From contig JAJCXM010000008.1 of the NCBI GenBank assembly GCA_029263455.1, positions 372,001 through 436,000 on the forward strand: a DNA stretch of 64,000 nucleotides, given 5' to 3'. The notes below the pieces were generated by a model. That model was given only the letters and a program-made list of their open reading frames with translations, had not been told where the DNA came from and did no database searches. Position numbers and translations under genes: made by a program. This document shows positions 1 through 64,000 of this stretch, in pieces. The DNA is from Holophagae bacterium. GTDB lineage: Bacteria; Acidobacteriota; Holophagae; Acanthopleuribacterales; Acanthopleuribacteraceae. How positions within the stretch are numbered: position 1 is the stretch's first letter; each line of letters opens with the position of its first letter.

Positions 1-112
1 CGGTCAAAGAGCGTTTCGTTGTTTGTGATAGTTGCAAAAGAGCGAAGACCATCCAAACGCCAACAGTCAAGTATGTTAAAGGCTTAGTGAAAAAAGCTTT
101 GAATTTCTCCAT
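1..112 (-). CDS. N-terminus of a possible membrane protein, cut by window edge
   Basis: An ATG at 112 reading leftwards opens a frame of 37 codons that is still open at base 1. The product starts MEKFKAFFTKPLTYL and has a hydrophobic stretch at about residues 13-30 that could be a signal anchor or first membrane helix. No strong Shine-Dalgarno precedes it, and a plus-strand frame is also open here, so the call is tentative. No function can be assigned from 37 residues. Confidence 0.35.
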   Translation of the reverse strand, partial: MEKFKAFFTKPLTYLTVGVWMVFALLQLSQTTKRSLT

Positions 113-276
113 GCTTTTGTGGGTGTCCCTTGGGTCTGTTAATGACGCAGTCTAACACTGGCAGGCTGTATTTTATGAATGTTGAGGTCAGGTAACCGGG
201 CGCGCATCGGGCATAGTTCCAGCCGCTTGTTTTTGATTCGTTCTGCTAATTAAGCGCCTGGCGATGCGGACTGGTG

Positions 277-798
277 TCAATGTGAATTGATTGGATGCAA
301 ATCTATTTGCCCGCCATGATTAAGGTGAGGGCATGATTGGGCAACGTCGATAGCGGCCTTTTCGTTCTTCGCCTCAATAAGGAAAAATCCCGTTACCCGG
401 TTTTTGCTTTCGAGATTGGAAACGGAAGACCATACCGACATGTCCAACTCTTCGCCCATGAGCACATTTTCACGTCGGTCTTTCGCCCAACTGGCATATT
501 CCTGAACGACTTCGGCCTGAGTTTGGCCGTGGTAGGTGAATGACTCGTCTTCCATGAGCAACATCAAATATTTCTCTGCAGAATTAGTTGATTGCGGTGC
601 CAACGATACGACCCAGCCAAGTGCAAATCCTCCGATGAAGATGGCTGCCCAGGAGACCAAACGCAGTCGTGCGGGCGACTTTCGCAGCAAGTGGGCCCGA
701 TTTAGTGCCTTCAAGGTCGATGCCTCCAGATGGTCTGGTGGTTTGAGCTCTGTGGGTAAATCGCGAAGCAGATATGATCTCTTCTTTTCGTCGTTCAT
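277..798 (-). CDS. Membrane-anchored YCII-domain protein, candidate anti-sigma partner
   Basis: Last gene of the sigma-factor operon. I place the start at the ATG at 798 (MNDEKKRSYLL, 173 aa) because it overlaps the sigma-factor stop as ATGA, the usual sign of translational coupling; a longer frame to 846 exists. Residues about 1-40 are charged and would be cytoplasmic. One membrane helix follows (WAAIFIGGFALGWVVSL), then a C-terminal domain beginning KYLMLLMEDESF, with a central YASWAKDRRENVLMGEEL and a late GFFLIEAKNEKAA. That pattern is the YCII/DGPF fold. Position after the sigma gene and the single-helix topology suggest an anti-sigma factor or sensor, but no zinc-binding ZAS motif is present, so the regulatory role is inference. 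YCII proteins often accompany ECF sigma factors, normally as separate soluble proteins. Confidence 0.75.
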   Translation of the reverse strand: MNDEKKRSYLLRDLPTELKPPDHLEASTLKALNRAHLLRKSPARLRLVSWAAIFIGGFALGWVVSLAPQSTNSAEKYLMLLMEDESFTYHGQTQAEVVQEYASWAKDRRENVLMGEELDMSVWSSVSNLESKNRVTGFFLIEAKNEKAAIDVAQSCPHLNHGGQIDLHPINSH

Positions 799-1337
799 GA
801 GGAACTCTCCTGGGAGCAAGCAGATCGATTCGTTGGTTCGAGCCATTGGCGTGCGCGCGCTAGACGGCTCTTTGATGTCCCGATGCTTATGTCTAACAAC
901 GCAGAGATTTGTTTGTGATCCATGCCCTCAAGCTCAAAAAGCAACAAGACTGCGCGGTAGTGGACGGGAACCTCAGCCAACTTACGTTCGAGGTCGATGA
1001 AAGACTGTGAGGGCTTGGCTTTGGGTTGTTTTGAGGAAGGGATCGATTCTAAAGTCGAGGTAGACGGGTTCTTTCGCATCAATTCGCGATACACATTAAT
1101 CAAGATGCCCATAATCCAAGTCTCGAACTTACTCTGCTGTTGATAGCTCTCGATGCCGCGAACAGCACGTAGCCAAGTCTCCTGGACCATATCTTCCGCA
1201 TCATGCTGGCTGTTTGCCAGCAAACGAACGGACATGGCATAGAGGCGGGGCGTACATTGACGATATAGAGCCTGGAAGCTAGTGTCGTCACGCGCCCGCC
1301 TAAAATTTTCGAGAAGTGTTTGGTTTTCCAAGTTCAA
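795..1337 (-). CDS. ECF-family RNA polymerase sigma factor
   Basis: A 180-residue sigma-70 family factor with region 2 at about residues 20-90 (AEDMVQETWLRAVRG, the core-binding and -10 recognition helix) and region 4 at about 115-165 (VPVHYRAVLLLFELEGMDHKQI, then the recognition helix SIGTSKSRLARAR). Regions 1.1 and 3 are lacking, as in ECF sigmas. The start is TTG at 1337, overlapping the upstream stop as TTGA; the downstream gene overlaps as ATGA. The three genes are therefore probably translated from one message. It likely directs polymerase to a small regulon including its own operon, where a GGAAC-type -35 element is seen. The inducing signal is unknown. Confidence 0.9.
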   Translation of the reverse strand: MNLENQTLLENFRRARDDTSFQALYRQCTPRLYAMSVRLLANSQHDAEDMVQETWLRAVRGIESYQQQSKFETWIMGILINVYRELMRKNPSTSTLESIPSSKQPKAKPSQSFIDLERKLAEVPVHYRAVLLLFELEGMDHKQISALLDISIGTSKSRLARARQWLEPTNRSACSQESSS

Positions 1338-2578
1338 TCGCTTAGTTTTGTGACTTTTGATTGGGATTTTGGTTTTCGTCGCAGCTCAATTTCTTCCATC
1401 CAACTTTCCTGGCCGTTTTGATACCAACTCCATTTGGCCTTGACGAGATCGTCAGACACAAATTCATAAATTACGTGGTCCATATGGCCCTTGTCTCGAA
1501 CTGCGATGTTACTACCTCCGGCATACTTGAACTCCATGATTCGCATATCCTCTGAAATGGATTCTATTTCTAATCGAGGTTGGTTACGAGCCGCGCAGTA
1601 ATGGATGAGAACCAAATTGTCGCCATCTAGATGGTATGTCGTCATCATAGCTGAATCGTGGTGGTCGTCGAATGTCGTTTCAATGACGACCGAGTTTCGG
1701 GCGATGGTTCGAAACCCAATGTCCGAGGTCCAACCTGCGGTGCTGGTGCCAACCCACTCACCGGCAAGCGATGCTAATTGATTAAAGGCTTGCACATATA
1801 GTTCACGTGGTTTCTCTGGGTTGAGCGCTTTAGCATTGAGCCACTTGACGTCAAGTCCGCCCAGGGACAGCCAGGGTCCGCAGTTTACGCCGCGTGTCTC
1901 AACCGTCATAGAACCGAAGAGGCGTTCCAGATTGACTTGGCAGGATTTAATGTCGTCTGTATCAAATAGCAGGAAAGCATTGGGCAAGCCGTCAAATGTG
2001 CGATTTGATGGGTGAAATACAAGCGAATAAGCGCCAGCACTCTTAAACGGGAGCGCACTGGGTAGATATTCATGACTATAAACTTCAAATCCCAATTGCG
2101 TCATGTGTTTTTCTGCTTGTGTCATGTGTTTGACGTTAACGCTAACGTTAAACAGGGAGATCTGTTTTGCGTCCAGATCGTCGCCGTCTATTTGCATAAG
2201 GTGTATTTGTTGACTGCTGCCTGGTATTTCAAACGTATTGAATGGACCGATAGCGCTCATTAATGGTTCGTCGTTGAGGGGTTTAGCGCCCTTTTCACGA
2301 ACAAATTCAGACGCCCAACCGAGATCGCCAACCCGCATGTTGATAGAGAACTGAGACGAGCTGCCCTTTGTCGTAGCAGGCGTTATCAGCAAGCGAAACT
2401 CATCCAAGGTTAGGATCTGTGACTTTGAAGCCTGCCAGCTGGCCAACTCAAATCCGAGGCCGTCTACAAGGAACGGAACACTTTTTGCCGGTTCGTCGAC
2501 GAGTAACTCCAGACCCCATAACTGAGAATTTGCCGGCACGTCTTGGCTCAGACAGAAAAATAAGCAAAAGATAACCAT
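1334..2578 (-). CDS. Exported protein with VOC-like and lipocalin-like domains
   Basis: First gene of the sigma-factor operon. The start is taken as the ATG at 2578, since AAAGGAG ends six bases before it; an ATG two codons earlier abuts the Shine-Dalgarno. The product (414 aa) has a short hydrophobic N-terminus (MVIFCLFFCLSQ) that looks like a signal peptide. Two betaalphabeta modules at roughly 20-130 and 145-230 resemble the glyoxalase/bleomycin-resistance (VOC) fold (LGLELLVDEP..., and SLFNVSVNVKHM...LGFEVY). The C-terminal region from about 265 (LASLAGEWVGTSTAGWTSDIG) resembles calycin/DUF1579-type beta-barrels. Metal ligands cannot be assigned with confidence. A small-molecule binding or sensing role for the downstream sigma factor is possible but inferred only from linkage. 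Confidence 0.7.
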   Translation of the reverse strand: MVIFCLFFCLSQDVPANSQLWGLELLVDEPAKSVPFLVDGLGFELASWQASKSQILTLDEFRLLITPATTKGSSSQFSINMRVGDLGWASEFVREKGAKPLNDEPLMSAIGPFNTFEIPGSSQQIHLMQIDGDDLDAKQISLFNVSVNVKHMTQAEKHMTQLGFEVYSHEYLPSALPFKSAGAYSLVFHPSNRTFDGLPNAFLLFDTDDIKSCQVNLERLFGSMTVETRGVNCGPWLSLGGLDVKWLNAKALNPEKPRELYVQAFNQLASLAGEWVGTSTAGWTSDIGFRTIARNSVVIETTFDDHHDSAMMTTYHLDGDNLVLIHYCAARNQPRLEIESISEDMRIMEFKYAGGSNIAVRDKGHMDHVIYEFVSDDLVKAKWSWYQNGQESWMEEIELRRKPKSQSKVTKLSD

Positions 2579-2601
2579 TTTCATCTCCTTTATGTCATGC
2601 C

Positions 2602-2632
2602 AATTGAGTGCTTGAAACCATGGAAAGGTTCC
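2602..2632 (-). promoter_or_regulatory. Candidate ECF-type promoter of the sigma operon
   Basis: Read on the minus strand, GGAACC (2632-2627) is followed after 17 bases by ACTCAA (2609-2604). GGAAC at -35 is the commonest ECF recognition element. The site lies 24 bases upstream of the chosen start of the VOC/lipocalin gene, so autoregulation by the operon's own sigma factor is plausible. The -10 element varies between ECF groups and cannot be confirmed here. Confidence 0.4.
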
Positions 2633-2855
2633 AAAAAAGATTAATTAATTTGGCTAACCGTCGCTGTTACCTGAAAAATCCGAAAATCTTTTTAGTATTT
2701 CGAGGGAATTAATACCCAGCTTGGAGGCCTGTCTCGGGTGTACTGTGTAACCTAAGTGCCTGTAAATATAAATCTTAATATCGAATGGTGATGTTAGCTT
2801 GGGCGGGATTATGCTTTTTTTGCGTGTCTACCGGTGGCATGTTATTTTATTAATA

Positions 2856-2883
2856 TTGACGGATCATGTACTTGTGATATGAT
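2856..2883 (+). promoter_or_regulatory. Housekeeping sigma-70-type promoter
   Basis: TTGACG (2856-2861) and TATGAT (2878-2883), each one base from consensus, are separated by 16 bases. Transcription would begin near 2890, about 45 bases before the ATG of the downstream secreted-protein gene. This is the clearest vegetative promoter seen in the window. Confidence 0.7.
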
Positions 2884-2890
2884 CCGGCCC

Positions 2891-2910
2891 CCCTCGATCA
2901 ATATCGAGGG
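2891..2910 (+). promoter_or_regulatory. 5'-terminal hairpin in the leader of the 2936 gene
   Basis: CCCTCGAT (2891-2898) and ATCGAGGG (2903-2910) form a perfect 8-bp stem with a CAAT loop. It begins at the predicted transcription start, so the message would carry a stem-loop at its extreme 5' end. Such structures can shield mRNA from 5'-dependent decay. No U-run follows directly, so it is not a standard terminator. Confidence 0.6.
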
Positions 2911-2935
2911 ATCTTTGTTTAGAAAAGGAAATAAC

Positions 2936-3739
2936 ATGACCCAAAAAACAAGCCTATTGCTGGTTTTGTGGTCGACCCTGGCATTCGGCCAAATCACCAA
3001 GGAGCAAATTTACGAATTGGTTGATAAACGCGTAGATGCGTCGATTATCGTCACAATGATTCAGCAGAATTGCATCAGTTTTGAGGCCGACGGTGCGACA
3101 GTCGTCGAATTATCTACACGGGTACCTGGCGAGGTACTAAAAGCTGTGGTGGATTGCAATTCAGTTGCAATTGATTCATCAGAAGTACAGAGTCCTGCTG
3201 CGGCAAAGGCGGCTGCTGAAACCACGACGACAGCTTCAAGCACTGAGCGTTTCTCGCTAGACGCGTTCCGTGTACATCCCTACATTACATTTGTAATGAG
3301 CTCAAATAAATCGTCCTACAATGCGTTGGAAGTGGAATTGAGACTGATCGATTCTTCTCGACCAAACTCCGAGCCCATCATTTTTCGCCATAAAGGACAG
3401 GCGAACGAAGACGGCGAGATTCGCGGATACAAAGCATCTGGAGTCGAGTTTGTGGAGCCAGGAAACTATGTGGGCTACCTTTATGTGGTTAGTGAGCGGA
3501 ATCGAGGGATGTTGGCACGTAAGACTTTACGCACCGATATCCATCACATGATGGTTGAATACCAAGGATCTGGACCCATTAAATTCACCTATGAATCTAA
3601 AGAAGAACGAACGTTCAAAAGCAAGAAAGAAATCGAAATCATCACCTCAGGACCTATGGTCATTCATTCTGAGGAACAGGCAGGCTTTGAAGGGCTGCGT
3701 TCGTTTGATGAAGTGATTCGACTGTTCTCTTCTAAATAG
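2936..3739 (+). CDS. Secreted protein of unknown function
   Basis: The start is set at the ATG at 2936, preceded by AAAAGGAA and lying downstream of the promoter at 2856-2883; the frame extends further upstream without a ribosome site. The 267-residue product has a signal peptide (MTQKTSLLLVLWSTLAFG, cleavage before QI). An N-terminal helical module follows (ITKEQIYELVDKRVDASIIV, with two Cys spaced across it), of a type seen repeatedly in secreted acidobacterial and myxobacterial proteins. An Ala/Thr-rich linker around residues 90-105 leads to a predicted beta-rich C-terminal half. No catalytic motif is recognised. It is monocistronic, with its own promoter and a strong terminator. Confidence 0.75.
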   Translation: MTQKTSLLLVLWSTLAFGQITKEQIYELVDKRVDASIIVTMIQQNCISFEADGATVVELSTRVPGEVLKAVVDCNSVAIDSSEVQSPAAAKAAAETTTTASSTERFSLDAFRVHPYITFVMSSNKSSYNALEVELRLIDSSRPNSEPIIFRHKGQANEDGEIRGYKASGVEFVEPGNYVGYLYVVSERNRGMLARKTLRTDIHHMMVEYQGSGPIKFTYESKEERTFKSKKEIEIITSGPMVIHSEEQAGFEGLRSFDEVIRLFSSK

Positions 3740-3762
3740 ACGATTCTTCAACGATCTTGAGA

Positions 3763-3787
3763 GGCGGTGCGAAAGCGCCGCCTTTTT
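3763..3787 (+). terminator. Rho-independent terminator
   Basis: GGCGGTGC (3763-3770) pairs with GCGCCGCC (3775-3782), including one G-U pair, around a GAAA tetraloop, followed by TTTTT and further T-rich sequence. It ends the gene finishing at 3739 and also lies just beyond the 3' end of the converging channel gene. Confidence 0.9.
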
Positions 3788-3811
3788 CTTTTTATGACGT
3801 GAGATTAGTTC

Positions 3812-5836
3812 TTATGGAGGATTCTTTTGAACGTCAACGCGCAATGGTTTATCCACAAATAGATGAACGTCTCGTTGCGGGAAGGCAATGACGATCTTAG
3901 CCTCACTCATCTTTTGGTCGATGGTGAATCGTATGTCACTTTGGATACGTTGCCCATCGGTGAATGTAGACATCATGATCCAAAAATAGACCGTAAATAC
4001 TAATGCGTTGTCGCCAAAATCTTCGAAGAAGACGAAAGGCTCGTTTTTCTTGAGAACGCGCTCATGGGCGCAGGCACATTGGGTCAGGATGGCCGCAACT
4101 TGCTCTGGCTTAGAGCCATAGGCAACGCCTACTTTTATGCCTAAGCGCACCCGATTGTGAGAAAGTGTCCAATTGATCACGTTCTGTTGTACAAACGCAC
4201 TGTTTGGGACAATGATCTCGACACCGTCTGCAGTTTGTATACGTGTACTTCTTCCGCCGATTTGAGCGATTCGTCCTCGCAAGCCTCCTACTTCGATAAG
4301 ATCCCCAATACGAACGGTGCGTTCGGCCAAAAGGATAAGACCGCCAAAAAAGTTGTTCATCAAGTTTTGGCTACCAAAACCCACACCAATGGCGATCGCA
4401 CCGCCTAAAAAGGTGAAAACAGTTAGCGGGATATTGATGACGTGTAAAGCCAACATCGTGAAGATGAGGATGGCGACATAGTAGATGATGATCCGAACCG
4501 TGCCGGCCACACCTTCACTGACACCAAATTTTCCTAGAATACGTTCCGCGAATGCTTGGCTGGCTCTTTTCGCTAGCCAAACACCAATGATGAAAAGTAA
4601 AAGGCCAGCGATCACTTTAGAAACCGTAACGGGACGGTCATCAATGGCAACCAACTCATAATGCCATAGCCGCTTAGCGCTTCCCCAGAATTGTGAGACT
4701 TGATTGGATACATCAAGTGCAGGGAGTGGTTTGGCTTCGCGTTTTGCTCGGCTCAAAAGGCGATTATACACCTGCCGTGAAGCCAATTCGTCATCCAGAG
4801 CAACGGACAGGTTCTCAAAATACTCTGGCGTTGCTGGCCAGACTGATCCTTGTGATTTCAAGGTAAACAGACGTCGTCTAACGTCATGTGCGCGTGTGGA
4901 GATATGTGCGTTACTAAGGATTTCCATGGCGCCCAGTTCGTCGCGGTTCGATTGCTTGCTCAACTTCAGCAACATATCGCGGCGCACGGTCCAAATTTGC
5001 TTACTCAATTGCAACCGTTCGATTTGCTGGTTTCTTAGCCGACTCTCGTCTTGCGCCAACAAGTAGCACTCGCGTAGCTCGGCAGCCTGCGAGCCGTCTG
5101 GTGCTGAAGGCCCGAACCCTTGTAGCTGTGATTCTGCCTTAGAACGACGAGATTCGGATTGGTCACGCAACTGTTGGAAAGCCTTTATTTGTTCATCAAT
5201 TGTCGAGATTAATTGATTGAATTCAGACTCTTCGAATATCAAGGTTTGACGTGAGACACGTGCAAGCGCTTCTTCCACTGTTTTTAATGACCACTCATCA
5301 ATCTGGACTTGACGCTGGTCTGTGCTTAACTCAAGCCTGATCAATTCCGTTTTACTGTTAGCTAATCTCTGTTCTAATTCTGCCAAGCGGACTTCATAGG
5401 GGTCTGCTTGTTGATCCAATAGCCGGCGTCGACGACGATCAATATCGTTGGCTCGCAAAGACACCTGATCCAATCGAGCCAGCCACTCTTTGATGGCACC
5501 ATGTCTCACTTCCAGTATGGACTGCAGCTCTAACTGTTTATCTTCTAACCTGTCCAAGTCAAGGAGTGATACGACGGCTTCTAATTCGCTTGTTGGTTCT
5601 AGTTTGCTTGTTTGAAGGCTTAGAATATGGTCTTTTTGTTGATTGAGAACAAATAGGCATTGATCAACGACTTCCGTAAGCTTGTGTTCTTTAGGGGTGA
5701 CGCCAAGGGCGGATCGAGTCCGTTCGAGTTCTGCCACCTGATTCTCGATTTCGTTTATGGAGGCGACGGGTTGCTCAACTTGAATGATAAGGAAAAAAAG
5801 GAAAATGAACACAAAACACTCTTTCGGCATGGCCAT
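3812..5836 (-). CDS. Large MscS-family mechanosensitive channel
   Basis: A 674-residue inner-membrane channel of the extended (KefA/MscK-like) MscS group that releases ions and osmolytes on membrane tension. A signal peptide (FVFIFLFFLIIQV) is followed by about 350 residues rich in Glu, Gln, Leu and Arg, predicted to be a periplasmic coiled coil. Membrane helices start near residue 415 (VIAGLLLFIIGVWLAK, IIIYYVAILIFTMLAL). The pore helix reads FTFLGGAIAIGVGFGSQNLM and is followed by NNFFGGLILLAERTVRIGDL, both MscS signatures. The cytoplasmic beta and alpha/beta domains complete the protein. It is shorter than MscK but far longer than MscS. It stands alone, converging on the 2936 gene. Confidence 0.93.
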   Translation of the reverse strand: MAMPKECFVFIFLFFLIIQVEQPVASINEIENQVAELERTRSALGVTPKEHKLTEVVDQCLFVLNQQKDHILSLQTSKLEPTSELEAVVSLLDLDRLEDKQLELQSILEVRHGAIKEWLARLDQVSLRANDIDRRRRRLLDQQADPYEVRLAELEQRLANSKTELIRLELSTDQRQVQIDEWSLKTVEEALARVSRQTLIFEESEFNQLISTIDEQIKAFQQLRDQSESRRSKAESQLQGFGPSAPDGSQAAELRECYLLAQDESRLRNQQIERLQLSKQIWTVRRDMLLKLSKQSNRDELGAMEILSNAHISTRAHDVRRRLFTLKSQGSVWPATPEYFENLSVALDDELASRQVYNRLLSRAKREAKPLPALDVSNQVSQFWGSAKRLWHYELVAIDDRPVTVSKVIAGLLLFIIGVWLAKRASQAFAERILGKFGVSEGVAGTVRIIIYYVAILIFTMLALHVINIPLTVFTFLGGAIAIGVGFGSQNLMNNFFGGLILLAERTVRIGDLIEVGGLRGRIAQIGGRSTRIQTADGVEIIVPNSAFVQQNVINWTLSHNRVRLGIKVGVAYGSKPEQVAAILTQCACAHERVLKKNEPFVFFEDFGDNALVFTVYFWIMMSTFTDGQRIQSDIRFTIDQKMSEAKIVIAFPQRDVHLFVDKPLRVDVQKNPP

Positions 5837-5992
5837 GCGTCTAATGGATATTCAACTGTAGATCATGGTATCAGTGAATGCCAGCGATAGGAAATTTGGC
5901 CAGCCATTCTCGTTATTGTGGGAGATGGAGTATTGTTTCCGGCACCTGGAATAGAGGGCCTGTTTGTACTGTAAGCTAGCTGAGGAGATCTG

Positions 5993-6565
5993 ATGACGTT
6001 TGATCAACTACTCCATGACGTTCGTGCCTGTACGCTTTGTGCTGACGTTCTGCCCCATCATCCGCGACCTGTTGTTCAGTTGCAGGCGAGTGCAAAAATC
6101 CTCATTGCCGGTCAGGCGCCCGGTCGAATTGTGCACGAGACGGGTATTCCCTTTGACGACAAGAGTGGCGACCGGTTACGTGACTGGATGGGCGTAAGCC
6201 GAGAGACATTCTACGACTCGGCTAAGGTCGCGATTCTGCCCATGGGATTCTGTTTTCCAGGCACTGGCAAGTCAGGCGATTTGCCCCCTCGACCTGAATG
6301 TGCACCAGCATGGCGTGAACAGTTGTTGGCCCAATTGACTCAACTCGAAGTGACGCTTGTTATTGGTGCCTACGCTCAAGCCTATCACATAGGCAAATCG
6401 GGCAAGAACCTAACCCAACTGGTCAAATCCTGGGAAACATATTGGCCGTGTCTGGTCCCGTTGCCTCACCCCAGCCCAAGGAACAACATTTGGCTAAAAC
6501 GAAATCCCTGGTTTACGGAAGACCTTTTGCCGCGACTCAAGACGCGTATATCGCAAGTCTTGTAG
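5993..6565 (+). CDS. Uracil-DNA glycosylase superfamily protein
   Basis: A 190-residue protein with the UDG fold. It has the N-terminal active-site loop GQAPGR (residues about 39-44) and the C-terminal minor-groove loop HPSPRNN (about 159-165), which match motifs 1 and 2 of the superfamily. An N-terminal ACTLC pair recalls the first two cysteines of iron-sulfur family 4/5 enzymes, but I do not see the second Cys pair, so a full [4Fe-4S] cluster is unlikely. The family is commonly annotated as uracil-DNA glycosylase without proven activity. The start is well supported by GAGGAG six bases upstream of the ATG. It converges with the antiporter operon. Confidence 0.85.
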   Translation: MTFDQLLHDVRACTLCADVLPHHPRPVVQLQASAKILIAGQAPGRIVHETGIPFDDKSGDRLRDWMGVSRETFYDSAKVAILPMGFCFPGTGKSGDLPPRPECAPAWREQLLAQLTQLEVTLVIGAYAQAYHIGKSGKNLTQLVKSWETYWPCLVPLPHPSPRNNIWLKRNPWFTEDLLPRLKTRISQVL

Positions 6566-6572
6566 TGAGACG

Positions 6573-7850
6573 TTAGTGTGACTTGCCCTCTTCGCCTGAG
6601 CGCACGATGGCCAGTCGGAAAAGCGGCGGACCGATTAACTGATTAATCGCGATCACGGTTACCGCGAAAAGCTCAACTTTGGGACCCCACGATGGAAATG
6701 TTCGTGCGATGGTAGATGCCATCGCCAGCGCGATTCCGGCTTGACTCACGAAAGCTAACCAAGCATATCGACCAACAGCTGGTTCGCACTGACTCCATTT
6801 CGCCCCTAATGCCCCAGCAGCATAGAGTGCAACAAATCTGACAATCACCAAACCCATCGCCCAAATCCCTAATTCTTGTAAGGCGTCAAGTCGCAGTGTC
6901 ATGCCCGCTAGCGCGAAGAAAATACAGTAGACGGGCAGATTCAGGCGCTCCAATCCATGCACCAACGTATCGGCGGATCCGCGCCAAATATTGCGCAAAA
7001 AGAAACCTGCCGTCATGCCCATTAACAAGGGTTCCATATGCAGTAAGGAACCAATTTGGGCAATGATGTAACAAACGATCACAAGCACCAGTGGAATCTC
7101 TTTACCTATAAAGTGAAGGTAAAAAGCCATCACAACACCAATGACAATGCCGACGCCCATACTGCCAAACGTCTCGCGGGCGAGATCAAGCGCAATTTCA
7201 GGTGAAATACCCTCGCCACCTAATAAGGTCTTTCCGAATACGACTGCCAAGGTGAAAATGACCACAACCATCACGTCCTGTAGAACGGACACACCGAGTG
7301 AGGTCTGTGACACGGGTCCCGTCGCTCGAAGTTCCCCAATCATGGCAACGACCACGGCAGGTGAAAGAGCGACCGCGAATGCGGCCAGCACCAGCGCGAT
7401 CACCAAGTCAGTTTGCAGGTCACCGGTGGTGAAAGGCAGCCACTGACGTAGCAACATGACCCCAGCGACCGATGCCACCAATAAAATGGCATTAATCGAG
7501 ATGATCATTTTGGAGATGGTTGCGGCGCGAGCCTTTAGCCAGCTCATCTGGATTTCAGCCCCTGCTGTCAAAGCGATCAGACTAATGGCTAAGTCGTTTA
7601 CTATACGTAGTTTCTCGATGGTTACGCTTTGAAAAACACCGGTCAATGAGGGTCCTAGGATGATGCCGACGATGAGGTAGCCGCTTATCATCGGCAATTT
7701 GGCGAGACGTCCGACTTTACCTGCTAGATAAGAAAAAATGACCAGCGCACCTGCGCCCAGGAGTAGGTCGCCATGTGGCACGTGTTGGCCCCAACGCTGT
7801 GCCGCGATCATGACGATCAAGACAAGAAGGAAACCTAATGACCTATGCAA
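6573..7850 (-). CDS. Cation:proton antiporter (CPA2/KefB-like)
   Basis: A 425-residue polytopic inner-membrane protein with about 12 hydrophobic segments, of the CPA2 (NhaA/KefB fold) superfamily that exchanges Na+ or K+ for H+. Typical features are the early LPMISGYLIVGIILGPSLTG segment, the discontinuous-helix region AVALSPAVVVAMIGEL and the following LGVSVLQDVMVVVIF, in which the Asp is the likely ion-binding residue. There is no C-terminal RCK/TrkA-N domain, so nucleotide gating would need another subunit. Its start overlaps the end of the preceding antiporter gene by 8 bp, and both follow a PTS-IIA-like regulator. Confidence 0.88.
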   Translation of the reverse strand: MHRSLGFLLVLIVMIAAQRWGQHVPHGDLLLGAGALVIFSYLAGKVGRLAKLPMISGYLIVGIILGPSLTGVFQSVTIEKLRIVNDLAISLIALTAGAEIQMSWLKARAATISKMIISINAILLVASVAGVMLLRQWLPFTTGDLQTDLVIALVLAAFAVALSPAVVVAMIGELRATGPVSQTSLGVSVLQDVMVVVIFTLAVVFGKTLLGGEGISPEIALDLARETFGSMGVGIVIGVVMAFYLHFIGKEIPLVLVIVCYIIAQIGSLLHMEPLLMGMTAGFFLRNIWRGSADTLVHGLERLNLPVYCIFFALAGMTLRLDALQELGIWAMGLVIVRFVALYAAGALGAKWSQCEPAVGRYAWLAFVSQAGIALAMASTIARTFPSWGPKVELFAVTVIAINQLIGPPLFRLAIVRSGEEGKSH

Positions 7851-8973
7851 CTCGGACTCTCTTCATGCGGCGTCTTGTTTCTAGTGAGACCACGGCCAGT
7901 TCTGTGGCAAACCAACCACACAAGGTAGCTTGTAATAGCAGTTGGTCTAAGCTGTTCTTTGTGAGTAGCTCAAAGGCAACGACGACAATCGGAGCCGCAG
8001 CACCAATTGATAACGTCTGAAACGCCAAGTTGTTAGGAGCTTTGAAGCGTTTTACCGCCCAAAAGCGACCCACGATCCGCAGCGCGGCCCATGCCAATCC
8101 AAGCAGTAGTCCAACAATCTCGATATGCGTTATGAGCGTTCCGGCGTAGAGTAAAACAAACAAGCCGATGGGACGTTCGGCATCAATGATCATTTCGTAA
8201 ATTAATTCTTTAGCTGGGAAATTGGTATTTATGAACACTAATCCCGCAAAGCCTGCCACGACAAATGGTGCCAGTCCCATCTCTGCGGAGGCACCAGCAA
8301 GCATGGCGACGATACCAAGGCAAATGGTTAACCTTTCGTCAATATGAGCGCGAACCGAAACCAACAACACGAGCGCAAGCCCAAGAATGATTCCTCCGAC
8401 CGCAATCAAACCAAGGTTGCGGGCGATTTGATCGATGCTATGTGCCGTACCGGCCGGGCTCATTAAGCTGAATGGCAGACACGCCAACAGCAAGCAAGCA
8501 AAATCGTCCAGGCTTGAGCAAGCTTTTGAGAGGCTTGTGACGCGGCCCGTTCGGATTTTCGTCAACGCGCTGACCGATCCAGCCGCCGCCATCACCAAGG
8601 TAGCAGCTATCCAAGTGGTTGTGGGTGTTCCGCTGACGATTAGAAAGGCTAGGATGGGAATCGAAGAGATCAATCCACTGACGACACCAATGCCGATGGA
8701 TAATCTTGGGATGTGAAACCCAATTCGACGCCACAACCGTAAATCAGCCTGAGCACCAATAATCAGACCGATCCATGCAACACAAAATAAGGCGAGTGGA
8801 CGCAATGAAATGGATTGGTCACGGCTAAAAAAACTGAAGCCAAACGGCCCCATCAGCGTACCAATTGCAAAGAAGGCCAGCGGCGGTAACGATTTACCGA
8901 ATCTGTGGCGTCCGCCAAGGTAGGCTAACCCACCTAAACTCAACGCCAATAAAATGAGTTTCAACGCTTCCAA
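7843..8973 (-). CDS. Second, divergent CPA2-like antiporter subunit
   Basis: A 376-residue membrane protein with about 11 hydrophobic segments, distantly like the downstream antiporter. Helices such as LPPLAFFAIGTLMGPFGFSF and a central KACSSLDDFACLLLAC, whose paired Asp sits where CPA antiporters bind the ion, support the family. The middle GNAT-like or TrkA domains are absent. Tight coupling (8-bp overlap downstream, 7-bp gap upstream) suggests it works with the other antiporter, perhaps as a hetero-oligomer, though two independent transporters are equally possible. The substrate ion cannot be told from sequence. Confidence 0.78.
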   Translation of the reverse strand: MEALKLILLALSLGGLAYLGGRHRFGKSLPPLAFFAIGTLMGPFGFSFFSRDQSISLRPLALFCVAWIGLIIGAQADLRLWRRIGFHIPRLSIGIGVVSGLISSIPILAFLIVSGTPTTTWIAATLVMAAAGSVSALTKIRTGRVTSLSKACSSLDDFACLLLACLPFSLMSPAGTAHSIDQIARNLGLIAVGGIILGLALVLLVSVRAHIDERLTICLGIVAMLAGASAEMGLAPFVVAGFAGLVFINTNFPAKELIYEMIIDAERPIGLFVLLYAGTLITHIEIVGLLLGLAWAALRIVGRFWAVKRFKAPNNLAFQTLSIGAAAPIVVVAFELLTKNSLDQLLLQATLCGWFATELAVVSLETRRRMKRVRVA

Positions 8974-8980
8974 GCGAACC

Positions 8981-9772
8981 TCAAAACTCGTCGCGATTTA
9001 AACCGATGGCTCCGGATATGGGAACACTGAAAGCCACACCCCCAGATTCCGATTCCTTGCGCCAGGTACGAAAACGTTCCATTACTTGTTCCGTCATGGT
9101 TGCATCCATGGCCGATATGACAAGACGGGCCGAGCCGACGGCCCCAAATAACTCCCTAAACCCCGCAAATAGACTTGGGCCACTTGACAAAATTTCGGCC
9201 ATACCGCGTGCGGTAATTGCCGTCGCCCCTTGGACGCCCATCCTTGCCAGCATATTCAGAAAATCATGTACGGCTTCATCATCAGTGAGAACGACAAGAA
9301 GTAATTCATAAAAACGTGGTCCCGGTTCGCCTTCTCGTGAAAGCAGGTGCACCACTTCGCCGACAGAGGTCGCCTCGCGCAGTGCTTTGCGACAGCTATC
9401 TTTGTGAAGGATGCGAGCTAGCGATGATAGGAGATTGAGATGTCCTTCAGGGTGACCGGGGTCGGTTACCGTGGCAACGATGAGGTTAATGTCTTCGCCA
9501 TCGCTATTGGCGATCGGTACTTTAGGGCGAATCACCGCCAGTAGCTCTTTTCCTGGTGGAGCAACACGGGCGTGTGGCAGCGCGATGCCGTCGCCGACAT
9601 AGGTACCACCCAAAACTTCGCGATCTAGAAAACCCTGTTTAATAAAGTCACGTTCGAGGCTAGGCATAGCGCTGGCCATGAGATCGGCGACAAAATCGAT
9701 CATCTGCGAAGTATCTTTGATTTCGGCATCAAGGATAATGAGCTCTGGTTGGATAAGTTCTTTAAGGCGCAT
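8981..9772 (-). CDS. PTS EIIA domain fused to a PII-like domain
   Basis: A 263-residue soluble regulator, first gene of the antiporter operon. Residues about 1-150 form a fructose/Ntr-type EIIA domain with the phospho-acceptor loop VGDGIALPHAR, whose His would take phosphate from a phosphocarrier. From about 155 (FYELLLVVLTDDEAVHDFL) the sequence switches to a PII/CutA-like ferredoxin fold, marked by GVQGATAITARGMAEIL and LFAGFRELFGAVGSARLV, which are typical of stand-alone PII-like proteins. No EI or HPr genes are nearby. By linkage it may gate the two antiporters in response to phosphorylation state and a small ligand; that is inference. Confidence 0.82.
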   Translation of the reverse strand: MRLKELIQPELIILDAEIKDTSQMIDFVADLMASAMPSLERDFIKQGFLDREVLGGTYVGDGIALPHARVAPPGKELLAVIRPKVPIANSDGEDINLIVATVTDPGHPEGHLNLLSSLARILHKDSCRKALREATSVGEVVHLLSREGEPGPRFYELLLVVLTDDEAVHDFLNMLARMGVQGATAITARGMAEILSSGPSLFAGFRELFGAVGSARLVISAMDATMTEQVMERFRTWRKESESGGVAFSVPISGAIGLNRDEF

Positions 9773-9938
9773 GCGACTCCCTTCGCTAGTGACGGAGATT
9801 ATAGCTGACCTGCGAAGTTAATCTAGGGTCGTTAATATTGGGGAGTTATAGTATGAGGAGAACGAACTCACTTGCTTAAGACGCAAAAAAGCGACGTTTA
9901 TCTTCGAACCTTGCGTGGCAGCTTCATTCTTGTCGATT

Positions 9939-10865
9939 TCAATTAAGGAGTTCGACTAGACGCTCGCAACTCTCTTTAAGGCGTTCGAATCCTGTCGGGT
10001 AAGTCAATTGATAGGTAGGTGTCTTTGTCGCTAGTTCAGCCAGGAACCGCAGGCGTTCTTTGCGTTTGGGCAATAGGTTTTCGAATTCGGCTACGTGGGC
10101 GACGCCTATGAGGGTCGTAAGTGCCTTTTCAGGCGCGATCGGAGTGAGCTCTGGGGCTGATTGCTGTGCGACACGGTCGAGCAGGATGAGTGCTTTTAGT
10201 TTGCATGGCTGATGGTGCACCTGCTCGCGAACCAACCATTTTTTGTCGCTGCCCGGGACGACTTGAGGCGCGTTTAAGCTTTCTGGCATGTAGCGTTGGC
10301 AACTGTCTGGCCAAAGCTTAGAGATTCCTGGCCCTGCGTGAACGGTTAAGCTTGGCATGCCAGGGTCTAGCGCAATGACATCATCCGATAGGATGGTGAG
10401 ACCTCGCTCTTGTAAGGCCATCGACATGGTGGACTTACCGGCGCTGGAGTGACCCATCATGCCAATTGCTTGACCGGATAGGGAACAGCATGTTGCATGG
10501 ATGACAATTCGTCCCATCAATTCCATCGCCAAACTCAAGGGTTTCGCCAATAAGTAGGGGATAGGATTAACGGCACCAGACGAGGTGGCAACTTCTAAGC
10601 TTCCGGCTTGCACCCATATGTCGGTTGTATTGGGAAAAGAAAAGAGATAGCCTTCATCACTTTGCTTGATTTCAAAATTCGGCTTTAGTTCGCTTGTGAG
10701 TCTTGGACTCTTATAGATGCTGTTCGGATTGACGCTAAAGGGGCCACCACGCCTCATGATCTTTATATTGGCTTCGTCGTCGATGGCTTTGGATTCGGGC
10801 AGCCCAAGGTCAATTTCGCTGGTCACCATTAGATCGTGAAACCTGTAGTGATAGCAGGGCTTCAT
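9939..10865 (-). CDS. HPr-kinase-like lasso peptide kinase
   Basis: A 308-residue ATP-dependent kinase of the HprK-like group found in lasso clusters. The P-loop is GHSSAGKST (about residues 140-148), the Walker B-like segment is LTILSDDVIAL, and a conserved HAGPGISKLWPDS follows. The N-terminal 110 residues are a variable beta-rich domain. In paeninodin-type pathways the homologue phosphorylates the C-terminal Ser of the precursor. The precursor encoded three genes upstream ends in Ser, which fits. The ATG overlaps the stop of the PqqD-like gene as ATGA. It is the last gene of the operon; the next gene starts 167 bp away and is unrelated. Confidence in the family is high, in the substrate moderate. 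Confidence 0.85.
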   Translation of the reverse strand: MKPCYHYRFHDLMVTSEIDLGLPESKAIDDEANIKIMRRGGPFSVNPNSIYKSPRLTSELKPNFEIKQSDEGYLFSFPNTTDIWVQAGSLEVATSSGAVNPIPYLLAKPLSLAMELMGRIVIHATCCSLSGQAIGMMGHSSAGKSTMSMALQERGLTILSDDVIALDPGMPSLTVHAGPGISKLWPDSCQRYMPESLNAPQVVPGSDKKWLVREQVHHQPCKLKALILLDRVAQQSAPELTPIAPEKALTTLIGVAHVAEFENLLPKRKERLRFLAELATKTPTYQLTYPTGFERLKESCERLVELLN

Positions 10866-11167
10866 AATTGTGGATGCGTGTTCGACGGGTTTATCGTTGC
10901 TTTTTCGTCGTTGTGGCTAATGATTAATTCATGATTGAGCAGGTCAACGATAAGTGCGTTCATGTCAGATTGGGCTATCAATCGATCGATGCCAAACTTA
11001 CCAACAACTTGATTGAGGATCTCTGCTTCGGTTTTACCGGCTGCCAGCTGTTCAAATATGAAGCGGCCGGTCGCGTTTAGTTCGAAATAGATTTCGTTTT
11101 GGAGGTCAACGATGATGGCGCTATCGCCTATTTTCTGACAGATCACGTCGGTGGGTATCTCGTACAT
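10862..11167 (-). CDS. PqqD-like leader-binding protein (lasso B1/RRE)
   Basis: The start is set at the second of two adjacent ATGs (11167), since AGAGGAGA sits just upstream; the frame itself opens earlier inside the cyclase gene. The product is about 101 aa and starts MYEIPTDVICQKIGD. It shows the PqqD winged-helix pattern: paired strands SAIIVDLQNEIYFELNATG, then FIFEQLAAGKTEAEILNQV. Such RiPP recognition elements bind the conserved Tyr/Pro part of the leader and deliver the precursor to the protease and cyclase. In this cluster it would recognise the YVPP segment of the precursor. It is coupled to the kinase gene by ATGA. Confidence 0.85.
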   Translation of the reverse strand: MYEIPTDVICQKIGDSAIIVDLQNEIYFELNATGRFIFEQLAAGKTEAEILNQVVGKFGIDRLIAQSDMNALIVDLLNHELIISHNDEKATINPSNTHPQL

Positions 11168-11198
11168 CATTCTCCTCTGACTGCTGATGGGTATTCTA

Positions 11199-12746
11199 CT
11201 AAGGAAACTGCGTTTTGGCTCCACACCAAGTGCCAGCCTTTTGATGATTCTCTATCCAATAAACATAGGCATGACTGATCCAAAACGCGAAGCCGTGTTC
11301 CTGACGAAGGTCTCCCTTGCACCATTCATCGAGCAAGCGGGACTTTATCCAAGGCTGAAGTGCCTTTCGAAATTGCGAAATTCTTCGCGCCATGCTCCCT
11401 TTTGAGAATTGGATCCTGTCATCAAACCAAGGTTCAAGCGTCGTACGCCTCGTGCGTTTGGTGACTGAGTCGGGTAGGCGGTTCGCCATCAGAGTTCTCA
11501 GCAGCGGCTTTGAATAGCCGTGAGATGGCAGTGTCTTGGGTACACTTAGTGCGAATTCCACCAGACTGCGGTCCCGTAATGGTGAAACTAGAGGAAACGC
11601 ATGTGGAAGAAATAGGTTCTCCCATGAATCGTTTTGGCTGGCGCGGCTGCCCAAGTTCGCTTGTGCCTGATCAGGTCGCCTAAATGGTTTGTAATTAACG
11701 GATTGAAGTGATTTTTTGGCATTGGTAGTGAGCCAATTTGATTGCCGGAATCGGGCGCGCCATTGTCTCAATTTTCGTCGTGACAGCAGGCGGCTCTTGA
11801 AAAGTGGCCGAAAGAGTTCATCGCCCCAAACCCCGTTCAGTAATAGGTCGACGCCTTCTTGACTGGCTCGATGATAGAGCCGTTGTTTGATCTCAACAAA
11901 CGAATGCATATCCGGCGTGAACGGGTGAGGCGCAGTTAGTTCATGGTTATTTAGGCTAGCGAAATTGCCGTCTATCTTTATTAGTGGCAAACCTAAGTAT
12001 TTGGCGGTTTCCTGGATCTCAAACGATTCGTCAATTTTTGGATCTTCGAATGTCCATGAGAATGCCGTCAGGGTGCCGAACTCGCGCGCATAAGCAGCAA
12101 CGGTAGGCGAATCCATGCCGCCGCTCAGCATAATACCCATCTTCTTTGGCCGAAAGGCTTGATGGATGTTATCGAATGATTGCTTCATCAGTCGGTCTAA
12201 CTCTTGGATCTGAGTTGTTGCGTCTAGTCTGGAATAGAGATCGTTGTCCAGTATCCTGTTTCTGCGGCTATGTATGCCATCTCTTGAAATAGTGACTGTT
12301 GTGCCTGCGGCAACTTCGGTGACTTTCTCTAAGAAAGTTTCCTGGTCAGGATGATCTACCTGGCCTAAATACGAGGCGAGCCTTGTGCGACTTGGGTTAG
12401 CGTTCAGAGGAAACGCATTCGGTCGATTGCTTATGATGAGTTGTTCGTTGTTTCGATAATAGAAAAGGCTACGTCGGCCAAGCGGATCTCGAGTGAGGGT
12501 GACAGTGCCTTGTCTGGCGTCCATGACAACGGCCACAAACAGACCGTCTATTTGATTGACAATGTCAGGATTACCGCCAACGATCTTGTTGAAAATGGAT
12601 TGGCTGTTGATGCCAAAAACGACGCCATCAAGCAGGAGGCAGAATTCACTGGACGCGTGCCACTTTACCTGTCCACAGTCTTTCTCCAGGACATAATCAT
12701 GAGTCGGTAACGAAATTGGAAGAGACAGGTCGAGCGTGAATGCCAA
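11199..12746 (-). CDS. Lasso peptide macrolactam synthetase (asparagine synthetase-like)
   Basis: A 515-residue ATP-dependent enzyme predicted to adenylate the side-chain carboxylate of the core Asp and close the lasso ring on the N-terminal Gly. The C-terminal ATP-pyrophosphatase domain has the PP-loop LSGGMDS (about residue 208). The N-terminal amidotransferase-like domain keeps the LTRDPLGRRSLFYY signature but lacks the Cys2 nucleophile of true asparagine synthetases, as is usual for lasso cyclases. The start is TTG at 12746, five bases after the precursor stop; no better ATG is near. A primary asparagine synthetase is unlikely given the missing Cys and the neighbours. Confidence 0.9.
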   Translation of the reverse strand: MAFTLDLSLPISLPTHDYVLEKDCGQVKWHASSEFCLLLDGVVFGINSQSIFNKIVGGNPDIVNQIDGLFVAVVMDARQGTVTLTRDPLGRRSLFYYRNNEQLIISNRPNAFPLNANPSRTRLASYLGQVDHPDQETFLEKVTEVAAGTTVTISRDGIHSRRNRILDNDLYSRLDATTQIQELDRLMKQSFDNIHQAFRPKKMGIMLSGGMDSPTVAAYAREFGTLTAFSWTFEDPKIDESFEIQETAKYLGLPLIKIDGNFASLNNHELTAPHPFTPDMHSFVEIKQRLYHRASQEGVDLLLNGVWGDELFRPLFKSRLLSRRKLRQWRARFRQSNWLTTNAKKSLQSVNYKPFRRPDQAQANLGSRASQNDSWENLFLPHAFPLVSPLRDRSLVEFALSVPKTLPSHGYSKPLLRTLMANRLPDSVTKRTRRTTLEPWFDDRIQFSKGSMARRISQFRKALQPWIKSRLLDEWCKGDLRQEHGFAFWISHAYVYWIENHQKAGTWCGAKTQFP

Positions 12747-12751
12747 ATATC

Positions 12752-12907
12752 TTAGGAAGGGAAAGCAGTATTAAAGTTACCAGAATCTCCTTGTCCGACA
12801 TCGCCACCTTTGGTGAGATCTTGGATCCGACCAAGTTTAGTTAGTTTAGGAGGTACATAGGCTTCGGCTGGGTACTGATTTACTGATTTTTCGTTTTCTT
12901 TATTCAC
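12752..12907 (-). CDS. Lasso peptide precursor
   Basis: A 51-codon gene with a GTG start, an AGGA seven bases upstream and an in-frame TAA immediately before the GTG, so no longer product is possible. The leader (residues 1-33) carries YVPPKLTKLGRIQDLT, a full match to the lasso signature YxxPxLxxxGxxxxxT with Thr at the penultimate leader position. Predicted cleavage after Lys33 gives the core GGDVGQGDSGNFNTAFPS. Gly1 can be joined to Asp8 in an eight-residue ring; Asp3 is too close. The ten-residue tail holds Phe12 and Phe16 as possible steric plugs and ends in Ser18. It lies 5 bp upstream of the cyclase in one operon. The ring and cleavage sites are inference from the family rule. Confidence 0.88.
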   Translation of the reverse strand: MNKENEKSVNQYPAEAYVPPKLTKLGRIQDLTKGGDVGQGDSGNFNTAFPS

Positions 12908-13127
12908 TTATTAGTCCTGCTTTTTGTTGCTCGAATTGAAACGGGTGCTGTAACTTCTAATGATTGTCGGGTTGTCGATACATAACCTAAGGCGAATGTT
13001 TTGTTTTTCAAATGCGATATTATTAACGTAATGGCATCTTTGTACCGAATAAATGTATCATAAGGTGTGCAGGTTAGCACTGTCACGTGAAAAAACCGTT
13101 GTTATAGACGTAACTGGAGTACTTGCA

Positions 13128-16100
13128 ATGAATCTTTGCTGGAAATTAACGAGGCCCTTTATTTTTGTGTTGGCTTGTACCATCGGTTACAGCGGCTACG
13201 ACAGCTACACGGGTAATGTGACAGGTATTTACCATACACAACAGGGCACAGATCCAGCTGGACCGCTTGATTTTACGGATTTTGACCAGGGTCTGATTGA
13301 AAGTGCTGACAACGTTACGGTCTATCTTTTTGCAGAGCGACAACAATTCACACTTACGTCTAACTTAACCATCGACACCGTAACGCCGGGAACCTATACC
13401 TCCACGAATGAACCGTCGGGCGCAACTATCAGTAGTGGCACCGAAGTTGATAGTTTTCTTCTACATTTTGATCCGGTAACCGACAATTTCACTCTTAGAG
13501 AAGCGTCGGGAAGTATAACCTTCGACGTGCCTATCCTGGGTGTTATTTGCGGACAGGCGAATCTGATAGCTAGCGACGGTCTTGGAATCGCTGGAACAAG
13601 CTTTCAGTCGGGCGATAACTACCGCGGCACAGTGAGTGGCAACGAACCCGCCGGCGATAGCTTCACCTTGTCTTCCGACTTGAGGACGGTTACCTTTACA
13701 TTTCAAACGCGTCTTCAGTACATGGAAGAACTTCGTATCATTACGGAGGGTACTTCCACGGTTCCTGTGACGCCCGCATTTTTTAAAGCAACGCCGTCAG
13801 GTCGTGGGACGCAGATTGAATGGGCGACTGCCACCGAAGCAGGCAATGCCGGTTTCCACCTTTACCAATTCACCGAAAAGGGATGGCAGCGCGTCAATGA
13901 CAAGTTAATTGCCAGTCAAAGCGTAGACGGACTTACCCCAAGCACTTATTTTTATCAAGGTGCAAAATCGGAAAGCAAAGCGTTTCGCCTTGGCGAAGTT
14001 GATATATTTGGTCAGGAACGTTTCCATGGTCCTTATCAAACAGGCAAAGCTTATGGTAGGCCGGTTAATCTTGAACCCATTAATTGGCAGATGATTAATC
14101 AGCAACACGATTCGTTACAGCGCGCTCGGCTCCTTCAACGAAGCCAGAATGTCAATTCGGTCCTGAACAGCATTCGCGGTGGTGCAGATGTCTCGGCATT
14201 TACGGTGGCCGAAATCCAAGTTCAAACCGATGGCATTCAACGGGTTACGTTTGGCGATTTGTTGACGGCAGGTATCGATCTTTCGGGCGTTCAAGGTGAT
14301 GACATCGCCCTGACCGAACGTGCTAGACCGCTTGCAATCCGTTTGGGCGGCCTCAGTAAAGGCATATTTGGACCAAACAGTTTCGTGGAGTTCTTGGGTG
14401 TAGCTAGCAACAGCATGTACTCAAATATCAACGTCTATGAATTGCAATTGGATGCGAGCTTGGCTCAGCGGATCATTGAAGACGATTCTCCTTTGGTCAT
14501 CGACCAAGCGCCTTTGGATCACTACTGGGCTTCATCTGAAGTCTATGAAGATGCCAAATATAGTTTTTCATCGCCAACAGGCGATCCTTGGTACCAAGAG
14601 TCATTGCTGGCGTATACCATCAATGAGAGTTTTGATTTCGAAATCTACTTAGATCATGTAACGAGTGAGCAAGCAACCTTGTTCGTTGACCTTTGGGGCG
14701 TAACCACTTGGGAAACAACTCCGGACCACCATGTCGTGACCTACGTCAATGGTGTCATGGTTGATAATGCCTTTTTTGACGGCTTAACAGAATATGGGAT
14801 TCAGGTGGACTTACCAGCCGGACTCGTTCATGAAGGTGCCAACCAAATTACACTTTCATTGCCTGGTGATACCGGCGTTGATTACGACTTGATTTACCTT
14901 GAGGGCTATGCGGTTCAGTACGAGCGCTCTACAGAAGCAAAAGATGGCGTGCTTGATTTTGAAGCGGCAGGCCGTGTGGTTGGAGTCAGCGGGTTAAACA
15001 ACACGGACGTGGTTATTTACCGTATCCTTGACGGCAACGTTGTACATATCAGTGAGCCAATCGTGCAACAAGATGGAGCATCAGTTTCCGTAAGCTTTAA
15101 TGGACACGATAACAACGCTCGCTATGTGGTCGCATCTTCGGATGCCCTGCAGAAGCCAGTTGTCCAGGCTCCAAGACCCTTCACCGATATCACTTCGGGA
15201 CAGGCAGATTTGCTCATCATCAGTCATCCTGATTTCATCGGCGGCTTAGCCAGCCTTGTGAGCGCCCGCCAGAGTCAAGGATATGTGACTCGTGTTGTGG
15301 ACGTTGAGGATATCTACAGCCAGTTCGGTCAAGGAACCCCAGATGCACAATCGATTCGCGACTATATCGCAGTTGCGGCTGGTAGCCTGAATATGAGTTA
15401 CGTATTGTTGGTCGGCGGCGATACCTATGACTATTTCGACCGTCTTAATTTGGGCTCGATCAGCTTCATCCCTTCACTTTATGCAAAAACCCATCATGTG
15501 GTCTATTTTGCGCCCGTCGATCCGCTATACACGGATTTGAATGGCGACAACGCCCCTGATTTGCCAATTGGGCGATTCCCAGTACGCACGTTAGCGGAAT
15601 TGGATTTTGTCATCCAAAAAACCTTGCAGTTCCCTAATGCTGGTCATCAGCGCAGTGCCATCCTGGCATCGGATACGGGCTTTTCGGATGTCAGTTCCAC
15701 ACTCTCAATGATCCTACCCGCTAACTGGCAGGTTAATTACGCGGACATCGACATTTCAGGGGTCGCGAACGCAAGAGTATCGCTGCTGAATGCGCTGAAT
15801 CAAGGTACGGCTCTAACAAGTTTCTTTGGTCATTCGGCCCCAACCCTTTGGACGTTTGACGGCCTATTCCATGCGAATGATAGTGTCGGACTGACTAACT
15901 ATGGGAAACCGACCATCGTTACGCAATGGGGTTGTTGGAATACATACCACGTAGATCCACGCTATAACACTTTGGGCCATAAATTCCTGTTGAGTGGCAA
16001 TCAAGGTGCCGCCGCTGTACTTGGTGGTGTGTCGTTAACCGATGAGAGTTCTGATCGTTTACTTGGTGAAGTGATCTTTGCCAATATGATTCAGGGTGGT

Positions 16101-16367
16101 TATTCAATAGGCGACGCCATACAAGATGCAAAGGCCGAGTTGCAAAATACGCATGCGGGTATGGATGTGATTCTGGGTTGGACATTATTGGGTGATCCCA
16201 CGTTGGCGCTTGTCAACGAAGGCGTTCCCAACGACGGTGATGGCGGCCCTCGGGATGACGGCGAGGACACAGGCGATGTTGGTGATGGCGACGGTGGTGA
16301 CGGTGGCTCCGGGAACGGTGGTGACACTGGCGATGGTGGCACTGAAGATGACGGCGGCGGAAAATAG
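13128..16367 (+). CDS. Secreted gingipain-like (C25) cysteine peptidase
   Basis: The ATG at 13128 is chosen because GGAG lies eight bases upstream and a hydrophobic signal (FIFVLACTIG) follows; VLAC could be a lipobox. The 1079-residue protein has a beta-rich N-terminal half (from about residue 225, AFFKATPSGRGTQIEWATAT, a fibronectin-like module common in secreted proteins). The C25 domain begins near residue 700 (ADLLIISHPDFIGGL). The catalytic His is in FFGHSAP and the catalytic Cys in VTQWGCWNTYH. A tail of Gly and Asp ends the protein, perhaps a calcium-binding spacer. It is divergent from the lasso operon, with 220 bp between starts. Confidence 0.88.
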   Translation: MNLCWKLTRPFIFVLACTIGYSGYDSYTGNVTGIYHTQQGTDPAGPLDFTDFDQGLIESADNVTVYLFAERQQFTLTSNLTIDTVTPGTYTSTNEPSGATISSGTEVDSFLLHFDPVTDNFTLREASGSITFDVPILGVICGQANLIASDGLGIAGTSFQSGDNYRGTVSGNEPAGDSFTLSSDLRTVTFTFQTRLQYMEELRIITEGTSTVPVTPAFFKATPSGRGTQIEWATATEAGNAGFHLYQFTEKGWQRVNDKLIASQSVDGLTPSTYFYQGAKSESKAFRLGEVDIFGQERFHGPYQTGKAYGRPVNLEPINWQMINQQHDSLQRARLLQRSQNVNSVLNSIRGGADVSAFTVAEIQVQTDGIQRVTFGDLLTAGIDLSGVQGDDIALTERARPLAIRLGGLSKGIFGPNSFVEFLGVASNSMYSNINVYELQLDASLAQRIIEDDSPLVIDQAPLDHYWASSEVYEDAKYSFSSPTGDPWYQESLLAYTINESFDFEIYLDHVTSEQATLFVDLWGVTTWETTPDHHVVTYVNGVMVDNAFFDGLTEYGIQVDLPAGLVHEGANQITLSLPGDTGVDYDLIYLEGYAVQYERSTEAKDGVLDFEAAGRVVGVSGLNNTDVVIYRILDGNVVHISEPIVQQDGASVSVSFNGHDNNARYVVASSDALQKPVVQAPRPFTDITSGQADLLIISHPDFIGGLASLVSARQSQGYVTRVVDVEDIYSQFGQGTPDAQSIRDYIAVAAGSLNMSYVLLVGGDTYDYFDRLNLGSISFIPSLYAKTHHVVYFAPVDPLYTDLNGDNAPDLPIGRFPVRTLAELDFVIQKTLQFPNAGHQRSAILASDTGFSDVSSTLSMILPANWQVNYADIDISGVANARVSLLNALNQGTALTSFFGHSAPTLWTFDGLFHANDSVGLTNYGKPTIVTQWGCWNTYHVDPRYNTLGHKFLLSGNQGAAAVLGGVSLTDESSDRLLGEVIFANMIQGGYSIGDAIQDAKAELQNTHAGMDVILGWTLLGDPTLALVNEGVPNDGDGGPRDDGEDTGDVGDGDGGDGGSGNGGDTGDGGTEDDGGGK

Positions 16368-16501
16368 ATAACTAATTTCCGCCAGACCGGCCATTTAGCT
16401 TCAAATTAAGCATTTAGGCCTTATCGGCACTCGTGTACAAACTTTTTGCGCGGCTCGGTCGTCTATCTAATAGTTGCGCCGATTCTGCTTGAAGGTCATG
16501 T

Positions 16502-18007
16502 ATGCTTTTCACACGCTCTATCCGTTTCCTGCTATTAGCCTGCCTCGTTATTTGGGTTCCAGACAGAATTGTGGCGATGCCGCCGTTGTCGGATACCGAA
16601 CTAGACACGAAAATACAAACGTGGATGGAAGAAGCGGGTATCCCTGCTATCTCGATTGCGATCCTTCGCAACGGCAAATTGGACTATGTGGGCGCGTTTG
16701 GCACCCCTAAGTCGGGATCTGGTGACTCGATCGGTCAAGCAACGCTCTTTCAAGCTGCCAGCTTAAGTAAGCCGGTAGTCGCCTACGCTGTATTACGGTT
16801 GGTGGACCGTCATGTCTTGGATTTAGATACGCCCCTGGTTGAGTATCTTGACTGGCAACAGCCAGTTCGAGATGGCATTAATAACGAACACTACGGGCAG
16901 TTGATACAGAATCCAAATTTTGTTTTGTTGACCGCTCGTCATGTGCTTTCACATACGGGCGGACTCCCCAATTGGGCCCGTAATGATGCGTTGGATATGC
17001 ATAGCCGGCCAGGTTCGCGTTTTAGTTACAGTGGTGAAGGTTATGTGCTGTTACAGAAAGTGATATGTGACATTCGTAAACAAGACTTAACGTCCATTAC
17101 TGCTGAAGAAGTCTTCAAGCCTTTGGGCATGAAGCATAGTCATTTTCGTTTTAAAGAGAACATACGGAATGACTACGCTTATGGTCATAACTCACTAGGC
17201 AACGCAAATGATCGCCTACCTTCGCCCCATGCCAATGCGGCCGCTAGCTTGCTAACGACTGCGGGTGATTACGCTCGGTTTTTGTTGGCTGTCTCAAAAG
17301 GACAGGGCTTAAGTGCCCAGAGTGCTCAAGCATACTTCGAAGCTCAAATATGGTTGGATGAAGATTGTGTTCAATGCCTTGATCGAGCGCTTCCCGATCA
17401 ATTCTCAAAACAGTTAGCTTGGGGTTTGGGCTGGGGGCTCCAATTCACCAAAGCGGGCAAGACGATTTGGCATTGGGGTGACCAAGGTGATTACAAGAAT
17501 TGGGTCGAATTCAATCTTGATGAAGGGACCGGGCTGGTCTATTTAACAAACTCCGAAAACGGTCTCGCCATTCGAAACCAATTAGTAGCTGATGTTGTTG
17601 GAGGCGAGCACCCGGTTTTTGAATGGCAACGCGAAACACAAACCAGCGAGCCCTCATTTCAATTTTGCCGTATGGTCTTGACAGGTAACATGGATGAAGC
17701 TCTTGATTTGTATTCCGCATACCAGAAGAAACAGAGTCAATCTGCCGTCATCGACGAAGCCACGCTGAATCGCTTAGGGTATCAACTAATGGATCAGCGA
17801 TTGGCAGATGCCATACGAGTCTTTCGGCTCAACGTAAGCGCCTTTCCCGACTCCTTCAATACCTACGACAGCCTTGGCGAAAGCTTAATGAAGCAGGGAA
17901 ACATTGCAGAAGCCATTGCCAACTATGAAAAATCGCTGCAGTTGAATGCAAACAATAACAACGCGGTCGAGATGATCAAGAAGATGAAAGCCGAATCAGG
18001 CCCCTAG
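16502..18007 (+). CDS. Secreted beta-lactamase-fold serine hydrolase with TPR tail
   Basis: A 501-residue exported protein (signal: IRFLLLACLVIWVP). Residues about 35-360 form a class C beta-lactamase/D-alanyl peptidase-like domain: the SxxK motif is SLSK within FQAASLSKPVVAYAVLRL, the YxN-like element is YSGEGY, and the region HWGDQGDYKNWVEF takes the place of the KTG box. The C-terminal 110 residues hold two tetratricopeptide-like repeats (NTYDSLGESLMKQGNIAEAI). Substrates of this family are diverse (peptides, esters), so none is assigned. It ends 4 bp into the converging acyltransferase gene. Confidence 0.87.
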   Translation: MLFTRSIRFLLLACLVIWVPDRIVAMPPLSDTELDTKIQTWMEEAGIPAISIAILRNGKLDYVGAFGTPKSGSGDSIGQATLFQAASLSKPVVAYAVLRLVDRHVLDLDTPLVEYLDWQQPVRDGINNEHYGQLIQNPNFVLLTARHVLSHTGGLPNWARNDALDMHSRPGSRFSYSGEGYVLLQKVICDIRKQDLTSITAEEVFKPLGMKHSHFRFKENIRNDYAYGHNSLGNANDRLPSPHANAAASLLTTAGDYARFLLAVSKGQGLSAQSAQAYFEAQIWLDEDCVQCLDRALPDQFSKQLAWGLGWGLQFTKAGKTIWHWGDQGDYKNWVEFNLDEGTGLVYLTNSENGLAIRNQLVADVVGGEHPVFEWQRETQTSEPSFQFCRMVLTGNMDEALDLYSAYQKKQSQSAVIDEATLNRLGYQLMDQRLADAIRVFRLNVSAFPDSFNTYDSLGESLMKQGNIAEAIANYEKSLQLNANNNNAVEMIKKMKAESGP

Positions 18008-19131
18008 TTTTTAGGAACCGCGGCCGAGGTAATTACCAACCTAGCAGCTAATTCGGTTGCTAAGTTGAAGAGCACCTTTGCGGCTATCAGGGGTTGCTGC
18101 TTTAGGAATCGGGTAAGGAATGCCCCTGTCAAAACCATCACTTCACACGCCGTTTGAGCTATCACAAAGGCGCTGCGATTTGAGGTAGTTAAAAACCCTA
18201 TTTCTCCAAACGTATCTCCTGCGCCCAAAGAAGCTAGTGGGATCTGGTCATCAAGCTCAGTTTTCACATGTGCGAGTCCCTTCAGTAGCAGGTAAACGCT
18301 AGAGTCCGTGTCGCCTTTTCGGATAATCAGATCATTGGGGTTAGTTGGGAATAGAGTTGCTTCAGCAAGGAACGCATTCGCTTCATGCTCGTCCAGCCCC
18401 CGTAAGAGCGATAAATAGTGTGTTGGGTTCTGGGCCAATCGCTCAGATAAAAGAGCTAAGAATGCGCCGTCATCCAAGAATAGGGCGCTCTTGGTTTCGA
18501 CGAATCCAGGGTAAGTTTGCTCAAACCAGCGTCTGGCTTCTTCGTCGTCGCTGCAATCTTTGGCAAGGCGCAACAGAATCGAGCGCACATCTCCCATGAA
18601 AGCCAGATCGCGAAGGAGCATGAGGATGGGTATTTTGTATCCAAAATGCGAATCGTTAAATCCTGACGTGTAACGCCGATAACCCATGTGCTCGTAAAAC
18701 GGGATCATATGTGGACTGCAATCGCCAAAATTTAAACGCGCTCCGTTTTCGAGTGCATGGGAATATGCGGCACGAATCAGTTTGAATACAACCTTCCCGT
18801 TGCGCAGACTCCGATCGACCATAAAACGGCTTGTGGTGCATATGGAATCTAAACCTATGTGCTCGACAGCTTGTTCCATTTCGAACTTATTGATTAACGC
18901 ACTTGGGTCCGCAACATCTTTAAGGTAGATCAATCTCAGCGATCCCAAAATTCGGTCGTCGTCAAAAATGGCCAATGAATAGGCGATATCGTCGTATTCG
19001 TCTTTGAGCCAGCCCCGTTCATGATCCGCGTGTTGGGTGAACTGGACTTCGTTGACGTATACACTGTATCGAAATCGATAGAGCTGAGCCTTTTCCTCTT
19101 CGCCAGTGACAAGCCTTATTTCAAGCGCCAA
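18004..19131 (-). CDS. FeeM-like acyltransferase fused to a cyclic-nucleotide-binding domain
   Basis: The start is TTG at 19131 with GGAGG five bases upstream. The 375-residue protein joins two domains. Residues about 1-175 resemble the GNAT-fold N-acyl amino acid synthase/autoinducer synthase group (YRFRYSVYVNEVQFTQHADH, then CTTSRFMVDRSLR and FGDCSPHMIPFYEHMGYRRY). Residues about 240-370 form a cNMP-binding beta-barrel with a phosphate-cassette-like GDTFGEIGFLTTSNRSAFV and an upstream NDLIIRKGDTDSSVYLLLKG. An acyltransferase allosterically controlled by a cyclic nucleotide is suggested. It follows the haem-oxygenase-fold gene by 14 bp. Substrate and ligand are unknown. Confidence 0.83.
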   Translation of the reverse strand: MALEIRLVTGEEEKAQLYRFRYSVYVNEVQFTQHADHERGWLKDEYDDIAYSLAIFDDDRILGSLRLIYLKDVADPSALINKFEMEQAVEHIGLDSICTTSRFMVDRSLRNGKVVFKLIRAAYSHALENGARLNFGDCSPHMIPFYEHMGYRRYTSGFNDSHFGYKIPILMLLRDLAFMGDVRSILLRLAKDCSDDEEARRWFEQTYPGFVETKSALFLDDGAFLALLSERLAQNPTHYLSLLRGLDEHEANAFLAEATLFPTNPNDLIIRKGDTDSSVYLLLKGLAHVKTELDDQIPLASLGAGDTFGEIGFLTTSNRSAFVIAQTACEVMVLTGAFLTRFLKQQPLIAAKVLFNLATELAARLVITSAAVPKN

Positions 19132-19145
19132 GAGAACCTCCGTGC

Positions 19146-19775
19146 CTATAGCTCATGGAACATATTTACATAAAGATTTTTGACCACTCGAGCAACATGA
19201 ATGACCTCTTGTTCGTCCTCACCCTTAATATATGTGGAGATCATCTTGGTCAGGTCAGCCGTATGTTCTTCGTCGGCGACACCGTGACCTGCGACAAATT
19301 TCACCGAGTTCTTGGTCGCCGGGTGACTTGCTATCTTATTGGCGATTTCGGAGCCCAAATCGTCGCCGATAGCTTCCAATATGTACAACCACCCAAATAG
19401 AGCGATGGGGTTACAAATGCCTGCGATATAGAATTCGTAGGCAATCATGGATTCACATGAAAGGGTTGCGCGGCTACTAATGATTTGCTTGCGGTTCCAA
19501 CCCAGATTAATAAGGTCTTCGATGACCCACTCATCGTGGCCCATTTCCTCTTGAGCGTGATGAAACAAGTAGTTGGCCAACTGTGGGTGGGTCTCGACCG
19601 CGCGACTGCCTGCCAACGCGATCACGCGTGAAGAAAAACGCGCATAATGCCACACGTTCAATAGGTATTTGGCATAGGTATCGGTATTAAGCTGATCACT
19701 TAACAAAGCCTTCGTGATCGGTGCCTGCAGAATTCCCGTACCCGTCTCCTGGCGTAATTGCAGCAACGTCTCCAT
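19146..19775 (-). CDS. Haem-oxygenase-fold, probably diiron, redox enzyme
   Basis: A 209-residue all-helical protein of the TenA/PqqC/haem-oxygenase-like diiron oxidase superfamily. Candidate metal ligands are in HHAQEEMGHDEW (about residues 72-83), YILEAIGDDLG, and HGVADEEHTADL (about 165-176). This His/Glu pattern fits iron-containing redox enzymes rather than thiaminase, though the reaction is unknown. Its AGGAGG is strong and six bases from the ATG. It is co-oriented and closely spaced with the acyltransferase/cNMP gene (14 bp), pointing to a shared pathway, possibly oxidation of an acylated amino acid or of a fatty acyl donor. Confidence 0.8.
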   Translation of the reverse strand: METLLQLRQETGTGILQAPITKALLSDQLNTDTYAKYLLNVWHYARFSSRVIALAGSRAVETHPQLANYLFHHAQEEMGHDEWVIEDLINLGWNRKQIISSRATLSCESMIAYEFYIAGICNPIALFGWLYILEAIGDDLGSEIANKIASHPATKNSVKFVAGHGVADEEHTADLTKMISTYIKGEDEQEVIHVARVVKNLYVNMFHEL

Positions 19776-19795
19776 AAAAAACCTCCTAGTATTTC

Positions 19796-20791
19796 TTAAT
19801 CTGGCTTTTCAGTTATGTTCAATTCGGCGGTGTAGTTAAGCAAGGGGCGTCCTGCTTGAGTCCAGATAATACGGTCGGATTCATTCTTTATGTCTATGGT
19901 AACCCGATCAGTGCTACCTGAATCTGTTTGTGCGACAAGGCTCGATCTTAAGTCGGCAGCGCCTGCGAAACGCACTAGACCCGTGTCCATCTGATTATCG
20001 AGCACAGCAACTTCTAGCTGTTTTGCCTCAACGTTAAAGCTGATATGGCGAAACTCTCGCCAAGTGGAATCCTGTAATTGAAGGGTTACAAACTGAATGA
20101 CCGCGCATTTGCCAACCATGAAACTGCCTAAAACCTCAACAGCACCGTCGCCTAACGGCGATTGGAATTCACCCTCCCATTTACCGACAAAGCTCTGCAG
20201 CACCTTAAAGCCTGGGTCAGGACATCGGTCACCAGCTCCATATGTGTGTGCGTTGAGGCCTTCGATGGGTGGTGGCAGCGCCGATTTGCGACTGAATTCC
20301 ATGATCCAGTTGTTGGACCAGTTTTTACCACGATCTGATGAATAGGCGTCATCCCAGCGCAGACTATTCGGCGAAATGTCGCAAAACGTATAACGGGCTA
20401 GAATTTCTTTGCCATCCTTGTTAGTGAAGGAAGTTGTGAAGTCGCCACGACGGTGTCGGAAAGAACCACTCAAATGAGACAGTTTTGAACGGTCTTTGCC
20501 AGGCCAATTGAGCCAAAGCTGCCATTGATTGCTCTTGGTGTCGAAATACCTGATGCTGAATCCGGTGACTGACGCGGAATGCCAAAGTTCAAGAATCGCT
20601 TTACCGTCTAATACTTGGTGAATATGGGCTTCCGCTTGGATAGAGTCCTTCCAAGTAAGATCTTCTTGTATGGTTCTTAGATTCACGTCCCAGGATCCTA
20701 TCCAGAAATCAAACTCACGAGCTTGCGCGAATTCAAATCGATCGGCTACCGGTCCTGTTTGCGCCCACAAATTAAGACAAATGAGCCACAT
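19796..20791 (-). CDS. Exported DUF1579-like protein
   Basis: The ATG at 20791 is preceded by GAGGAAG; a longer frame to 20836 lacks such a site. The product (331 aa) begins MWLICLNLWAQTG, a short signal peptide. It has two calycin-like halves: EFDFWIGSWDVNLRTIQ near residue 25 and FVGKWEGEFQSPLGDGAVEV near residue 200. Both resemble DUF1579 and related lipid-binding-type barrels. No catalytic residues are apparent. It precedes the diiron-type enzyme by 20 bp in the same direction, so it may be the first gene of that group. Confidence 0.7.
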   Translation of the reverse strand: MWLICLNLWAQTGPVADRFEFAQAREFDFWIGSWDVNLRTIQEDLTWKDSIQAEAHIHQVLDGKAILELWHSASVTGFSIRYFDTKSNQWQLWLNWPGKDRSKLSHLSGSFRHRRGDFTTSFTNKDGKEILARYTFCDISPNSLRWDDAYSSDRGKNWSNNWIMEFSRKSALPPPIEGLNAHTYGAGDRCPDPGFKVLQSFVGKWEGEFQSPLGDGAVEVLGSFMVGKCAVIQFVTLQLQDSTWREFRHISFNVEAKQLEVAVLDNQMDTGLVRFAGAADLRSSLVAQTDSGSTDRVTIDIKNESDRIIWTQAGRPLLNYTAELNITEKPD

Positions 20792-20942
20792 AATTGCTTC
20801 CTCTTTGTGTTTTAAAGTCGCAGACAATAATGACAAGCGATGCGTTTAGTGCCTACAATATTCAGTTGTAACGATTGGCGATCTCACCCATTCTGACATA
20901 GGCAAACAGACTCAGGCGAGTCGGATTGCAAGGAAAGAGCAC

Positions 20943-22832
20943 GTGCGAGAAATCATAGGTCACTATAAAGTATTGGGAGAATTGGGACGAGGAGGCATGG
21001 GCTGCGTTTATAAAGCCCATGAAATGTCGCTTAATCGTACCGTTGCAATTAAGGTTTTGGCTGAGCCACTTTCGCGGGATCCCATTTATGTCACGCGTTT
21101 TGTTCGCGAAGCTCAAAGCGCCGCTGCCTTGAATCATGCAAACGTCGTCAATATCTATTTTATTGGCGAAGATCAGGGGCTGCACTACTTTACGATGGAG
21201 TATGTGGACGGAGAATCCGTCAAAGACTTGATTCGTCGGCAAGGGGCTTTGCCCCCAAATCAAGCTCTACGTCTGATCAGGCAGGCGCTTTGTGGATTGA
21301 TCGCAGCTCATCAGATCGGATTGGTCCATCGCGATATTAAGCCTGCCAACATCATGATAACCAACGATGGCGTAGTGAAATTGGCAGACTTTGGACTAGC
21401 GACCCGTCCAGAAACGGACAGTAAACTAACGGCCACAGGCATGTTTGTGGGCACACCTGGCTATCTGGCCCCTGAACAGGCCGTTGGCGACGATGCAGAT
21501 GCTCGAACTGATATATATTCGTTGGGCGCTACTCTTTATGAAATGTTGACTGGCCGACCTGCGTTCGACGGCGATTCGGTATTAGCGATTCTTCATAAAG
21601 TGACACAGATGGAACCGACCGATGCTCGCCAGTTGAACGCGCAAATAGATGGCGGCTGTTTTCAACTGCTGAACCGCATGATGGCCAAAAAGCCGGAAGA
21701 ACGATTCCAAAATGGTGGAGATGTGGCCGATGCCATTGATGGCTATCTAGATAACATCGCCACCGGCGTTCAAGCACCGCCACCGATTGCCATACCAGCG
21801 CCGACAATCGACTTGCATGGACCCACTTTAGCGATGCAACCACCGGTTACGCCGCCTACCAAGCTGGTGAGTCCTCGTAAGTCATCGGGTTTGAATATGG
21901 GCGCGATGATGGCCTTTATGGTCGCGATTCTTGGCGTTATTGCCGCCGCCGGTTATCTTGCCTGGATATTTTGGCCGCGTTCTGAACAAGAAATTACGAC
22001 CCAGATGCTAGGTCAGGCTGAAACACGTGAGCCGGATCAACGCGAAATCAATACAAGCGAGTCAGACGATCTCATGGCCGGAATTGAAGGTGAGCCTGAA
22101 GGTGCCGATTTCCAGCCGACCGACATTGATTCGCAAGATTCGATTGTAGGTCAGGATGCCGCCTTACAACAAACGGACAATCGGCTGAAGGCACAAGTTC
22201 CGAATCAAGAAGCCGACGAGTTATCAGCCGTTCATTTACTTGGCTCAACTGACGACCAGCAATCCTCTAGCGAACAAAGAAACAAGAAATTGTCGGAATC
22301 CAGGCCCAACGAATCAGGTGAAAAAAGGCACATTAAGCCGTCCGACGAGACGACTGCTCGTTCCGACGAGACGACTGCTCGTTCCAACGACGTGGCTGCA
22401 CTTGAACAGAAGCTGTTGGTTGTCTATCGCGGCGACCGCCTTTTGGCAGAGCCCCTGCGCGATAACATCTTCTCCGCGCTTGAGCATCAAGCTACCCTAA
22501 TTGATGAGCGCTTAAATCCTGAGATGGAAGACGCGGTCCGTAATCATACAAATACGGCTGATCTCGTTCGACAGCTTCAAGACTGGAAAGTTACAGGTGT
22601 CGTCTATATTAACGTTGAGTTGTTAAGCGAACGGACTTTGCAATACATGAATCGCAGTCAACCAGCATGGACATCGCAAGTAACGGTGCGTTACCTGAAC
22701 CCAAACGACTTGGGCCGTAACCAGTTGATTTGGTCAGATCGTTCCGAGTACACCCAGCTTTCTGCAATACGTGTGGCGACCAAAATTGAACGCAGAGCTC
22801 GCCGAAAAATCCTGCAAGCGATCGATCCTTAG
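20943..22832 (+). CDS. Membrane Ser/Thr protein kinase (Hanks type)
   Basis: The start is GTG at 20943 after GGAAAGAG. The 629-residue protein has a complete kinase domain at about 7-270: Gly-loop GELGRGGMG, Lys in VAIKVLAE, catalytic HRDIKPANIM, DFGLATR and the APE-like YLAPEQ. A proline-rich linker is followed by one membrane helix (MMAFMVAILGVIAAAGYLAW, about 325-345). The outer segment is Gln/Asp/Ser-rich to about 480, then a compact domain of unknown type (LLVVYRGDRLLAEPLRDNIF to the end) with an alpha/beta pattern. The linker contains a tandem SDETTAR repeat. The extracytoplasmic domain probably senses a signal; no target is known. Confidence 0.93.
   Translation: MREIIGHYKVLGELGRGGMGCVYKAHEMSLNRTVAIKVLAEPLSRDPIYVTRFVREAQSAAALNHANVVNIYFIGEDQGLHYFTMEYVDGESVKDLIRRQGALPPNQALRLIRQALCGLIAAHQIGLVHRDIKPANIMITNDGVVKLADFGLATRPETDSKLTATGMFVGTPGYLAPEQAVGDDADARTDIYSLGATLYEMLTGRPAFDGDSVLAILHKVTQMEPTDARQLNAQIDGGCFQLLNRMMAKKPEERFQNGGDVADAIDGYLDNIATGVQAPPPIAIPAPTIDLHGPTLAMQPPVTPPTKLVSPRKSSGLNMGAMMAFMVAILGVIAAAGYLAWIFWPRSEQEITTQMLGQAETREPDQREINTSESDDLMAGIEGEPEGADFQPTDIDSQDSIVGQDAALQQTDNRLKAQVPNQEADELSAVHLLGSTDDQQSSSEQRNKKLSESRPNESGEKRHIKPSDETTARSDETTARSNDVAALEQKLLVVYRGDRLLAEPLRDNIFSALEHQATLIDERLNPEMEDAVRNHTNTADLVRQLQDWKVTGVVYINVELLSERTLQYMNRSQPAWTSQVTVRYLNPNDLGRNQLIWSDRSEYTQLSAIRVATKIERRARRKILQAIDP
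22341..22382 (+). repeat. 21-bp tandem duplication inside the kinase gene
   Basis: Two exact copies of TCCGACGAGACGACTGCTCG plus T lie head to tail (22341-22361 and 22362-22382). They encode SDETTAR twice in frame, within the hydrophilic spacer of the kinase. A recent slippage event in an unconstrained linker is the simplest explanation. Confidence 0.85.
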
Positions 22833-22866
22833 CGTTCCCGATTTGTAGATTTGAAATTGCTCGGAT

Positions 22867-24201
22867 CTATTGCACGTAACCTAATGCTCGTAATTGTTCG
22901 AGCTCTTCTTCACTGATTGCATCCGCATTGGATTCTGGCGGCCTCTTAATAACGCTTTTTTCCCACGTCTGCAGCCAGGCAGAATAGGTGTCGCTAGTTT
23001 GAACGTGGTAAAGGATTTGGTTGTTGACCGATCCGTTTTCGCGCATCGAACGGGGGTAGTACTCGATGGCGTCAACACCGGGCCATTGGTCCCGATGCTC
23101 AAAATACTTTCCTTCTTTTGTGAAAACTGCGATCTTGTTGCACTCTCTAAAATAAGATTCGGTTATCTCGAAAGCGCGTGGTTTGGGGGATTGACCCCCT
23201 CGTACCGCTGAAGCCCACGACTGGCCGTCCAGATCCTGGGGTAACTCTAATCCCACAAGCTCTAGAAGGGTTGGTGTTAGATCGACTAACGACACCGTTT
23301 CTTTGAGGACCTTTGTCGGAATCGATCCAGTGGACGAAAAGATGAGCCACGGAACGCGAACTTGTGATTCATAAATCTGATAACCGTGAAAATGGGAATG
23401 TGTGACATCTGGGTGATCGGTCAATCCCTCTCCGTGGTCGCTGGTCACAATGAAGAGGGTATTCTCCCAACCTTTCAACACACGCATTTGTTCAACAAAT
23501 GTCGCGATATCGTCAGTTACTTGGTGCGTCGATTGAAGGTATGCCGCATGTTTGTGATCGCGATGAAAACGGCGGTAGTCGCGCCGAACCATCGAGTTAT
23601 AAAGCTTTTCACGATGTTCATGGACCTCCATCAGGGTTAGCTGCATGAATCCGGGCCGCTCTCGACTCCCTTTTGCCCAGTCTAATGCGAGCTCAAAGAC
23701 TTTATTGGCTGGTAGTACGTTATGGGTGTCGTCAGCGTTGTCTGTCTGCCAAGGAAACTTATTTAATGAGTCAATGTAGTCATCAAACCCTTGATCGAAC
23801 TGAAAGACTCTATTGGTGTTTGTATTGGTAGTAACTCCAAAAGTAGCGTAACCAGCCTCCTTCAAATATTCGGCTAAGGTTTTGAATTCAAATGGCAGGG
23901 TATCGCCGAGTTCGCGATAAAGGCCCAAACGGCGCGGATAAAGGCCGGTCATGATTGAGCCCATTGAGGGTCGTGTCCAGCTAGACGGCGCAATCACGTC
24001 GTCAAAACGCACGCCGGTCGAGGCGAGTTTATCTAGTTCAGGACTCGGATCAGCTGAGCTGCCATAACAACCTAAACTGTCTGCTCGCAAAGTGTCGATA
24101 ATAATCAACACCACGTTAGGCTGGGAGCTTCGTTTTACACCGCACGAATGAAACAAGACAAGCGTAAGAACACATAGCAAATACGTGGCTAATCGCTTCA
24201 T
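22867..24201 (-). CDS. Sulfatase-fold lipoprotein with a Thr in the nucleophile position
   Basis: A 444-residue protein of the alkaline phosphatase/sulfatase superfamily. The signal peptide ends in a lipobox (LVLFHSC), so it is likely an anchored lipoprotein. Metal-binding motifs are NVVLIIIDTLRADSLGC near residue 30 and VTSDHGEGLTDHPD near residue 255. The site that carries formylglycine in sulfatases (C/S-x-P-x-R) reads T-R-P-S-M within SSWTRPSMGSIMTGLYPRR. A Thr nucleophile is typical of phosphatase, phosphodiesterase and LtaS-like members, so true sulfatase activity is doubtful. It is a single gene converging on the kinase. Confidence 0.85.
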   Translation of the reverse strand: MKRLATYLLCVLTLVLFHSCGVKRSSQPNVVLIIIDTLRADSLGCYGSSADPSPELDKLASTGVRFDDVIAPSSWTRPSMGSIMTGLYPRRLGLYRELGDTLPFEFKTLAEYLKEAGYATFGVTTNTNTNRVFQFDQGFDDYIDSLNKFPWQTDNADDTHNVLPANKVFELALDWAKGSRERPGFMQLTLMEVHEHREKLYNSMVRRDYRRFHRDHKHAAYLQSTHQVTDDIATFVEQMRVLKGWENTLFIVTSDHGEGLTDHPDVTHSHFHGYQIYESQVRVPWLIFSSTGSIPTKVLKETVSLVDLTPTLLELVGLELPQDLDGQSWASAVRGGQSPKPRAFEITESYFRECNKIAVFTKEGKYFEHRDQWPGVDAIEYYPRSMRENGSVNNQILYHVQTSDTYSAWLQTWEKSVIKRPPESNADAISEEELEQLRALGYVQ

Positions 24202-24410
24202 GCGGCTGCCTGGTCTTGAGCGAGCTTGGCTTTAGGGCTTAAGGACAAATGCATCATGACTTCATTCTATCTAAATCAAAATGGTTATGGCAGTATTTGA
24301 AGCAACGCATCGAGGCGCCCGCTGCCAGGCTACCCGGATGTGGAAAGTGAGACCGTTAACCAGGCTGATGGAGCTTATCATGTTCAGTGGATGCGAGGAG
24401 TTGATGATCT

Positions 24411-24821
24411 ATGAGCAAGCCATTTCTCGTGCACCGACGCGTTCGCTTTGGTGATTGTGACCCAGGTGGAGTTATCTACACGCCACGCTTGAGTTATTTT
24501 GTTGTGGAAGCCATTCTTGATTTTGTGTCTCACCGACTTGGAGGGCCCGCCGAAAAACGGTTGATGGATCTAGGCATCTTTCCGCCAGCTAGATCCTTCA
24601 CGCTCGAATTCTTGAGTCCGCTCGAATGGGATGCCGAGATTGAGATGCAGGTTCGAGTTGCTGAAATGAGAACCCACGCCATTAAATTTGTTGTGGATGG
24701 CTATTTGGAATCAGGCGAGAAGACTTTCGCGGCAGAGTTGACTCAGGTATGTGTAGATGTTGATGACCGAAAACCAGTTCCTATTCCCAACATCCTACGA
24801 GCCGCATTATCGGAGTCTTAA
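24411..24821 (+). CDS. Hotdog-fold acyl-CoA thioesterase
   Basis: A 136-residue cytosolic protein of the 4-hydroxybenzoyl-CoA thioesterase/YbgC group. The N-terminal strand and active-site loop read RRVRFGDCDPGGVIYTPRL, with the conserved Asp at the loop. The central helix is YFVVEAILDFVSHRLGG. It hydrolyses acyl-CoA or acyl-ACP thioesters in this family; the acyl group cannot be predicted. Length is normal. A GAGGAG lies ten bases before the ATG. It is followed 93 bp on by the amidotransferase-like gene, and a functional link is not evident. Confidence 0.88.
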   Translation: MSKPFLVHRRVRFGDCDPGGVIYTPRLSYFVVEAILDFVSHRLGGPAEKRLMDLGIFPPARSFTLEFLSPLEWDAEIEMQVRVAEMRTHAIKFVVDGYLESGEKTFAAELTQVCVDVDDRKPVPIPNILRAALSES

Positions 24822-24914
24822 TCGCCTTACTTGGAAGAAAAATCGATTTAGAATGACAACATGCTGAGGCTAATCACAATTACGGTTTTTTGAAGGCTTA
24901 TGACGGAGAAGGAT

Positions 24915-25619
24915 ATGAAGTTGAAGATAGCTTTGTTGGGCGATTACGATCACAGCATTGTTGCCCATCAAGCGATTCCGCGCGCCTTGCAACTCGCCGC
25001 CGTGACCGAAGGCGTGACGATCGAAGAGACCTGGATCCATACTTCTGAGTTAGGCACGACCGAGTTGAAGGATTATGGCGGGGTCTGGTGTGCGCCAGGA
25101 AGCCCGTACTCAGATACGCAGGCGGTGTTGGCGACTATTGGGTGGGTACGTGAAACGGGCAAACCCTTCTTGGGGACCTGTGGTGGCTTTCAACATGCGG
25201 TGCTTGAAGCGGCCGGCTCTATATGGGGAATACAGGATCCATCCCACGCGGAATTGGATCCAGACTCTTCGAATCAGGTGATTGTGCCATTGATTTGTTC
25301 GTTGGTAGAGAAACGCGGCGAAGTGACCTTTTTGGCGGATTCTCGCATCCAAGACGCCTATCAAAGTGGGCGTGCAAACGAAGGCTATCACTGTAGCTTT
25401 GGATTGGGACCCTTGTGCCAATCCCATTTGCAGCGTGGGCCCTTACGCGCAACAGCTTGGGACCTGGAGGGTGACGTTCGCGCGTTGGAATTAGATGATC
25501 ATCCATTTTTTGTGTGCACGCTCTTCCAGCCTGAACGGCTGGCATTGAAAGAGGAAGTGCCGCCGTTGGTGCGCGCATTTGTCGCTGCCGTAAAGGATTA
25601 TGTTAAGTGCGTGAGTTAG
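24915..25619 (+). CDS. CTP synthase-like class I amidotransferase homologue
   Basis: I prefer the ATG at 24915 (MKLKIALLGDYDHS, 234 aa) because GGAGAAGG directly precedes it; an ATG at 24900 is the alternative. The protein matches the glutaminase half of CTP synthase without the synthase half. The nucleophile elbow is GTCGGFQH with Cys. The oxyanion region is VWCAPGSPYSD. The final triad motif, normally FHPE, reads FQPE, so the catalytic His is replaced by Gln. Glutaminase activity is therefore doubtful, unless the His in NEGYHCSFG substitutes. Several bacterial CTP-synthase-like orphans exist; function is unknown. Confidence 0.78.
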   Translation: MKLKIALLGDYDHSIVAHQAIPRALQLAAVTEGVTIEETWIHTSELGTTELKDYGGVWCAPGSPYSDTQAVLATIGWVRETGKPFLGTCGGFQHAVLEAAGSIWGIQDPSHAELDPDSSNQVIVPLICSLVEKRGEVTFLADSRIQDAYQSGRANEGYHCSFGLGPLCQSHLQRGPLRATAWDLEGDVRALELDDHPFFVCTLFQPERLALKEEVPPLVRAFVAAVKDYVKCVS

Positions 25620-25713
25620 CGTGTATTGAAATGAGCTTGAGTCCAATATCTCCGAGTCAGTTTCTTGCTCTAGTGCGCGCGCCGGTTACTCGTTTTCTGC
25701 CTTAATAAGGGAC

Positions 25714-27081
25714 TTATTGCCCGATCATTCGTTCGGGATCCAGGAGTACTTCCAATTCGTTTTCGTCGAGATTGGTTTCCTCAAGCGCGATGTCCATGAC
25801 GGTTCGTCCTTCACTTTGAGCTCGTTTGGCAATGTGCGCACTCAATTCATAGCCCACTAATGGGCTCAACACCGTCGCAAGCATCGGGTTATGTTTGATT
25901 TTTTCGCCCAGCGCTATTTCCTGAACTTCCAGCTCCTGGATGCTCAATTCAGCCAATGAGTGAGCGCTGTTGGCTAGCAATTGGATCATTTGCACGAGAT
26001 TGGTCGCCAACAGTGGCAACATCACGTTTAACTGGAAATTTCCCGACTGGCCGGCAACCGTGTTAGCGACGTCCAGGCCGATAACTTGGGCACAGACCAT
26101 ACAAACGGCTTCAGGGATGACAGGATTCACTTTGCCTGGCATGATACTGCTGCCCTGTTGGAGTACAGCCAACCGTATTTCCGCTAGTCCTTCATTGGGG
26201 CCACTATTCATCCAGCGTAGATCATTGCCTATCTTCATCAGTGAGACAGCTAAAGTCTTCAGTTGCCCCGAGAGTTCCACTAAATGATCTTGGGCACTTT
26301 GCTGTGCAAAATGGTTGTTTGTCGTTGTGAATGGAAGTCCCGTTTCTTCGTTCAGCCAATCAATTACCCGTTCCGCAAATAGTGGGTGTGTATTAACGCC
26401 TGTTCCAACGGCTGTGCCGCCAATGGTCAAAGAGTAAACGCGGTGCAGGGTTGCCTCAATTCGTTCGCTTCCCGAACGTACCTGTGCTGCCCAAGCACCA
26501 AATTCCTGGCCGATGCTCAATGGCATCGCATCCATCAAATGAGTGCGGCCCGTCTTGATGACATGAGCAAACTCACGTGCTTTGTTTTCGATACAACTAG
26601 CCAATTCGTCCAAGGCGGGAATCAGCTCGTCTGTAATCATTTGCGTACAACAGAGGTGGATGGCCGATGGCATGATGTCATTGCTGCTTTGTCCAAGATT
26701 GACGTGATCATTGGCCCGAACGGGTAACCCTGATTGTTGGCTAGCCAAGCGCGCGACTACTTCGTTGACATTCATGTGGGTGCTGGTTCCAGAACCCGTT
26801 TGGAATACGTCCAACGGGAATTGATCCATGTAATCGCCCGTTGCTATTTGCAATGCAACAGCGGTAATCGCTTCAGCTCGATCTGGATCTAACAAACCCA
26901 GCTCCATGTTGACCTGAGCGGCGCCTGCTTTGATCAAAGCGATAGCTTGGATGAAGGGTTCAGGCAACGTTTGGTCACTGATTTGAAAATGATCAAAGGC
27001 ACGCTGAGTCTGTGGACCCCACAAGGCCCCAGCCGGTATTTCAATGTCGCCCATACCGTCGTGTTCTGTCCTGGCCTTCAT
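25714..27081 (-). CDS. fumC: Fumarate hydratase, class II
   Basis: A 455-residue cytosolic homotetrameric enzyme interconverting fumarate and L-malate in the TCA cycle, iron-independent. The class II signature GSSIMPGKVNP is intact (about residues 314-324). Substrate-site motifs GSGTSTHMNVNEV, GQSSNDIMPSA and GRTHLMDAMPL are all present, the last holding the catalytic His. Length is typical of FumC (about 460), and MKARTEHDGMGDIEIP is a normal start, with GGAGG five bases upstream of the ATG. Aspartase and argininosuccinate lyase are ruled out by the overall pattern. It is a single gene flanked by a long non-coding stretch. Confidence 0.96.
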   Translation of the reverse strand: MKARTEHDGMGDIEIPAGALWGPQTQRAFDHFQISDQTLPEPFIQAIALIKAGAAQVNMELGLLDPDRAEAITAVALQIATGDYMDQFPLDVFQTGSGTSTHMNVNEVVARLASQQSGLPVRANDHVNLGQSSNDIMPSAIHLCCTQMITDELIPALDELASCIENKAREFAHVIKTGRTHLMDAMPLSIGQEFGAWAAQVRSGSERIEATLHRVYSLTIGGTAVGTGVNTHPLFAERVIDWLNEETGLPFTTTNNHFAQQSAQDHLVELSGQLKTLAVSLMKIGNDLRWMNSGPNEGLAEIRLAVLQQGSSIMPGKVNPVIPEAVCMVCAQVIGLDVANTVAGQSGNFQLNVMLPLLATNLVQMIQLLANSAHSLAELSIQELEVQEIALGEKIKHNPMLATVLSPLVGYELSAHIAKRAQSEGRTVMDIALEETNLDENELEVLLDPERMIGQ

Positions 27082-27903
27082 AAAAGCCTCCGTTTCAGAG
27101 CGTGCACTCGTGCTAACGACACGGCAACTCGTGGCAAGGAGCCTATCACTGATTGCAACTCAAGCATATAGGGTCAATTTTGGAATTAAGTGATCAATTC
27201 GGATCGAGACTTGATGGATACGAGTTCGCTTTGTGAAGCATCAGCTACCAGCATCGTGGTTCTAGGAAATCTTAAGTGGATTTAGGGAGTCGACCAAAAG
27301 TCGGATTGATAAAGTGTGCGGTGGGCAAGGTGCAATTGGTACAAGTGCTGGAGGTGGTTTTTCAAGGGTTCAAGGTCATGAGGCCTGTTTATTAGCCTCT
27401 GCAAAAAGGGTGCGACGTCCCCATTAACGGGGACGTCGCGGTTGGTATGAAGGAAGACATTCGTTTTAGCGAATGTCGCAGCCTATGATGACTTGTAAAA
27501 CGATTGCTGCCCTTCAAATAGATCGCAAATTAGCTGAAACTCTCGTGAATGGACAAATCAGGCCATTGGTTTTGATCAGTTTATCCGTCGTGACTGAGTT
27601 TGCGTCTGCATTGCGAACGGCCATCAATTTTGTTGGCGAGACAAGCTATAACTCGAGTTCGCCAGATTCTTGGTGATATTAGTCGTTTGAAGAATAGCTG
27701 AAGATAGGCTTAAAGTTATTGATTTGCATCAACGATCGCCCCGATTTATCCGTACTTCAGATTGTGACCATTTGTAAAAATGGTGCAAACGGGACTTGAA
27801 ACGGCTTAGTAAAAAGTAAGTTCTCTAGGTCGTAAGGTCGATTGATTTCTTGGCGAAGGGCGTATTATTGATTTGAATTCTGAGGGTAAAAGCGAGACTA
27901 GAT
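27082..27903. other. Long intergenic stretch between fumC and the CadC-like regulator
   Basis: These 822 bases hold no convincing gene; a 67-codon frame at 27473-27676 has no ribosome site and no recognisable product. It contains the hairpin cluster described separately (27380-27477). The promoters of the two divergently transcribed flanking genes must lie here but I cannot place them. Confidence 0.6.
27380..27477. ncRNA. Cluster of three hairpins, possible structured RNA
   Basis: Three inverted repeats follow one another: GAGGC/GCCTC (27380-27399), GCGACGTCCCC/GGGGACGTCGC with a 6-base loop (27412-27439, 11 perfect pairs), and GACATTCG/CGAATGTC with a 6-base loop (27456-27477, 8 perfect pairs). 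None is followed by a T-run in either direction, so they are not simple terminators. A small RNA or a processed leader is possible, as are binding sites for a dimeric regulator. Confidence 0.4.
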
Positions 27904-29940
27904 ATGGAAAGTGATCAAACGACATTCAGCAAGGAAGTTTATCTATTTGATGCAGTACGCTTTGTTCCTAGCCGCAACGAAGTTGAGGTCAATGGGATAA
28001 AGATCACGCTAGAACCCAGGTTGAGTAAACTACTCCACGTACTCTGCCAAGCATCAGGCGAGACCATAACACGCGACGAAATTATGGATCAAGTTTGGGG
28101 CGACGTGATCGTTTCCGACGTTTCCCTGACCCGAGGGATTTCCGACCTACGCAAAATTTTGAGGGATGACATACAAGACCCTCGCATCATAAAGACAGTG
28201 CGAAAAATTGGGTATCGGATGCTAGTACAGGCTACCTTGACCGAATTACCTAGTCCTTCCGTAAGCATAAAGGCGGCAAGAAGGATCTATGGTTGGAGTG
28301 CAGTGGCGTTATTAATTGCCGTTGCTCTGATATGGCAACTATGGCCAAAGCCAGTGCCTCAAAGGCCTCAGGAATTGGAACCCGTGGCCGTTACTACAGC
28401 AAATGAAGGCGGTGCATCGGTATCAAGGCAAGGCGATGTTGCTTATGTCATCGCGCATGCAGATCGAACTGACCTAGTCGTTTGGGCTGCAAAATCAAAG
28501 CAAAAAATAACCATCTTTTCTTGGCGAGCAAAGATATGGGCGACGCAATGGGATCGATCGGCTTCTAGTATTTATGTTTGTGCGGATCACGATGCAGGTT
28601 TGGCTATCTATAAAGTATTTCCGGTTTCGGGAGCTGAACCCGTTTTGTTTATGACATTGCCTTACACGATTACCATGGGAATGGCTGCCTTGGACAACGA
28701 CAATTTGATTATTTCGGTTGGATCCGCCAGTGAACCTTTCCGGCTCTTGAAACTGGGTCTGCGTGACAAAGGTTCCGAGCCATTTGTTGATGCACCGGTT
28801 GGTTGTGTGGGCGCGGTATACCCATGTGTATCCCCAAATGGCCAGAGAATCCTGTATTCAATTGCGGAAAGCTATCACCGGTTTACGGTCTTTGTTTGTG
28901 ATGTTGATGGCCGTAATCGAGTATCAGTCTCGGCGCCTAACGTGTCAATTTACGATCTCGAATGGTTATCGGATACAGACATCGGCTATATTGCGACCAT
29001 AGAGCACAAACCCTACCTTTATACCAAATCATTTGAAGCTGCCGCACTTTTTGAGTCAGTGATTGATTTAGGCTCTTTCGCAAGCAGTCTATCCGTCTTT
29101 GATCCTTACTTAGTTGTCGAAAATACACATACCGATTCGGACATCGTCCTTTTTAATAAGCAATCAGGACAGCGACGAGTAACCGACTCTGTGCTTGTTG
29201 AAACAGATGGTCACTACGCGCCTAAACGACGGGAAGTTACCTATGTTTCCAATGAAAATAACCATTACCAAGTCTTCATATGCGGCATAGACGGAACAAA
29301 TAAACGTGTCATTTCCCCCCAAACAGGAAGACATGGCAGCCCTAGGTGGTCTCACGCCGAGGATCAAGTGGCGTTCATTGATCGCTTAGGCGGACCAACC
29401 AAAGTGTATGTATACAACTTAGAACAGGAATCCACACAAGAAATCGTTTCCAATTTGGCCATCGACAATATATCGGGATTTTCGTTGGACGATCGTGAAT
29501 TGTTCGTTCGAATGCGTGACGGTGACTGGAGTGGCGTCGTAGGTATGGACATGAATGGTGTGGTAACAAGGCGCATCAAAGACGCTTGGAAGTGCGTTCA
29601 ACTTCCTGACCAATCTATCGTTTACAATCGACTAGACGAATTTTCGATTTGGCTCTTGGATGAAGGCGAGCCGCTAAGGATAGCTGAAACCTCGGCCCAT
29701 GTCGGATCATCATGGGATGTTATTGGAAATCACCTCTTCTACATTGGTGTTGACTATCAATTGAACGAATTAGATTTGCTGAGCGGTGAAATCCTATTTA
29801 GCCAGGCGCTGAGTCAGTCACCCTTTGCGATTGGCAATCTCAGCGTCGTAGATGAACAAACCGTGTGCTTTGATCATGTAAAGAGTTTCCATGGCGACAT
29901 CTATTTTGGCCAATTAAAGTCACGTCTGACTTCGAAATGA
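27904..29940 (+). CDS. CadC-like membrane transcription regulator with beta-propeller
   Basis: A 678-residue one-component regulator. Residues about 10-105 form an OmpR/PhoB-type winged helix (LEPRLSKLLHVLCQASGETI, SDVSLTRGISDLRKIL, KTVRKIGYRM). One membrane helix follows at about 128-147 (WSAVALLIAVALIWQLWP). The remaining 520 residues have repeated beta-blades of the TolB/PD40 type (SPNGQRILYSI, NENNHYQVFICGIDGTNKRV, and others) and would lie outside the cytoplasm. It should bind DNA while membrane-bound and respond to a periplasmic signal. The next gene, a kinase, starts 134 bp downstream in the same direction and may be a target or partner. Confidence 0.9.
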   Translation: MESDQTTFSKEVYLFDAVRFVPSRNEVEVNGIKITLEPRLSKLLHVLCQASGETITRDEIMDQVWGDVIVSDVSLTRGISDLRKILRDDIQDPRIIKTVRKIGYRMLVQATLTELPSPSVSIKAARRIYGWSAVALLIAVALIWQLWPKPVPQRPQELEPVAVTTANEGGASVSRQGDVAYVIAHADRTDLVVWAAKSKQKITIFSWRAKIWATQWDRSASSIYVCADHDAGLAIYKVFPVSGAEPVLFMTLPYTITMGMAALDNDNLIISVGSASEPFRLLKLGLRDKGSEPFVDAPVGCVGAVYPCVSPNGQRILYSIAESYHRFTVFVCDVDGRNRVSVSAPNVSIYDLEWLSDTDIGYIATIEHKPYLYTKSFEAAALFESVIDLGSFASSLSVFDPYLVVENTHTDSDIVLFNKQSGQRRVTDSVLVETDGHYAPKRREVTYVSNENNHYQVFICGIDGTNKRVISPQTGRHGSPRWSHAEDQVAFIDRLGGPTKVYVYNLEQESTQEIVSNLAIDNISGFSLDDRELFVRMRDGDWSGVVGMDMNGVVTRRIKDAWKCVQLPDQSIVYNRLDEFSIWLLDEGEPLRIAETSAHVGSSWDVIGNHLFYIGVDYQLNELDLLSGEILFSQALSQSPFAIGNLSVVDEQTVCFDHVKSFHGDIYFGQLKSRLTSK

Positions 29941-30074
29941 ACCTGATCATGAGCGCGGCAGTTATCATTGCTGAGCGGCTCATGAACAATCTACCAATTA
30001 AGCTCAGTAAGATAGCTAGGAGTCGATAAACGGGATTGTGCTAATTTATGGTGCTTGACCCATAGATAAACACG

Positions 30075-31793
30075 ATGAATGCTGATGATTTGAATCTAGA
30101 AGAGCTGACTCATATTGAGTTGCTTGTCCAATTGGGCGAGACGGCCTTGTCGCGGGTGTATAAAGGCTTTGATGATCGTCTCAAACGTACCGTGGCCGTC
30201 AAATTATTAGATCCTCGACTGGTGCCGGATCCTGACCAAGTTGAGCGATTCATCCGCGAAGCGCAGGTTGCTGCCGGGTTACGTCACCCGAACATCGTCG
30301 CTGTACATGAGATTGGTGTCATCCAAGGAGAGTACGCCATTGTCATGGAGTATTTGGAGGGCGGCGATCTCAGCGTTCGGCTGGGATTATTGAATCTAGA
30401 ATCAAGATTGAGCGTGGTTAGGCAAATGGCCTTAGCGTTGAGTTATGCCCATCAAAAGGGTGTGGTTCACCGTGACTTGAAACCACAAAACGTCATGTTC
30501 GATGCCTTTGGCACTGCGAAAATGGTGGATTTTGGTATTGCTAAGGCCTTTGGCCAATCCAAGTTAACCCAGGACAAAACCTTTCTTGGCACACCCCATT
30601 ACGCCAGCCCTGAACAAGCGCGTGGTGACGAAGTGGATGGACGCTCTGATCTTTACAGTCTGGGCGTCTTGTTGTTCCATTTGGTTTGTGGCCGACTACC
30701 CTACACCGCTGATGAACCACTTGCTTTGCTGTACCAACACGTCAACCATCCTATTCCTGCCATTTCGTCGGTGGATTGGGCGATTCCCGATTATGTCGTT
30801 CGGTTGATACGTAGATTGATGCAAAAGGATGCGCAGGCCCGATTGCAAACTGCTCAGGAAGTAGTAGATGTTTTGGATCATGCCTTGCTCGACGAAGACG
30901 AGATGCTGCCAGCATCGCCCTACAAGAAATACTGGCTGGTAGGCGGCATCGTATTCGCCTTGCTCGTGGTTCTAGGGTGGATAATTTCGCGACCGAAAAC
31001 ACCCTCGCTCAAACCACCCGCTCCAACGGTTGAATTAGCGACGCCTACCGTCGAAATTCCTGTTGTCGCCGACGAGTCAGCCAAGGATCGGCAGCTGGTC
31101 AAAGAGCATCTTGACGAGTTAGGCTTTGTGGCTATTCCTGTGGGTATCTACAAAATGGGCACCAAAATACATCGTCAAAACGATGCGCGGCATGTTCATG
31201 AAGTGTACGTTTCCAGTTTTGAGCTAGGGCGAACGGAAGTCACCCAAGCTTTGTGGCTCGCTGTCATGGGCACGCAACCAGCTTGCTCGCCTCAGTGGGC
31301 TGATCATCCTGTCGAAAATGTTAGTTACCAAGATGTTACGACATTTTTGCTGCGCCTTAATGCCCTGGCTTTAGGCCACTACCGGTTGCCAACGGAAGCA
31401 GAGTGGGAGTACGCGGCCCGTGCTGGACAAAAGGGACGAAGTGACGTTTTTCAGTCGGATCGCGCGCTTGGCGACGAAGCTTGGTTTGCCGACAATAGCA
31501 ACGATCAAAGTCAGCCTGTTGGTCGCAAGAAACCCAATGATTGGGGCCTTTATGACATGAAAGGCAACGTCTGGGAGTGGTGTGCGGACTGGTATGCGGA
31601 AAACTACTATGAACACTCTCCCTATGATGATCCGCAAGGACCCGCCAGCGGCCAGTTCCGGGTTGTGCGTGGTGGTGCCTACAACAGTCCTGGCTCGGAC
31701 TGTCGATCCACTAATCGATTCAAATGGGAACCTGGAAAATCGAGTTGCCGGATAGGGTTCCGCCTTCTCCGTTTCGTTCCAGAAGACAAATGA
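30075..31793 (+). CDS. Ser/Thr protein kinase fused to a FGE-sulfatase (SUMF1-like) domain
   Basis: A 572-residue protein. The N-terminal kinase domain (about 10-270) has AVKLL, HRDLKPQNVMF, DFGIAKAFG and YASPEQ, but its glycine-rich loop is degenerate (LGETALSRVYKG). A membrane helix at about 285-303 (WLVGGIVFALLVVLGWII) separates it from a C-terminal formylglycine-generating-enzyme-like domain: GIYKMGTK, ELGRTEVTQALW, YRLPTEAEWEYAARAG, GNVWEWCADWY, VVRGGAYNSPGS. The Cys pair used by true FGE is not evident, so this is probably a carbohydrate- or ligand-binding derivative. Kinase-FGE fusions occur in myxobacteria, Acidobacteriota and Planctomycetota. Confidence 0.9.
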   Translation: MNADDLNLEELTHIELLVQLGETALSRVYKGFDDRLKRTVAVKLLDPRLVPDPDQVERFIREAQVAAGLRHPNIVAVHEIGVIQGEYAIVMEYLEGGDLSVRLGLLNLESRLSVVRQMALALSYAHQKGVVHRDLKPQNVMFDAFGTAKMVDFGIAKAFGQSKLTQDKTFLGTPHYASPEQARGDEVDGRSDLYSLGVLLFHLVCGRLPYTADEPLALLYQHVNHPIPAISSVDWAIPDYVVRLIRRLMQKDAQARLQTAQEVVDVLDHALLDEDEMLPASPYKKYWLVGGIVFALLVVLGWIISRPKTPSLKPPAPTVELATPTVEIPVVADESAKDRQLVKEHLDELGFVAIPVGIYKMGTKIHRQNDARHVHEVYVSSFELGRTEVTQALWLAVMGTQPACSPQWADHPVENVSYQDVTTFLLRLNALALGHYRLPTEAEWEYAARAGQKGRSDVFQSDRALGDEAWFADNSNDQSQPVGRKKPNDWGLYDMKGNVWEWCADWYAENYYEHSPYDDPQGPASGQFRVVRGGAYNSPGSDCRSTNRFKWEPGKSSCRIGFRLLRFVPEDK

Positions 31794-31825
31794 AGCAGGG
31801 TCGATTTATTGTCAGCGCAGTTTAG

Positions 31826-32329
31826 TTAGCTACGTACGCTGTAGGTGGTGTTGCGTGGCATGGGCACGTCCGACAGCGCATATTCTCTTGGGTTGTGGGT
31901 GGTTTCTGTAAGCGATGAGCTACCATTGGCATATTGACTTTTACAGCTCAGACACTTGACCCCGCGGAAATGCACTTTCTCTTCAAATTTTTGTGCCCAC
32001 CCTTGAAATATAAAAAACGCTAGCACTGAAATGACCAGCCAAAGGATCAGTTCAAGTGACACGAAGACTGTTTTTGTTTGTATCCAGTTCATGAGCAAGC
32101 TGAGTACGCAAACCACCAGCGCTAGACAACCCGAGATTATGGCCGCAAACACAAAACGTTCGATGTGCCCCGCTACCTTAGTTAACTCTGCATGGTTGTT
32201 AGGCTCGATCCAAGGCTTGATATCAAAAGAACCACAGCGGTCACAGTACATATAATGAAGGTTATACTCGGTAGGGAACAATTCTGGATCGTTGTCCCCA
32301 GTCGTAGCCTTTTCTGTTACGAAACCCAT
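31826..32329 (-). CDS. Small membrane protein with two CxxC knuckles
   Basis: A 167-residue protein of unknown function. An N-terminal YCDRCGS and a C-terminal VKCLSCKSQY could together form a zinc ribbon that is interrupted by two membrane helices (FVFAAIISGCLALVVCVLSL and LELILWLVISVLAFFIF). Both Cys pairs would then face the cytoplasm. No relatives are recognised. It converges on the kinase-FGE gene, 32 bp apart. Confidence 0.65.
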   Translation of the reverse strand: MGFVTEKATTGDNDPELFPTEYNLHYMYCDRCGSFDIKPWIEPNNHAELTKVAGHIERFVFAAIISGCLALVVCVLSLLMNWIQTKTVFVSLELILWLVISVLAFFIFQGWAQKFEEKVHFRGVKCLSCKSQYANGSSSLTETTHNPREYALSDVPMPRNTTYSVRS

Positions 32330-32461
32330 GTTTTCGGTCCAGTTTTGAGATACTTAAAGCCAGTCGAACCCATTGTCGGTCGCATGAAAGTCACTGTCAA
32401 CCACCTTGCAACGGGATTAGAGCTAATGTTCTTACCCTAAGGTCATGGCCCACCAACTAGA

Positions 32462-33760
32462 ATGGATCCCATGCTAAGCCAAGACCGTGATGAACAAGTT
32501 TTGGGACAAGAAGTCGCGCTTATATACAAGCAGCATTCGGCCCAGCTATTGGCGGCCTTAGTTCGTTTCTTTGGGCCACAGAACTTTCAGTTGGCGGAAG
32601 ATAGTTTACAAGATGCTTTTACCAAAGCTCTACTGCAATGGGCGCAAGCGATGCCTCAGAATCCAGTCGCCTGGCTGATGATAACTGCCAAGAATCAGGC
32701 CATTGATGTTTTGCGCGCCCAAAAAAAGTTGCAGCAGGTTGAGTCGTTTTCGGATTTTGGCGAACAAGGCATAGATGTTAACCAAAGATTAAACAATGAG
32801 TGCCTTAAAGATGACCAATTGCGCATGATCTTTATGTGTTGTCACCCGTCAATCAAAGCAGAGAATCGCATACCGCTCATTCTGAAGACATTATGTGGAT
32901 TTACCATTGCCGCTATTTCACGTGCCTTGGTGGTGCCTGAAACAACGATCAAAAAGAGACTGTTTAGAACGCGCGAAAGTCTAAATAGCCATGTTTTTGA
33001 CTTGCCGCCGCCTGACAAGATGTCACTTGCGATGGATAGCGTGCACACGGTCCTTTATTTACTCTTTAATGAAGGCTTTCACAGTTCGGACAATGAAGAG
33101 GCGTTGAACAGAGAGCTCTGCCGTGATGCCCTGGGATTGGTGAACCTGCTTTTAGATGAAGTTCGTTTAGTCAATCAAGACACCGTTGGGCTATACGCGC
33201 TAATGCATTTTCATATGGCGAGGATCGATGCCAAAGTGGATCAGGAGGGCCGGCGTATCCCTATTAATCTGCAGGATCGGCGCTTATGGGATCCTTCCTT
33301 GTTCGATAGAGCCGTTGCCTTGTTGGACAAGGCACCGTCGCTGAGGCTGGGTGCGTCGGGTCGCTTTGTGCTTGAAGCTCAGATCGCCAAACACCATGGT
33401 TTGGCGCTGAGATTTACAGATACGGATTGGCAGTCGATCGTTTCTTTGTATCGAGAACTGGTTTGGGTGACGCGGTCACCCGTGGCGGAACTCAACCTAG
33501 CAATTGCTTTGGCCTATGCGGGCGATACGCAGAAGGCAATCCAGAATCTACATGTCTTGTGTGGGCATAGATCATTGAAGAAATCGTTTATGGTTTGGGC
33601 CGCTTTGGCCCATGTGTACGCGTTAACCGGTCAACGTGCTTTGGCATACGAAAACGCATACAAAGCGAAGCAACTGGGAGGCACCCCACATGAACATCAC
33701 TTGATGATGCAGCAATTGGAGCGCCTCTTGGGAAATTCGCAAGGCAATCAGCCCATTTGA
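32462..33760 (+). CDS. ECF42-type sigma factor with C-terminal TPR-like extension
   Basis: A 432-residue sigma factor of the long ECF group that carries a helical C-terminal extension. Region 2 covers about residues 20-85 (AEDSLQDAFTKALLQW), region 4 about 125-175 (LILKTLCGFTIAAISRALVV, VPETTIKKRLFRTRESL). The following AMDSVHTVLYLLFNEGFHSS and the repeated helices to the end match the DUF6596/TPR-like extension of ECF42. ECF42 genes are typically beside DGPF/YCII genes rather than an anti-sigma gene, exactly as here: the YCII gene converges and overlaps by 13 bp. The extension is thought to control the sigma directly. Confidence 0.9.
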   Translation: MDPMLSQDRDEQVLGQEVALIYKQHSAQLLAALVRFFGPQNFQLAEDSLQDAFTKALLQWAQAMPQNPVAWLMITAKNQAIDVLRAQKKLQQVESFSDFGEQGIDVNQRLNNECLKDDQLRMIFMCCHPSIKAENRIPLILKTLCGFTIAAISRALVVPETTIKKRLFRTRESLNSHVFDLPPPDKMSLAMDSVHTVLYLLFNEGFHSSDNEEALNRELCRDALGLVNLLLDEVRLVNQDTVGLYALMHFHMARIDAKVDQEGRRIPINLQDRRLWDPSLFDRAVALLDKAPSLRLGASGRFVLEAQIAKHHGLALRFTDTDWQSIVSLYRELVWVTRSPVAELNLAIALAYAGDTQKAIQNLHVLCGHRSLKKSFMVWAALAHVYALTGQRALAYENAYKAKQLGGTPHEHHLMMQQLERLLGNSQGNQPI

Positions 33761-34098
33761 ATAATCTCTCTCACGTCGAGCCTAATCTGCTGTGCTTGGG
33801 CCATCGGGCTCTCCAGAGCAATTTTGGTGGCCTCTTCTAGGTCTGTTGCTTTGATAATCATGTACCCGGTGACCAGTTCTTTCATTTCGATAGTTGATAG
33901 ATCAGTTACGACGCCGTCCTGACCAATCCGTCTGCCATCGGATGCTAAGGGAGCGCCCGACGAGACCAATTGATCGTTTTCCTGCAGTTTTTTCATCCAC
34001 GCGCCCATGATTTGGCCGGCCGCTGCACGTTCTTCGGCCGTCATGGAAGTCTTTTGCTTCGCCTCACCTTGTAGGGCCATTAACATGAATTTTTTCAT
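33748..34098 (-). CDS. YCII/DGPF-family protein
   Basis: The start is taken at the second of two adjacent ATGs (34098) after AAGGAGAAG. The product, 116 aa, starts MKKFMLMALQGEAKQK and shows the YCII fold: a helix AERAAAGQIMGAWMKKLQ, a strand LVSSGAPLASDG, and late GYMIIKATDLEEATKIALES. It is a soluble protein of the group linked to ECF42 sigma factors; some family members have enzymatic roles but most have no known reaction. It is transcribed against the sigma factor gene with a 13-bp 3' overlap, which might allow antisense interference. Confidence 0.85.
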   Translation of the reverse strand: MKKFMLMALQGEAKQKTSMTAEERAAAGQIMGAWMKKLQENDQLVSSGAPLASDGRRIGQDGVVTDLSTIEMKELVTGYMIIKATDLEEATKIALESPMAQAQQIRLDVREIIQMG

Positions 34099-34116
34099 CA
34101 TCTTCTCCTTGGTCAT

Positions 34117-34440
34117 TTAATGAATTTATCGATGTCTCTATATGACATCCTACGTGTGTAACGAAGGAAGACCAAGAAAGGAGACAATTGTTTTGCTATG
34201 TCAATCTGGGTAACTTTTTAGTTATTTCAGGCCAAATGGCATTGAACTTATTAATCCGCCTTCTGCGAGCCGATATTCCTACAACACACATGTTATCAGT
34301 TGTTTGTATCGATTAATACTTGGCCTTTTCTGTCATCATCCCTCGAAATTTTGGCCCGCATACATTGAATGTGATTAGCGTCACGCCCCTTTTTTCGAAG
34401 CACGTCGCGTTGCCTCATGACATGACAAATGGAGGCAACC
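34117..34440. other. Intergenic region before the subtilase gene
   Basis: About 320 AT-rich bases with no convincing gene. They should hold the promoters of the divergently transcribed YCII and subtilase genes. GGAGG at 34431-34435 is the ribosome site of the subtilase. I see no strong inverted repeat. Confidence 0.5.
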
Positions 34441-36367
34441 ATGAACTTTTTGAATCTGATCATCTTCGCGTTATTAACGTCGCCCGTGTGGGCACAATTT
34501 GAGGACATGGCACTGGAAACCGTCGCTCAGCGCAACGGCTTAGCCATCGAACAACTCACCATCGTCAATCAGGCGGAACTAACGCTCAACAATATTGACC
34601 AAACCCTATTCACCTACAAAGTTGTGGACTTGGAAGTCGGGACGGCTTTCGACATCCATTTCGATCAATTCGGACAGGAACGCAATAAATCCGAAGCACT
34701 GGATTCAGACCGGGAAGAAGCGCGCCATATTTACGGTAACCTTGATCCTCTTCTGTACGACACCCTGCAAGAATTGCCAGGCGATCAACCTGTCCGCATC
34801 GCGATTTGGATGGTGGATAGTGATGAGGGATACCCAATCCATGAACTCCCCAATGGAGAAGCCAATGAGGACGAAATCAATGCGATCATGGCCGATGTCG
34901 CCGCACGTCGGGCCGACTACGTCGCTCAAGCCTGTGCCAATACGCTGGAGCAATTACAAGGTATGGGCTTTGATCCCACGGCCGCAACCTACGCACCGGT
35001 AATCTTCGCCGAGTTGCCCGCCGATATGGTGTGGTTGATAGCCGACCTTGAGAGCGTAGAACGCGTTTATCAACAACGCCGCTACCATAACAACATGAGC
35101 AAAGCGCGCCGTTCGCTATATGCGCACAACGTCAATGGTCGCAATGCAAGCGGATCGTTTTGGGGGAATACGGGAAGCAACATCAAGGTCGCCGTCATCG
35201 AAGCAGGCGGACGCGTGCCTACAAGCCATACAAAGCTAGGTTCGTACACATATGATTTTGCTAATGTCTGTAACCAAAACAGCAGCCATGCGACCCACGT
35301 GATGGGCATTATTCACGGGCGCGATGCCACCGACTACGGGATCTCGCCCCACGCTTATGTCCGCATTGCTGGCGGTTGCGATGAGACCAAGGCCAATCAC
35401 AATCATGGCCTTTGGGACAAAGACTTGGTTTCAGCCACGGATCGCGCTGTGAATTGGGGAGCGACTGTCTTTAACTATAGTTTGGGCGACGACCGCAAAG
35501 GTGTCTATGGCAGCCTTGCTCGCTACTTCGACAACCTGTCTAAGAACATCTGGCGCACCTTCGTTTGTGCTGCTGGAAATGACGGCGACAAATCAACTCA
35601 CCATGTAGACAGTCCTGGCGTTGCTTATAACGTGATTACGGTTGGTAACTACGACGATAAACGCACACAGTCGCGATCAGATGATGTTATGTCCTCGGAT
35701 TCCAGCTACATCAATCCCGTAACCAACCACAAGGATCATCAGAAACCCGAAATCTCGGCCCCTGGCTCGAGGATCCGGTCCGCCTACGTCACGGGCATGG
35801 GCAACATGTCCGGAACCAGCATGGCCACGCCAATGGTGACGGCTACGATTGCGCTCATGCAGAAAGCGAACTACTGGATTTCGCTGCAGCCTGAATCCAG
35901 CAAAGCTATCCTAATGGCCACCTGCAATCAACAACATAGAGGGCGCCGCAGCCCGAAGCAATAAAGATGGTGCTGGTGGTATGGATACGGAAGAAGCGGT
36001 CGAGATCGCCAAAGATCACGACTATTATCCGCGCGCCAAGTCATGGCATACACGATCATACGCCTGCTGGGCACAGGGTCAGTTCCCCTTAACTTACACC
36101 GAACAATTGACGGCTGGTAGGAAGACTCGGATCGCCATAGCTTGGAGCGTTGAAGGGCACCGCGGCCAACCGTCTATGGACTATGATTTGCAAATCTTGC
36201 GTCCCGACGGCCGCTACCTGACTGGTTCTTACAGTTGGGATAGTGCCTCAGAGATCGTGGAATTCACGGCACCAGTCAGTGGTGAATATGTCATTAGAAT
36301 CAGCAACTATCGCTGCGATGAGTACACCAAAGCCGTGAGCATGGCCTACGCGATGTGGCAGCCCTAG
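34441..36367 (+). pseudogene. Secreted S8 subtilase split by a frameshift
   Basis: The start at 34441 follows GGAGG by five bases; the signal peptide is NLIIFALLTSPVWAQ. A propeptide-like region covers about residues 20-240. The peptidase domain has His in SSHATHVMGI, Asn in CAAGNDG and Ser in SGTSMATPM. The usual catalytic Asp motif (VAVIDxG) reads VAVIEAG. After MATC near base 35925 the frame runs to a stop at 35964. Dropping one base (about A35926) restores reading as INNIEGAAARSNKDG and continues through a PPC-like beta domain to 36367, making 641 aa. A point insertion, sequencing error or programmed shift are all possible. Confidence 0.8.
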
Positions 36368-36387
36368 TTGCGTCGTCAGCAAAATCT

Positions 36388-36418
36388 AGGGCTCGGTCAA
36401 ATGACCGAGCCCTCTTTT
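36388..36418 (+). terminator. Rho-independent terminator
   Basis: AGGGCTCGGTCA (36388-36399) pairs perfectly with TGACCGAGCCCT (36402-36413), then CTTTT. It lies 20 bases after the subtilase stop. On the opposite strand the stem is followed by TAGATTTT, so it may also serve the converging TolB-like gene weakly. Confidence 0.88.
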
Positions 36419-36509
36419 CGTTTGTCTGGGCAATGCACAGCGCGCGTGCGGCTGCCAGCCGACGGTGCTGTCCGAATGAGACGTCTTGGTTGATCCGAAT
36501 CATGGTCGA

Positions 36510-37511
36510 CTACTCTTGTTCGGTGCCGGCCCAAAAGGGCGTCAATTCCGAAGCACTTGTTGTCGTGATGCGTCTTATCCCTGAACCATCGGCCCCAATA
36601 ACATGAAGTTCGTAATTACCATCGACCGGCGATATAAAAACAAGCTCCTTGCCGTCGGGCGACCACCCGCATTTCAAGACCCAGTAACTCCTATCGCTGA
36701 ATGCATATTCCGTATCTGGTCCACGCAGCCCTTGTGTCAGGTTCATTGGCAAGCTGCCGTCGGCATGCATGACAAACAGGTCGGCGTGGCCATCGCGGTC
36801 GGAGTAGAAGGCGATATGCTCTCCACTTGGAGAAACGGCCGGTGCGAAATCGTTACCAGAACTCTGGCTCAATCGTTTGAGCGTGCCCGTTTTTAGTTCA
36901 ACTCGATAGAGTTGATTTGCACCCTCATGATCACTGAAAAAGACAATATATTTACCGTCAGGCGTCCAAACCGGAACTCGTTGATTGCTCTGCTTAAGGG
37001 ATGTAAGCAAAGGCCGATTATTGGAACCGTCACGCTTGACGAGATGAAGGCCAACTCCAGCTCGGGTACTCTTCTCATAGACAATAAATTGCCCATCCGC
37101 CGAGATTGAGGCGTTGGTATCGTAACCACTGCCTAGATCGAGGCGCGCAGCTTCCTTGCTGCCAAGGCTGAGGCTGGCAAGCTTCCAACCACCATAGCGG
37201 TATGTATTGAATAACAAGGTTCGGCCATCAAGGGCGACCGTCGGGTTGTATTCACCTTGACCTGAAACATAGGCCACTTCCGTTCGTTCGTTCATTCCCC
37301 TTGGGTCAATGCTTAAGATGGACCAGCCCTGGTCATTGCCCACCTTGCGGGCAAAGAATATACGAGATTTGCTGTCTGACTCAGTGCCACCGTTTTGGCC
37401 AAACACACTGCAGCTCAGCGTCATAAGAATTAATTGGAATCCGAGTCGTATGGTTAGGGCCAGTCGGCTCGATTCGTTTTTGTAACCTGGATTAGCATTG
37501 GCTTGGATCAT
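36510..37511 (-). CDS. Exported TolB-like beta-propeller protein
   Basis: A 333-residue protein with a long N-terminal signal (IRLGFQLILMTLSCSVFG). Repeated PD40/WD40-like blades follow: TVALDGRTLLFNTYR, SISADGQFIVYEKS, WTPDGKYIVFFSDHE, VSPSGEHIAFYSDRDG, WSPDGKELVFISPVDG, each with the D-G-x-x-I/L-x-F core. This is the six-bladed TolB/DPP-type propeller without a peptidase or transport domain. GAGG precedes the ATG. A binding or scaffold role in the periplasm is likely; no partner genes are adjacent. Confidence 0.85.
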   Translation of the reverse strand: MIQANANPGYKNESSRLALTIRLGFQLILMTLSCSVFGQNGGTESDSKSRIFFARKVGNDQGWSILSIDPRGMNERTEVAYVSGQGEYNPTVALDGRTLLFNTYRYGGWKLASLSLGSKEAARLDLGSGYDTNASISADGQFIVYEKSTRAGVGLHLVKRDGSNNRPLLTSLKQSNQRVPVWTPDGKYIVFFSDHEGANQLYRVELKTGTLKRLSQSSGNDFAPAVSPSGEHIAFYSDRDGHADLFVMHADGSLPMNLTQGLRGPDTEYAFSDRSYWVLKCGWSPDGKELVFISPVDGNYELHVIGADGSGIRRITTTSASELTPFWAGTEQE

Positions 37512-37830
37512 GGGGGCACCTCATGGGCCGAAAGACTTAAACGATGAACATCATGTTTATTATATTTAACGTTAAACTTCACCTTGATCGGATCATGGCT
37601 GGGAATTATTCTTAAATAAAATTTTTGATGGGTCCTTGATACGTGGACAGCCACAAAGATACTTTTCGTAAGTTAGCCGAATGACCGTTGAGTTCATGGC
37701 CGTCTCAGAACACAGTTCAACGGTCGGATGATCAAGGTGCGTTACACCGCGGACAAGCTCCGTCTTGGAAGAGTGTGATCTAATGCAGAGACTAGGCTAG
37801 GTCGATAAGCAATAGGTTAAGGGAGGGATC
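37512..37830. other. Intergenic region between the propeller and dioxygenase genes
   Basis: About 320 bases with no gene. A 12-bp perfect palindrome TTTAACGTTAAA is at 37565-37576, 54 bases upstream of the propeller gene start, and could be an operator. AGGGAGG ends three bases before the dioxygenase ATG. Promoters are not clearly resolved. Confidence 0.45.
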
Positions 37831-38619
37831 ATGGCAAAGACTACGAGGCGTTTATTTTTGGGCTTTCTGGGGTTGGCCGGATTCGGCGGTGTGATTGGTT
37901 GGTTCAAGAAGAATGATCTGATCCGTTGGATGCTGCGCCGTACGAATAATGAAGGACTCAACCTCACCGCAGCACCGCAACTTAGTGAGGATTTATGCGT
38001 GGTGACTTCGTCTCAAGTTGAAGGTCCCTTTTTCATTGCATCACCGCTGCGTTCGGATATCCGTGAAGATCGCGTTGGCCGTAACCTGGGCTTGAATATT
38101 CAACTTGTGTCGGCGCCCGATTGTTTACCCATCGAAGGCGCGCTGATCGAGATCTGGCATTGCGATGCGGTAGGAATTTACAGCGGTTATCCCGAGGACT
38201 TGGCCCACAACCCCTGGAAGACGTTGATGTTGGCAGGCACCGGTGGTGAGAACGTACCACCCAAGAATGAATCGCGCTTTTTGCGGGGTGCCCAGCGCAC
38301 CGACGCCAACGGCATGGTGGAATTCCAAACCATCGTGCCAGGATGGTACGATCCGCGGTCTCCGCACATTCATCTAAAAGCGTTGCTGGCAGAGAGAGAG
38401 CTATTGACGACCCAATTCTATTTCCAACCAGACTTTTGTCGTGAGGTTTTCATCAACGACGAACCCTACAAAGTCTTCGGCGACAGTCCTTATTCACCTG
38501 CCAACGATATCGCCATGAGCCAAGCTTTGCAGGCCGAGGGTTTGGTATTGAAACCGCAGCTATTGGATCAGCAGGGCTGGGTGGTGCACGCCAAGGTGGG
38601 TGTTATACGTTCAAGCTAG
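37831..38619 (+). CDS. Intradiol ring-cleavage dioxygenase-like protein, Tat-exported
   Basis: A 262-residue protein with a twin-arginine signal (TTRRLFLGFLGLAGFGG). The body matches the catalytic fold of protocatechuate 3,4-dioxygenase and relatives, which open aromatic diols between the hydroxyls with Fe(III). Iron ligands appear as Tyr in GIYSGYPED, Tyr in PGWYDPRSPH, and the two His in PHIHLKA. Family motifs VEGPFFI, IEIWHCDAVGIYSGY and GMVEFQTIVPGWY are intact. It is closer to the secreted single-subunit group than to the cytoplasmic PcaG/PcaH pair. No aromatic catabolic genes are nearby, so the substrate is open. Confidence 0.88.
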   Translation: MAKTTRRLFLGFLGLAGFGGVIGWFKKNDLIRWMLRRTNNEGLNLTAAPQLSEDLCVVTSSQVEGPFFIASPLRSDIREDRVGRNLGLNIQLVSAPDCLPIEGALIEIWHCDAVGIYSGYPEDLAHNPWKTLMLAGTGGENVPPKNESRFLRGAQRTDANGMVEFQTIVPGWYDPRSPHIHLKALLAERELLTTQFYFQPDFCREVFINDEPYKVFGDSPYSPANDIAMSQALQAEGLVLKPQLLDQQGWVVHAKVGVIRSS

Positions 38620-38675
38620 GGGTCGTGGTATTCGTCTACTGACTCCATTTATGGAGGGGATCGTGTTGGAACCTC

Positions 38676-39185
38676 TCAAGCATTGCGCTTGATGTTGTCA
38701 GGGTCATGCCAATCCATCCCACACTTTAAACATTGCCTGGCTGTTGCCGTCTTTAGTGGGTAATTGCAATAAGGACAAGGTGGACCTGGTGTCACGACCG
38801 CAGGACGACCATTGTGAATCACCCACAACTTTGCCCAGGTTGGAGAGCAACCAGTGGCGGCCATAAGCTCAGCAATTGCTAAGTGTCTTTGCCCGCCACA
38901 CTCAAGACTCTTAACGCGGTAGCGCATCGCATCGTCTAAGTCACTGAAACCGGGAATGTGAACGTGGCATTTTGGGCAAAGGGCGCCTCGCTCGGGCAAT
39001 TTTTCTCCCAGGGCACTCATTTCATCCCGCGTGTACGGTTTCTTCTCGTTTGGTGAATACATGAATTCTAACCGATCGGAATCGCTTCGCTCAAAGGAAA
39101 TGCCTTGTTCCGCTACAACCCAACTGTGAACCTGGGACCCTAATCCTACGCCCGGCCTTAGCGTTTTCACATGGGTCGACGGCAC
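38676..39185 (-). CDS. Unknown protein with zinc-ribbon-like cysteine pairs
   Basis: A 169-residue soluble protein, GTG start at 39185 and no strong ribosome site; an internal ATG at 39059 is an alternative. It has CPKCH (near residue 92), a helix-turn-helix-like ATGCSPTWAKLWVIHNGR, then CPYC and CLKCGMDW at the C-terminus. The C-terminal Cys quartet is probably a zinc ribbon. No function is recognised. Confidence 0.6.
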   Translation of the reverse strand: MPSTHVKTLRPGVGLGSQVHSWVVAEQGISFERSDSDRLEFMYSPNEKKPYTRDEMSALGEKLPERGALCPKCHVHIPGFSDLDDAMRYRVKSLECGGQRHLAIAELMAATGCSPTWAKLWVIHNGRPAVVTPGPPCPYCNYPLKTATARQCLKCGMDWHDPDNIKRNA

Positions 39186-39286
39186 GAACGCCGCAAGAGA
39201 TAGATAGATCCAAAAGGCGCTGTGCGCGCGTATTGATTAGGAAAGCGCGCATCTATTTATTTTCTTGAGAAGTGGGGTTTAGTTTG

Positions 39287-41734
39287 ATGGAGCAAAAGGT
39301 TTTTTGTGTTATCGGTCTGTTCGCGGCTCTATTAGGGTTGCCTGCAGGCCAGTGGGTTCAGGCTCAAAGTGTTGATCGAGGCTTGCAAGAGCTTTATTCG
39401 CCGGATAAGGCGCAGTTCTGCCAAACGGTGGGCAATCAACTGTGCCTCAGCGCGGGGAATGACATTGTGCTCACTCTTTTGGGTTGTGCAACGGGATTGG
39501 AAGACCCCTTGGGTTTTCCACCTTTTGAGATCAATGTGCCGCCGGGAGAGGATCTGGCATTCACCATTTTTCGTAACCCCGATGCTATCCATAACAGCTT
39601 CCTGATTATTTCTGAAGAGGCGGCCAACAATCGCTTCCTCGATTTGTGCGTGGACACCGACCCGGGCATCTTTACAGAGGTTTTCCCCATTCAGCCCAGC
39701 AATGATCCCAACCCAATCATCCAAGTCATCCCCAGTGCTGCGGTCGATGCAATGAAGGCGGCGTCTGATGTCGATGGGTTTGTGGTGATGATCTCGCAGG
39801 CTTGCCCCGACACGTTGGCTACCTTTGCTGGAGTGAGGATTACCCGGAACCCGTCCTCGGTGTCTCCGTTAGAGATCCGCAATATTCCAGAGCTTGTGTT
39901 GGATCCGATCGAAGTGGGACAACCGACGTTTGTGGAATTTGAGGTTGAAAACTCCAGCACGCAACCCATACAGGGCATTAGTTTCGATGTGAGGGGTATT
40001 TTCGGTAACCCGATCTTCACGCAATTGACAATCGACGGAATACCCTGCCAGACTCCACAGAATTGCGTATTCGATATCGGTCCGCTTCAAATAGTCACCA
40101 TTGTCTTGGACTTAACATTCACGGAGCCTGGCCTAAATTATTTGACGGGGTTTGCGCAGGGTGACGGATGTGGCGTTTCAACCTTAGCTAAGATCAAGGT
40201 TCGCCCATCAACCTCGCTTTTCAGCCTGATCGGAAAGGCTCGGGCAGGCTTGCAAGCGTCATCGATATTGTTTGTCAGCAATCCTGGTACCCAACCTGCG
40301 GACGTCAGTATTTCCGCAACCGATGATCAGGGTCGAGCGACCTCGTTGGATACCGAGGCGCGCAGGTTAGGTCGAACTGGACCGATTGAATTGACGGTCC
40401 AACCCGGCCAAACCCAATACGTCGACATCTCCCAATCCGGTAGCTCGGTACAGCGATTTATGGTCCATCTGAGTTCGACGCAATTTGTGTTCGGTCAGGT
40501 TCGCCAACAATACCGCGGCACTCAGCCAGGCGATGTCAAAGTGTTGGGGACCACTGCCGCCATGCAGAACTACTATGAACAGGTGGATGCTTCTGGGTCC
40601 GGTTTGGTTCCGGTCAAAGTGGTGGAGACCGACAATAAGAAGTTTGTGATCAGTAATTACAACTTAGATCCGACCATGGTGACCATCACTATCCGTGATG
40701 CCAGCAGTGGTGCCGTTAAACGCCAACTCAGTGGCGTGGTGACCGAAACCCTCGGGATCAACGTTGTACCTCTGGTTGCAGGCCTGGATGAGAACGCCAT
40801 CATCGAAGTGGACGGTGGTCCGGGCATATTGGTGGAGTTGGAGTACTGTGGACCCGAAGTATTTCAAATTGTCACCATGCGGCGTCCACCCTCGGCTTCG
40901 AGTAAAATGGCTGGTCTGGTTGGGACAGGTGACCTGCTCGCCCAACCGTTCTACCAACCGGATGTGAATGACACTCGCTATGAACCGTCCACCTATTCGC
41001 AAGTCATTATGTCGACCATGGGTCTGGCGGTCCCGGCGGGTCAGATCGATCTGTCCTTTGACGAGGACTGTGGCGTCGGAACGGTAAACGATCTTACGAT
41101 ACCCACTCTGGGTTCTCCGGCAGGATTGCCGACGGAAGAGGCAATTAGCCAACAAGGCCCATTGGTGGGTGGCTTTGGCCTGTTCGATGAAAGTGATCTG
41201 ATGTCAAGTATCCGTTGGCAAGAAGGAGCACGGGCCATTTGGATTTTGGACACGTCGCCCGTCACCGAAGGCCGTATCTTTATTCCTGAGGTCACCCCCT
41301 TTAATGATCCGAATCCTGAGGTTTCTGACATGGCCTTTCAAGTGATGTCGGATGATCCGCTGATGCTGACGGTGGGTGTGTTTAATGCTGATGGCCAACT
41401 GCTCAGCTTCCAAGGCATATCGCTACCTGCGGGTGGTCACTTGCTGTGCGCCAGCGACTTCGATATTGACAACCAAGCAGCCTTCCTCGAGTTCCAAGTT
41501 CCGGAATACCACCTATCGCCCGTTTGGATCAGCGCGTTGGCGGATCAACCCGAAGTGTTTTACAGGGATCAACTGCCGATCATGCCGTTGGTGGGCGGGT
41601 CCATTCTGAGCCAGATCGGGGATGTCTTTGCCGCCTGGAACGGTAGCGCTCCCAGTTGCCTGGGTCTGGCGCCCAGCATGGCGGATCTGGTTGACTTCGT
41701 GAACAACAACTTTATGTGCCCGGCTGCTCCCTAG
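39287..41734 (+). CDS. Large secreted protein of unknown function
   Basis: The ATG at 39287 opens a signal peptide (FCVIGLFAALLGLPAGQWVQAQ); the frame reaches 39272 with a GTG. The 815-residue protein is beta-rich. Around residues 205-310 it resembles an immunoglobulin-like/CARDB module (FVEFEVENSSTQPIQGISFDV, with Cys pairs TPQNCVF and GDGCGV). Later segments have further Ig-like patterns (VEFEVENSS, DVSISATDDQGRA). No catalytic motif is seen. The base composition at third positions is a little more GC-rich than in neighbours. Adhesion or surface binding is a guess from fold only. Confidence 0.7.
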   Translation: MEQKVFCVIGLFAALLGLPAGQWVQAQSVDRGLQELYSPDKAQFCQTVGNQLCLSAGNDIVLTLLGCATGLEDPLGFPPFEINVPPGEDLAFTIFRNPDAIHNSFLIISEEAANNRFLDLCVDTDPGIFTEVFPIQPSNDPNPIIQVIPSAAVDAMKAASDVDGFVVMISQACPDTLATFAGVRITRNPSSVSPLEIRNIPELVLDPIEVGQPTFVEFEVENSSTQPIQGISFDVRGIFGNPIFTQLTIDGIPCQTPQNCVFDIGPLQIVTIVLDLTFTEPGLNYLTGFAQGDGCGVSTLAKIKVRPSTSLFSLIGKARAGLQASSILFVSNPGTQPADVSISATDDQGRATSLDTEARRLGRTGPIELTVQPGQTQYVDISQSGSSVQRFMVHLSSTQFVFGQVRQQYRGTQPGDVKVLGTTAAMQNYYEQVDASGSGLVPVKVVETDNKKFVISNYNLDPTMVTITIRDASSGAVKRQLSGVVTETLGINVVPLVAGLDENAIIEVDGGPGILVELEYCGPEVFQIVTMRRPPSASSKMAGLVGTGDLLAQPFYQPDVNDTRYEPSTYSQVIMSTMGLAVPAGQIDLSFDEDCGVGTVNDLTIPTLGSPAGLPTEEAISQQGPLVGGFGLFDESDLMSSIRWQEGARAIWILDTSPVTEGRIFIPEVTPFNDPNPEVSDMAFQVMSDDPLMLTVGVFNADGQLLSFQGISLPAGGHLLCASDFDIDNQAAFLEFQVPEYHLSPVWISALADQPEVFYRDQLPIMPLVGGSILSQIGDVFAAWNGSAPSCLGLAPSMADLVDFVNNNFMCPAAP

Positions 41735-41819
41735 CTTGAAGCCGACCCAATGTGGGGACTGCCAATCTAAGGCGTGTTGGACATCATGCTTCGGTTGCCA
41801 GACCCAACTTTGATTGAGG

Positions 41820-41993
41820 TTGAAGTTCGAACTCGGTAAGGACTTCAACCTCATTCAGTTCCCCGATGGCAATCACCCCTTGATGCAATGTAAGTTAGGG
41901 GGCAACGCGGAGCGAATCCTGCTCTCCAAGTTCGTGGCAGGCCAGTTCACCGCCATCGAATCTTGGCTTGAAGACAAGGGCTTCATGTCATAA
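41820..41993 (+). CDS. Possible small or remnant gene
   Basis: A frame of 57 codons starting with TTG (LKFELGKDFNLIQFPDG to LEDKGFMS). Third positions are strongly C/G-biased, which suggests it is or was coding, but there is no Shine-Dalgarno and an in-frame TGA lies two codons before. It may be the 3' remnant of a longer gene. No similarity is recognised. Confidence 0.3.
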   Translation: MKFELGKDFNLIQFPDGNHPLMQCKLGGNAERILLSKFVAGQFTAIESWLEDKGFMS

Positions 41994-42138
41994 ACCCCAT
42001 GTTCTGCTTTAGCCTAAAGCCCAGAGCGGAGCGCCGGGCGACTGATTCAATCGACTTAATGTGAGTCCGAGCTTCCTTGGCGCTGCGTAAATCGTGAAGC
42101 CGCGAAGCCGGAGGTTTTGGCACAGCAAAAGGACTCAT
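41983..42138 (-). CDS. Possible small protein carried by the dispersed repeat
   Basis: An ATG at 42138 with GGAGG six bases upstream opens 51 codons: MSPFAVPKPPASRLHDL..., basic and probably helical. It contains repeat copy 1. The second copy at 43838-43940 keeps the matching frame for the first 20 codons (PPVSLLHKLRRAEEARTH) but has no start codon. The shared frame hints at coding origin, yet the short length leaves it unproven. Confidence 0.3.
   Translation of the reverse strand: MSPFAVPKPPASRLHDLRSAKEARTHIKSIESVARRSALGFRLKQNMGFMT
42012..42114 (-). repeat. Dispersed repeat, copy 1
   Basis: 103 bases, about 80 percent identical to 43838-43940 in the opposite orientation. The best-conserved stretches are CCTCCGG, GCTTCAC, CGGACTCACATTA and AATCAGTCGCCC. 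Two bases differ by insertion after position 66. Confidence 0.75.
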
Positions 42139-42449
42139 GCGCCACCTCCCTTCAGCCAGTTTAGAATTAAGCGTGCATCATCATCTGCATTATGCGCTGG
42201 CGTGTTGAAGCGCTCGCACGCAAAAAATAAAAGAGCAATTTAGTGAGGGGTCAAATGCAGTTTATGAGTCATTTAAGAGATACACCCTTGAACGATGCTG
42301 CACTCGCGTAGACCACAAAACGGGCTACGATTCGACTCAATAATCAAACTGAAACGGGCCACTTTTTCCAGAGCTTAATATTAAGAAACGGTCATAGACC
42401 GGCTTCAAGATAACCTGTCCTCATGAATGGTGCTTGTGGGCAGATGCTG

Positions 42450-43235
42450 CTAAAAGGTCTCGTGAAATGAGTAATGGGTCCAGGTCACCCAATAGCCCTC
42501 TGACTCGCCGTACCCGCTGACGTCGGACAACGTGAACTTCACCTTATAAACGCCTGGGACGTCGGGATTGATGGAGATGGCCTCGCATTTTTTGAAGCCA
42601 AGAAAGGGCGTCTGCATAACCCGACATTGAGATTTTTGAAACACGCCGGTGCTGCCAGCAGGCTTGGAGACTTCAACCAGACGCCACACCGTGGGCTGGG
42701 GATTGAGATAGGGAGCCAGTCCCCCACCCAGGCGCACATACCGGACATGATCCGTGACGACCTGGGTGAACAGAGGTGCTCCGGCGGTGCCATAGGTTAC
42801 TATGTCGTCCGCCGTCACCACAACAGGATTGCCGCTGTAGAAGTAATAGGTTCGTTCACCCTGGCTTTGCGGGTTTCGAGCGTCTTGAATGCGTACCCGA
42901 ATCACCACAACCGCCGTTTGGGCGTACTTCGGCAGATACACCTTGATCCTCTGCGCCGCCAGGATCACGTTTGCCATCCCGAGTTCCCCGACATACTCAA
43001 TGTAGTTACAGAATACTGAAGGAATGCCGGCGTTTTCTGCTGGATTGAATTCAATGGTCCATGAGCCCCCGATGTTGGGGGTGAGACGGACCGGGGCCGA
43101 GCGACTCGCCCAATTCTGATTGGCGGGTCCCAAGGGGAACTGCGCCATGGAAGATGCACTACATGTGAATATCAGGACAACAAGGCACATCCGACGTGCG
43201 GAGCTAGAAGGATTCAGGCTTTTGAGTTGTGTCAT
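42450..43235 (-). CDS. Exported protein of unknown function
   Basis: A 261-residue protein; AGGAG lies seven bases before the ATG. The signal peptide (RRMCLVVLIFTCSASSMAQ) is clear. The mature part is beta-rich (PVRLTPNIGGSWTIEFNP near residue 50, YVRLGGGLAPYLNPQP near 170) with four Cys that might pair. No family is recognised. It stands alone between repeat-bearing regions. Confidence 0.65.
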   Translation of the reverse strand: MTQLKSLNPSSSARRMCLVVLIFTCSASSMAQFPLGPANQNWASRSAPVRLTPNIGGSWTIEFNPAENAGIPSVFCNYIEYVGELGMANVILAAQRIKVYLPKYAQTAVVVIRVRIQDARNPQSQGERTYYFYSGNPVVVTADDIVTYGTAGAPLFTQVVTDHVRYVRLGGGLAPYLNPQPTVWRLVEVSKPAGSTGVFQKSQCRVMQTPFLGFKKCEAISINPDVPGVYKVKFTLSDVSGYGESEGYWVTWTHYSFHETF

Positions 43236-43373
43236 TGGAGGACTCCTGTTCTCGTAGTGTCCTCCTAATACGCACCTTAGGCACCAATTGGATCACCGTC
43301 GGGGTTCAGTTTTGTTGCGATCACGCTTATTGACCACCGGGATTGCCTGGTCCCCGATAGGTATACTTTGGCA

Positions 43374-43619
43374 TTATTGAGCCATATCCCTTGGCTGAGC
43401 GAGCTTGCGAAAGGTCTCTTCGTGGTTATCCATGGCGCGATGAGCGGCGTCTTCAATGCGTTTTGCACGGCTTTCACGGACGGGTCGAATGCTGAGACCA
43501 TCACCGTCGGTGGTGATTTCGAGTTCGGTTTCCCTGTCGATGTTAAGCAATTCCAGAATCGGCTCTTCGATGACCAGCCCAAGGCTGTTTCCAATGGCAG
43601 TAAGTTTCTTGCGCATCAT
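43374..43619 (-). CDS. AbrB/MazE-type antitoxin-like DNA-binding protein, no toxin seen
   Basis: From the ATG at 43619 (GAGG just upstream) the product is 81 aa. The N-terminal swapped-hairpin DNA-binding fold is evident in KKLTAIGNSLGLVIEEPIL and LLNIDRETELEITTDGDGLS. A charged C-terminal tail (about residues 50-81) would be the toxin-binding part in a MazE-like antitoxin. Downstream only 97 bases precede unrelated sequence, and no Doc, PIN or MazF-like frame is found, so it is orphaned or a plain regulator. Confidence 0.75.
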   Translation of the reverse strand: MMRKKLTAIGNSLGLVIEEPILELLNIDRETELEITTDGDGLSIRPVRESRAKRIEDAAHRAMDNHEETFRKLAQPRDMAQ

Positions 43620-43685
43620 GTGCCTCACAGTAGTTGGCAAAAGTTTATATAACGAATGTATTACATGTGTGCAACGCGAGGGCGT

Positions 43686-43725
43686 CGGGATCGGAGTGCG
43701 CTGCCGGGTCAGTCGGCCTGCGGCC
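43686..43725 (+). repeat. 40-bp direct repeat, copy 1
   Basis: CGGGATCGGAGTGCGCTGCC and the next 20 bases recur at 43978-44017 with 36 of 40 positions identical, in the same orientation. The two copies flank repeat copy 2 at 43838. Confidence 0.85.
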
Positions 43726-43733
43726 CACAGGAG

Positions 43734-43753
43734 CGCGGGTTTTCCAACCCGCG
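43734..43753. repeat. Perfect 8-bp inverted repeat
   Basis: CGCGGGTT and AACCCGCG flank a TTCC loop. No T-run follows. Such extragenic palindromes next to dispersed repeats are reminiscent of REP-type elements, which I cannot confirm from one copy. Confidence 0.6.
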
Positions 43754-43837
43754 AAATTAGTCGATTGAGCGAAAAGACGGACTACCTTATTCACACTAAG
43801 TGTGATTTGATGGCTAGTCTCGAGCGCTCATTTAACA

Positions 43838-43940
43838 CCTCCGGTTAGCCTGCTTCACAAGTTACGCCGCGCCGAGGAAGCACGGACTCACATTAGGGCG
43901 GTTAGAAATCAGTCGCCCGTCGCTGCGCTGTGGGCTCTGC
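43838..43940 (+). repeat. Dispersed repeat, copy 2
   Basis: 103 bases matching 42012-42114 at about 80 percent in the opposite orientation. It lies between the two 40-bp direct repeats. Confidence 0.75.
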
Positions 43941-43977
43941 TTGATGGTGGCGTAACCCACCCCTCACCCGACTGCGC

Positions 43978-44017
43978 CGGGATCGGGGTGGGCTGCCAGG
44001 TCTGTCGGCCTGCGGCC
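43978..44017 (+). repeat. 40-bp direct repeat, copy 2
   Basis: Matches 43686-43725 at 36 of 40 positions, ending in the identical GTCGGCCTGCGGCC. Confidence 0.85.
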
Positions 44018-44275
44018 TCTTTGGGAGAAAGGCTGCATTTAAGTTGATCGGAGCTCTTTGAGATCATTTGGGTCAGGAGCAAATGCGCTCGACGAGCAAG
44101 CTCATCGATGTCGTGTCTTCATCACCTGCGACACGCTGATCAAAAGCACTCCAAATCGGAGCTTGATGCTTGAAGCCTGATGCTTGATGCGTGCCCCATG
44201 ACGTCCGTGCCACAAGAGACCATAGGTCTCAACTGTAGAACAGGCATCGAATATTGAAACGCTTGAGGCGACTTC

Positions 44276-44716
44276 CTACAGCGTGAGCACCATGTCGATG
44301 CGATCCATGGCCGGTCCCCAACCGTCCTTCTTTGAAGAGATGACGGTTGCGCCGATTTTGGCAAAGAAGGGCGCGGATTTGTGGCTTGCGCCAATCATCA
44401 GCTCACTTACATTCGACCGACGTCCCAAATCAATCACGCGCGCCATGATCTTTGTGCCCAAACCAAGCCCTTGGTTTTGAGGATCGAGTAATATCCATCG
44501 CAGGCTATGTTGGTCTCCTTCGGCAATCAAACCGAAGGCACCGACGATTTGACCATCCAGCTCACAAACTTCGTAGTCCTGGTTTACCTCATCAAGAAAG
44601 GCGTCGTAAGCTGGACGTTCGTTAGCGGCGAAATAGTCCGGGTAATTAGCATCGAACAGCCCTAAACAGGCCGACTTATCTGCGTGCCGGTAGGGTCTAA
44701 ATCGCAGTTTCGTCAT
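44276..44716 (-). CDS. GNAT-family N-acetyltransferase
   Basis: A 146-residue cytosolic acetyltransferase using acetyl-CoA. The core pyrophosphate-binding loop is PQNQGLGLGTKIM (motif A, about residues 79-91), preceded by the strand LRWILLDP. A later HKSAPFFAKIGATVIS matches motif B, where many GNATs have a Tyr. N-terminal FRPYRHADKSACLGLF is typical. The acceptor cannot be predicted. AAAGGA lies nine bases before the ATG. It sits 57 bp downstream of the P450 gene in the same direction and might share its transcript. Confidence 0.87.
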   Translation of the reverse strand: MTKLRFRPYRHADKSACLGLFDANYPDYFAANERPAYDAFLDEVNQDYEVCELDGQIVGAFGLIAEGDQHSLRWILLDPQNQGLGLGTKIMARVIDLGRRSNVSELMIGASHKSAPFFAKIGATVISSKKDGWGPAMDRIDMVLTL

Positions 44717-44773
44717 GAGACTTGTCCTTTGATGTAATTAGACTGATGGATGCACGCCGCGCGGCGTTTAATG

Positions 44774-46105
44774 TCAACTGCAACGGGCTTGCAGTGTGAC
44801 CTTGATGCCATTCTTGGGGCGCAAAGTAATAAAAGCTTCGGGCGTAACTTCGTGTTCAGGGTCTAGTTCAAAGCGCCATTTCTGCACCACCAAGGCCATC
44901 AACAGGATGCCTTCCAGCATGGCGAATCGCTCGCCAATACATTGGTGTTTTCCGGCTCCAAAGGGCAAATAGCTGTATTTTGGCTGCTCGCTATGTTGAC
45001 CATTTATCCAGCGCTTTGGCATGAAACGTTCGGGTTGCGGCCACCAACGCGCATCGCGGTGCACTAAGTACGGCGACACGTAGATCATGGAGCCCGCAGG
45101 CACCTTGACATTCGCTAGGGTTATGTCGTTGATTGCGCAGCGCCCGACCGACCAGGCCGGCGGATATAAGCGCATCGACTCTTTGAAAACGGCTGTGCAA
45201 TAGGTGAGACGTTCAAGGTCGGCCACGGTTGGCGGCTTACCGGCCAGCTCTCGGTCCACTTCCTCTTCCACTTGTGCGGCCATTTCGGGGTGAGACGCCA
45301 ATAGGTACCAGCTCCACGACAGGGCGTTGGCCGTGGTTTCATGTCCGGCAATGGTGATGGTGACCAACTCCTCGACAACCTCTTTGTTGGAGAGCGCTGC
45401 GCCGCCTTCGTCATCCTGCGCCAAGAGCAGCATGGACAGAAAATCGCCTTCGTCCGTGCCTTGTTCACGATGGTTTTGAACGATGGCTTCCATGCGCTGA
45501 TAGAACATGGTTTTGGCTTCATTGAATTCGCGGTTCAAACGCAGTGGCAACGCATGCATGAGCTTGGCAATGGGCGAGAAGTTCGATTGCCAGTAACGCA
45601 TGAAGACGTCTACCGCTTCGCCGATTTCAACCACCAGCTTGGACAGGTTCTCGTGGAACATGGCTTGACCGATGATGGTGAGCGCCAGGCGCATCATTTC
45701 TTGGTGGATGTCTAGTTTGTCACCGTGCTGCCAGGTAGCAATCCATTTTTGCGTTGTGGTTAACATGTTAGGTGCATAGGCGTCGATGCGGCTGTTGCGA
45801 AAGGCAGGTTGAGCCAAACGTCGACGTCGTTGATGGGTTTCGCCCGAACTGGTTAGTAAACCAGAGCCTAGGAAAGTCTTCATCCACTCATAGCCCATGC
45901 TGCGTCCCAAGTGTTTGGCTTGAGTCACCAGAATCTCGCGGATGGCGTCTGGATGAGAGAACAAGTAACAAGGATTGCGACCTAGCTGGAAACGACACAC
46001 ATCTCCATAGGTGCTGGCCAAGTGTTGCAGATAGAGGGGCGGATTCTTCTTGTATTCAAGTGAATTGCCGACAATGGGCCAAGCTGTGGGTGATGGGACC
46101 GGCAT
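44774..46105 (-). CDS. Cytochrome P450
   Basis: Start set at the second of two adjacent ATGs (46105), six bases after GGAG; GTG at 46117 is an alternative. The 443-residue haem monooxygenase has all family landmarks: I-helix AGHETTAN, the ExxR pair in ESMRLYPP, PERFMPKRW, and the haem loop FGAGKHQCIGERFA with the thiolate Cys. It has no transmembrane anchor and no fused reductase, so it needs external redox partners, none of which is adjacent. The sequence style (WSWYLLASHPEMAAQVEEEV, LFSHPDAIREILV) is of the bacterial CYP4/CYP102-related type that often hydroxylates fatty acids or terpenes; the substrate is unknown. Confidence 0.95.
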   Translation of the reverse strand: MPVPSPTAWPIVGNSLEYKKNPPLYLQHLASTYGDVCRFQLGRNPCYLFSHPDAIREILVTQAKHLGRSMGYEWMKTFLGSGLLTSSGETHQRRRRLAQPAFRNSRIDAYAPNMLTTTQKWIATWQHGDKLDIHQEMMRLALTIIGQAMFHENLSKLVVEIGEAVDVFMRYWQSNFSPIAKLMHALPLRLNREFNEAKTMFYQRMEAIVQNHREQGTDEGDFLSMLLLAQDDEGGAALSNKEVVEELVTITIAGHETTANALSWSWYLLASHPEMAAQVEEEVDRELAGKPPTVADLERLTYCTAVFKESMRLYPPAWSVGRCAINDITLANVKVPAGSMIYVSPYLVHRDARWWPQPERFMPKRWINGQHSEQPKYSYLPFGAGKHQCIGERFAMLEGILLMALVVQKWRFELDPEHEVTPEAFITLRPKNGIKVTLQARCS

Positions 46106-46603
46106 CATGAACTCCACGGTTTTGGACTACAGCTTACCCCATACCTCGGGAGTCGAGCAAAGCCAGACGCTAAGTCAAAACGATTGTATGTTCATCCTGG
46201 GGTCGCTCGCACGCGAGTCGGACGGCTGAAGTCAGCAGCGAACTGTCTCGAACACGAACGCGGAATTAGCAACATAGACTTGAGGAATCCATTCACTGAA
46301 TAGCGCGATGAAACAGGGAACGGCATGGTCTGGCGCAGGCAGCGAGGAATTCTCTGGTGGCGGTGACGCCGTTGATAACGTTTTCCTGCGAAGTTTTGAC
46401 GAAGCGACCGCCCATCAGTTTGAAAGGTAAGAACCTAAGAATACCAGTTAGGTGGACTGGCGCGCCTAAGCGAGAACAGGGGCGTTGGACTTGGCTCCAC
46501 CTGCACGCATCTGTGTTATAGACAAATTAAGTCTTTAACTTTTTTGTGTTGTTTTTCGGTGGCTGGTCGTTCTTGCTTGTGAGGAGCACGGAAGGAAAAC
46601 GAT
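46106..46603. other. Intergenic region upstream of P450 and the 46604 gene
   Basis: Nearly 500 bases between divergent genes, with no supported gene. An AT-rich patch at about 46515-46560 is the likeliest promoter area for the plus-strand gene. GAAGGAAAA precedes its ATG. No significant repeat is seen. Confidence 0.5.
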
Positions 46604-47509
46604 ATGGAATTCTATCGCTGGCCCGGTCGAACTTTATGGGTGTGGCTCGTCGTTATCACGACGGCTGCGGCGGCTCAAAACGACATCATGACACTGAATT
46701 TCAACAAAACAGACTTTAGTCATCGTTGGAGTAAAGGCAATCAGCATGAATTCACACCTTCTGGTCAAGAGGAGCTGGTCAGTTGGACCGAGATGATGAC
46801 GTTGGTGGTGTATCCGGAGGTGATTGACGGTGACGATTTATCGGTGGTCGCCAATAATGTTCTTGGATTCTATAAACAGCGCGGAAAAATTGTGAGAACC
46901 GATTCCAAACGCCGCACGTTTCGCAAGCCAGCTGAACATCTGATTGTGGCGATTCTCGGTGACCCGGGCTTCTTGGAGGCGGCATTCGCTCGTTTGATCA
47001 TCGCCGATGAATTAGGAATAGCAATCGTATACTCGTATCGCATTTATGGCTCCGATGTTGGAGACGCGATGAGTGCTTGGCTTAAAGAGAAGGGACCTGG
47101 AGTCGAAAGTGCCTTGATGGAATGGGACGGTCTGCCTCCTGTGACAGCGATTAGGCTACTTCAAACCCCGCCGCCTAAATCACCAGCCTGGATAGAATCG
47201 ATTCGAAACCATCTAAGTCGGGTCCGATCTTCAGAGAAGCCTCTGTCGAGCGAACCTGAACCCTTGCCCGACGTGGCCAAAATCGTTGGACAATCCATGA
47301 ATGAAGTGGTGTCAGCATTCGGGAACCCTGACATAACAACCACCACCAAGCATGGCTTCACCGTCGAGCTGCCGAGTAACCAAGGTCTTGATTGGGTCTA
47401 TAACTTCTATAAGTTGCAACCTAATGCGCGCGGTGGCGGCTTGGAACTAATGATCAATTTTAATTCGTCTGGACGATGTACTGCCGCAAATTGGCGCCGC
47501 ACACAATAG
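46604..47509 (+). CDS. Exported protein with a BamE/SmpA-like C-terminal module
   Basis: A 301-residue protein with a signal peptide (LWVWLVVITTAAAAQ). The first 200 residues form an unrecognised mixed alpha/beta domain (HEFTPSGQEELVSWTEMMTL). After a proline/serine linker, residues about 225-301 read VAKIVGQSMNEVVSAFGNPD, then DWVYNFYKLQPN and LELMINFNSSGRCTAANW. This GxxxxEVxxxxGxPD pattern recalls the small BamE/SmpA fold. No role is assigned. Confidence 0.65.
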   Translation: MEFYRWPGRTLWVWLVVITTAAAAQNDIMTLNFNKTDFSHRWSKGNQHEFTPSGQEELVSWTEMMTLVVYPEVIDGDDLSVVANNVLGFYKQRGKIVRTDSKRRTFRKPAEHLIVAILGDPGFLEAAFARLIIADELGIAIVYSYRIYGSDVGDAMSAWLKEKGPGVESALMEWDGLPPVTAIRLLQTPPPKSPAWIESIRNHLSRVRSSEKPLSSEPEPLPDVAKIVGQSMNEVVSAFGNPDITTTTKHGFTVELPSNQGLDWVYNFYKLQPNARGGGLELMINFNSSGRCTAANWRRTQ

Positions 47510-47695
47510 CTTAGCTTGGCGTCCAGATATGGATCAGAAGCAATCCCTGCAATCGCTCATCGCAGGTCTGCTTAGTTGACATTGGTGTTGGCCCTCACAA
47601 TTTGTTGAATTGGGAGGCGCGATAGTCAAAGCCGATGACCCCTTAGATCAAAATATGAGGTTTAATAAGGTGACCCACCTTGTTCAGGAGTATTC

Positions 47696-49774
47696 ATGTC
47701 CTTTTATCGTCCGATTATCTTGATCATTATCCTGGTTGCTCCTTTGGCGATTGCCCAGAATCGCGGATTGGCGCTAGCGCGGTTTGATGCCTACGCCAAA
47801 CGGCAGATAGAACAGGACGATATGCCCGGTTTGACGATTGGCTATGTACTCGGCGATGAGGTTTGGGTGAAGGCGTATGGTTATGCCGATCTTGAGAATC
47901 AAGTAGCGATGAAGAGCGAATCTGCCTTTCGCTTGGCGTCGGTCACTAAGACCATGACCGCCATTGGCGTCTTGAAGTTGGTTGAAGCAGGTAAGATCGA
48001 TTTGGATGCCGAAGTACAAACCTACGTGCCCGACTTCCCACGTAAAAAATGGCCAGTGACGGTGCGTCAACTTCTGGGTCACCTTGGTGGTATCAGCCAT
48101 TATCGTGATTACAATGCCGAAGGTCATTTTAAAGTCCCCATGAACACAGTCGAGTCTTTAGCTGTCTTTCAGGATTTCGATTTGGTGGCAGAGCCAGGAA
48201 CGCGTTACGCCTACACAAGTTATGGATACAACTTATTAGGCGCGGTGATTGAAGGCGCATCGGGTGATTCCTTTGGCGAATACATGCAGCGCGAAATATG
48301 GGCGCCGTCGGGGATGGTGGCCACGCGAATGGACAACCCCGAGGCATTGATCCCCAACCGTGTGCGTGGCTATCAGCTGGATAATGCCGGTCAACTGATT
48401 AATTCGGAGTTTGTGGATATCAGTTCACGTTTTGCGGCGGGCGGCACGCGTTCTACGGTTCCTGATCTGCTGAGTTATGCCAGCGCCATCATGAGTGGTA
48501 GGTTACTTGGCCAAGCTACCCAGCAAATGATGTTCACCAGTATGACGACTCAAGCTGGTGAGAATACTGATTATGGGATGGGTTGGAGTATTCGTCCCGT
48601 AAATGGACGTTTATCGGTAGCTCACGGAGGCGCACAAGCAGAAACGCGCACGTTCTTGGTACTTTTCCCCAGTGACAAATTCGCGATGGCCGTTGCCTGC
48701 AATTTTGAAGGTGGTGATCGCATGCCCTACCTTCGAGGTTTGTTCCACGCGGTGCTTGGAGAGGTCTGGGATCCCCCTATGGTGGCCGATAACGCAAAAG
48801 ACGAAGCACTCTTGGATGCGTTGGTCACTTGTTTTCAACACGGTAATGCCGCATTTGAGTTGTTGGGGCCAAACCAAGCTAGTAAGGACGAGGTCCGCTC
48901 GGCTTTTTCTTATCTCGACAAAATTGTAAGCGCCAAAGATTCAGACGAGGCCCAGGTGTTGGTGGATCAGGGCCGGCACCCGCTGGCGGACCAGGCATTG
49001 GTAACTGTCGGTCATATCATGGCCCAATACCTTGCCGCCAACCGAGACGATGCTTGGCGTGACCAAGTCCATGCCAATGGACCTTTGGCCTTCTTCCAGG
49101 ATTATCATGATCTGGTAAAGAGTCATCGCGATATTCCGCGCTCCTTTCGTCTTCCAAAGCGATTAGGCAAAATCTTGCCTGACATGTTGGAAGGTTGGAA
49201 TCGTGCTTGGAATGCGGATGTCCAAGCATGGGTTCTGGGCGATAAAGTACCGGACGAAGCCGCCCTGAAAGCACTCAATGAACAGATGGCGGATATTGCC
49301 ATCAAACCCGACGTGTCTGTGATGTTCGAAACCGAAGCTCAAACACTCTTCAATCAAGGTGATGTGGCCGCAGCCGTTGCCTTACTTGAATCGTGCCTTA
49401 AGCTTTACCCAAATGATGACGCTTGCCGCGTCCAAGCTGCTATCGCTCACTTGGTTTTAGGCGATCATGACCGGGCGCGCGATTATTTGGAGCGTGCCTA
49501 TAAACTTCGCCCAGACAGACACGCGGGACCCAATCGCTTGAACGCGTATGCCTACATGCTCAAAGGGGCAGGCCAACTTGAAGCCGGATCGTCTCTATTA
49601 AAGATCGCTATCGATTTGCATCCTGAAAAGGCTAATCTGTACGATTCCTACGCCGAGTTCCAACTCGAGGCTGGCAACAAAGAGCAAGCCATTCGTTGGT
49701 ACAAAAACGCCTTAAAAGTGGATCCTGAACTCTCAAGCTCAAAATCGGCGCTTGAGCGTATCTTGGCCGAGTGA
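47696..49774 (+). CDS. Secreted beta-lactamase-fold serine hydrolase with TPR domain
   Basis: A 692-residue protein with signal peptide (IILIIILVAPLAIAQ); CAGGAG is well placed. The class C-type domain covers about residues 20-350: SxxK in ASVTKTMTAIGVL, the Tyr motif in YAYTSYGYNLLGAVIE, and a KTG-equivalent in SVAHGGAQAETRTF, where the usual Lys-Thr is replaced by His-Gly. The middle 350-550 is of unknown type. The last 140 residues carry three TPR-like repeats (LFNQGDVAAAVALLESCLKL, HLVLGDHDRARDYLERAYKL). It parallels the 16502 gene in architecture. An inverted repeat AAGGTG-ACC-CACCTT (47667-47681) overlaps its ribosome-site region. Confidence 0.88.
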   Translation: MSFYRPIILIIILVAPLAIAQNRGLALARFDAYAKRQIEQDDMPGLTIGYVLGDEVWVKAYGYADLENQVAMKSESAFRLASVTKTMTAIGVLKLVEAGKIDLDAEVQTYVPDFPRKKWPVTVRQLLGHLGGISHYRDYNAEGHFKVPMNTVESLAVFQDFDLVAEPGTRYAYTSYGYNLLGAVIEGASGDSFGEYMQREIWAPSGMVATRMDNPEALIPNRVRGYQLDNAGQLINSEFVDISSRFAAGGTRSTVPDLLSYASAIMSGRLLGQATQQMMFTSMTTQAGENTDYGMGWSIRPVNGRLSVAHGGAQAETRTFLVLFPSDKFAMAVACNFEGGDRMPYLRGLFHAVLGEVWDPPMVADNAKDEALLDALVTCFQHGNAAFELLGPNQASKDEVRSAFSYLDKIVSAKDSDEAQVLVDQGRHPLADQALVTVGHIMAQYLAANRDDAWRDQVHANGPLAFFQDYHDLVKSHRDIPRSFRLPKRLGKILPDMLEGWNRAWNADVQAWVLGDKVPDEAALKALNEQMADIAIKPDVSVMFETEAQTLFNQGDVAAAVALLESCLKLYPNDDACRVQAAIAHLVLGDHDRARDYLERAYKLRPDRHAGPNRLNAYAYMLKGAGQLEAGSSLLKIAIDLHPEKANLYDSYAEFQLEAGNKEQAIRWYKNALKVDPELSSSKSALERILAE

Positions 49775-49980
49775 TCTCGACAATTTTGAGATCATCTAGC
49801 GAGAATCCTTAGTCTCACTTGTGCCCGAAGCGGTGGTTCCTGAGACGCTATCAAGGCAATCGCGCGCCTGCTTCCCATTTTTTTTAGTCAATTAAGCGCT
49901 TTAAAACCAGTATCTTAAGCTACTTGACGCGAGCCCTATGGCTGACCTGATGTTAAGCGACCCAGTCGCTGCGAACTTTT

Positions 49981-50019
49981 TATCGCATGCTACCTTGCAT
50001 TGCAGGGTAGCATGCGATA
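49981..50019. promoter_or_regulatory. 14-bp perfect inverted repeat, probable PadR operator
   Basis: TATCGCATGCTACC (49981-49994) and its exact complement (50006-50019) flank an 11-base spacer. It ends ten bases before the PadR start codon. PadR regulators bind such palindromes over their own promoters, so autorepression is likely. It might also form a leader hairpin, but no T-run follows. Confidence 0.7.
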
Positions 50020-50029
50020 TAGTGACGCC

Positions 50030-50368
50030 ATGGAAGCCAAGAACACCATCACACAAATGAGGCGCGGGATCCTGGAGTTCTGTATTTTGAGCCTGCTGGC
50101 AGAACAAGAGATCTATACCGCTGAACTGATTGACCGCCTTAAACAAGCTGAGCTGATTGTCACCGATGGCACGCTCTATCCGCTGCTTAACCGGCTGCAA
50201 AAAGCGTTGCTACTTCAATATCGCTGGGCGGAATCAGAATCAGGGCCGCCGCGAAAATACTACTCACTTACGGAGGCCGGCGTGTCTTATTTGAATGAAT
50301 TGGATAGCGCTTGGCAGGCCATGACCGAGTCAGTTGAATCTATTCGTAGAGGGAACCACGATGAATAA
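50030..50368 (+). CDS. PadR-family transcription regulator
   Basis: Start set at ATG 50030 (MEAKNTITQMRRGILEFCIL, 112 aa) just after the palindrome; the frame opens earlier without support. The winged helix is typical: ILEFCILSLLAEQEIYTAEL, TDGTLYPLLNRLQKALLL, PPRKYYSLTEAG, followed by a C-terminal dimerisation helix. It probably represses the operon, its ligand unknown. The PspC gene's ATG overlaps its last codons by 8 bp, so all downstream genes are likely under its control. Confidence 0.92.
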   Translation: MEAKNTITQMRRGILEFCILSLLAEQEIYTAELIDRLKQAELIVTDGTLYPLLNRLQKALLLQYRWAESESGPPRKYYSLTEAGVSYLNELDSAWQAMTESVESIRRGNHDE

Positions 50369-52097
50369 AGTTGTCAGCATCCAAGTCGCTGGCCAGGTTT
50401 TTTGGACCGACGAAAACGCCTATGAAGTTTTGAAGGCTTACTTGCAAAAGATCCGTCATCAATTGGCCGATGATGAGTGTGCCACCGAAATTTATAACGA
50501 CATTGAATTGCGCATCGCCGAGCTGTTATTCGCGCTCACAGGCGACGAAAAGAAAGCTATCTCGGCTAGCCAATGCGAGGAAGTCGTGGAGCAGGTTGGC
50601 TTTATCGATGATGACGACATCGAAAGCGCTTCCGCGCGCAAAAGCTACCTGGATCCCCAAAACAAGATACTTGGCGGTGTGTGCGCTGGTCTGGCCATTC
50701 GCCTAGGTGTGCCCGCCTTTATCCTGAGACTCGTTTTTATCGCATTAACCGGAGCTCTTGGTTTAGGGTTCGTTCTGTACTTGATCTTTTGGATCTCGCT
50801 TGAGAAGAAGACAAGCCGTAATGCGGCTTTGGCAGCTCAGGGCAAAATCCCAACAGCCCGCAGTATCGCAAGCTTCGAAACGCCAAAGGCATCGCGATTA
50901 GCGCAACTGCAACGCATCCTGTTTATGCCAGTCAGTCTGGTCGGTTCTTTATTAGGGGTGATGGCCAATCATTTCAGAAATCGTCGTAGAGGATATTCGC
51001 TAATCGTCAAGAACGTGTGCGCATTGGTAATTCTTATATGCTCACTCTTCTTATGTGCCGGCCTGCTGGAGTTCACGTTTAGCCGGCTATTCCCAATGCC
51101 GATCACTTTACTGCTCGGCATAGCGACTATGTATCTGATTGTATTGGGTTTAGCAGTTTATTTTCGCCGGTTTTATTTACAGCATCCGAATTTCAAAATT
51201 CATAAACGGCTGAAACAGGGAGCACTGATTCCTATTGCCATGATTGCGCTGGCGAGCTTGTACCTAAACGAAGTTCACGCGGAATTTCAATCAGAAGTAG
51301 TAGAAAAGAATTTTGCCTTGTCGAGCTCACAATTGAACCTGAAGATTAATGACGAAAGGCCCGCTAGTATATATTCGGAACCGGTAAATTTTCGAATCGA
51401 AACGGGCCCATCACAAAACGCGCAAATTAGTCTAAGCATTGACTATGAAAGTTACGGGCAAAATATTCAGCGCGCCAGTGATCACATCCGAGACATCAAC
51501 TATTTCTACACTTTTGAAAACGACACATTAACCTGTAATAGCTTCTGGACGCTGCCAAAAGGTGCGTTGCGACGTGGGCAGGCGATCCACATCCTAATCG
51601 TGGTACCGCAAGACGCGACCTTAAGAAGTCCAATGGCTCTGACTGTCAATCGTGACGACAAGACCTCGTATCGATTGGCACGGGGCCAAAAGAATCAAGG
51701 CGGTGACTATATTGCTGGCGGTCCGTATCTGCACGAATACAGCGCAGAATTCAGCCAGAAATTAAGTGAAAATGAACGTCATGTACTGGTAGATATGTTC
51801 TGTAGCGCCTTTTTCATCAGCGAATCATGGCATTGCCTATTCAATATTGACACCCCCGTGGCGGAGAACAATCGCTTCGATCGCGCTTTTCAGAACGACA
51901 GCCAAGCCATTGAACAGCTGCGTGAATATTTATTGCCAGGACGCAGCCTCTTAGTCGTCAACCTAGTTGAAATAAACGAGTTGGCAAAAGGGTTGCGCCA
52001 GGTCTACCCGGTCATGAGTCCGTTCCAGGACTACATTGAACGGCTTGTGATCATTAAATCAAAGCTCGAATCGGATATACGCACAAACTCAGGATGA
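50361..52097 (+). CDS. PspC-domain membrane protein
   Basis: ATG 50361 overlaps the end of padR; the frame opens at 50334. The product is 578 aa. Residues about 5-90 are a helical N-terminal domain (AYLQKIRHQLADDECATEIY). A PspC domain follows at about 100-155 (NKILGGVCAGLAIRLGV, RLVFIALTGALGLGFVLYL), then further membrane helices to about 290. The C-terminal 280 residues are probably extracytoplasmic and beta-rich. PadR-PspC pairs are widespread and thought to monitor envelope stress; the partner here is an ABC transporter. Confidence 0.87.
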   Translation: MNKVVSIQVAGQVFWTDENAYEVLKAYLQKIRHQLADDECATEIYNDIELRIAELLFALTGDEKKAISASQCEEVVEQVGFIDDDDIESASARKSYLDPQNKILGGVCAGLAIRLGVPAFILRLVFIALTGALGLGFVLYLIFWISLEKKTSRNAALAAQGKIPTARSIASFETPKASRLAQLQRILFMPVSLVGSLLGVMANHFRNRRRGYSLIVKNVCALVILICSLFLCAGLLEFTFSRLFPMPITLLLGIATMYLIVLGLAVYFRRFYLQHPNFKIHKRLKQGALIPIAMIALASLYLNEVHAEFQSEVVEKNFALSSSQLNLKINDERPASIYSEPVNFRIETGPSQNAQISLSIDYESYGQNIQRASDHIRDINYFYTFENDTLTCNSFWTLPKGALRRGQAIHILIVVPQDATLRSPMALTVNRDDKTSYRLARGQKNQGGDYIAGGPYLHEYSAEFSQKLSENERHVLVDMFCSAFFISESWHCLFNIDTPVAENNRFDRAFQNDSQAIEQLREYLLPGRSLLVVNLVEINELAKGLRQVYPVMSPFQDYIERLVIIKSKLESDIRTNSG

Positions 52098-52302
52098 TTC
52101 GGTACCGATTTAGCAAACGAATAACCTACTAAAACCAGTCAACGAAACCACGCGCCACGGCGGTCGGACGTACTTCGTACGCATCGAGAGTTTGGCTCAT
52201 CTAGTTAATCATTTGCCAACGTGAACGTGGTTAACAGCCGCAGCGATTACACCGGTTAGGAGAGTTGCGTTGGCAGCCTTCCTGGAGCTAAAGGAGTACA
52301 AA

Positions 52303-53235
52303 ATGCTATCCATCAGTAACTTAAGTCATACCTATGCAAATGGGGTTAGTGCCTTGAAGCGCGTCAATCTCGATATTCCCAAGGGCATGTTTGGATTACT
52401 TGGACCTAACGGCGCGGGTAAATCATCCCTGATGCGTACCATTGCAACGCTGCAGCAAGCGTCATCGGGCTGCATCAAATTTGGAGACATTGATGTTGGT
52501 GCGGATCCTCGTTCCATTCGACGGACACTTGGCTACCTGCCGCAAGATTTTGGTGTTTATCCCCGAGGTTGTGCCCTTGGTTTACTTGACCACTTGGCGA
52601 TGCTCAAAGGCATCACCAACCGTAAACAGCGTAAACTGTTAGTCAAGAGTTTACTGATGCAAACCAATCTTTTTGACGTGCGCAAAAAGAGATTGGCGAC
52701 CTATTCGGGAGGCATGCTCCAGCGCTTCGGCATCGCGCAGGCGCTTATTGGCCAACCTCAACTCATCATTGTTGATGAACCCACTGCAGGTCTAGACCCG
52801 GAAGAACGCAACCGCTTCCACAACCTGCTATCAGAGATAGGCGAAGAAGTCGTGGTTATTCTCTCAACTCACATCGTCGATGATGTGGCGGACTTGTGTA
52901 CACGGATGGCGGTCATGTCAGATGGTTCAATTGTCGCCCAGGGTATGCCGTCCGCGCTAATCGGAGAATTAAGAGGCCGCATTTGGCAAAAGAGCATCAA
53001 TAAATCAGAACTGGTCGCATACCAAGCTAAACATGATGTGATTTCTAATCACTTGTCGGGCGGTAAACTGACGGTAAGAGTAGAGAGTGGTTCGCCGCCA
53101 GATAACGGGTTTGAATCCGCGCAGCCCAATTTGGAAGATGTCTATTTTCTGGCTGTTGGGAGGGGCCTACAAAAGGGCAATTCGGCTGTGCCAACAAATG
53201 GTCAACCGCTCCGGGTAAGCGGAGCCGCAGAATGA
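52303..53235 (+). CDS. ABC transporter ATP-binding protein
   Basis: ATG 52303 follows AAGGAG; the frame opens at 52270. The product, 310 aa, has Walker A GPNGAGKSS, the Q-loop in YLPQDFG, signature YSGGMLQRFG, Walker B QLIIVDEPTAGLD and the switch His in LSTHIVDD. The C-terminal 90 residues are the extra domain typical of ABC-2-type exporters. It powers the fused permease encoded next, whose ATG overlaps its stop by 4 bp. A 205-bp gap with a small CGTAC-TTC-GTACG hairpin separates it from the PspC gene. Confidence 0.94.
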   Translation: MLSISNLSHTYANGVSALKRVNLDIPKGMFGLLGPNGAGKSSLMRTIATLQQASSGCIKFGDIDVGADPRSIRRTLGYLPQDFGVYPRGCALGLLDHLAMLKGITNRKQRKLLVKSLLMQTNLFDVRKKRLATYSGGMLQRFGIAQALIGQPQLIIVDEPTAGLDPEERNRFHNLLSEIGEEVVVILSTHIVDDVADLCTRMAVMSDGSIVAQGMPSALIGELRGRIWQKSINKSELVAYQAKHDVISNHLSGGKLTVRVESGSPPDNGFESAQPNLEDVYFLAVGRGLQKGNSAVPTNGQPLRVSGAAE

Positions 53236-56200
53236 TGACCATTAAGATTGCAACCCACGAATTCTGCTACATGTTTTGCTCGCTACAATCGTTGATAGTG
53301 GGGGGATTATTTTTCGGATTGGCCTTCTTGTTCACAGCAAACGGGGTTGAATTCCAGTTTGCCGCACGCGGAGGGCTTGTCTTTATCAATTCACCCTATG
53401 CGATCACCACTTTTCTGGTTTCCATGTGTTTGCTCGCCATTTTCGCCACACCAGCCTATATGGCGAATACGGTATTGAAGGATTTTGAAAGTGGTTTTGA
53501 CGCTATTCTCTTTTCGGCGCCTATCACGAAAAGTAGATACTTAATCGGGCGTTTCTTGGGCGCATATTCGGCATTGTCATTGGCTTTGTTGGCTGCGCCG
53601 GTCGGGTTGTGGCTGGGCACTCTTTGGCCTTGGGCCGTGCCGGAAACGCTTACGACAAACAACATAAGCCATTACGCGATCATATACTTTGGCTTTGTGT
53701 TGCCATCCATGTTCACCGTTTCTTGTGTGATATTTGCTGTGGCGGCCTGGAGTCGCAGCATGATTGCCAGCTATATAGCAGCGCTATCGATGTTGGTATT
53801 GTATTTGACTGTGGTCCATTCGGGCACAGTGTCTGATCTATTTGATCCATTTATGGTTGAGCTCTTTTACGAACAGACCCGTTACTGGACTGCGTTTGAG
53901 CGTAACAATCGCCTCATCGGTTATTCGGGCGTCATTCTTGCCAACCGCGCACTTTGGCTAGGGATTGCAGTCTCTTTTCTAGCGGCTGCGATCAGAATAT
54001 TTTCATTCAGGACCTCTTCAAGTGTTGCCAAACAAAGCACCCAAGCTTCAACGACAAGTGAAATCGATGACGCAGGCTACCAAGAACACCTTTGTGCATC
54101 CGACTGGCGTTCTGGTACTCACCTCAAACAGTGCTGGTACCGAACTAAATTTGAAATATTGGCGGTGCTGAAGAGTAGGCCGTTTGTGGTGTTGATGTCG
54201 TTCTGTTTCGTGCTCTTGTTTTTTGCCATCACGGGCCGCGAAACGCTGTATGACGTGAAGTCATACCCATTGACTCGATTGTTATTGGTTGCGATTATGG
54301 AGTCACTGACCGTGGCATTGATGGCCGTGCTCGCGTTTTATAGTGCCGACGTTGTTTGGCGGGAAAGAAGTTGTAGCTTCGATGAAATCATGGATGCCCT
54401 GCCTGCGCCAAATTGGGTCTTTGTGGTCAGTAAAATTGTGGCGCTGGCGATAGTCATGCACGCGATTGTTTTGATGGGGATTCTAATCGCCATCTCATTG
54501 CAAATTTTTAGCGGCTATCATGACCTACAAATTGGACTATATGTGGGCCGGGGGCTGATCTATTACCCCATTGCCTATGTCTTTCTGGCGGTCTTGACGG
54601 TTTTCTTTCAGGTTTTGGCTAAGAACCGCATGCTGGGTATCTTCTGTTTCGTCGTGTTTATGTCGTTATTGGCCCTGTCACGCGATGTGTTTGGCTTTGA
54701 ACATATTCTCATTAGTTATGGGCTACCCGGTATCGCGGCACCGCTTTCGGACATGAATGCCGACAGTCGCTTTGCTGCGGTAGGTATTTGGGCACGCGTC
54801 TATTGGGGCTCCATTGCGGGTCTAATCTTGTTGCTAATTTACGTGTTGTGGAACCGTGGCGTTTTGCAACCTTTAAGGCTCCGCTTAAGGAACCTGCGTA
54901 TATTTAGAACACGTGGCTACGCATTGTCCGTTCTTGCTCTGTTTGCCCTATTCGTAACATCCGGACTGACGATTTACACCAATACAAATGTACTGAATAA
55001 GTACCGTACCAAACGCGACATAGAAGACATCAAATTCACGTACGAGCACAAATACCGCCAGTTCGAGAGCTTGCCGATGCCACGAATCGTGGACGTGAAT
55101 ATGGATGTCGATATTTTTCCCTATCGTCGCAGGATAGATGTTCAAGGCACTCATATACTGGAGAATAAAAGTGGTCAAGAAATTCACACGGTGCACATCA
55201 CCTTTCCCATCAACGCCGCAGTGGTGATGGTGGAACTTGAAGGTGCGGTACAGATTTCGGTGGACGAGGAATGCGCCTACTATATATTCAACTTTGACCG
55301 GGCCATGCTACCCGGAGAGCAACGTCGCCTTGCGTTTGTGACACGAATCCAGCAGCGAGGGTTCCCTAACTCTGAACCGGACGTGACGCTGGTGCGCAAA
55401 GGCACATTCATTCGCAATACGCAGATTACTCCCTATATTGGATTCTGTCCCAGCATCATGCTCGACGACAACAAGACGCGCCGCCGCTACGGGTTGCAGC
55501 CCTTAGCGCGATTGCCAAAGTTGGAAGATATCGCCAGTCACGACACCAACATGATCCGCCAGGACAGCGATTATGTGGACTTTGAGGTGACGGTCTCAAC
55601 AGTCGTAGGTCAGACGGCTGTCTCGCCGGGGTACTTGGTAAACGATTGGAAGGAAGGCGGTCGGCATTATTTCACTTACAAAATGGACGCGCCGATGATG
55701 AATTCTTACGGTTTCTTGTCGGCCGAGTACGAAATTGTCCGTGACTCTTGGCATGACGTACAGATTGAAGTGTTTCATCATGCGCCTCACTCATTTAATG
55801 TGCCGCGTATGATTGCGGCCGTTAAGGACAGTCTCAGCTATTATTCCGATGCCTTCAGTCACTACCAATATCGTCAATTACGTATTTTAGAGTTCCCGGC
55901 CTATCGAAAATTCGCGCAGTCGTTCCCTAATACGATTCCATTTTCTGAAGACATCGGCTTCGTTGCAGATGTGAGCGACCCTCGTGAGCTTGACTTACCC
56001 TATTTCGTCACGGCGCATGAGGTGGCGCACCAGTGGTGGGCACATCAAGTGATGGCGGCAAACGTACAGGGTGGTTCGATGTTGATAGAAACCTTGGCGC
56101 AGTACAGTGCGTTGATGGTTTTGCAGCAAAAGCTTGGCAAACATCAGGTTCGCAGGTTTCTGAAACACGAATTGGACCGCTATTTGAGTGGTCGGGCTGT

Positions 56201-56885
56201 TGACGCAGTAGGAGAACAACCACTCTTCTTGGTTGAAGATCAAGACTACATTTACTATCGAAAAGGCTCCTTGATCATGTACGCGCTACAGGATTATGTC
56301 GGCGAGGAAGTGATCAACCGGGCACTGAATCGGATGCTTGAGGCTCATGCCTATAGGTCAAAGCCTTATGCGATTTCGACGGACCTGATCGCGTACTTGA
56401 AGCAGGAGGCGGGTGTAGAGTTTCATGCACTGATCAAAGATTTATTTCAGGAAATCACCATATATGACCTGAGTCTAAAGCAGGCAACCGTCGCAGAAAT
56501 GGTCGATGGCCGATTCAAAGTCACACTTAGGGTCGATGCGGCTAAGTATTACGCCGACAAACAGGGCAATGAAACAAAAACGCCCTTTGATGTGGCGGTC
56601 GACATCGGCCTGTTTCTTAGGAGTCCGGCAGATAGTAGCTTTACGGATAGCGACGTTATCTGGCTGAAAAAACACCCGATAGATCAAGATCATTCGGTTA
56701 TCGAGATAATGGTGGACCAGGTTCCTGAATTTTCGGGAATCGATCCGTATCACAAACTCATTGACCGTAATTCTGACGATAATCTTGCGGCAGTTGAAAA
56801 CGAGGTGAGTCTGGCCGGCTTTAGAAACTTGCTGGGCTCAGCCGACGATCTGTCGTTATCAGGCATTGACGTTAGTATTGAGTAG
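53232..56885 (+). CDS. ABC-2-type permease fused to an M1 metallopeptidase
   Basis: A 1217-residue membrane protein. The first about 580 residues hold 12 hydrophobic segments in two ABC-2 permease-like halves (YLIGRFLGAYSALSLALLAA; FVVLMSFCFVLLFFAITG). From about residue 600 an M1 aminopeptidase-like region follows: a beta-sandwich (VDVNMDVDIFPYRRRIDVQG), then zinc site HEVAHQWWAH with the third ligand in LIETLAQYSAL. The exopeptidase GxMEN motif is not obvious (IPFSEDIGF stands there). The peptidase would lie outside the inner membrane. With the ATP-binding protein it may export and process, or survey, envelope proteins; such fusions are known in Bacteroidota and Acidobacteriota. Confidence 0.9.
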   Translation: MMTIKIATHEFCYMFCSLQSLIVGGLFFGLAFLFTANGVEFQFAARGGLVFINSPYAITTFLVSMCLLAIFATPAYMANTVLKDFESGFDAILFSAPITKSRYLIGRFLGAYSALSLALLAAPVGLWLGTLWPWAVPETLTTNNISHYAIIYFGFVLPSMFTVSCVIFAVAAWSRSMIASYIAALSMLVLYLTVVHSGTVSDLFDPFMVELFYEQTRYWTAFERNNRLIGYSGVILANRALWLGIAVSFLAAAIRIFSFRTSSSVAKQSTQASTTSEIDDAGYQEHLCASDWRSGTHLKQCWYRTKFEILAVLKSRPFVVLMSFCFVLLFFAITGRETLYDVKSYPLTRLLLVAIMESLTVALMAVLAFYSADVVWRERSCSFDEIMDALPAPNWVFVVSKIVALAIVMHAIVLMGILIAISLQIFSGYHDLQIGLYVGRGLIYYPIAYVFLAVLTVFFQVLAKNRMLGIFCFVVFMSLLALSRDVFGFEHILISYGLPGIAAPLSDMNADSRFAAVGIWARVYWGSIAGLILLLIYVLWNRGVLQPLRLRLRNLRIFRTRGYALSVLALFALFVTSGLTIYTNTNVLNKYRTKRDIEDIKFTYEHKYRQFESLPMPRIVDVNMDVDIFPYRRRIDVQGTHILENKSGQEIHTVHITFPINAAVVMVELEGAVQISVDEECAYYIFNFDRAMLPGEQRRLAFVTRIQQRGFPNSEPDVTLVRKGTFIRNTQITPYIGFCPSIMLDDNKTRRRYGLQPLARLPKLEDIASHDTNMIRQDSDYVDFEVTVSTVVGQTAVSPGYLVNDWKEGGRHYFTYKMDAPMMNSYGFLSAEYEIVRDSWHDVQIEVFHHAPHSFNVPRMIAAVKDSLSYYSDAFSHYQYRQLRILEFPAYRKFAQSFPNTIPFSEDIGFVADVSDPRELDLPYFVTAHEVAHQWWAHQVMAANVQGGSMLIETLAQYSALMVLQQKLGKHQVRRFLKHELDRYLSGRAVDAVGEQPLFLVEDQDYIYYRKGSLIMYALQDYVGEEVINRALNRMLEAHAYRSKPYAISTDLIAYLKQEAGVEFHALIKDLFQEITIYDLSLKQATVAEMVDGRFKVTLRVDAAKYYADKQGNETKTPFDVAVDIGLFLRSPADSSFTDSDVIWLKKHPIDQDHSVIEIMVDQVPEFSGIDPYHKLIDRNSDDNLAAVENEVSLAGFRNLLGSADDLSLSGIDVSIE

Positions 56886-56968
56886 GCGTTTGTTCGGGGG
56901 GGCGGTCGACAGTTCTGCGATCAAATGCGCCGACGTGTCGTGAGCTCGGACCTAATTGGAGTGACTGA

Positions 56969-58138
56969 TCACTGGAGTTTGTAACGGTAGCGCACGACCT
57001 GAAAGTCGCCATCCACAAGCTCCATGGTATAGGCGGACTCGCCCCTGAACACCATGTTCGGAATGGAATCCGCCCCTACAAAGCCGAGGTGGGGCATTTT
57101 TTGTATACCGATATATTGTCCATCGCTGGAAAAGAGATCGGCGATCTGCGTTCCGTCGCTCTCGGTTTCACGCACGGCGATGATGGTTCCGTCTGCCGTG
57201 ATCAGAAGACCGGCCAATGGATCCAAAAGTGGTGTAATGGCGCTCAGCTCGAAAGACTGTTCGATCAAGTGGCGGGTAACTCGGTCAGCGATTGGGGGAA
57301 TATCAGCTTTGAATCGAGCGACATAGTCGTCGATCATTTCGTCTACTTTTGAAGCGTTTCGGTACTTTGGCTCGAACCTTTTTTCGATCAAGCGCGTTTT
57401 TGTCATGTCTGGCAGCCACTGGGTGATTTGGTAGCGATCCGATATCGCCGTCACTAGCTGTCCTTGTAAACCAAAAGCAGCCAATCCACGAGCCCTATGT
57501 TGAGAGGCGATCACCTCGGCAAAACGTGTCTTGAGATAGTTTTGGTCGTTCATCTTCTTGGCGTCAAAGGGCGTCATCGAGGCCTTGGTCAATTCGATTT
57601 CAAAGGCTAGCTCTAGACTCATGACGCCTTGCTTAACGTCAAAGGATTTGGCGTAGGGACCTATGTAGTGAACCCACATTTGTTTACCATCGGCACTAAA
57701 GTGAGCTAGTCGAACAGATCCCTTGGTCACCTTTTTTTCTTCGATGAACTCAAATGCGTCGTCGAAATAAAAAAAGCGCCCAGTGTCGTTCAGCGCCTCC
57801 AATGCGATGGCGGTGCCGTCCAAACACACCGTGAAATTGATAAGCCGTTGGAATTCTCCTGGACCTCGGCCCTCGCCGTATAGTTCGCGTATGAACTGGC
57901 CGTGTTCGTCAAAGCACAAAACACGATTGGCGCCACTATCGGCGACGAATATGCGTCCGTCGGGAGCAGCGGTCACTTTTGGGTATAAGCCACTCCAAAG
58001 ATAGGCATCACCTTGATGTGTGTCACCTCCGAATCGAAGATCCTCGTCGAAAACTAGCGTCTTGGGCATGCCAGTGGGTTTGATTCCGTTGACCACGACC
58101 GGGACTTCGAGCATGATTCCAATCAGAAACGCGATCAT
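56969..58138 (-). CDS. Exported 6-bladed NHL-type beta-propeller
   Basis: A 389-residue protein with a short hydrophobic N-terminus (MIAFLIGIMLEVPVVV). Propeller blades are seen as VTAAPDGRIFVADSGANRVL, FDEHGQFIRELYGEGRGPGEF, and later repeats, matching the 6-bladed NHL group. The motif GxGxGPGEF is characteristic. No enzymatic site is evident. It probably binds a ligand or partner in the periplasm. Its neighbours on the same strand begin 95 bp upstream. Confidence 0.8.
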   Translation of the reverse strand: MIAFLIGIMLEVPVVVNGIKPTGMPKTLVFDEDLRFGGDTHQGDAYLWSGLYPKVTAAPDGRIFVADSGANRVLCFDEHGQFIRELYGEGRGPGEFQRLINFTVCLDGTAIALEALNDTGRFFYFDDAFEFIEEKKVTKGSVRLAHFSADGKQMWVHYIGPYAKSFDVKQGVMSLELAFEIELTKASMTPFDAKKMNDQNYLKTRFAEVIASQHRARGLAAFGLQGQLVTAISDRYQITQWLPDMTKTRLIEKRFEPKYRNASKVDEMIDDYVARFKADIPPIADRVTRHLIEQSFELSAITPLLDPLAGLLITADGTIIAVRETESDGTQIADLFSSDGQYIGIQKMPHLGFVGADSIPNMVFRGESAYTMELVDGDFQVVRYRYKLQ

Positions 58139-58232
58139 GAGTTCCGCCTTTGGTTTTAAGGTGGGTACGCAACCTAATTCTGGATTGTTTCTAATCGCCC
58201 AATACGCAGTTTTCGATTTGGTTTTCTTGTGT

Positions 58233-61232
58233 CTATTCGATGGTGATTTCTGCGATCAGGATTTGATCATTAATTTCATTGTGCTCGTCAAAGCGCAAGA
58301 AACGGGTCGTTTGTTTCTGATTATCCCGTCCATAGTCTCGAAAGATATCGGCTTGAACACTGATAGGTCCAAAAAGAGATGTCCGAGCATCGCCGTAAAG
58401 ATTGGCTTCAATGCGGTACACTCCTGGAATCGCTTTCTTCACAAGGATCACTTGCGGGCCGTAACTTTGCCAAATGTCATATAGGTAGCGCGCGCCCGAT
58501 TTGGTTTGCACGTTGCCGTAATAGCATTTTTCTCCCCGGGGATCGGTCACCCACAAGTCGACAGTCGAGTTTGGCGTGTCCCAAGTAAGACAAAAACGAA
58601 GATCAAAATGCATAGGCTCATCACCTAAATTTGGATTTGCCGCCTGCAAATTCTTTCGCGCGGCGACCAAAGCATTCTTTTCCTCAAGTGAGATAAACCC
58701 AATGCCTACAGGATCTTGCGGCCAAGATCCCGTGATGACATGATCGAATAGATCAAGGGCGAGCTGATATTCATTTGTGCTCAGATAGGCCAAGGCCAAT
58801 TGGCGCCAAGCTTGGGGTAGATCGGGCCTTAACATGGTCACTTTGGCCAATGCCCAAATGGCGTCCCAATTGTATCCGTGGGCACGATAATGCATTGCCA
58901 GTAGTGTCAGCGTATTGTGCGTGTCAGGTGTCAATTCCGCCAGATTTGACAAGACACGGTGGCCCATCTCACCGAGCTGCTTTTCGAAGAGGAGGGAGGC
59001 TACATCAAGATAAAATGAAGGGCTTTCGGCATATTTGGCTCGTTGAAATGCGTATTGTTCTTGTATCTGTTGGTCGTTCAGATTCAACAGAGCATTAATA
59101 TAGTGCGTATCGGTATCGTAGGGTTTCACCTTCAAGAGGATAGTAGCAGGGCTTGCGGTTACGACTAGGCACTCCTCAACAGAGGCGTAACGCATCACAA
59201 CCGTTACGAGGGTTTGTAAATCAGCGTTGATTTTGAGATCGTTGAAGGTGACAGAGTTGAATCCAGGCATGAATGCGCCCATGGAATAAACGCCAGCATC
59301 TGGATTGATGAATGCTTCACCGTTGATGTCCGTTACAGCTGACCGATTCCCTTGTTGGTTGTCAATTTGAATAGAAACGCCGGGGAGGGCATCGCCTTGT
59401 TCGCAAATGACTTTTATTCTAAGACCAGAATTCTTAGGGTCTGAACTTAAGTAGTAATTGACACTTGTGTACCACTCATGTGTTTTGATCGCTTTTTCAG
59501 CCACTTTTTGACTTGGTCGTAGTGGCGGGATTGTAAATTCCTCAGCGTACCATTCACGCAGATCGTCATACTCTGATTGAATAGCTTCTCTATTTTCCTT
59601 GCTGTCCTGGATTTGGTCTGCCTCCCAGTCAGCCATATCCTCTAGTGCCTCTTCAAAATCTTCTAATAACTCGGGCGGCGGCTCAATGCCATATAAGGCA
59701 TATTGCCATGCATCTTCGAGCACGATGAGTGATGTGAAGGCTGTTACGAGGCCAAACTCGATGGCTATATCACGTAGAGAGTCTGCGTGATCAGCATGCA
59801 TGAAACGAGCGCGCGCGATTTCGGCATTAGCCCATAGCACGGCGACCCACGGCGATTCGGTTCCCGCGAGGCTAATAGGACCGAAGCGATGTTCTTGTAA
59901 GCGCACGGCAATCGTCTCAGCCTGTGTCTTTCCGATCACCTCAATAGAATCAGTGTACCGACGAATATGAGGTACACCATCAAGCGGATGGATTTGAAAA
60001 TCGCTAACGGAAGAAACGTGATTTAGCTGGTCAGCAATCTGAGAAACGGACGAGGCGGTGAGGTCTATAACGCGACCGCCAGATAGTGAGACAATTTGCC
60101 ACAAAGCCTGTGTATCTACATTTGGAACGCTGGCCAACGCATGCATTGGAAAACTTGGAATCACTGGAATGTCTTCGCAAAATGTGTCCACGGCGTCGGT
60201 CACTAATAGGCCCAGGTCGGCATGGTAGTTATTGAAATTGACGGCTCCTAAACATGACGCCCCGTCAATTAACAGGCCCATGAGAAAGGCTTCAAGGTCT
60301 CGGGTCTTCCCGTCTTGAATGGTAAAGAACGCGACCTCCTCAACATGATAGCTGAAGGGTACAACAGTGACTTCGACTTCATCTTCTTGTTTCAGGTATG
60401 ACTCGATGAGTTGCCATTCTTTTTGTCGGTTGCGGTTCATGGCGGATCCTGAAACGTCCCAAAAAAGACTGATGTGAGTAGGCTTAATTACCTTAGTCAG
60501 GCGATCGTTTGTGGGAATTACGAATCTGAAATAGTGACTACCGTTAACGTCACAGTCATTCCTCCATAACTTCGCAATGCTACTGATTTCTATCTCTAGG
60601 TCGTTGGGGAATTGCTCTAAATGCGTTGTCATGCTCAATCCGTTTCCTGTCTTGGTGAAACGTAAATTGCTGTATGAACCAAGGATCTTTTGTTGCGTGA
60701 TTGAACCCTTGAGATTTATGGTGAGTTGGCCTTGTTTTATCAATTCTGACAGGCGAACAGGAGGCCGATATAACCAGGAGCGATGGTCACGCGGAAGAAC
60801 CTCTAGAATCTCGATAACCAATCGTTTGCTGTCACGAGCGGGAACCGGATAGACGTCAGCACGAAAATCACGTCCCTGAACCTGTTCAACAAGACCTGGG
60901 TCCACTTTCATACTAACTATCTCATCGTAGGCTTGCCGACCCTTCGCTTTGTCTACCACGACACCTTCACGTAATTGGCCGTCAACCTCCATCGCGAAAC
61001 GGGTGACGAAGGCGTCACCTGGCAATGGAAACTCCAGTCTGGCTTCGAGGTCACGGTCGTTGGCGTTGAAGTAGGTGAGGTCGTAGGTAGTCACGGCCGC
61101 ATCGTTATCGATGTCGACATTCAACGCCAGTGATTGGATAAACAGTGCTTGTTCAGTTGGTTGAATCACTTTTAGTTTGGCGACGGGCGTACCACTACCT
61201 GCTAACATAAGTAAACACAGTACGATGCACAT
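58233..61232 (-). CDS. Exported VIT/vWA-domain protein with TPRs and DUF2135
   Basis: Start set at ATG 61232, preceded by AAAGGAG at six bases; the frame opens 84 codons earlier without support. The 999-residue protein has a signal peptide (MCIVLCLLMLAGSG), a VIT domain at about 20-150 (DLEARLEFPLPGDAFVTRFA, with VVDKAKGRQAYDEIV), and a vWA domain whose metal site is DVSGSAMNRN. A carboxypeptidase-like beta-sandwich (ALPGVSIQIDNQQGNRSAVT) and TPR-like helices follow. The C-terminal DUF2135 reads CLTWDTPNSTVDLWVTDPRG. VIT-vWA proteins are metal-dependent adhesive surface proteins; a partner is not identified. Confidence 0.85.
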   Translation of the reverse strand: MCIVLCLLMLAGSGTPVAKLKVIQPTEQALFIQSLALNVDIDNDAAVTTYDLTYFNANDRDLEARLEFPLPGDAFVTRFAMEVDGQLREGVVVDKAKGRQAYDEIVSMKVDPGLVEQVQGRDFRADVYPVPARDSKRLVIEILEVLPRDHRSWLYRPPVRLSELIKQGQLTINLKGSITQQKILGSYSNLRFTKTGNGLSMTTHLEQFPNDLEIEISSIAKLWRNDCDVNGSHYFRFVIPTNDRLTKVIKPTHISLFWDVSGSAMNRNRQKEWQLIESYLKQEDEVEVTVVPFSYHVEEVAFFTIQDGKTRDLEAFLMGLLIDGASCLGAVNFNNYHADLGLLVTDAVDTFCEDIPVIPSFPMHALASVPNVDTQALWQIVSLSGGRVIDLTASSVSQIADQLNHVSSVSDFQIHPLDGVPHIRRYTDSIEVIGKTQAETIAVRLQEHRFGPISLAGTESPWVAVLWANAEIARARFMHADHADSLRDIAIEFGLVTAFTSLIVLEDAWQYALYGIEPPPELLEDFEEALEDMADWEADQIQDSKENREAIQSEYDDLREWYAEEFTIPPLRPSQKVAEKAIKTHEWYTSVNYYLSSDPKNSGLRIKVICEQGDALPGVSIQIDNQQGNRSAVTDINGEAFINPDAGVYSMGAFMPGFNSVTFNDLKINADLQTLVTVVMRYASVEECLVVTASPATILLKVKPYDTDTHYINALLNLNDQQIQEQYAFQRAKYAESPSFYLDVASLLFEKQLGEMGHRVLSNLAELTPDTHNTLTLLAMHYRAHGYNWDAIWALAKVTMLRPDLPQAWRQLALAYLSTNEYQLALDLFDHVITGSWPQDPVGIGFISLEEKNALVAARKNLQAANPNLGDEPMHFDLRFCLTWDTPNSTVDLWVTDPRGEKCYYGNVQTKSGARYLYDIWQSYGPQVILVKKAIPGVYRIEANLYGDARTSLFGPISVQADIFRDYGRDNQKQTTRFLRFDEHNEINDQILIAEITIE

Positions 61233-61544
61233 AATCTGCTCCTTTGAGTTAAGGTGCAGGCCCGCGATTCTGTAAGTTGCATTGATAATGCCAGATTTCT
61301 TTTCGAATTTGTAACCAGTTGTAAAATAAGGGTTTTTCTGGGTGCTGTGCTTCGCTACGATTGGCATCAAAGACCGACGAATCCATTGAGTTGAACCGTG
61401 AAATTTATATAGATGGCGGCTAGCATTGACTTGTACATTTTGGAGACTTAGGCTTGCAGTTGCGGTAGCAGTTGGGGAAAGCAATTAATCGACTATAAGT
61501 AAGTATATGAAGAAGATCATTTATTGGTCGTGAGGGGAATCGCC

Positions 61545-63539
61545 TTGAATGCAAAGCTTGGCCTATACGTCATAATTTCTGTGGTGATGAGTTACGCCGG
61601 TCCAGGGCCGACGGTTGCTCGTCAGTGGAATGAATTGTTGCTTGAAGCCATTCGAAACGATTATGCGAGGCCCACGGTCCATGCTCGTAATCTGTATCAT
61701 GTGTCCATTGCGATGTGGGACGCCTGGGCTGTCTATGACAACACAGCCAACAAAATATTGACGCGAGAAACACATATAGCTGGCGACATTTTGGCTGCTC
61801 GCCAAGAAGCCTTAAGTTTTGCTGCTTATCGTGTTTTGGTAGCGCGATTCACCGATTCACCAGGGGCCGCTGAAATGCTGCCTCTCTTTGATGCCAAGAT
61901 GGATACGCTTGGTTACGACAAAATGAATGTTGGCGTGGTTGGCGATACGCCAGCAGCCATCGGAAACAGAATTGCCGCCAATGTGATCACGTTTGGGCTT
62001 AGCGATGGCTCCAACGAAGCGAATGAATATGAAGCGACCAATGGCTACATGCCCGTTAATCCACCGCTTGTTGTGGGGCTCCCGGGCAATCCGGACCTTG
62101 TAGAACCCAACAATTGGCAACCCTTGGTCCTGGATTTTTATATTGATCAGTCAGGTAATGTGATCATCGGTGGCTATCCTGACTTTCTTGGCCCGCATTG
62201 GGGCGGTGTGACGCCTTTCTCGTTGACTGCTGATCTACTAACACCAGGGAAACCAGGCGTTTATCTCGATCCGGGTTATCCGCCCTACTACGATGGCCCT
62301 CATGCAGATCCCGCCACGTACCGCGAAATATTTGCGGAAGTGGTGGTGATGTCCAGCCAATTAGACCCCGATCAAGGTCCCATGATCGATATTTCGCCGG
62401 CCAGCCTTGGTAATAATCCGATAGGCACCTATGACGGTCAGGGTTATGCCGTGAATCCCGTTACAGGACAACCCTATCAGCCCCAAATAGTGCCACTTGG
62501 CGATTACTCAAGGGTTCTGGCAGAGTTCTGGGCTGATGGACCTGCCTCAGAAACGCCACCGGGCCACTGGAACGTGCTGGCCAATGATGTGACAGACATT
62601 TTGGCAGCGAGTAAACGAACGGTCCGAGGTGCCGCGGTAGGTGATCTGGAATGGGACGTAAAGCTTTATCTTGCGCTCAATGGGGCCGTTCACGATGCGG
62701 CAGTCGCGGCATGGGGTGCGAAGGGTTATTACGATTTTATTAGACCTATTTCTGCGATTAGGTACATGGCTGGGCTGGGCCAGAGTTCAGATCCAGGTGG
62801 GCCGTCCTACCATCCAGATGGTATTCCACTTGTCGAAGATGTGATTGCTGTGATTACAGTCGAAAGCACCGCAATGGGAGGAATCCACGAACACTTACTT
62901 GGCGACGGCGGTGAAAACATAGGTAAGTTGGCCTTCTATGCTTGGGCTGGTCAGGTAGAGGACCCTATTAACGAATTTGGTGGGGTGGAATGGATATTGG
63001 CGGATAATTGGGTGCCATATCAGCGCGATACGTTCGTGACGCCTCCTTTTGCTGGTTATTTGTCTGGCCACTCTACGTTTAGCAGGGCAGCAGCCGAAGT
63101 GATGACGGCGGTAACCGGAAGTCCCTATTTCCCAGGCGGGCTTGGAAGCTACCAGATGACGGCTCACGAGTTCCTCGTCTTCGAGGATGGACCTTCGATG
63201 GACATCACCTTACAGTGGTGTTCTTATTACGATGCTGCTGATGAGGCTGGCTTATCGAGACTTTGGGGAGGCATCCACCCGCGGGCAGATGATCTGCCCG
63301 GTCGCATATTGGGTCAAACGATCGGATCGCTTGCCTTGGACAGGGCACAGCTGATTTTCGCGGGCTTAGTGCCGTGTCCGGAAGATTTAACCGGTGATCA
63401 GCTAATCAGTGTGAGTGATGTGACCGCGATGTCCCCATATTGGCGTGGCACCGAAGAGATTGCTGATTTTGACGGTAATGGCCTCGTTAATATATTGGAC
63501 TGTTTTGCAGTTATCGAATTGTACGGTGAATGTCTATAG
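61545..63539 (+). CDS. Vanadium-haloperoxidase-like enzyme with GC-type dockerin
   Basis: Start set at TTG 61545 with GAGGGG seven bases upstream; the frame opens at 61524. The product is about 664 aa with a signal-like N-terminus (KLGLYVIISVVMSYAG). Residues about 20-590 resemble vanadate-dependent haloperoxidases and PAP2 phosphatases: ARNLYHVSIAMWDAWAVY, the anion loop GYLSGHSTFSRAAAEVM, and the axial-His segment RLWGGIHPRADD. The C-terminal 60 residues (CPEDLTGDQLISVSDVTAM, then DFDGNGLVNILDCFAVIELY) form a dockerin-like pair of calcium loops ending in Cys. It would attach the secreted enzyme to a scaffold. Substrate is unknown. Confidence 0.83.
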   Translation: MNAKLGLYVIISVVMSYAGPGPTVARQWNELLLEAIRNDYARPTVHARNLYHVSIAMWDAWAVYDNTANKILTRETHIAGDILAARQEALSFAAYRVLVARFTDSPGAAEMLPLFDAKMDTLGYDKMNVGVVGDTPAAIGNRIAANVITFGLSDGSNEANEYEATNGYMPVNPPLVVGLPGNPDLVEPNNWQPLVLDFYIDQSGNVIIGGYPDFLGPHWGGVTPFSLTADLLTPGKPGVYLDPGYPPYYDGPHADPATYREIFAEVVVMSSQLDPDQGPMIDISPASLGNNPIGTYDGQGYAVNPVTGQPYQPQIVPLGDYSRVLAEFWADGPASETPPGHWNVLANDVTDILAASKRTVRGAAVGDLEWDVKLYLALNGAVHDAAVAAWGAKGYYDFIRPISAIRYMAGLGQSSDPGGPSYHPDGIPLVEDVIAVITVESTAMGGIHEHLLGDGGENIGKLAFYAWAGQVEDPINEFGGVEWILADNWVPYQRDTFVTPPFAGYLSGHSTFSRAAAEVMTAVTGSPYFPGGLGSYQMTAHEFLVFEDGPSMDITLQWCSYYDAADEAGLSRLWGGIHPRADDLPGRILGQTIGSLALDRAQLIFAGLVPCPEDLTGDQLISVSDVTAMSPYWRGTEEIADFDGNGLVNILDCFAVIELYGECL

Positions 63540-63622
63540 GGCACGGACGAGCGATGTGAACGATGGCCTCGCCATATTGCCCTCATTTGTGGGCGAAATA
63601 AATAGGGTTCCTAGTTTTTTTC

Positions 63623-64000
63623 TTATTGCGGTATAAAGGTAATATCGAGGTCGTAGTTTGTTTGACGTGAGTTGTAGTTGTAGGCAAGCAGGGTGTAAGA
63701 GCCAGCACTTACATTAGTAACATTTAACAATTCGGGGTTAGCTATACTTTCGGAATAGGCGACCAATGATCCTGCTGAATTGTATAAATACAGGTCCAAA
63801 TCTCGATTACTCTGGCTCCAGGCTGCACTCATATCGACGGGTCCACCCGTTGTCGTGAAGTCATAAGTTTGAGAACCATAGCCTGAAATACTGTTGGTGT
63901 ATGAGTCGGTAATGGGTTGGCTGTTGAGAACGGAAATAGACTGTGTGATTTGACCCGTCGCACTCTGATTATCTGTCACCGTTAGTGTTACTGCGTAACT
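63623..64000 (-). CDS. 3' end of a secreted protein with PKD and PPC domains, cut by window edge
   Basis: The frame is open to the window end (SYAVTLTVTDNQSATGQI at its start), so only the last 125 residues are seen; an in-frame GTG at 63979 is not the real start. The first part is the end of a PKD repeat (YAVTLTVTD). The remainder is a bacterial pre-peptidase C-terminal domain: YDFTTTGGPVDMSAAWSQS, DLDLYLYNSAGSLVAYS, AGSYTLLAYNYN. Such tails are usual on secreted peptidases. The catalytic part lies outside the window. Confidence 0.85.
   Translation of the reverse strand, partial: SYAVTLTVTDNQSATGQITQSISVLNSQPITDSYTNSISGYGSQTYDFTTTGGPVDMSAAWSQSNRDLDLYLYNSAGSLVAYSESIANPELLNVTNVSAGSYTLLAYNYNSRQTNYDLDITFIPQ

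Follow-up and report, generated by a model that had tools for sequence, protein, structure and literature searches.

The minus-strand reading frame at 12752-12907 of the window (the whole 64,000-nucleotide stretch of Holophagae bacterium DNA analyzed here) is judged from its sequence, with high confidence, to be a genuine lasso peptide precursor gene. Its product is quite probably a class II lasso precursor and a divergent member of a core family found in several phyla, whose clusters often hold a dedicated C25 protease gene. The lasso peptide class itself is already known, while this widespread core family is apparently undescribed: the open literature searched, which excludes most subscription journals, held no description of the family, of its C25 association or of the aberrant member. 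The locus comprises the following features.

12752..12907, minus strand: lasso precursor gene (A), 51 aa, GTG start, AGGA ribosome-binding site at 12915-12918
12809..12907, minus strand: leader, 33 aa, register Y-17 P-14 L-12 G-8 T-2
12755..12808, minus strand: core GGDVGQGDSGNFNTAFPS, predicted 8-residue ring Gly1-Asp8 and 10-residue tail ending in Ser18, from alignment with 81 other precursors
11199..12746, minus strand: lasso macrolactam cyclase (C), Asn_synthase family (87.9 bits), SGGMDS motif intact
10862..11224, minus strand: B1 / RiPP recognition element (RRE), PqqD family (PF05402, 43.6 bits, over the cut-off)
9939..10865, minus strand: HprK-like lasso precursor kinase (K), His, GxxxxGKS and DD motifs intact
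13053..16367, plus strand: Peptidase_C25 (PorU-like) gene, divergent from the precursor, 210 bits, likely start ATG 13128

The precursor frame opens with a GTG at 12907, directly preceded by an in-frame TAA (12910-12908) and by AGGA at 12918-12915 (5' to 3', AGGA-CTAATAA-GTG), and its stop ends at 12752. These coordinates confirm the first-pass annotation, which had described a 51-codon GTG frame with AGGA upstream, a stop just before the start and a cyclase gene 5 bp away; that spacing holds to the first start of the cyclase frame, a TTG at 12746, but the true start codon of the cyclase is uncertain. The gene had also been called easily missed, and it is indeed short with a GTG start, although a standard HMM would name it once called: NCBIfam NF033521 lasso_leader_L3 matches the leader at 23.7 bits (cut-off 19, E 3.4e-5). 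This score and homologous precursors in three phyla support the identification as a lasso precursor, and a search for homologous short frames beside related cyclases, the absence of which had been named as a refutation, found them, so that the claim survived.

Tyr-17, Pro-14, Leu-12 and Thr-2 are all present in the leader, which with Gly-8 gives the register described for lasso RREs in the report on the bsf cluster (PMC10368454), and the motif lies at residues 17-32 (YVPPKLTKLGRIQDLT), as had been claimed. The register also supports the proposed cleavage site, giving a core that begins with Gly1 and has Asp8 within the position 7-9 range, both common to its relatives. Core positions 7-9 are G, D and S, which leaves Asp8 as the sole ring-closing candidate, in agreement with the earlier proposal, and Asp or Glu occupies position 8 in 82/82 family members, this position being part of the search pattern. 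The predicted Gly1-Asp8 ring is well supported on this basis. The computed [M+H]+ of the cyclized core is 1708.720, and 1788.686 with one added PO3H.

An adjacent asparagine-synthetase-like cyclase and an RRE (B1) are both present, as in other lasso clusters. The cyclase frame contains the Asn_synthase domain plus GATase remnants and forms a long branch with 28% identity to its nearest neighbor, the tree not fixing its place; the nearest cyclases in the phylum show 25-31% identity to it. Hpr_kinase_C matches the kinase at 24.0 bits, under the cut-off of 33.3, with the His, the P-loop GKS and the DD all kept. Plasmids searched with the cyclase yielded only generic asparagine synthetases (22-29% identity), and the cluster is absent from the same-genus genome G004. 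The cyclase match in genome G035 was set aside as probably not a lasso cyclase, since its region shows asparagine-synthetase-like genes and no lasso precursor. An EIIA-type PTS protein and two membrane proteins resembling antiporters are encoded beyond the kinase and seem unrelated to the cluster.

To find related loci, the leader and ring were turned into a DNA pattern imposing G1, G5, G7 and D/E8, since an alignment of five cyclases gave no conserved stretch suited to a locus search. The pattern matched 81 stretches in 84,980 species genomes, belonging to Acidobacteriota, Chloroflexota and Pseudomonadota. The set of 82 loci consists of 80 listed stretches, the window and G032, and includes some near-copies, so its counts are not independent. 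One or more of the lasso enzymes (C, K, B1, B2) are encoded at 73/82 loci. Five of the nine loci without them have C25, which brings the total to 78/82, and in the last four the precursor sits no more than about 330 bp from an end of its stretch. The consensus of the 82 precursors is G[GP][ST]xGxG[DE]SG, with Asp (44) or Glu (38) at position 8. Ser9 (80/82), Gly10 (75/82) and Ser or Thr3 (81/82) stand at positions that the pattern left wholly or partly free. A looser pattern leaving position 9 free, run on 396 genomes of the phylum, matched only G000, G032, G373 and G391, all with Ser9 and all with a cyclase match as well, and a reversed control pattern had no match in any listed genome. The cores beside the nearest cyclases of the phylum read GGTPGSGDSG.., GPSPGVGESG.. 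and GVSAGVGDSL... The first-pass annotation's statement that the core resembles no known lasso peptide is therefore not supported: with G1, G5, G7, D/E8, S9 and G10 all present, the window core is an outlying member of this family. In two core-family clusters (L072, L103), kinase-like frames show no detected GxxxxGKS, and these frames may be divergent, inactive or mis-extracted.

We call the window member a divergent relative because its Asp3 is unique among the 82, where position 3 is otherwise Ser (61) or Thr (20). Position -1 is mostly Leu (58) or Met (21), with Lys solely in the window, and the window precursor alone among the 82 ends in Ser. Together with a kinase from the lineage of the same-family genomes and the lack of a local B2 gene, these features make it an aberrant member. 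The first-pass annotation had passed over the missing B2, the conserved C25 neighbor and the consequence of Asp3, which takes away the residue phosphorylated in the closest system studied (Ser3 of BsfA, PMC10368454).

In the kinase tree, which has few rows and long branches, the window kinase groups with those of the same-family genomes G001, G002, G003 and G006 and with the genome's own kinase on contig C22 (100/99), apart from the core-family kinases. The precursors of G001 (..VIAS), G002 (..VIAS) and G006 (..VQSS) all end in Ser, and those of G003 and C22 end in SSSQG and KSML. As described in its report (PMC10368454), the bsf cluster of Bradymonas sediminis (BsfA/K/B1/B2) is like the window cluster in its HprK-like kinase, discrete B1 and predicted Gly1-Asp8 ring. 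BsfK, whose motif residues H, G, K, S and both D are needed for activity, phosphorylates the ring residue Ser3 of BsfA, a residue shared with the wider core family and not with the window member. BsfA has Ile-2, whereas the window precursor has Thr-2, Asp3 in place of the Ser/Thr3 acceptor and a Ser at its C-terminus, and its cluster lacks a B2; the available text of the report mentions no C25, which the window cluster has. Lasso phosphorylations reported before BsfK were, according to the same text, all on a C-terminal Ser. The paeninodin-type systems that it cites (ThcoK, SyanK) share with the window the HprK-like kinase motif (His, P-loop and DD are present in the window kinase), the discrete RRE and a Ser-ending precursor (here Ser18); the window differs in its unrelated core, the absence of a local B2 and a phosphorylation that is predicted.

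Phosphorylation of the precursor, which had been suggested earlier, is plausible with an HprK-like kinase linked to the gene. The kinase would act most likely on the C-terminal Ser18, for which we put the chances at roughly even, and otherwise on Ser9 or Thr14. The window lacks the Ser/Thr3 of its family and has Ser18 instead, so it would be coherent, though unproven, for the phosphosite to have moved from position 3 of the ring to Ser18 as the kinase changed. A variant in which the phosphate sits on Ser9, or off the core altogether, is a real possibility of somewhat lower probability: Ser9 is nearly invariant and BsfK acts on a ring residue (PMC10368454), but the window kinase groups with genomes whose precursors end in Ser, and the precedents before BsfK in that source point to the C-terminus.

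No B2 leader peptidase gene was found in the window cluster or on its contig. Whole-genome searches with PF13471 and NF033537 each found one B2, on contig C1 at 100.3 kb, which keeps its Cys (GPCLKSS) and His (FHAWLE) and is flanked by RRE-like, HprK-related, radical SAM and nucleotidyltransferase-like genes with no cyclase among them. This cassette (L023:7163-10792) is RiPP-like, includes a radical SAM/SPASM protein and has no identified precursor. It is closer than the window cluster to the linear polyphosphorylated peptide (LPP) clusters (PMC13381572), yet carries B2 and the radical SAM protein. The LPP systems resemble the window cluster in pairing an RRE with an HprK-like kinase, in a YxxP leader and in co-residence with lasso clusters, but are without a macrolactam cyclase, whereas a cyclase lies 5 bp downstream of the window precursor. 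Contig C22 holds a second lasso-like cluster (L022:13152-17640) with an RRE, a 621-aa cyclase, an HprK-like kinase, a methyltransferase-like protein and a 58-aa precursor that carries YSKPRLRQYGSVSVLT and has the predicted core GADISTQNDPNGKTTTGGKSML; no B2 was seen in it. Three loci of same-family genomes (L043, L044 and L045) have precursors with Asp8-Ser9, a C-terminal Ser and a predicted core beginning with Ala or Ser, and in them a B2 gene is convergent to the kinase.

The simplest reading, we infer, is that the one C1 B2 serves both the window and the C22 clusters. A decaying or incomplete cluster, in which the leader stays on for want of its own B2 and no lasso is made, is unlikely. Such decay would account for the missing B2, for the equally B2-less C22 cluster and for Asp3 and Lys-1, which deviate in an otherwise conserved ring; all frames are intact with their catalytic motifs kept, however, two B2-less clusters and one intact B2 fit sharing in trans equally well, and at 95% genome completeness the assembly could lack a second B2.

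A Peptidase_C25 gene is found at 30/82 loci in Acidobacteriota, Chloroflexota and Pseudomonadota, an undercount because most stretches are 8 kb or shorter; it is often adjacent, in most cases directly upstream of either the precursor or the cyclase gene. The window C25 keeps the His (FFGHS) and Cys (QWGCWNTY), and by its sequence it is a member of a lasso-linked C25 clade. The lasso-linked C25 domains of the three phyla and that of the window form one clade (99/100). Outside it fall 31 other C25s of the phylum, among them this genome's second copy; the single row labeled "other" that lies within the clade (L133) is the window's own gene. Members of the clade carry GHS and QWGCWN, where GHG is usual in the other C25s. 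The comparison set was drawn from the highest-scoring PF01364 matches, a possible bias partly answered by the reciprocal search, in which a clade profile run against 396 phylum genomes gave eight matches at 415-528 bits in G000, G243, G373 and G391, the next match scoring 261 bits. Six genomes have a cyclase match, and these four are all among them (P 1.5e-8 assuming genome independence, which fails). The specificity lies in the clade and not in C25 as such, since 104/297 genomes have some C25. The tie to lasso genes is partly genome-level, because clade copies lie away from lasso genes in G391 (L188, L189, L190, L191) and G243 (L192) and the G391 lasso cluster has no C25 next to it. A precursor was sought near the cyclase/C25 locus of G243 and not found. 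No C25 was confirmed in viral contigs, and the plasmids searched held one PorU only (22%).

The model of the window C25 (mean pLDDT 70.9, confident over 211-1031) matches PorU best (Foldseek E 3.7e-28), followed by the gingipains. PorU of the type IX secretion system (PDB 6za2), the best PDB match by both sequence and model, shares the C25 fold and the His/Cys pair; the window protein scores 145.9 bits on NF033707, below the cut-off of 420, and differs in its GHS...QWGCWN[TN]Y motif and its place beside lasso genes. At 16230-16364 of the window, the protein ends in an Asp/Gly-rich tail of ~45 residues, while most relatives seen stop soon after the C25 domain. The open papers searched, most subscription journals excluded, contained nothing relevant linking lasso peptides with C25 or gingipain enzymes or with Chloroflexi, and nothing on the core sequence.

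The association of C25 with the lasso genes is statistical, and the candidate relations between protease and peptide are inhibitor and enzyme, substrate and enzyme, or anchoring. PorU is a sortase, the basis for the last of these. Removal of the leader by the divergent C25 in place of B2 is very improbable. The conservation of C25 beside the core family and the Lys at P1 in the window, which would suit a Lys-gingipain-like enzyme, favor such a role, but P1 is Leu or Met elsewhere in the family, several C25-bearing clusters hold B2 too (L056, L063, L099), and the C25 begins with a signal-peptide-like stretch, which probably places it outside the cytoplasm. A chance open frame imitating a lasso precursor, in keeping with its shortness, GTG start and unusual codon composition (GC3 0.29 against about 0.5, low, in a short frame), is scarcely credible when the window has the combined leader and ring pattern a single time and 0/100 shuffles have it, the leader HMM is above its cut-off, cyclase, RRE and kinase adjoin the frame and three phyla hold homologous precursors.

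In the proposed pathway, B1 would bind the YxxPxL leader and the kinase would phosphorylate the precursor; the C1 B2 would cut the Lys-1/Gly1 bond in trans, a step we favor slightly, and the cyclase would very probably join the Gly1 amine to Asp8, giving the 8-residue ring with the tail SGNFNTAFPS. A class II lasso precursor with a divergent core, processed in this way, is our best explanation overall and is held as quite probable. Counted against it are the lack of a local B2, the sole B2 belonging to a different RiPP cassette that has an RRE, a kinase and a radical SAM protein of its own, and also the unique Asp3 and Lys-1, the long cyclase branch, the low GC3 and the absence of the cluster from G004. 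A more speculative reading, held tentatively and at somewhat less than even confidence, is that the core family works with a dedicated PorU-like C25 clade (as target, processor or anchor) and that the window peptide has changed its kinase and now carries its phosphate at the C-terminus instead of at ring position 3.

No natural role is known for most lasso peptides. The co-occurrence of one lasso family with one clade of secreted proteases in three phyla points to a concrete partner that can be tested, and if the partnership is real, it could reveal a lasso peptide that inhibits or regulates a protease or is its substrate. The window member, with Asp3 and Ser18 in contrast to the usual Ser/Thr3, would serve as a natural test of kinase specificity and also of whether clusters share a leader peptidase.
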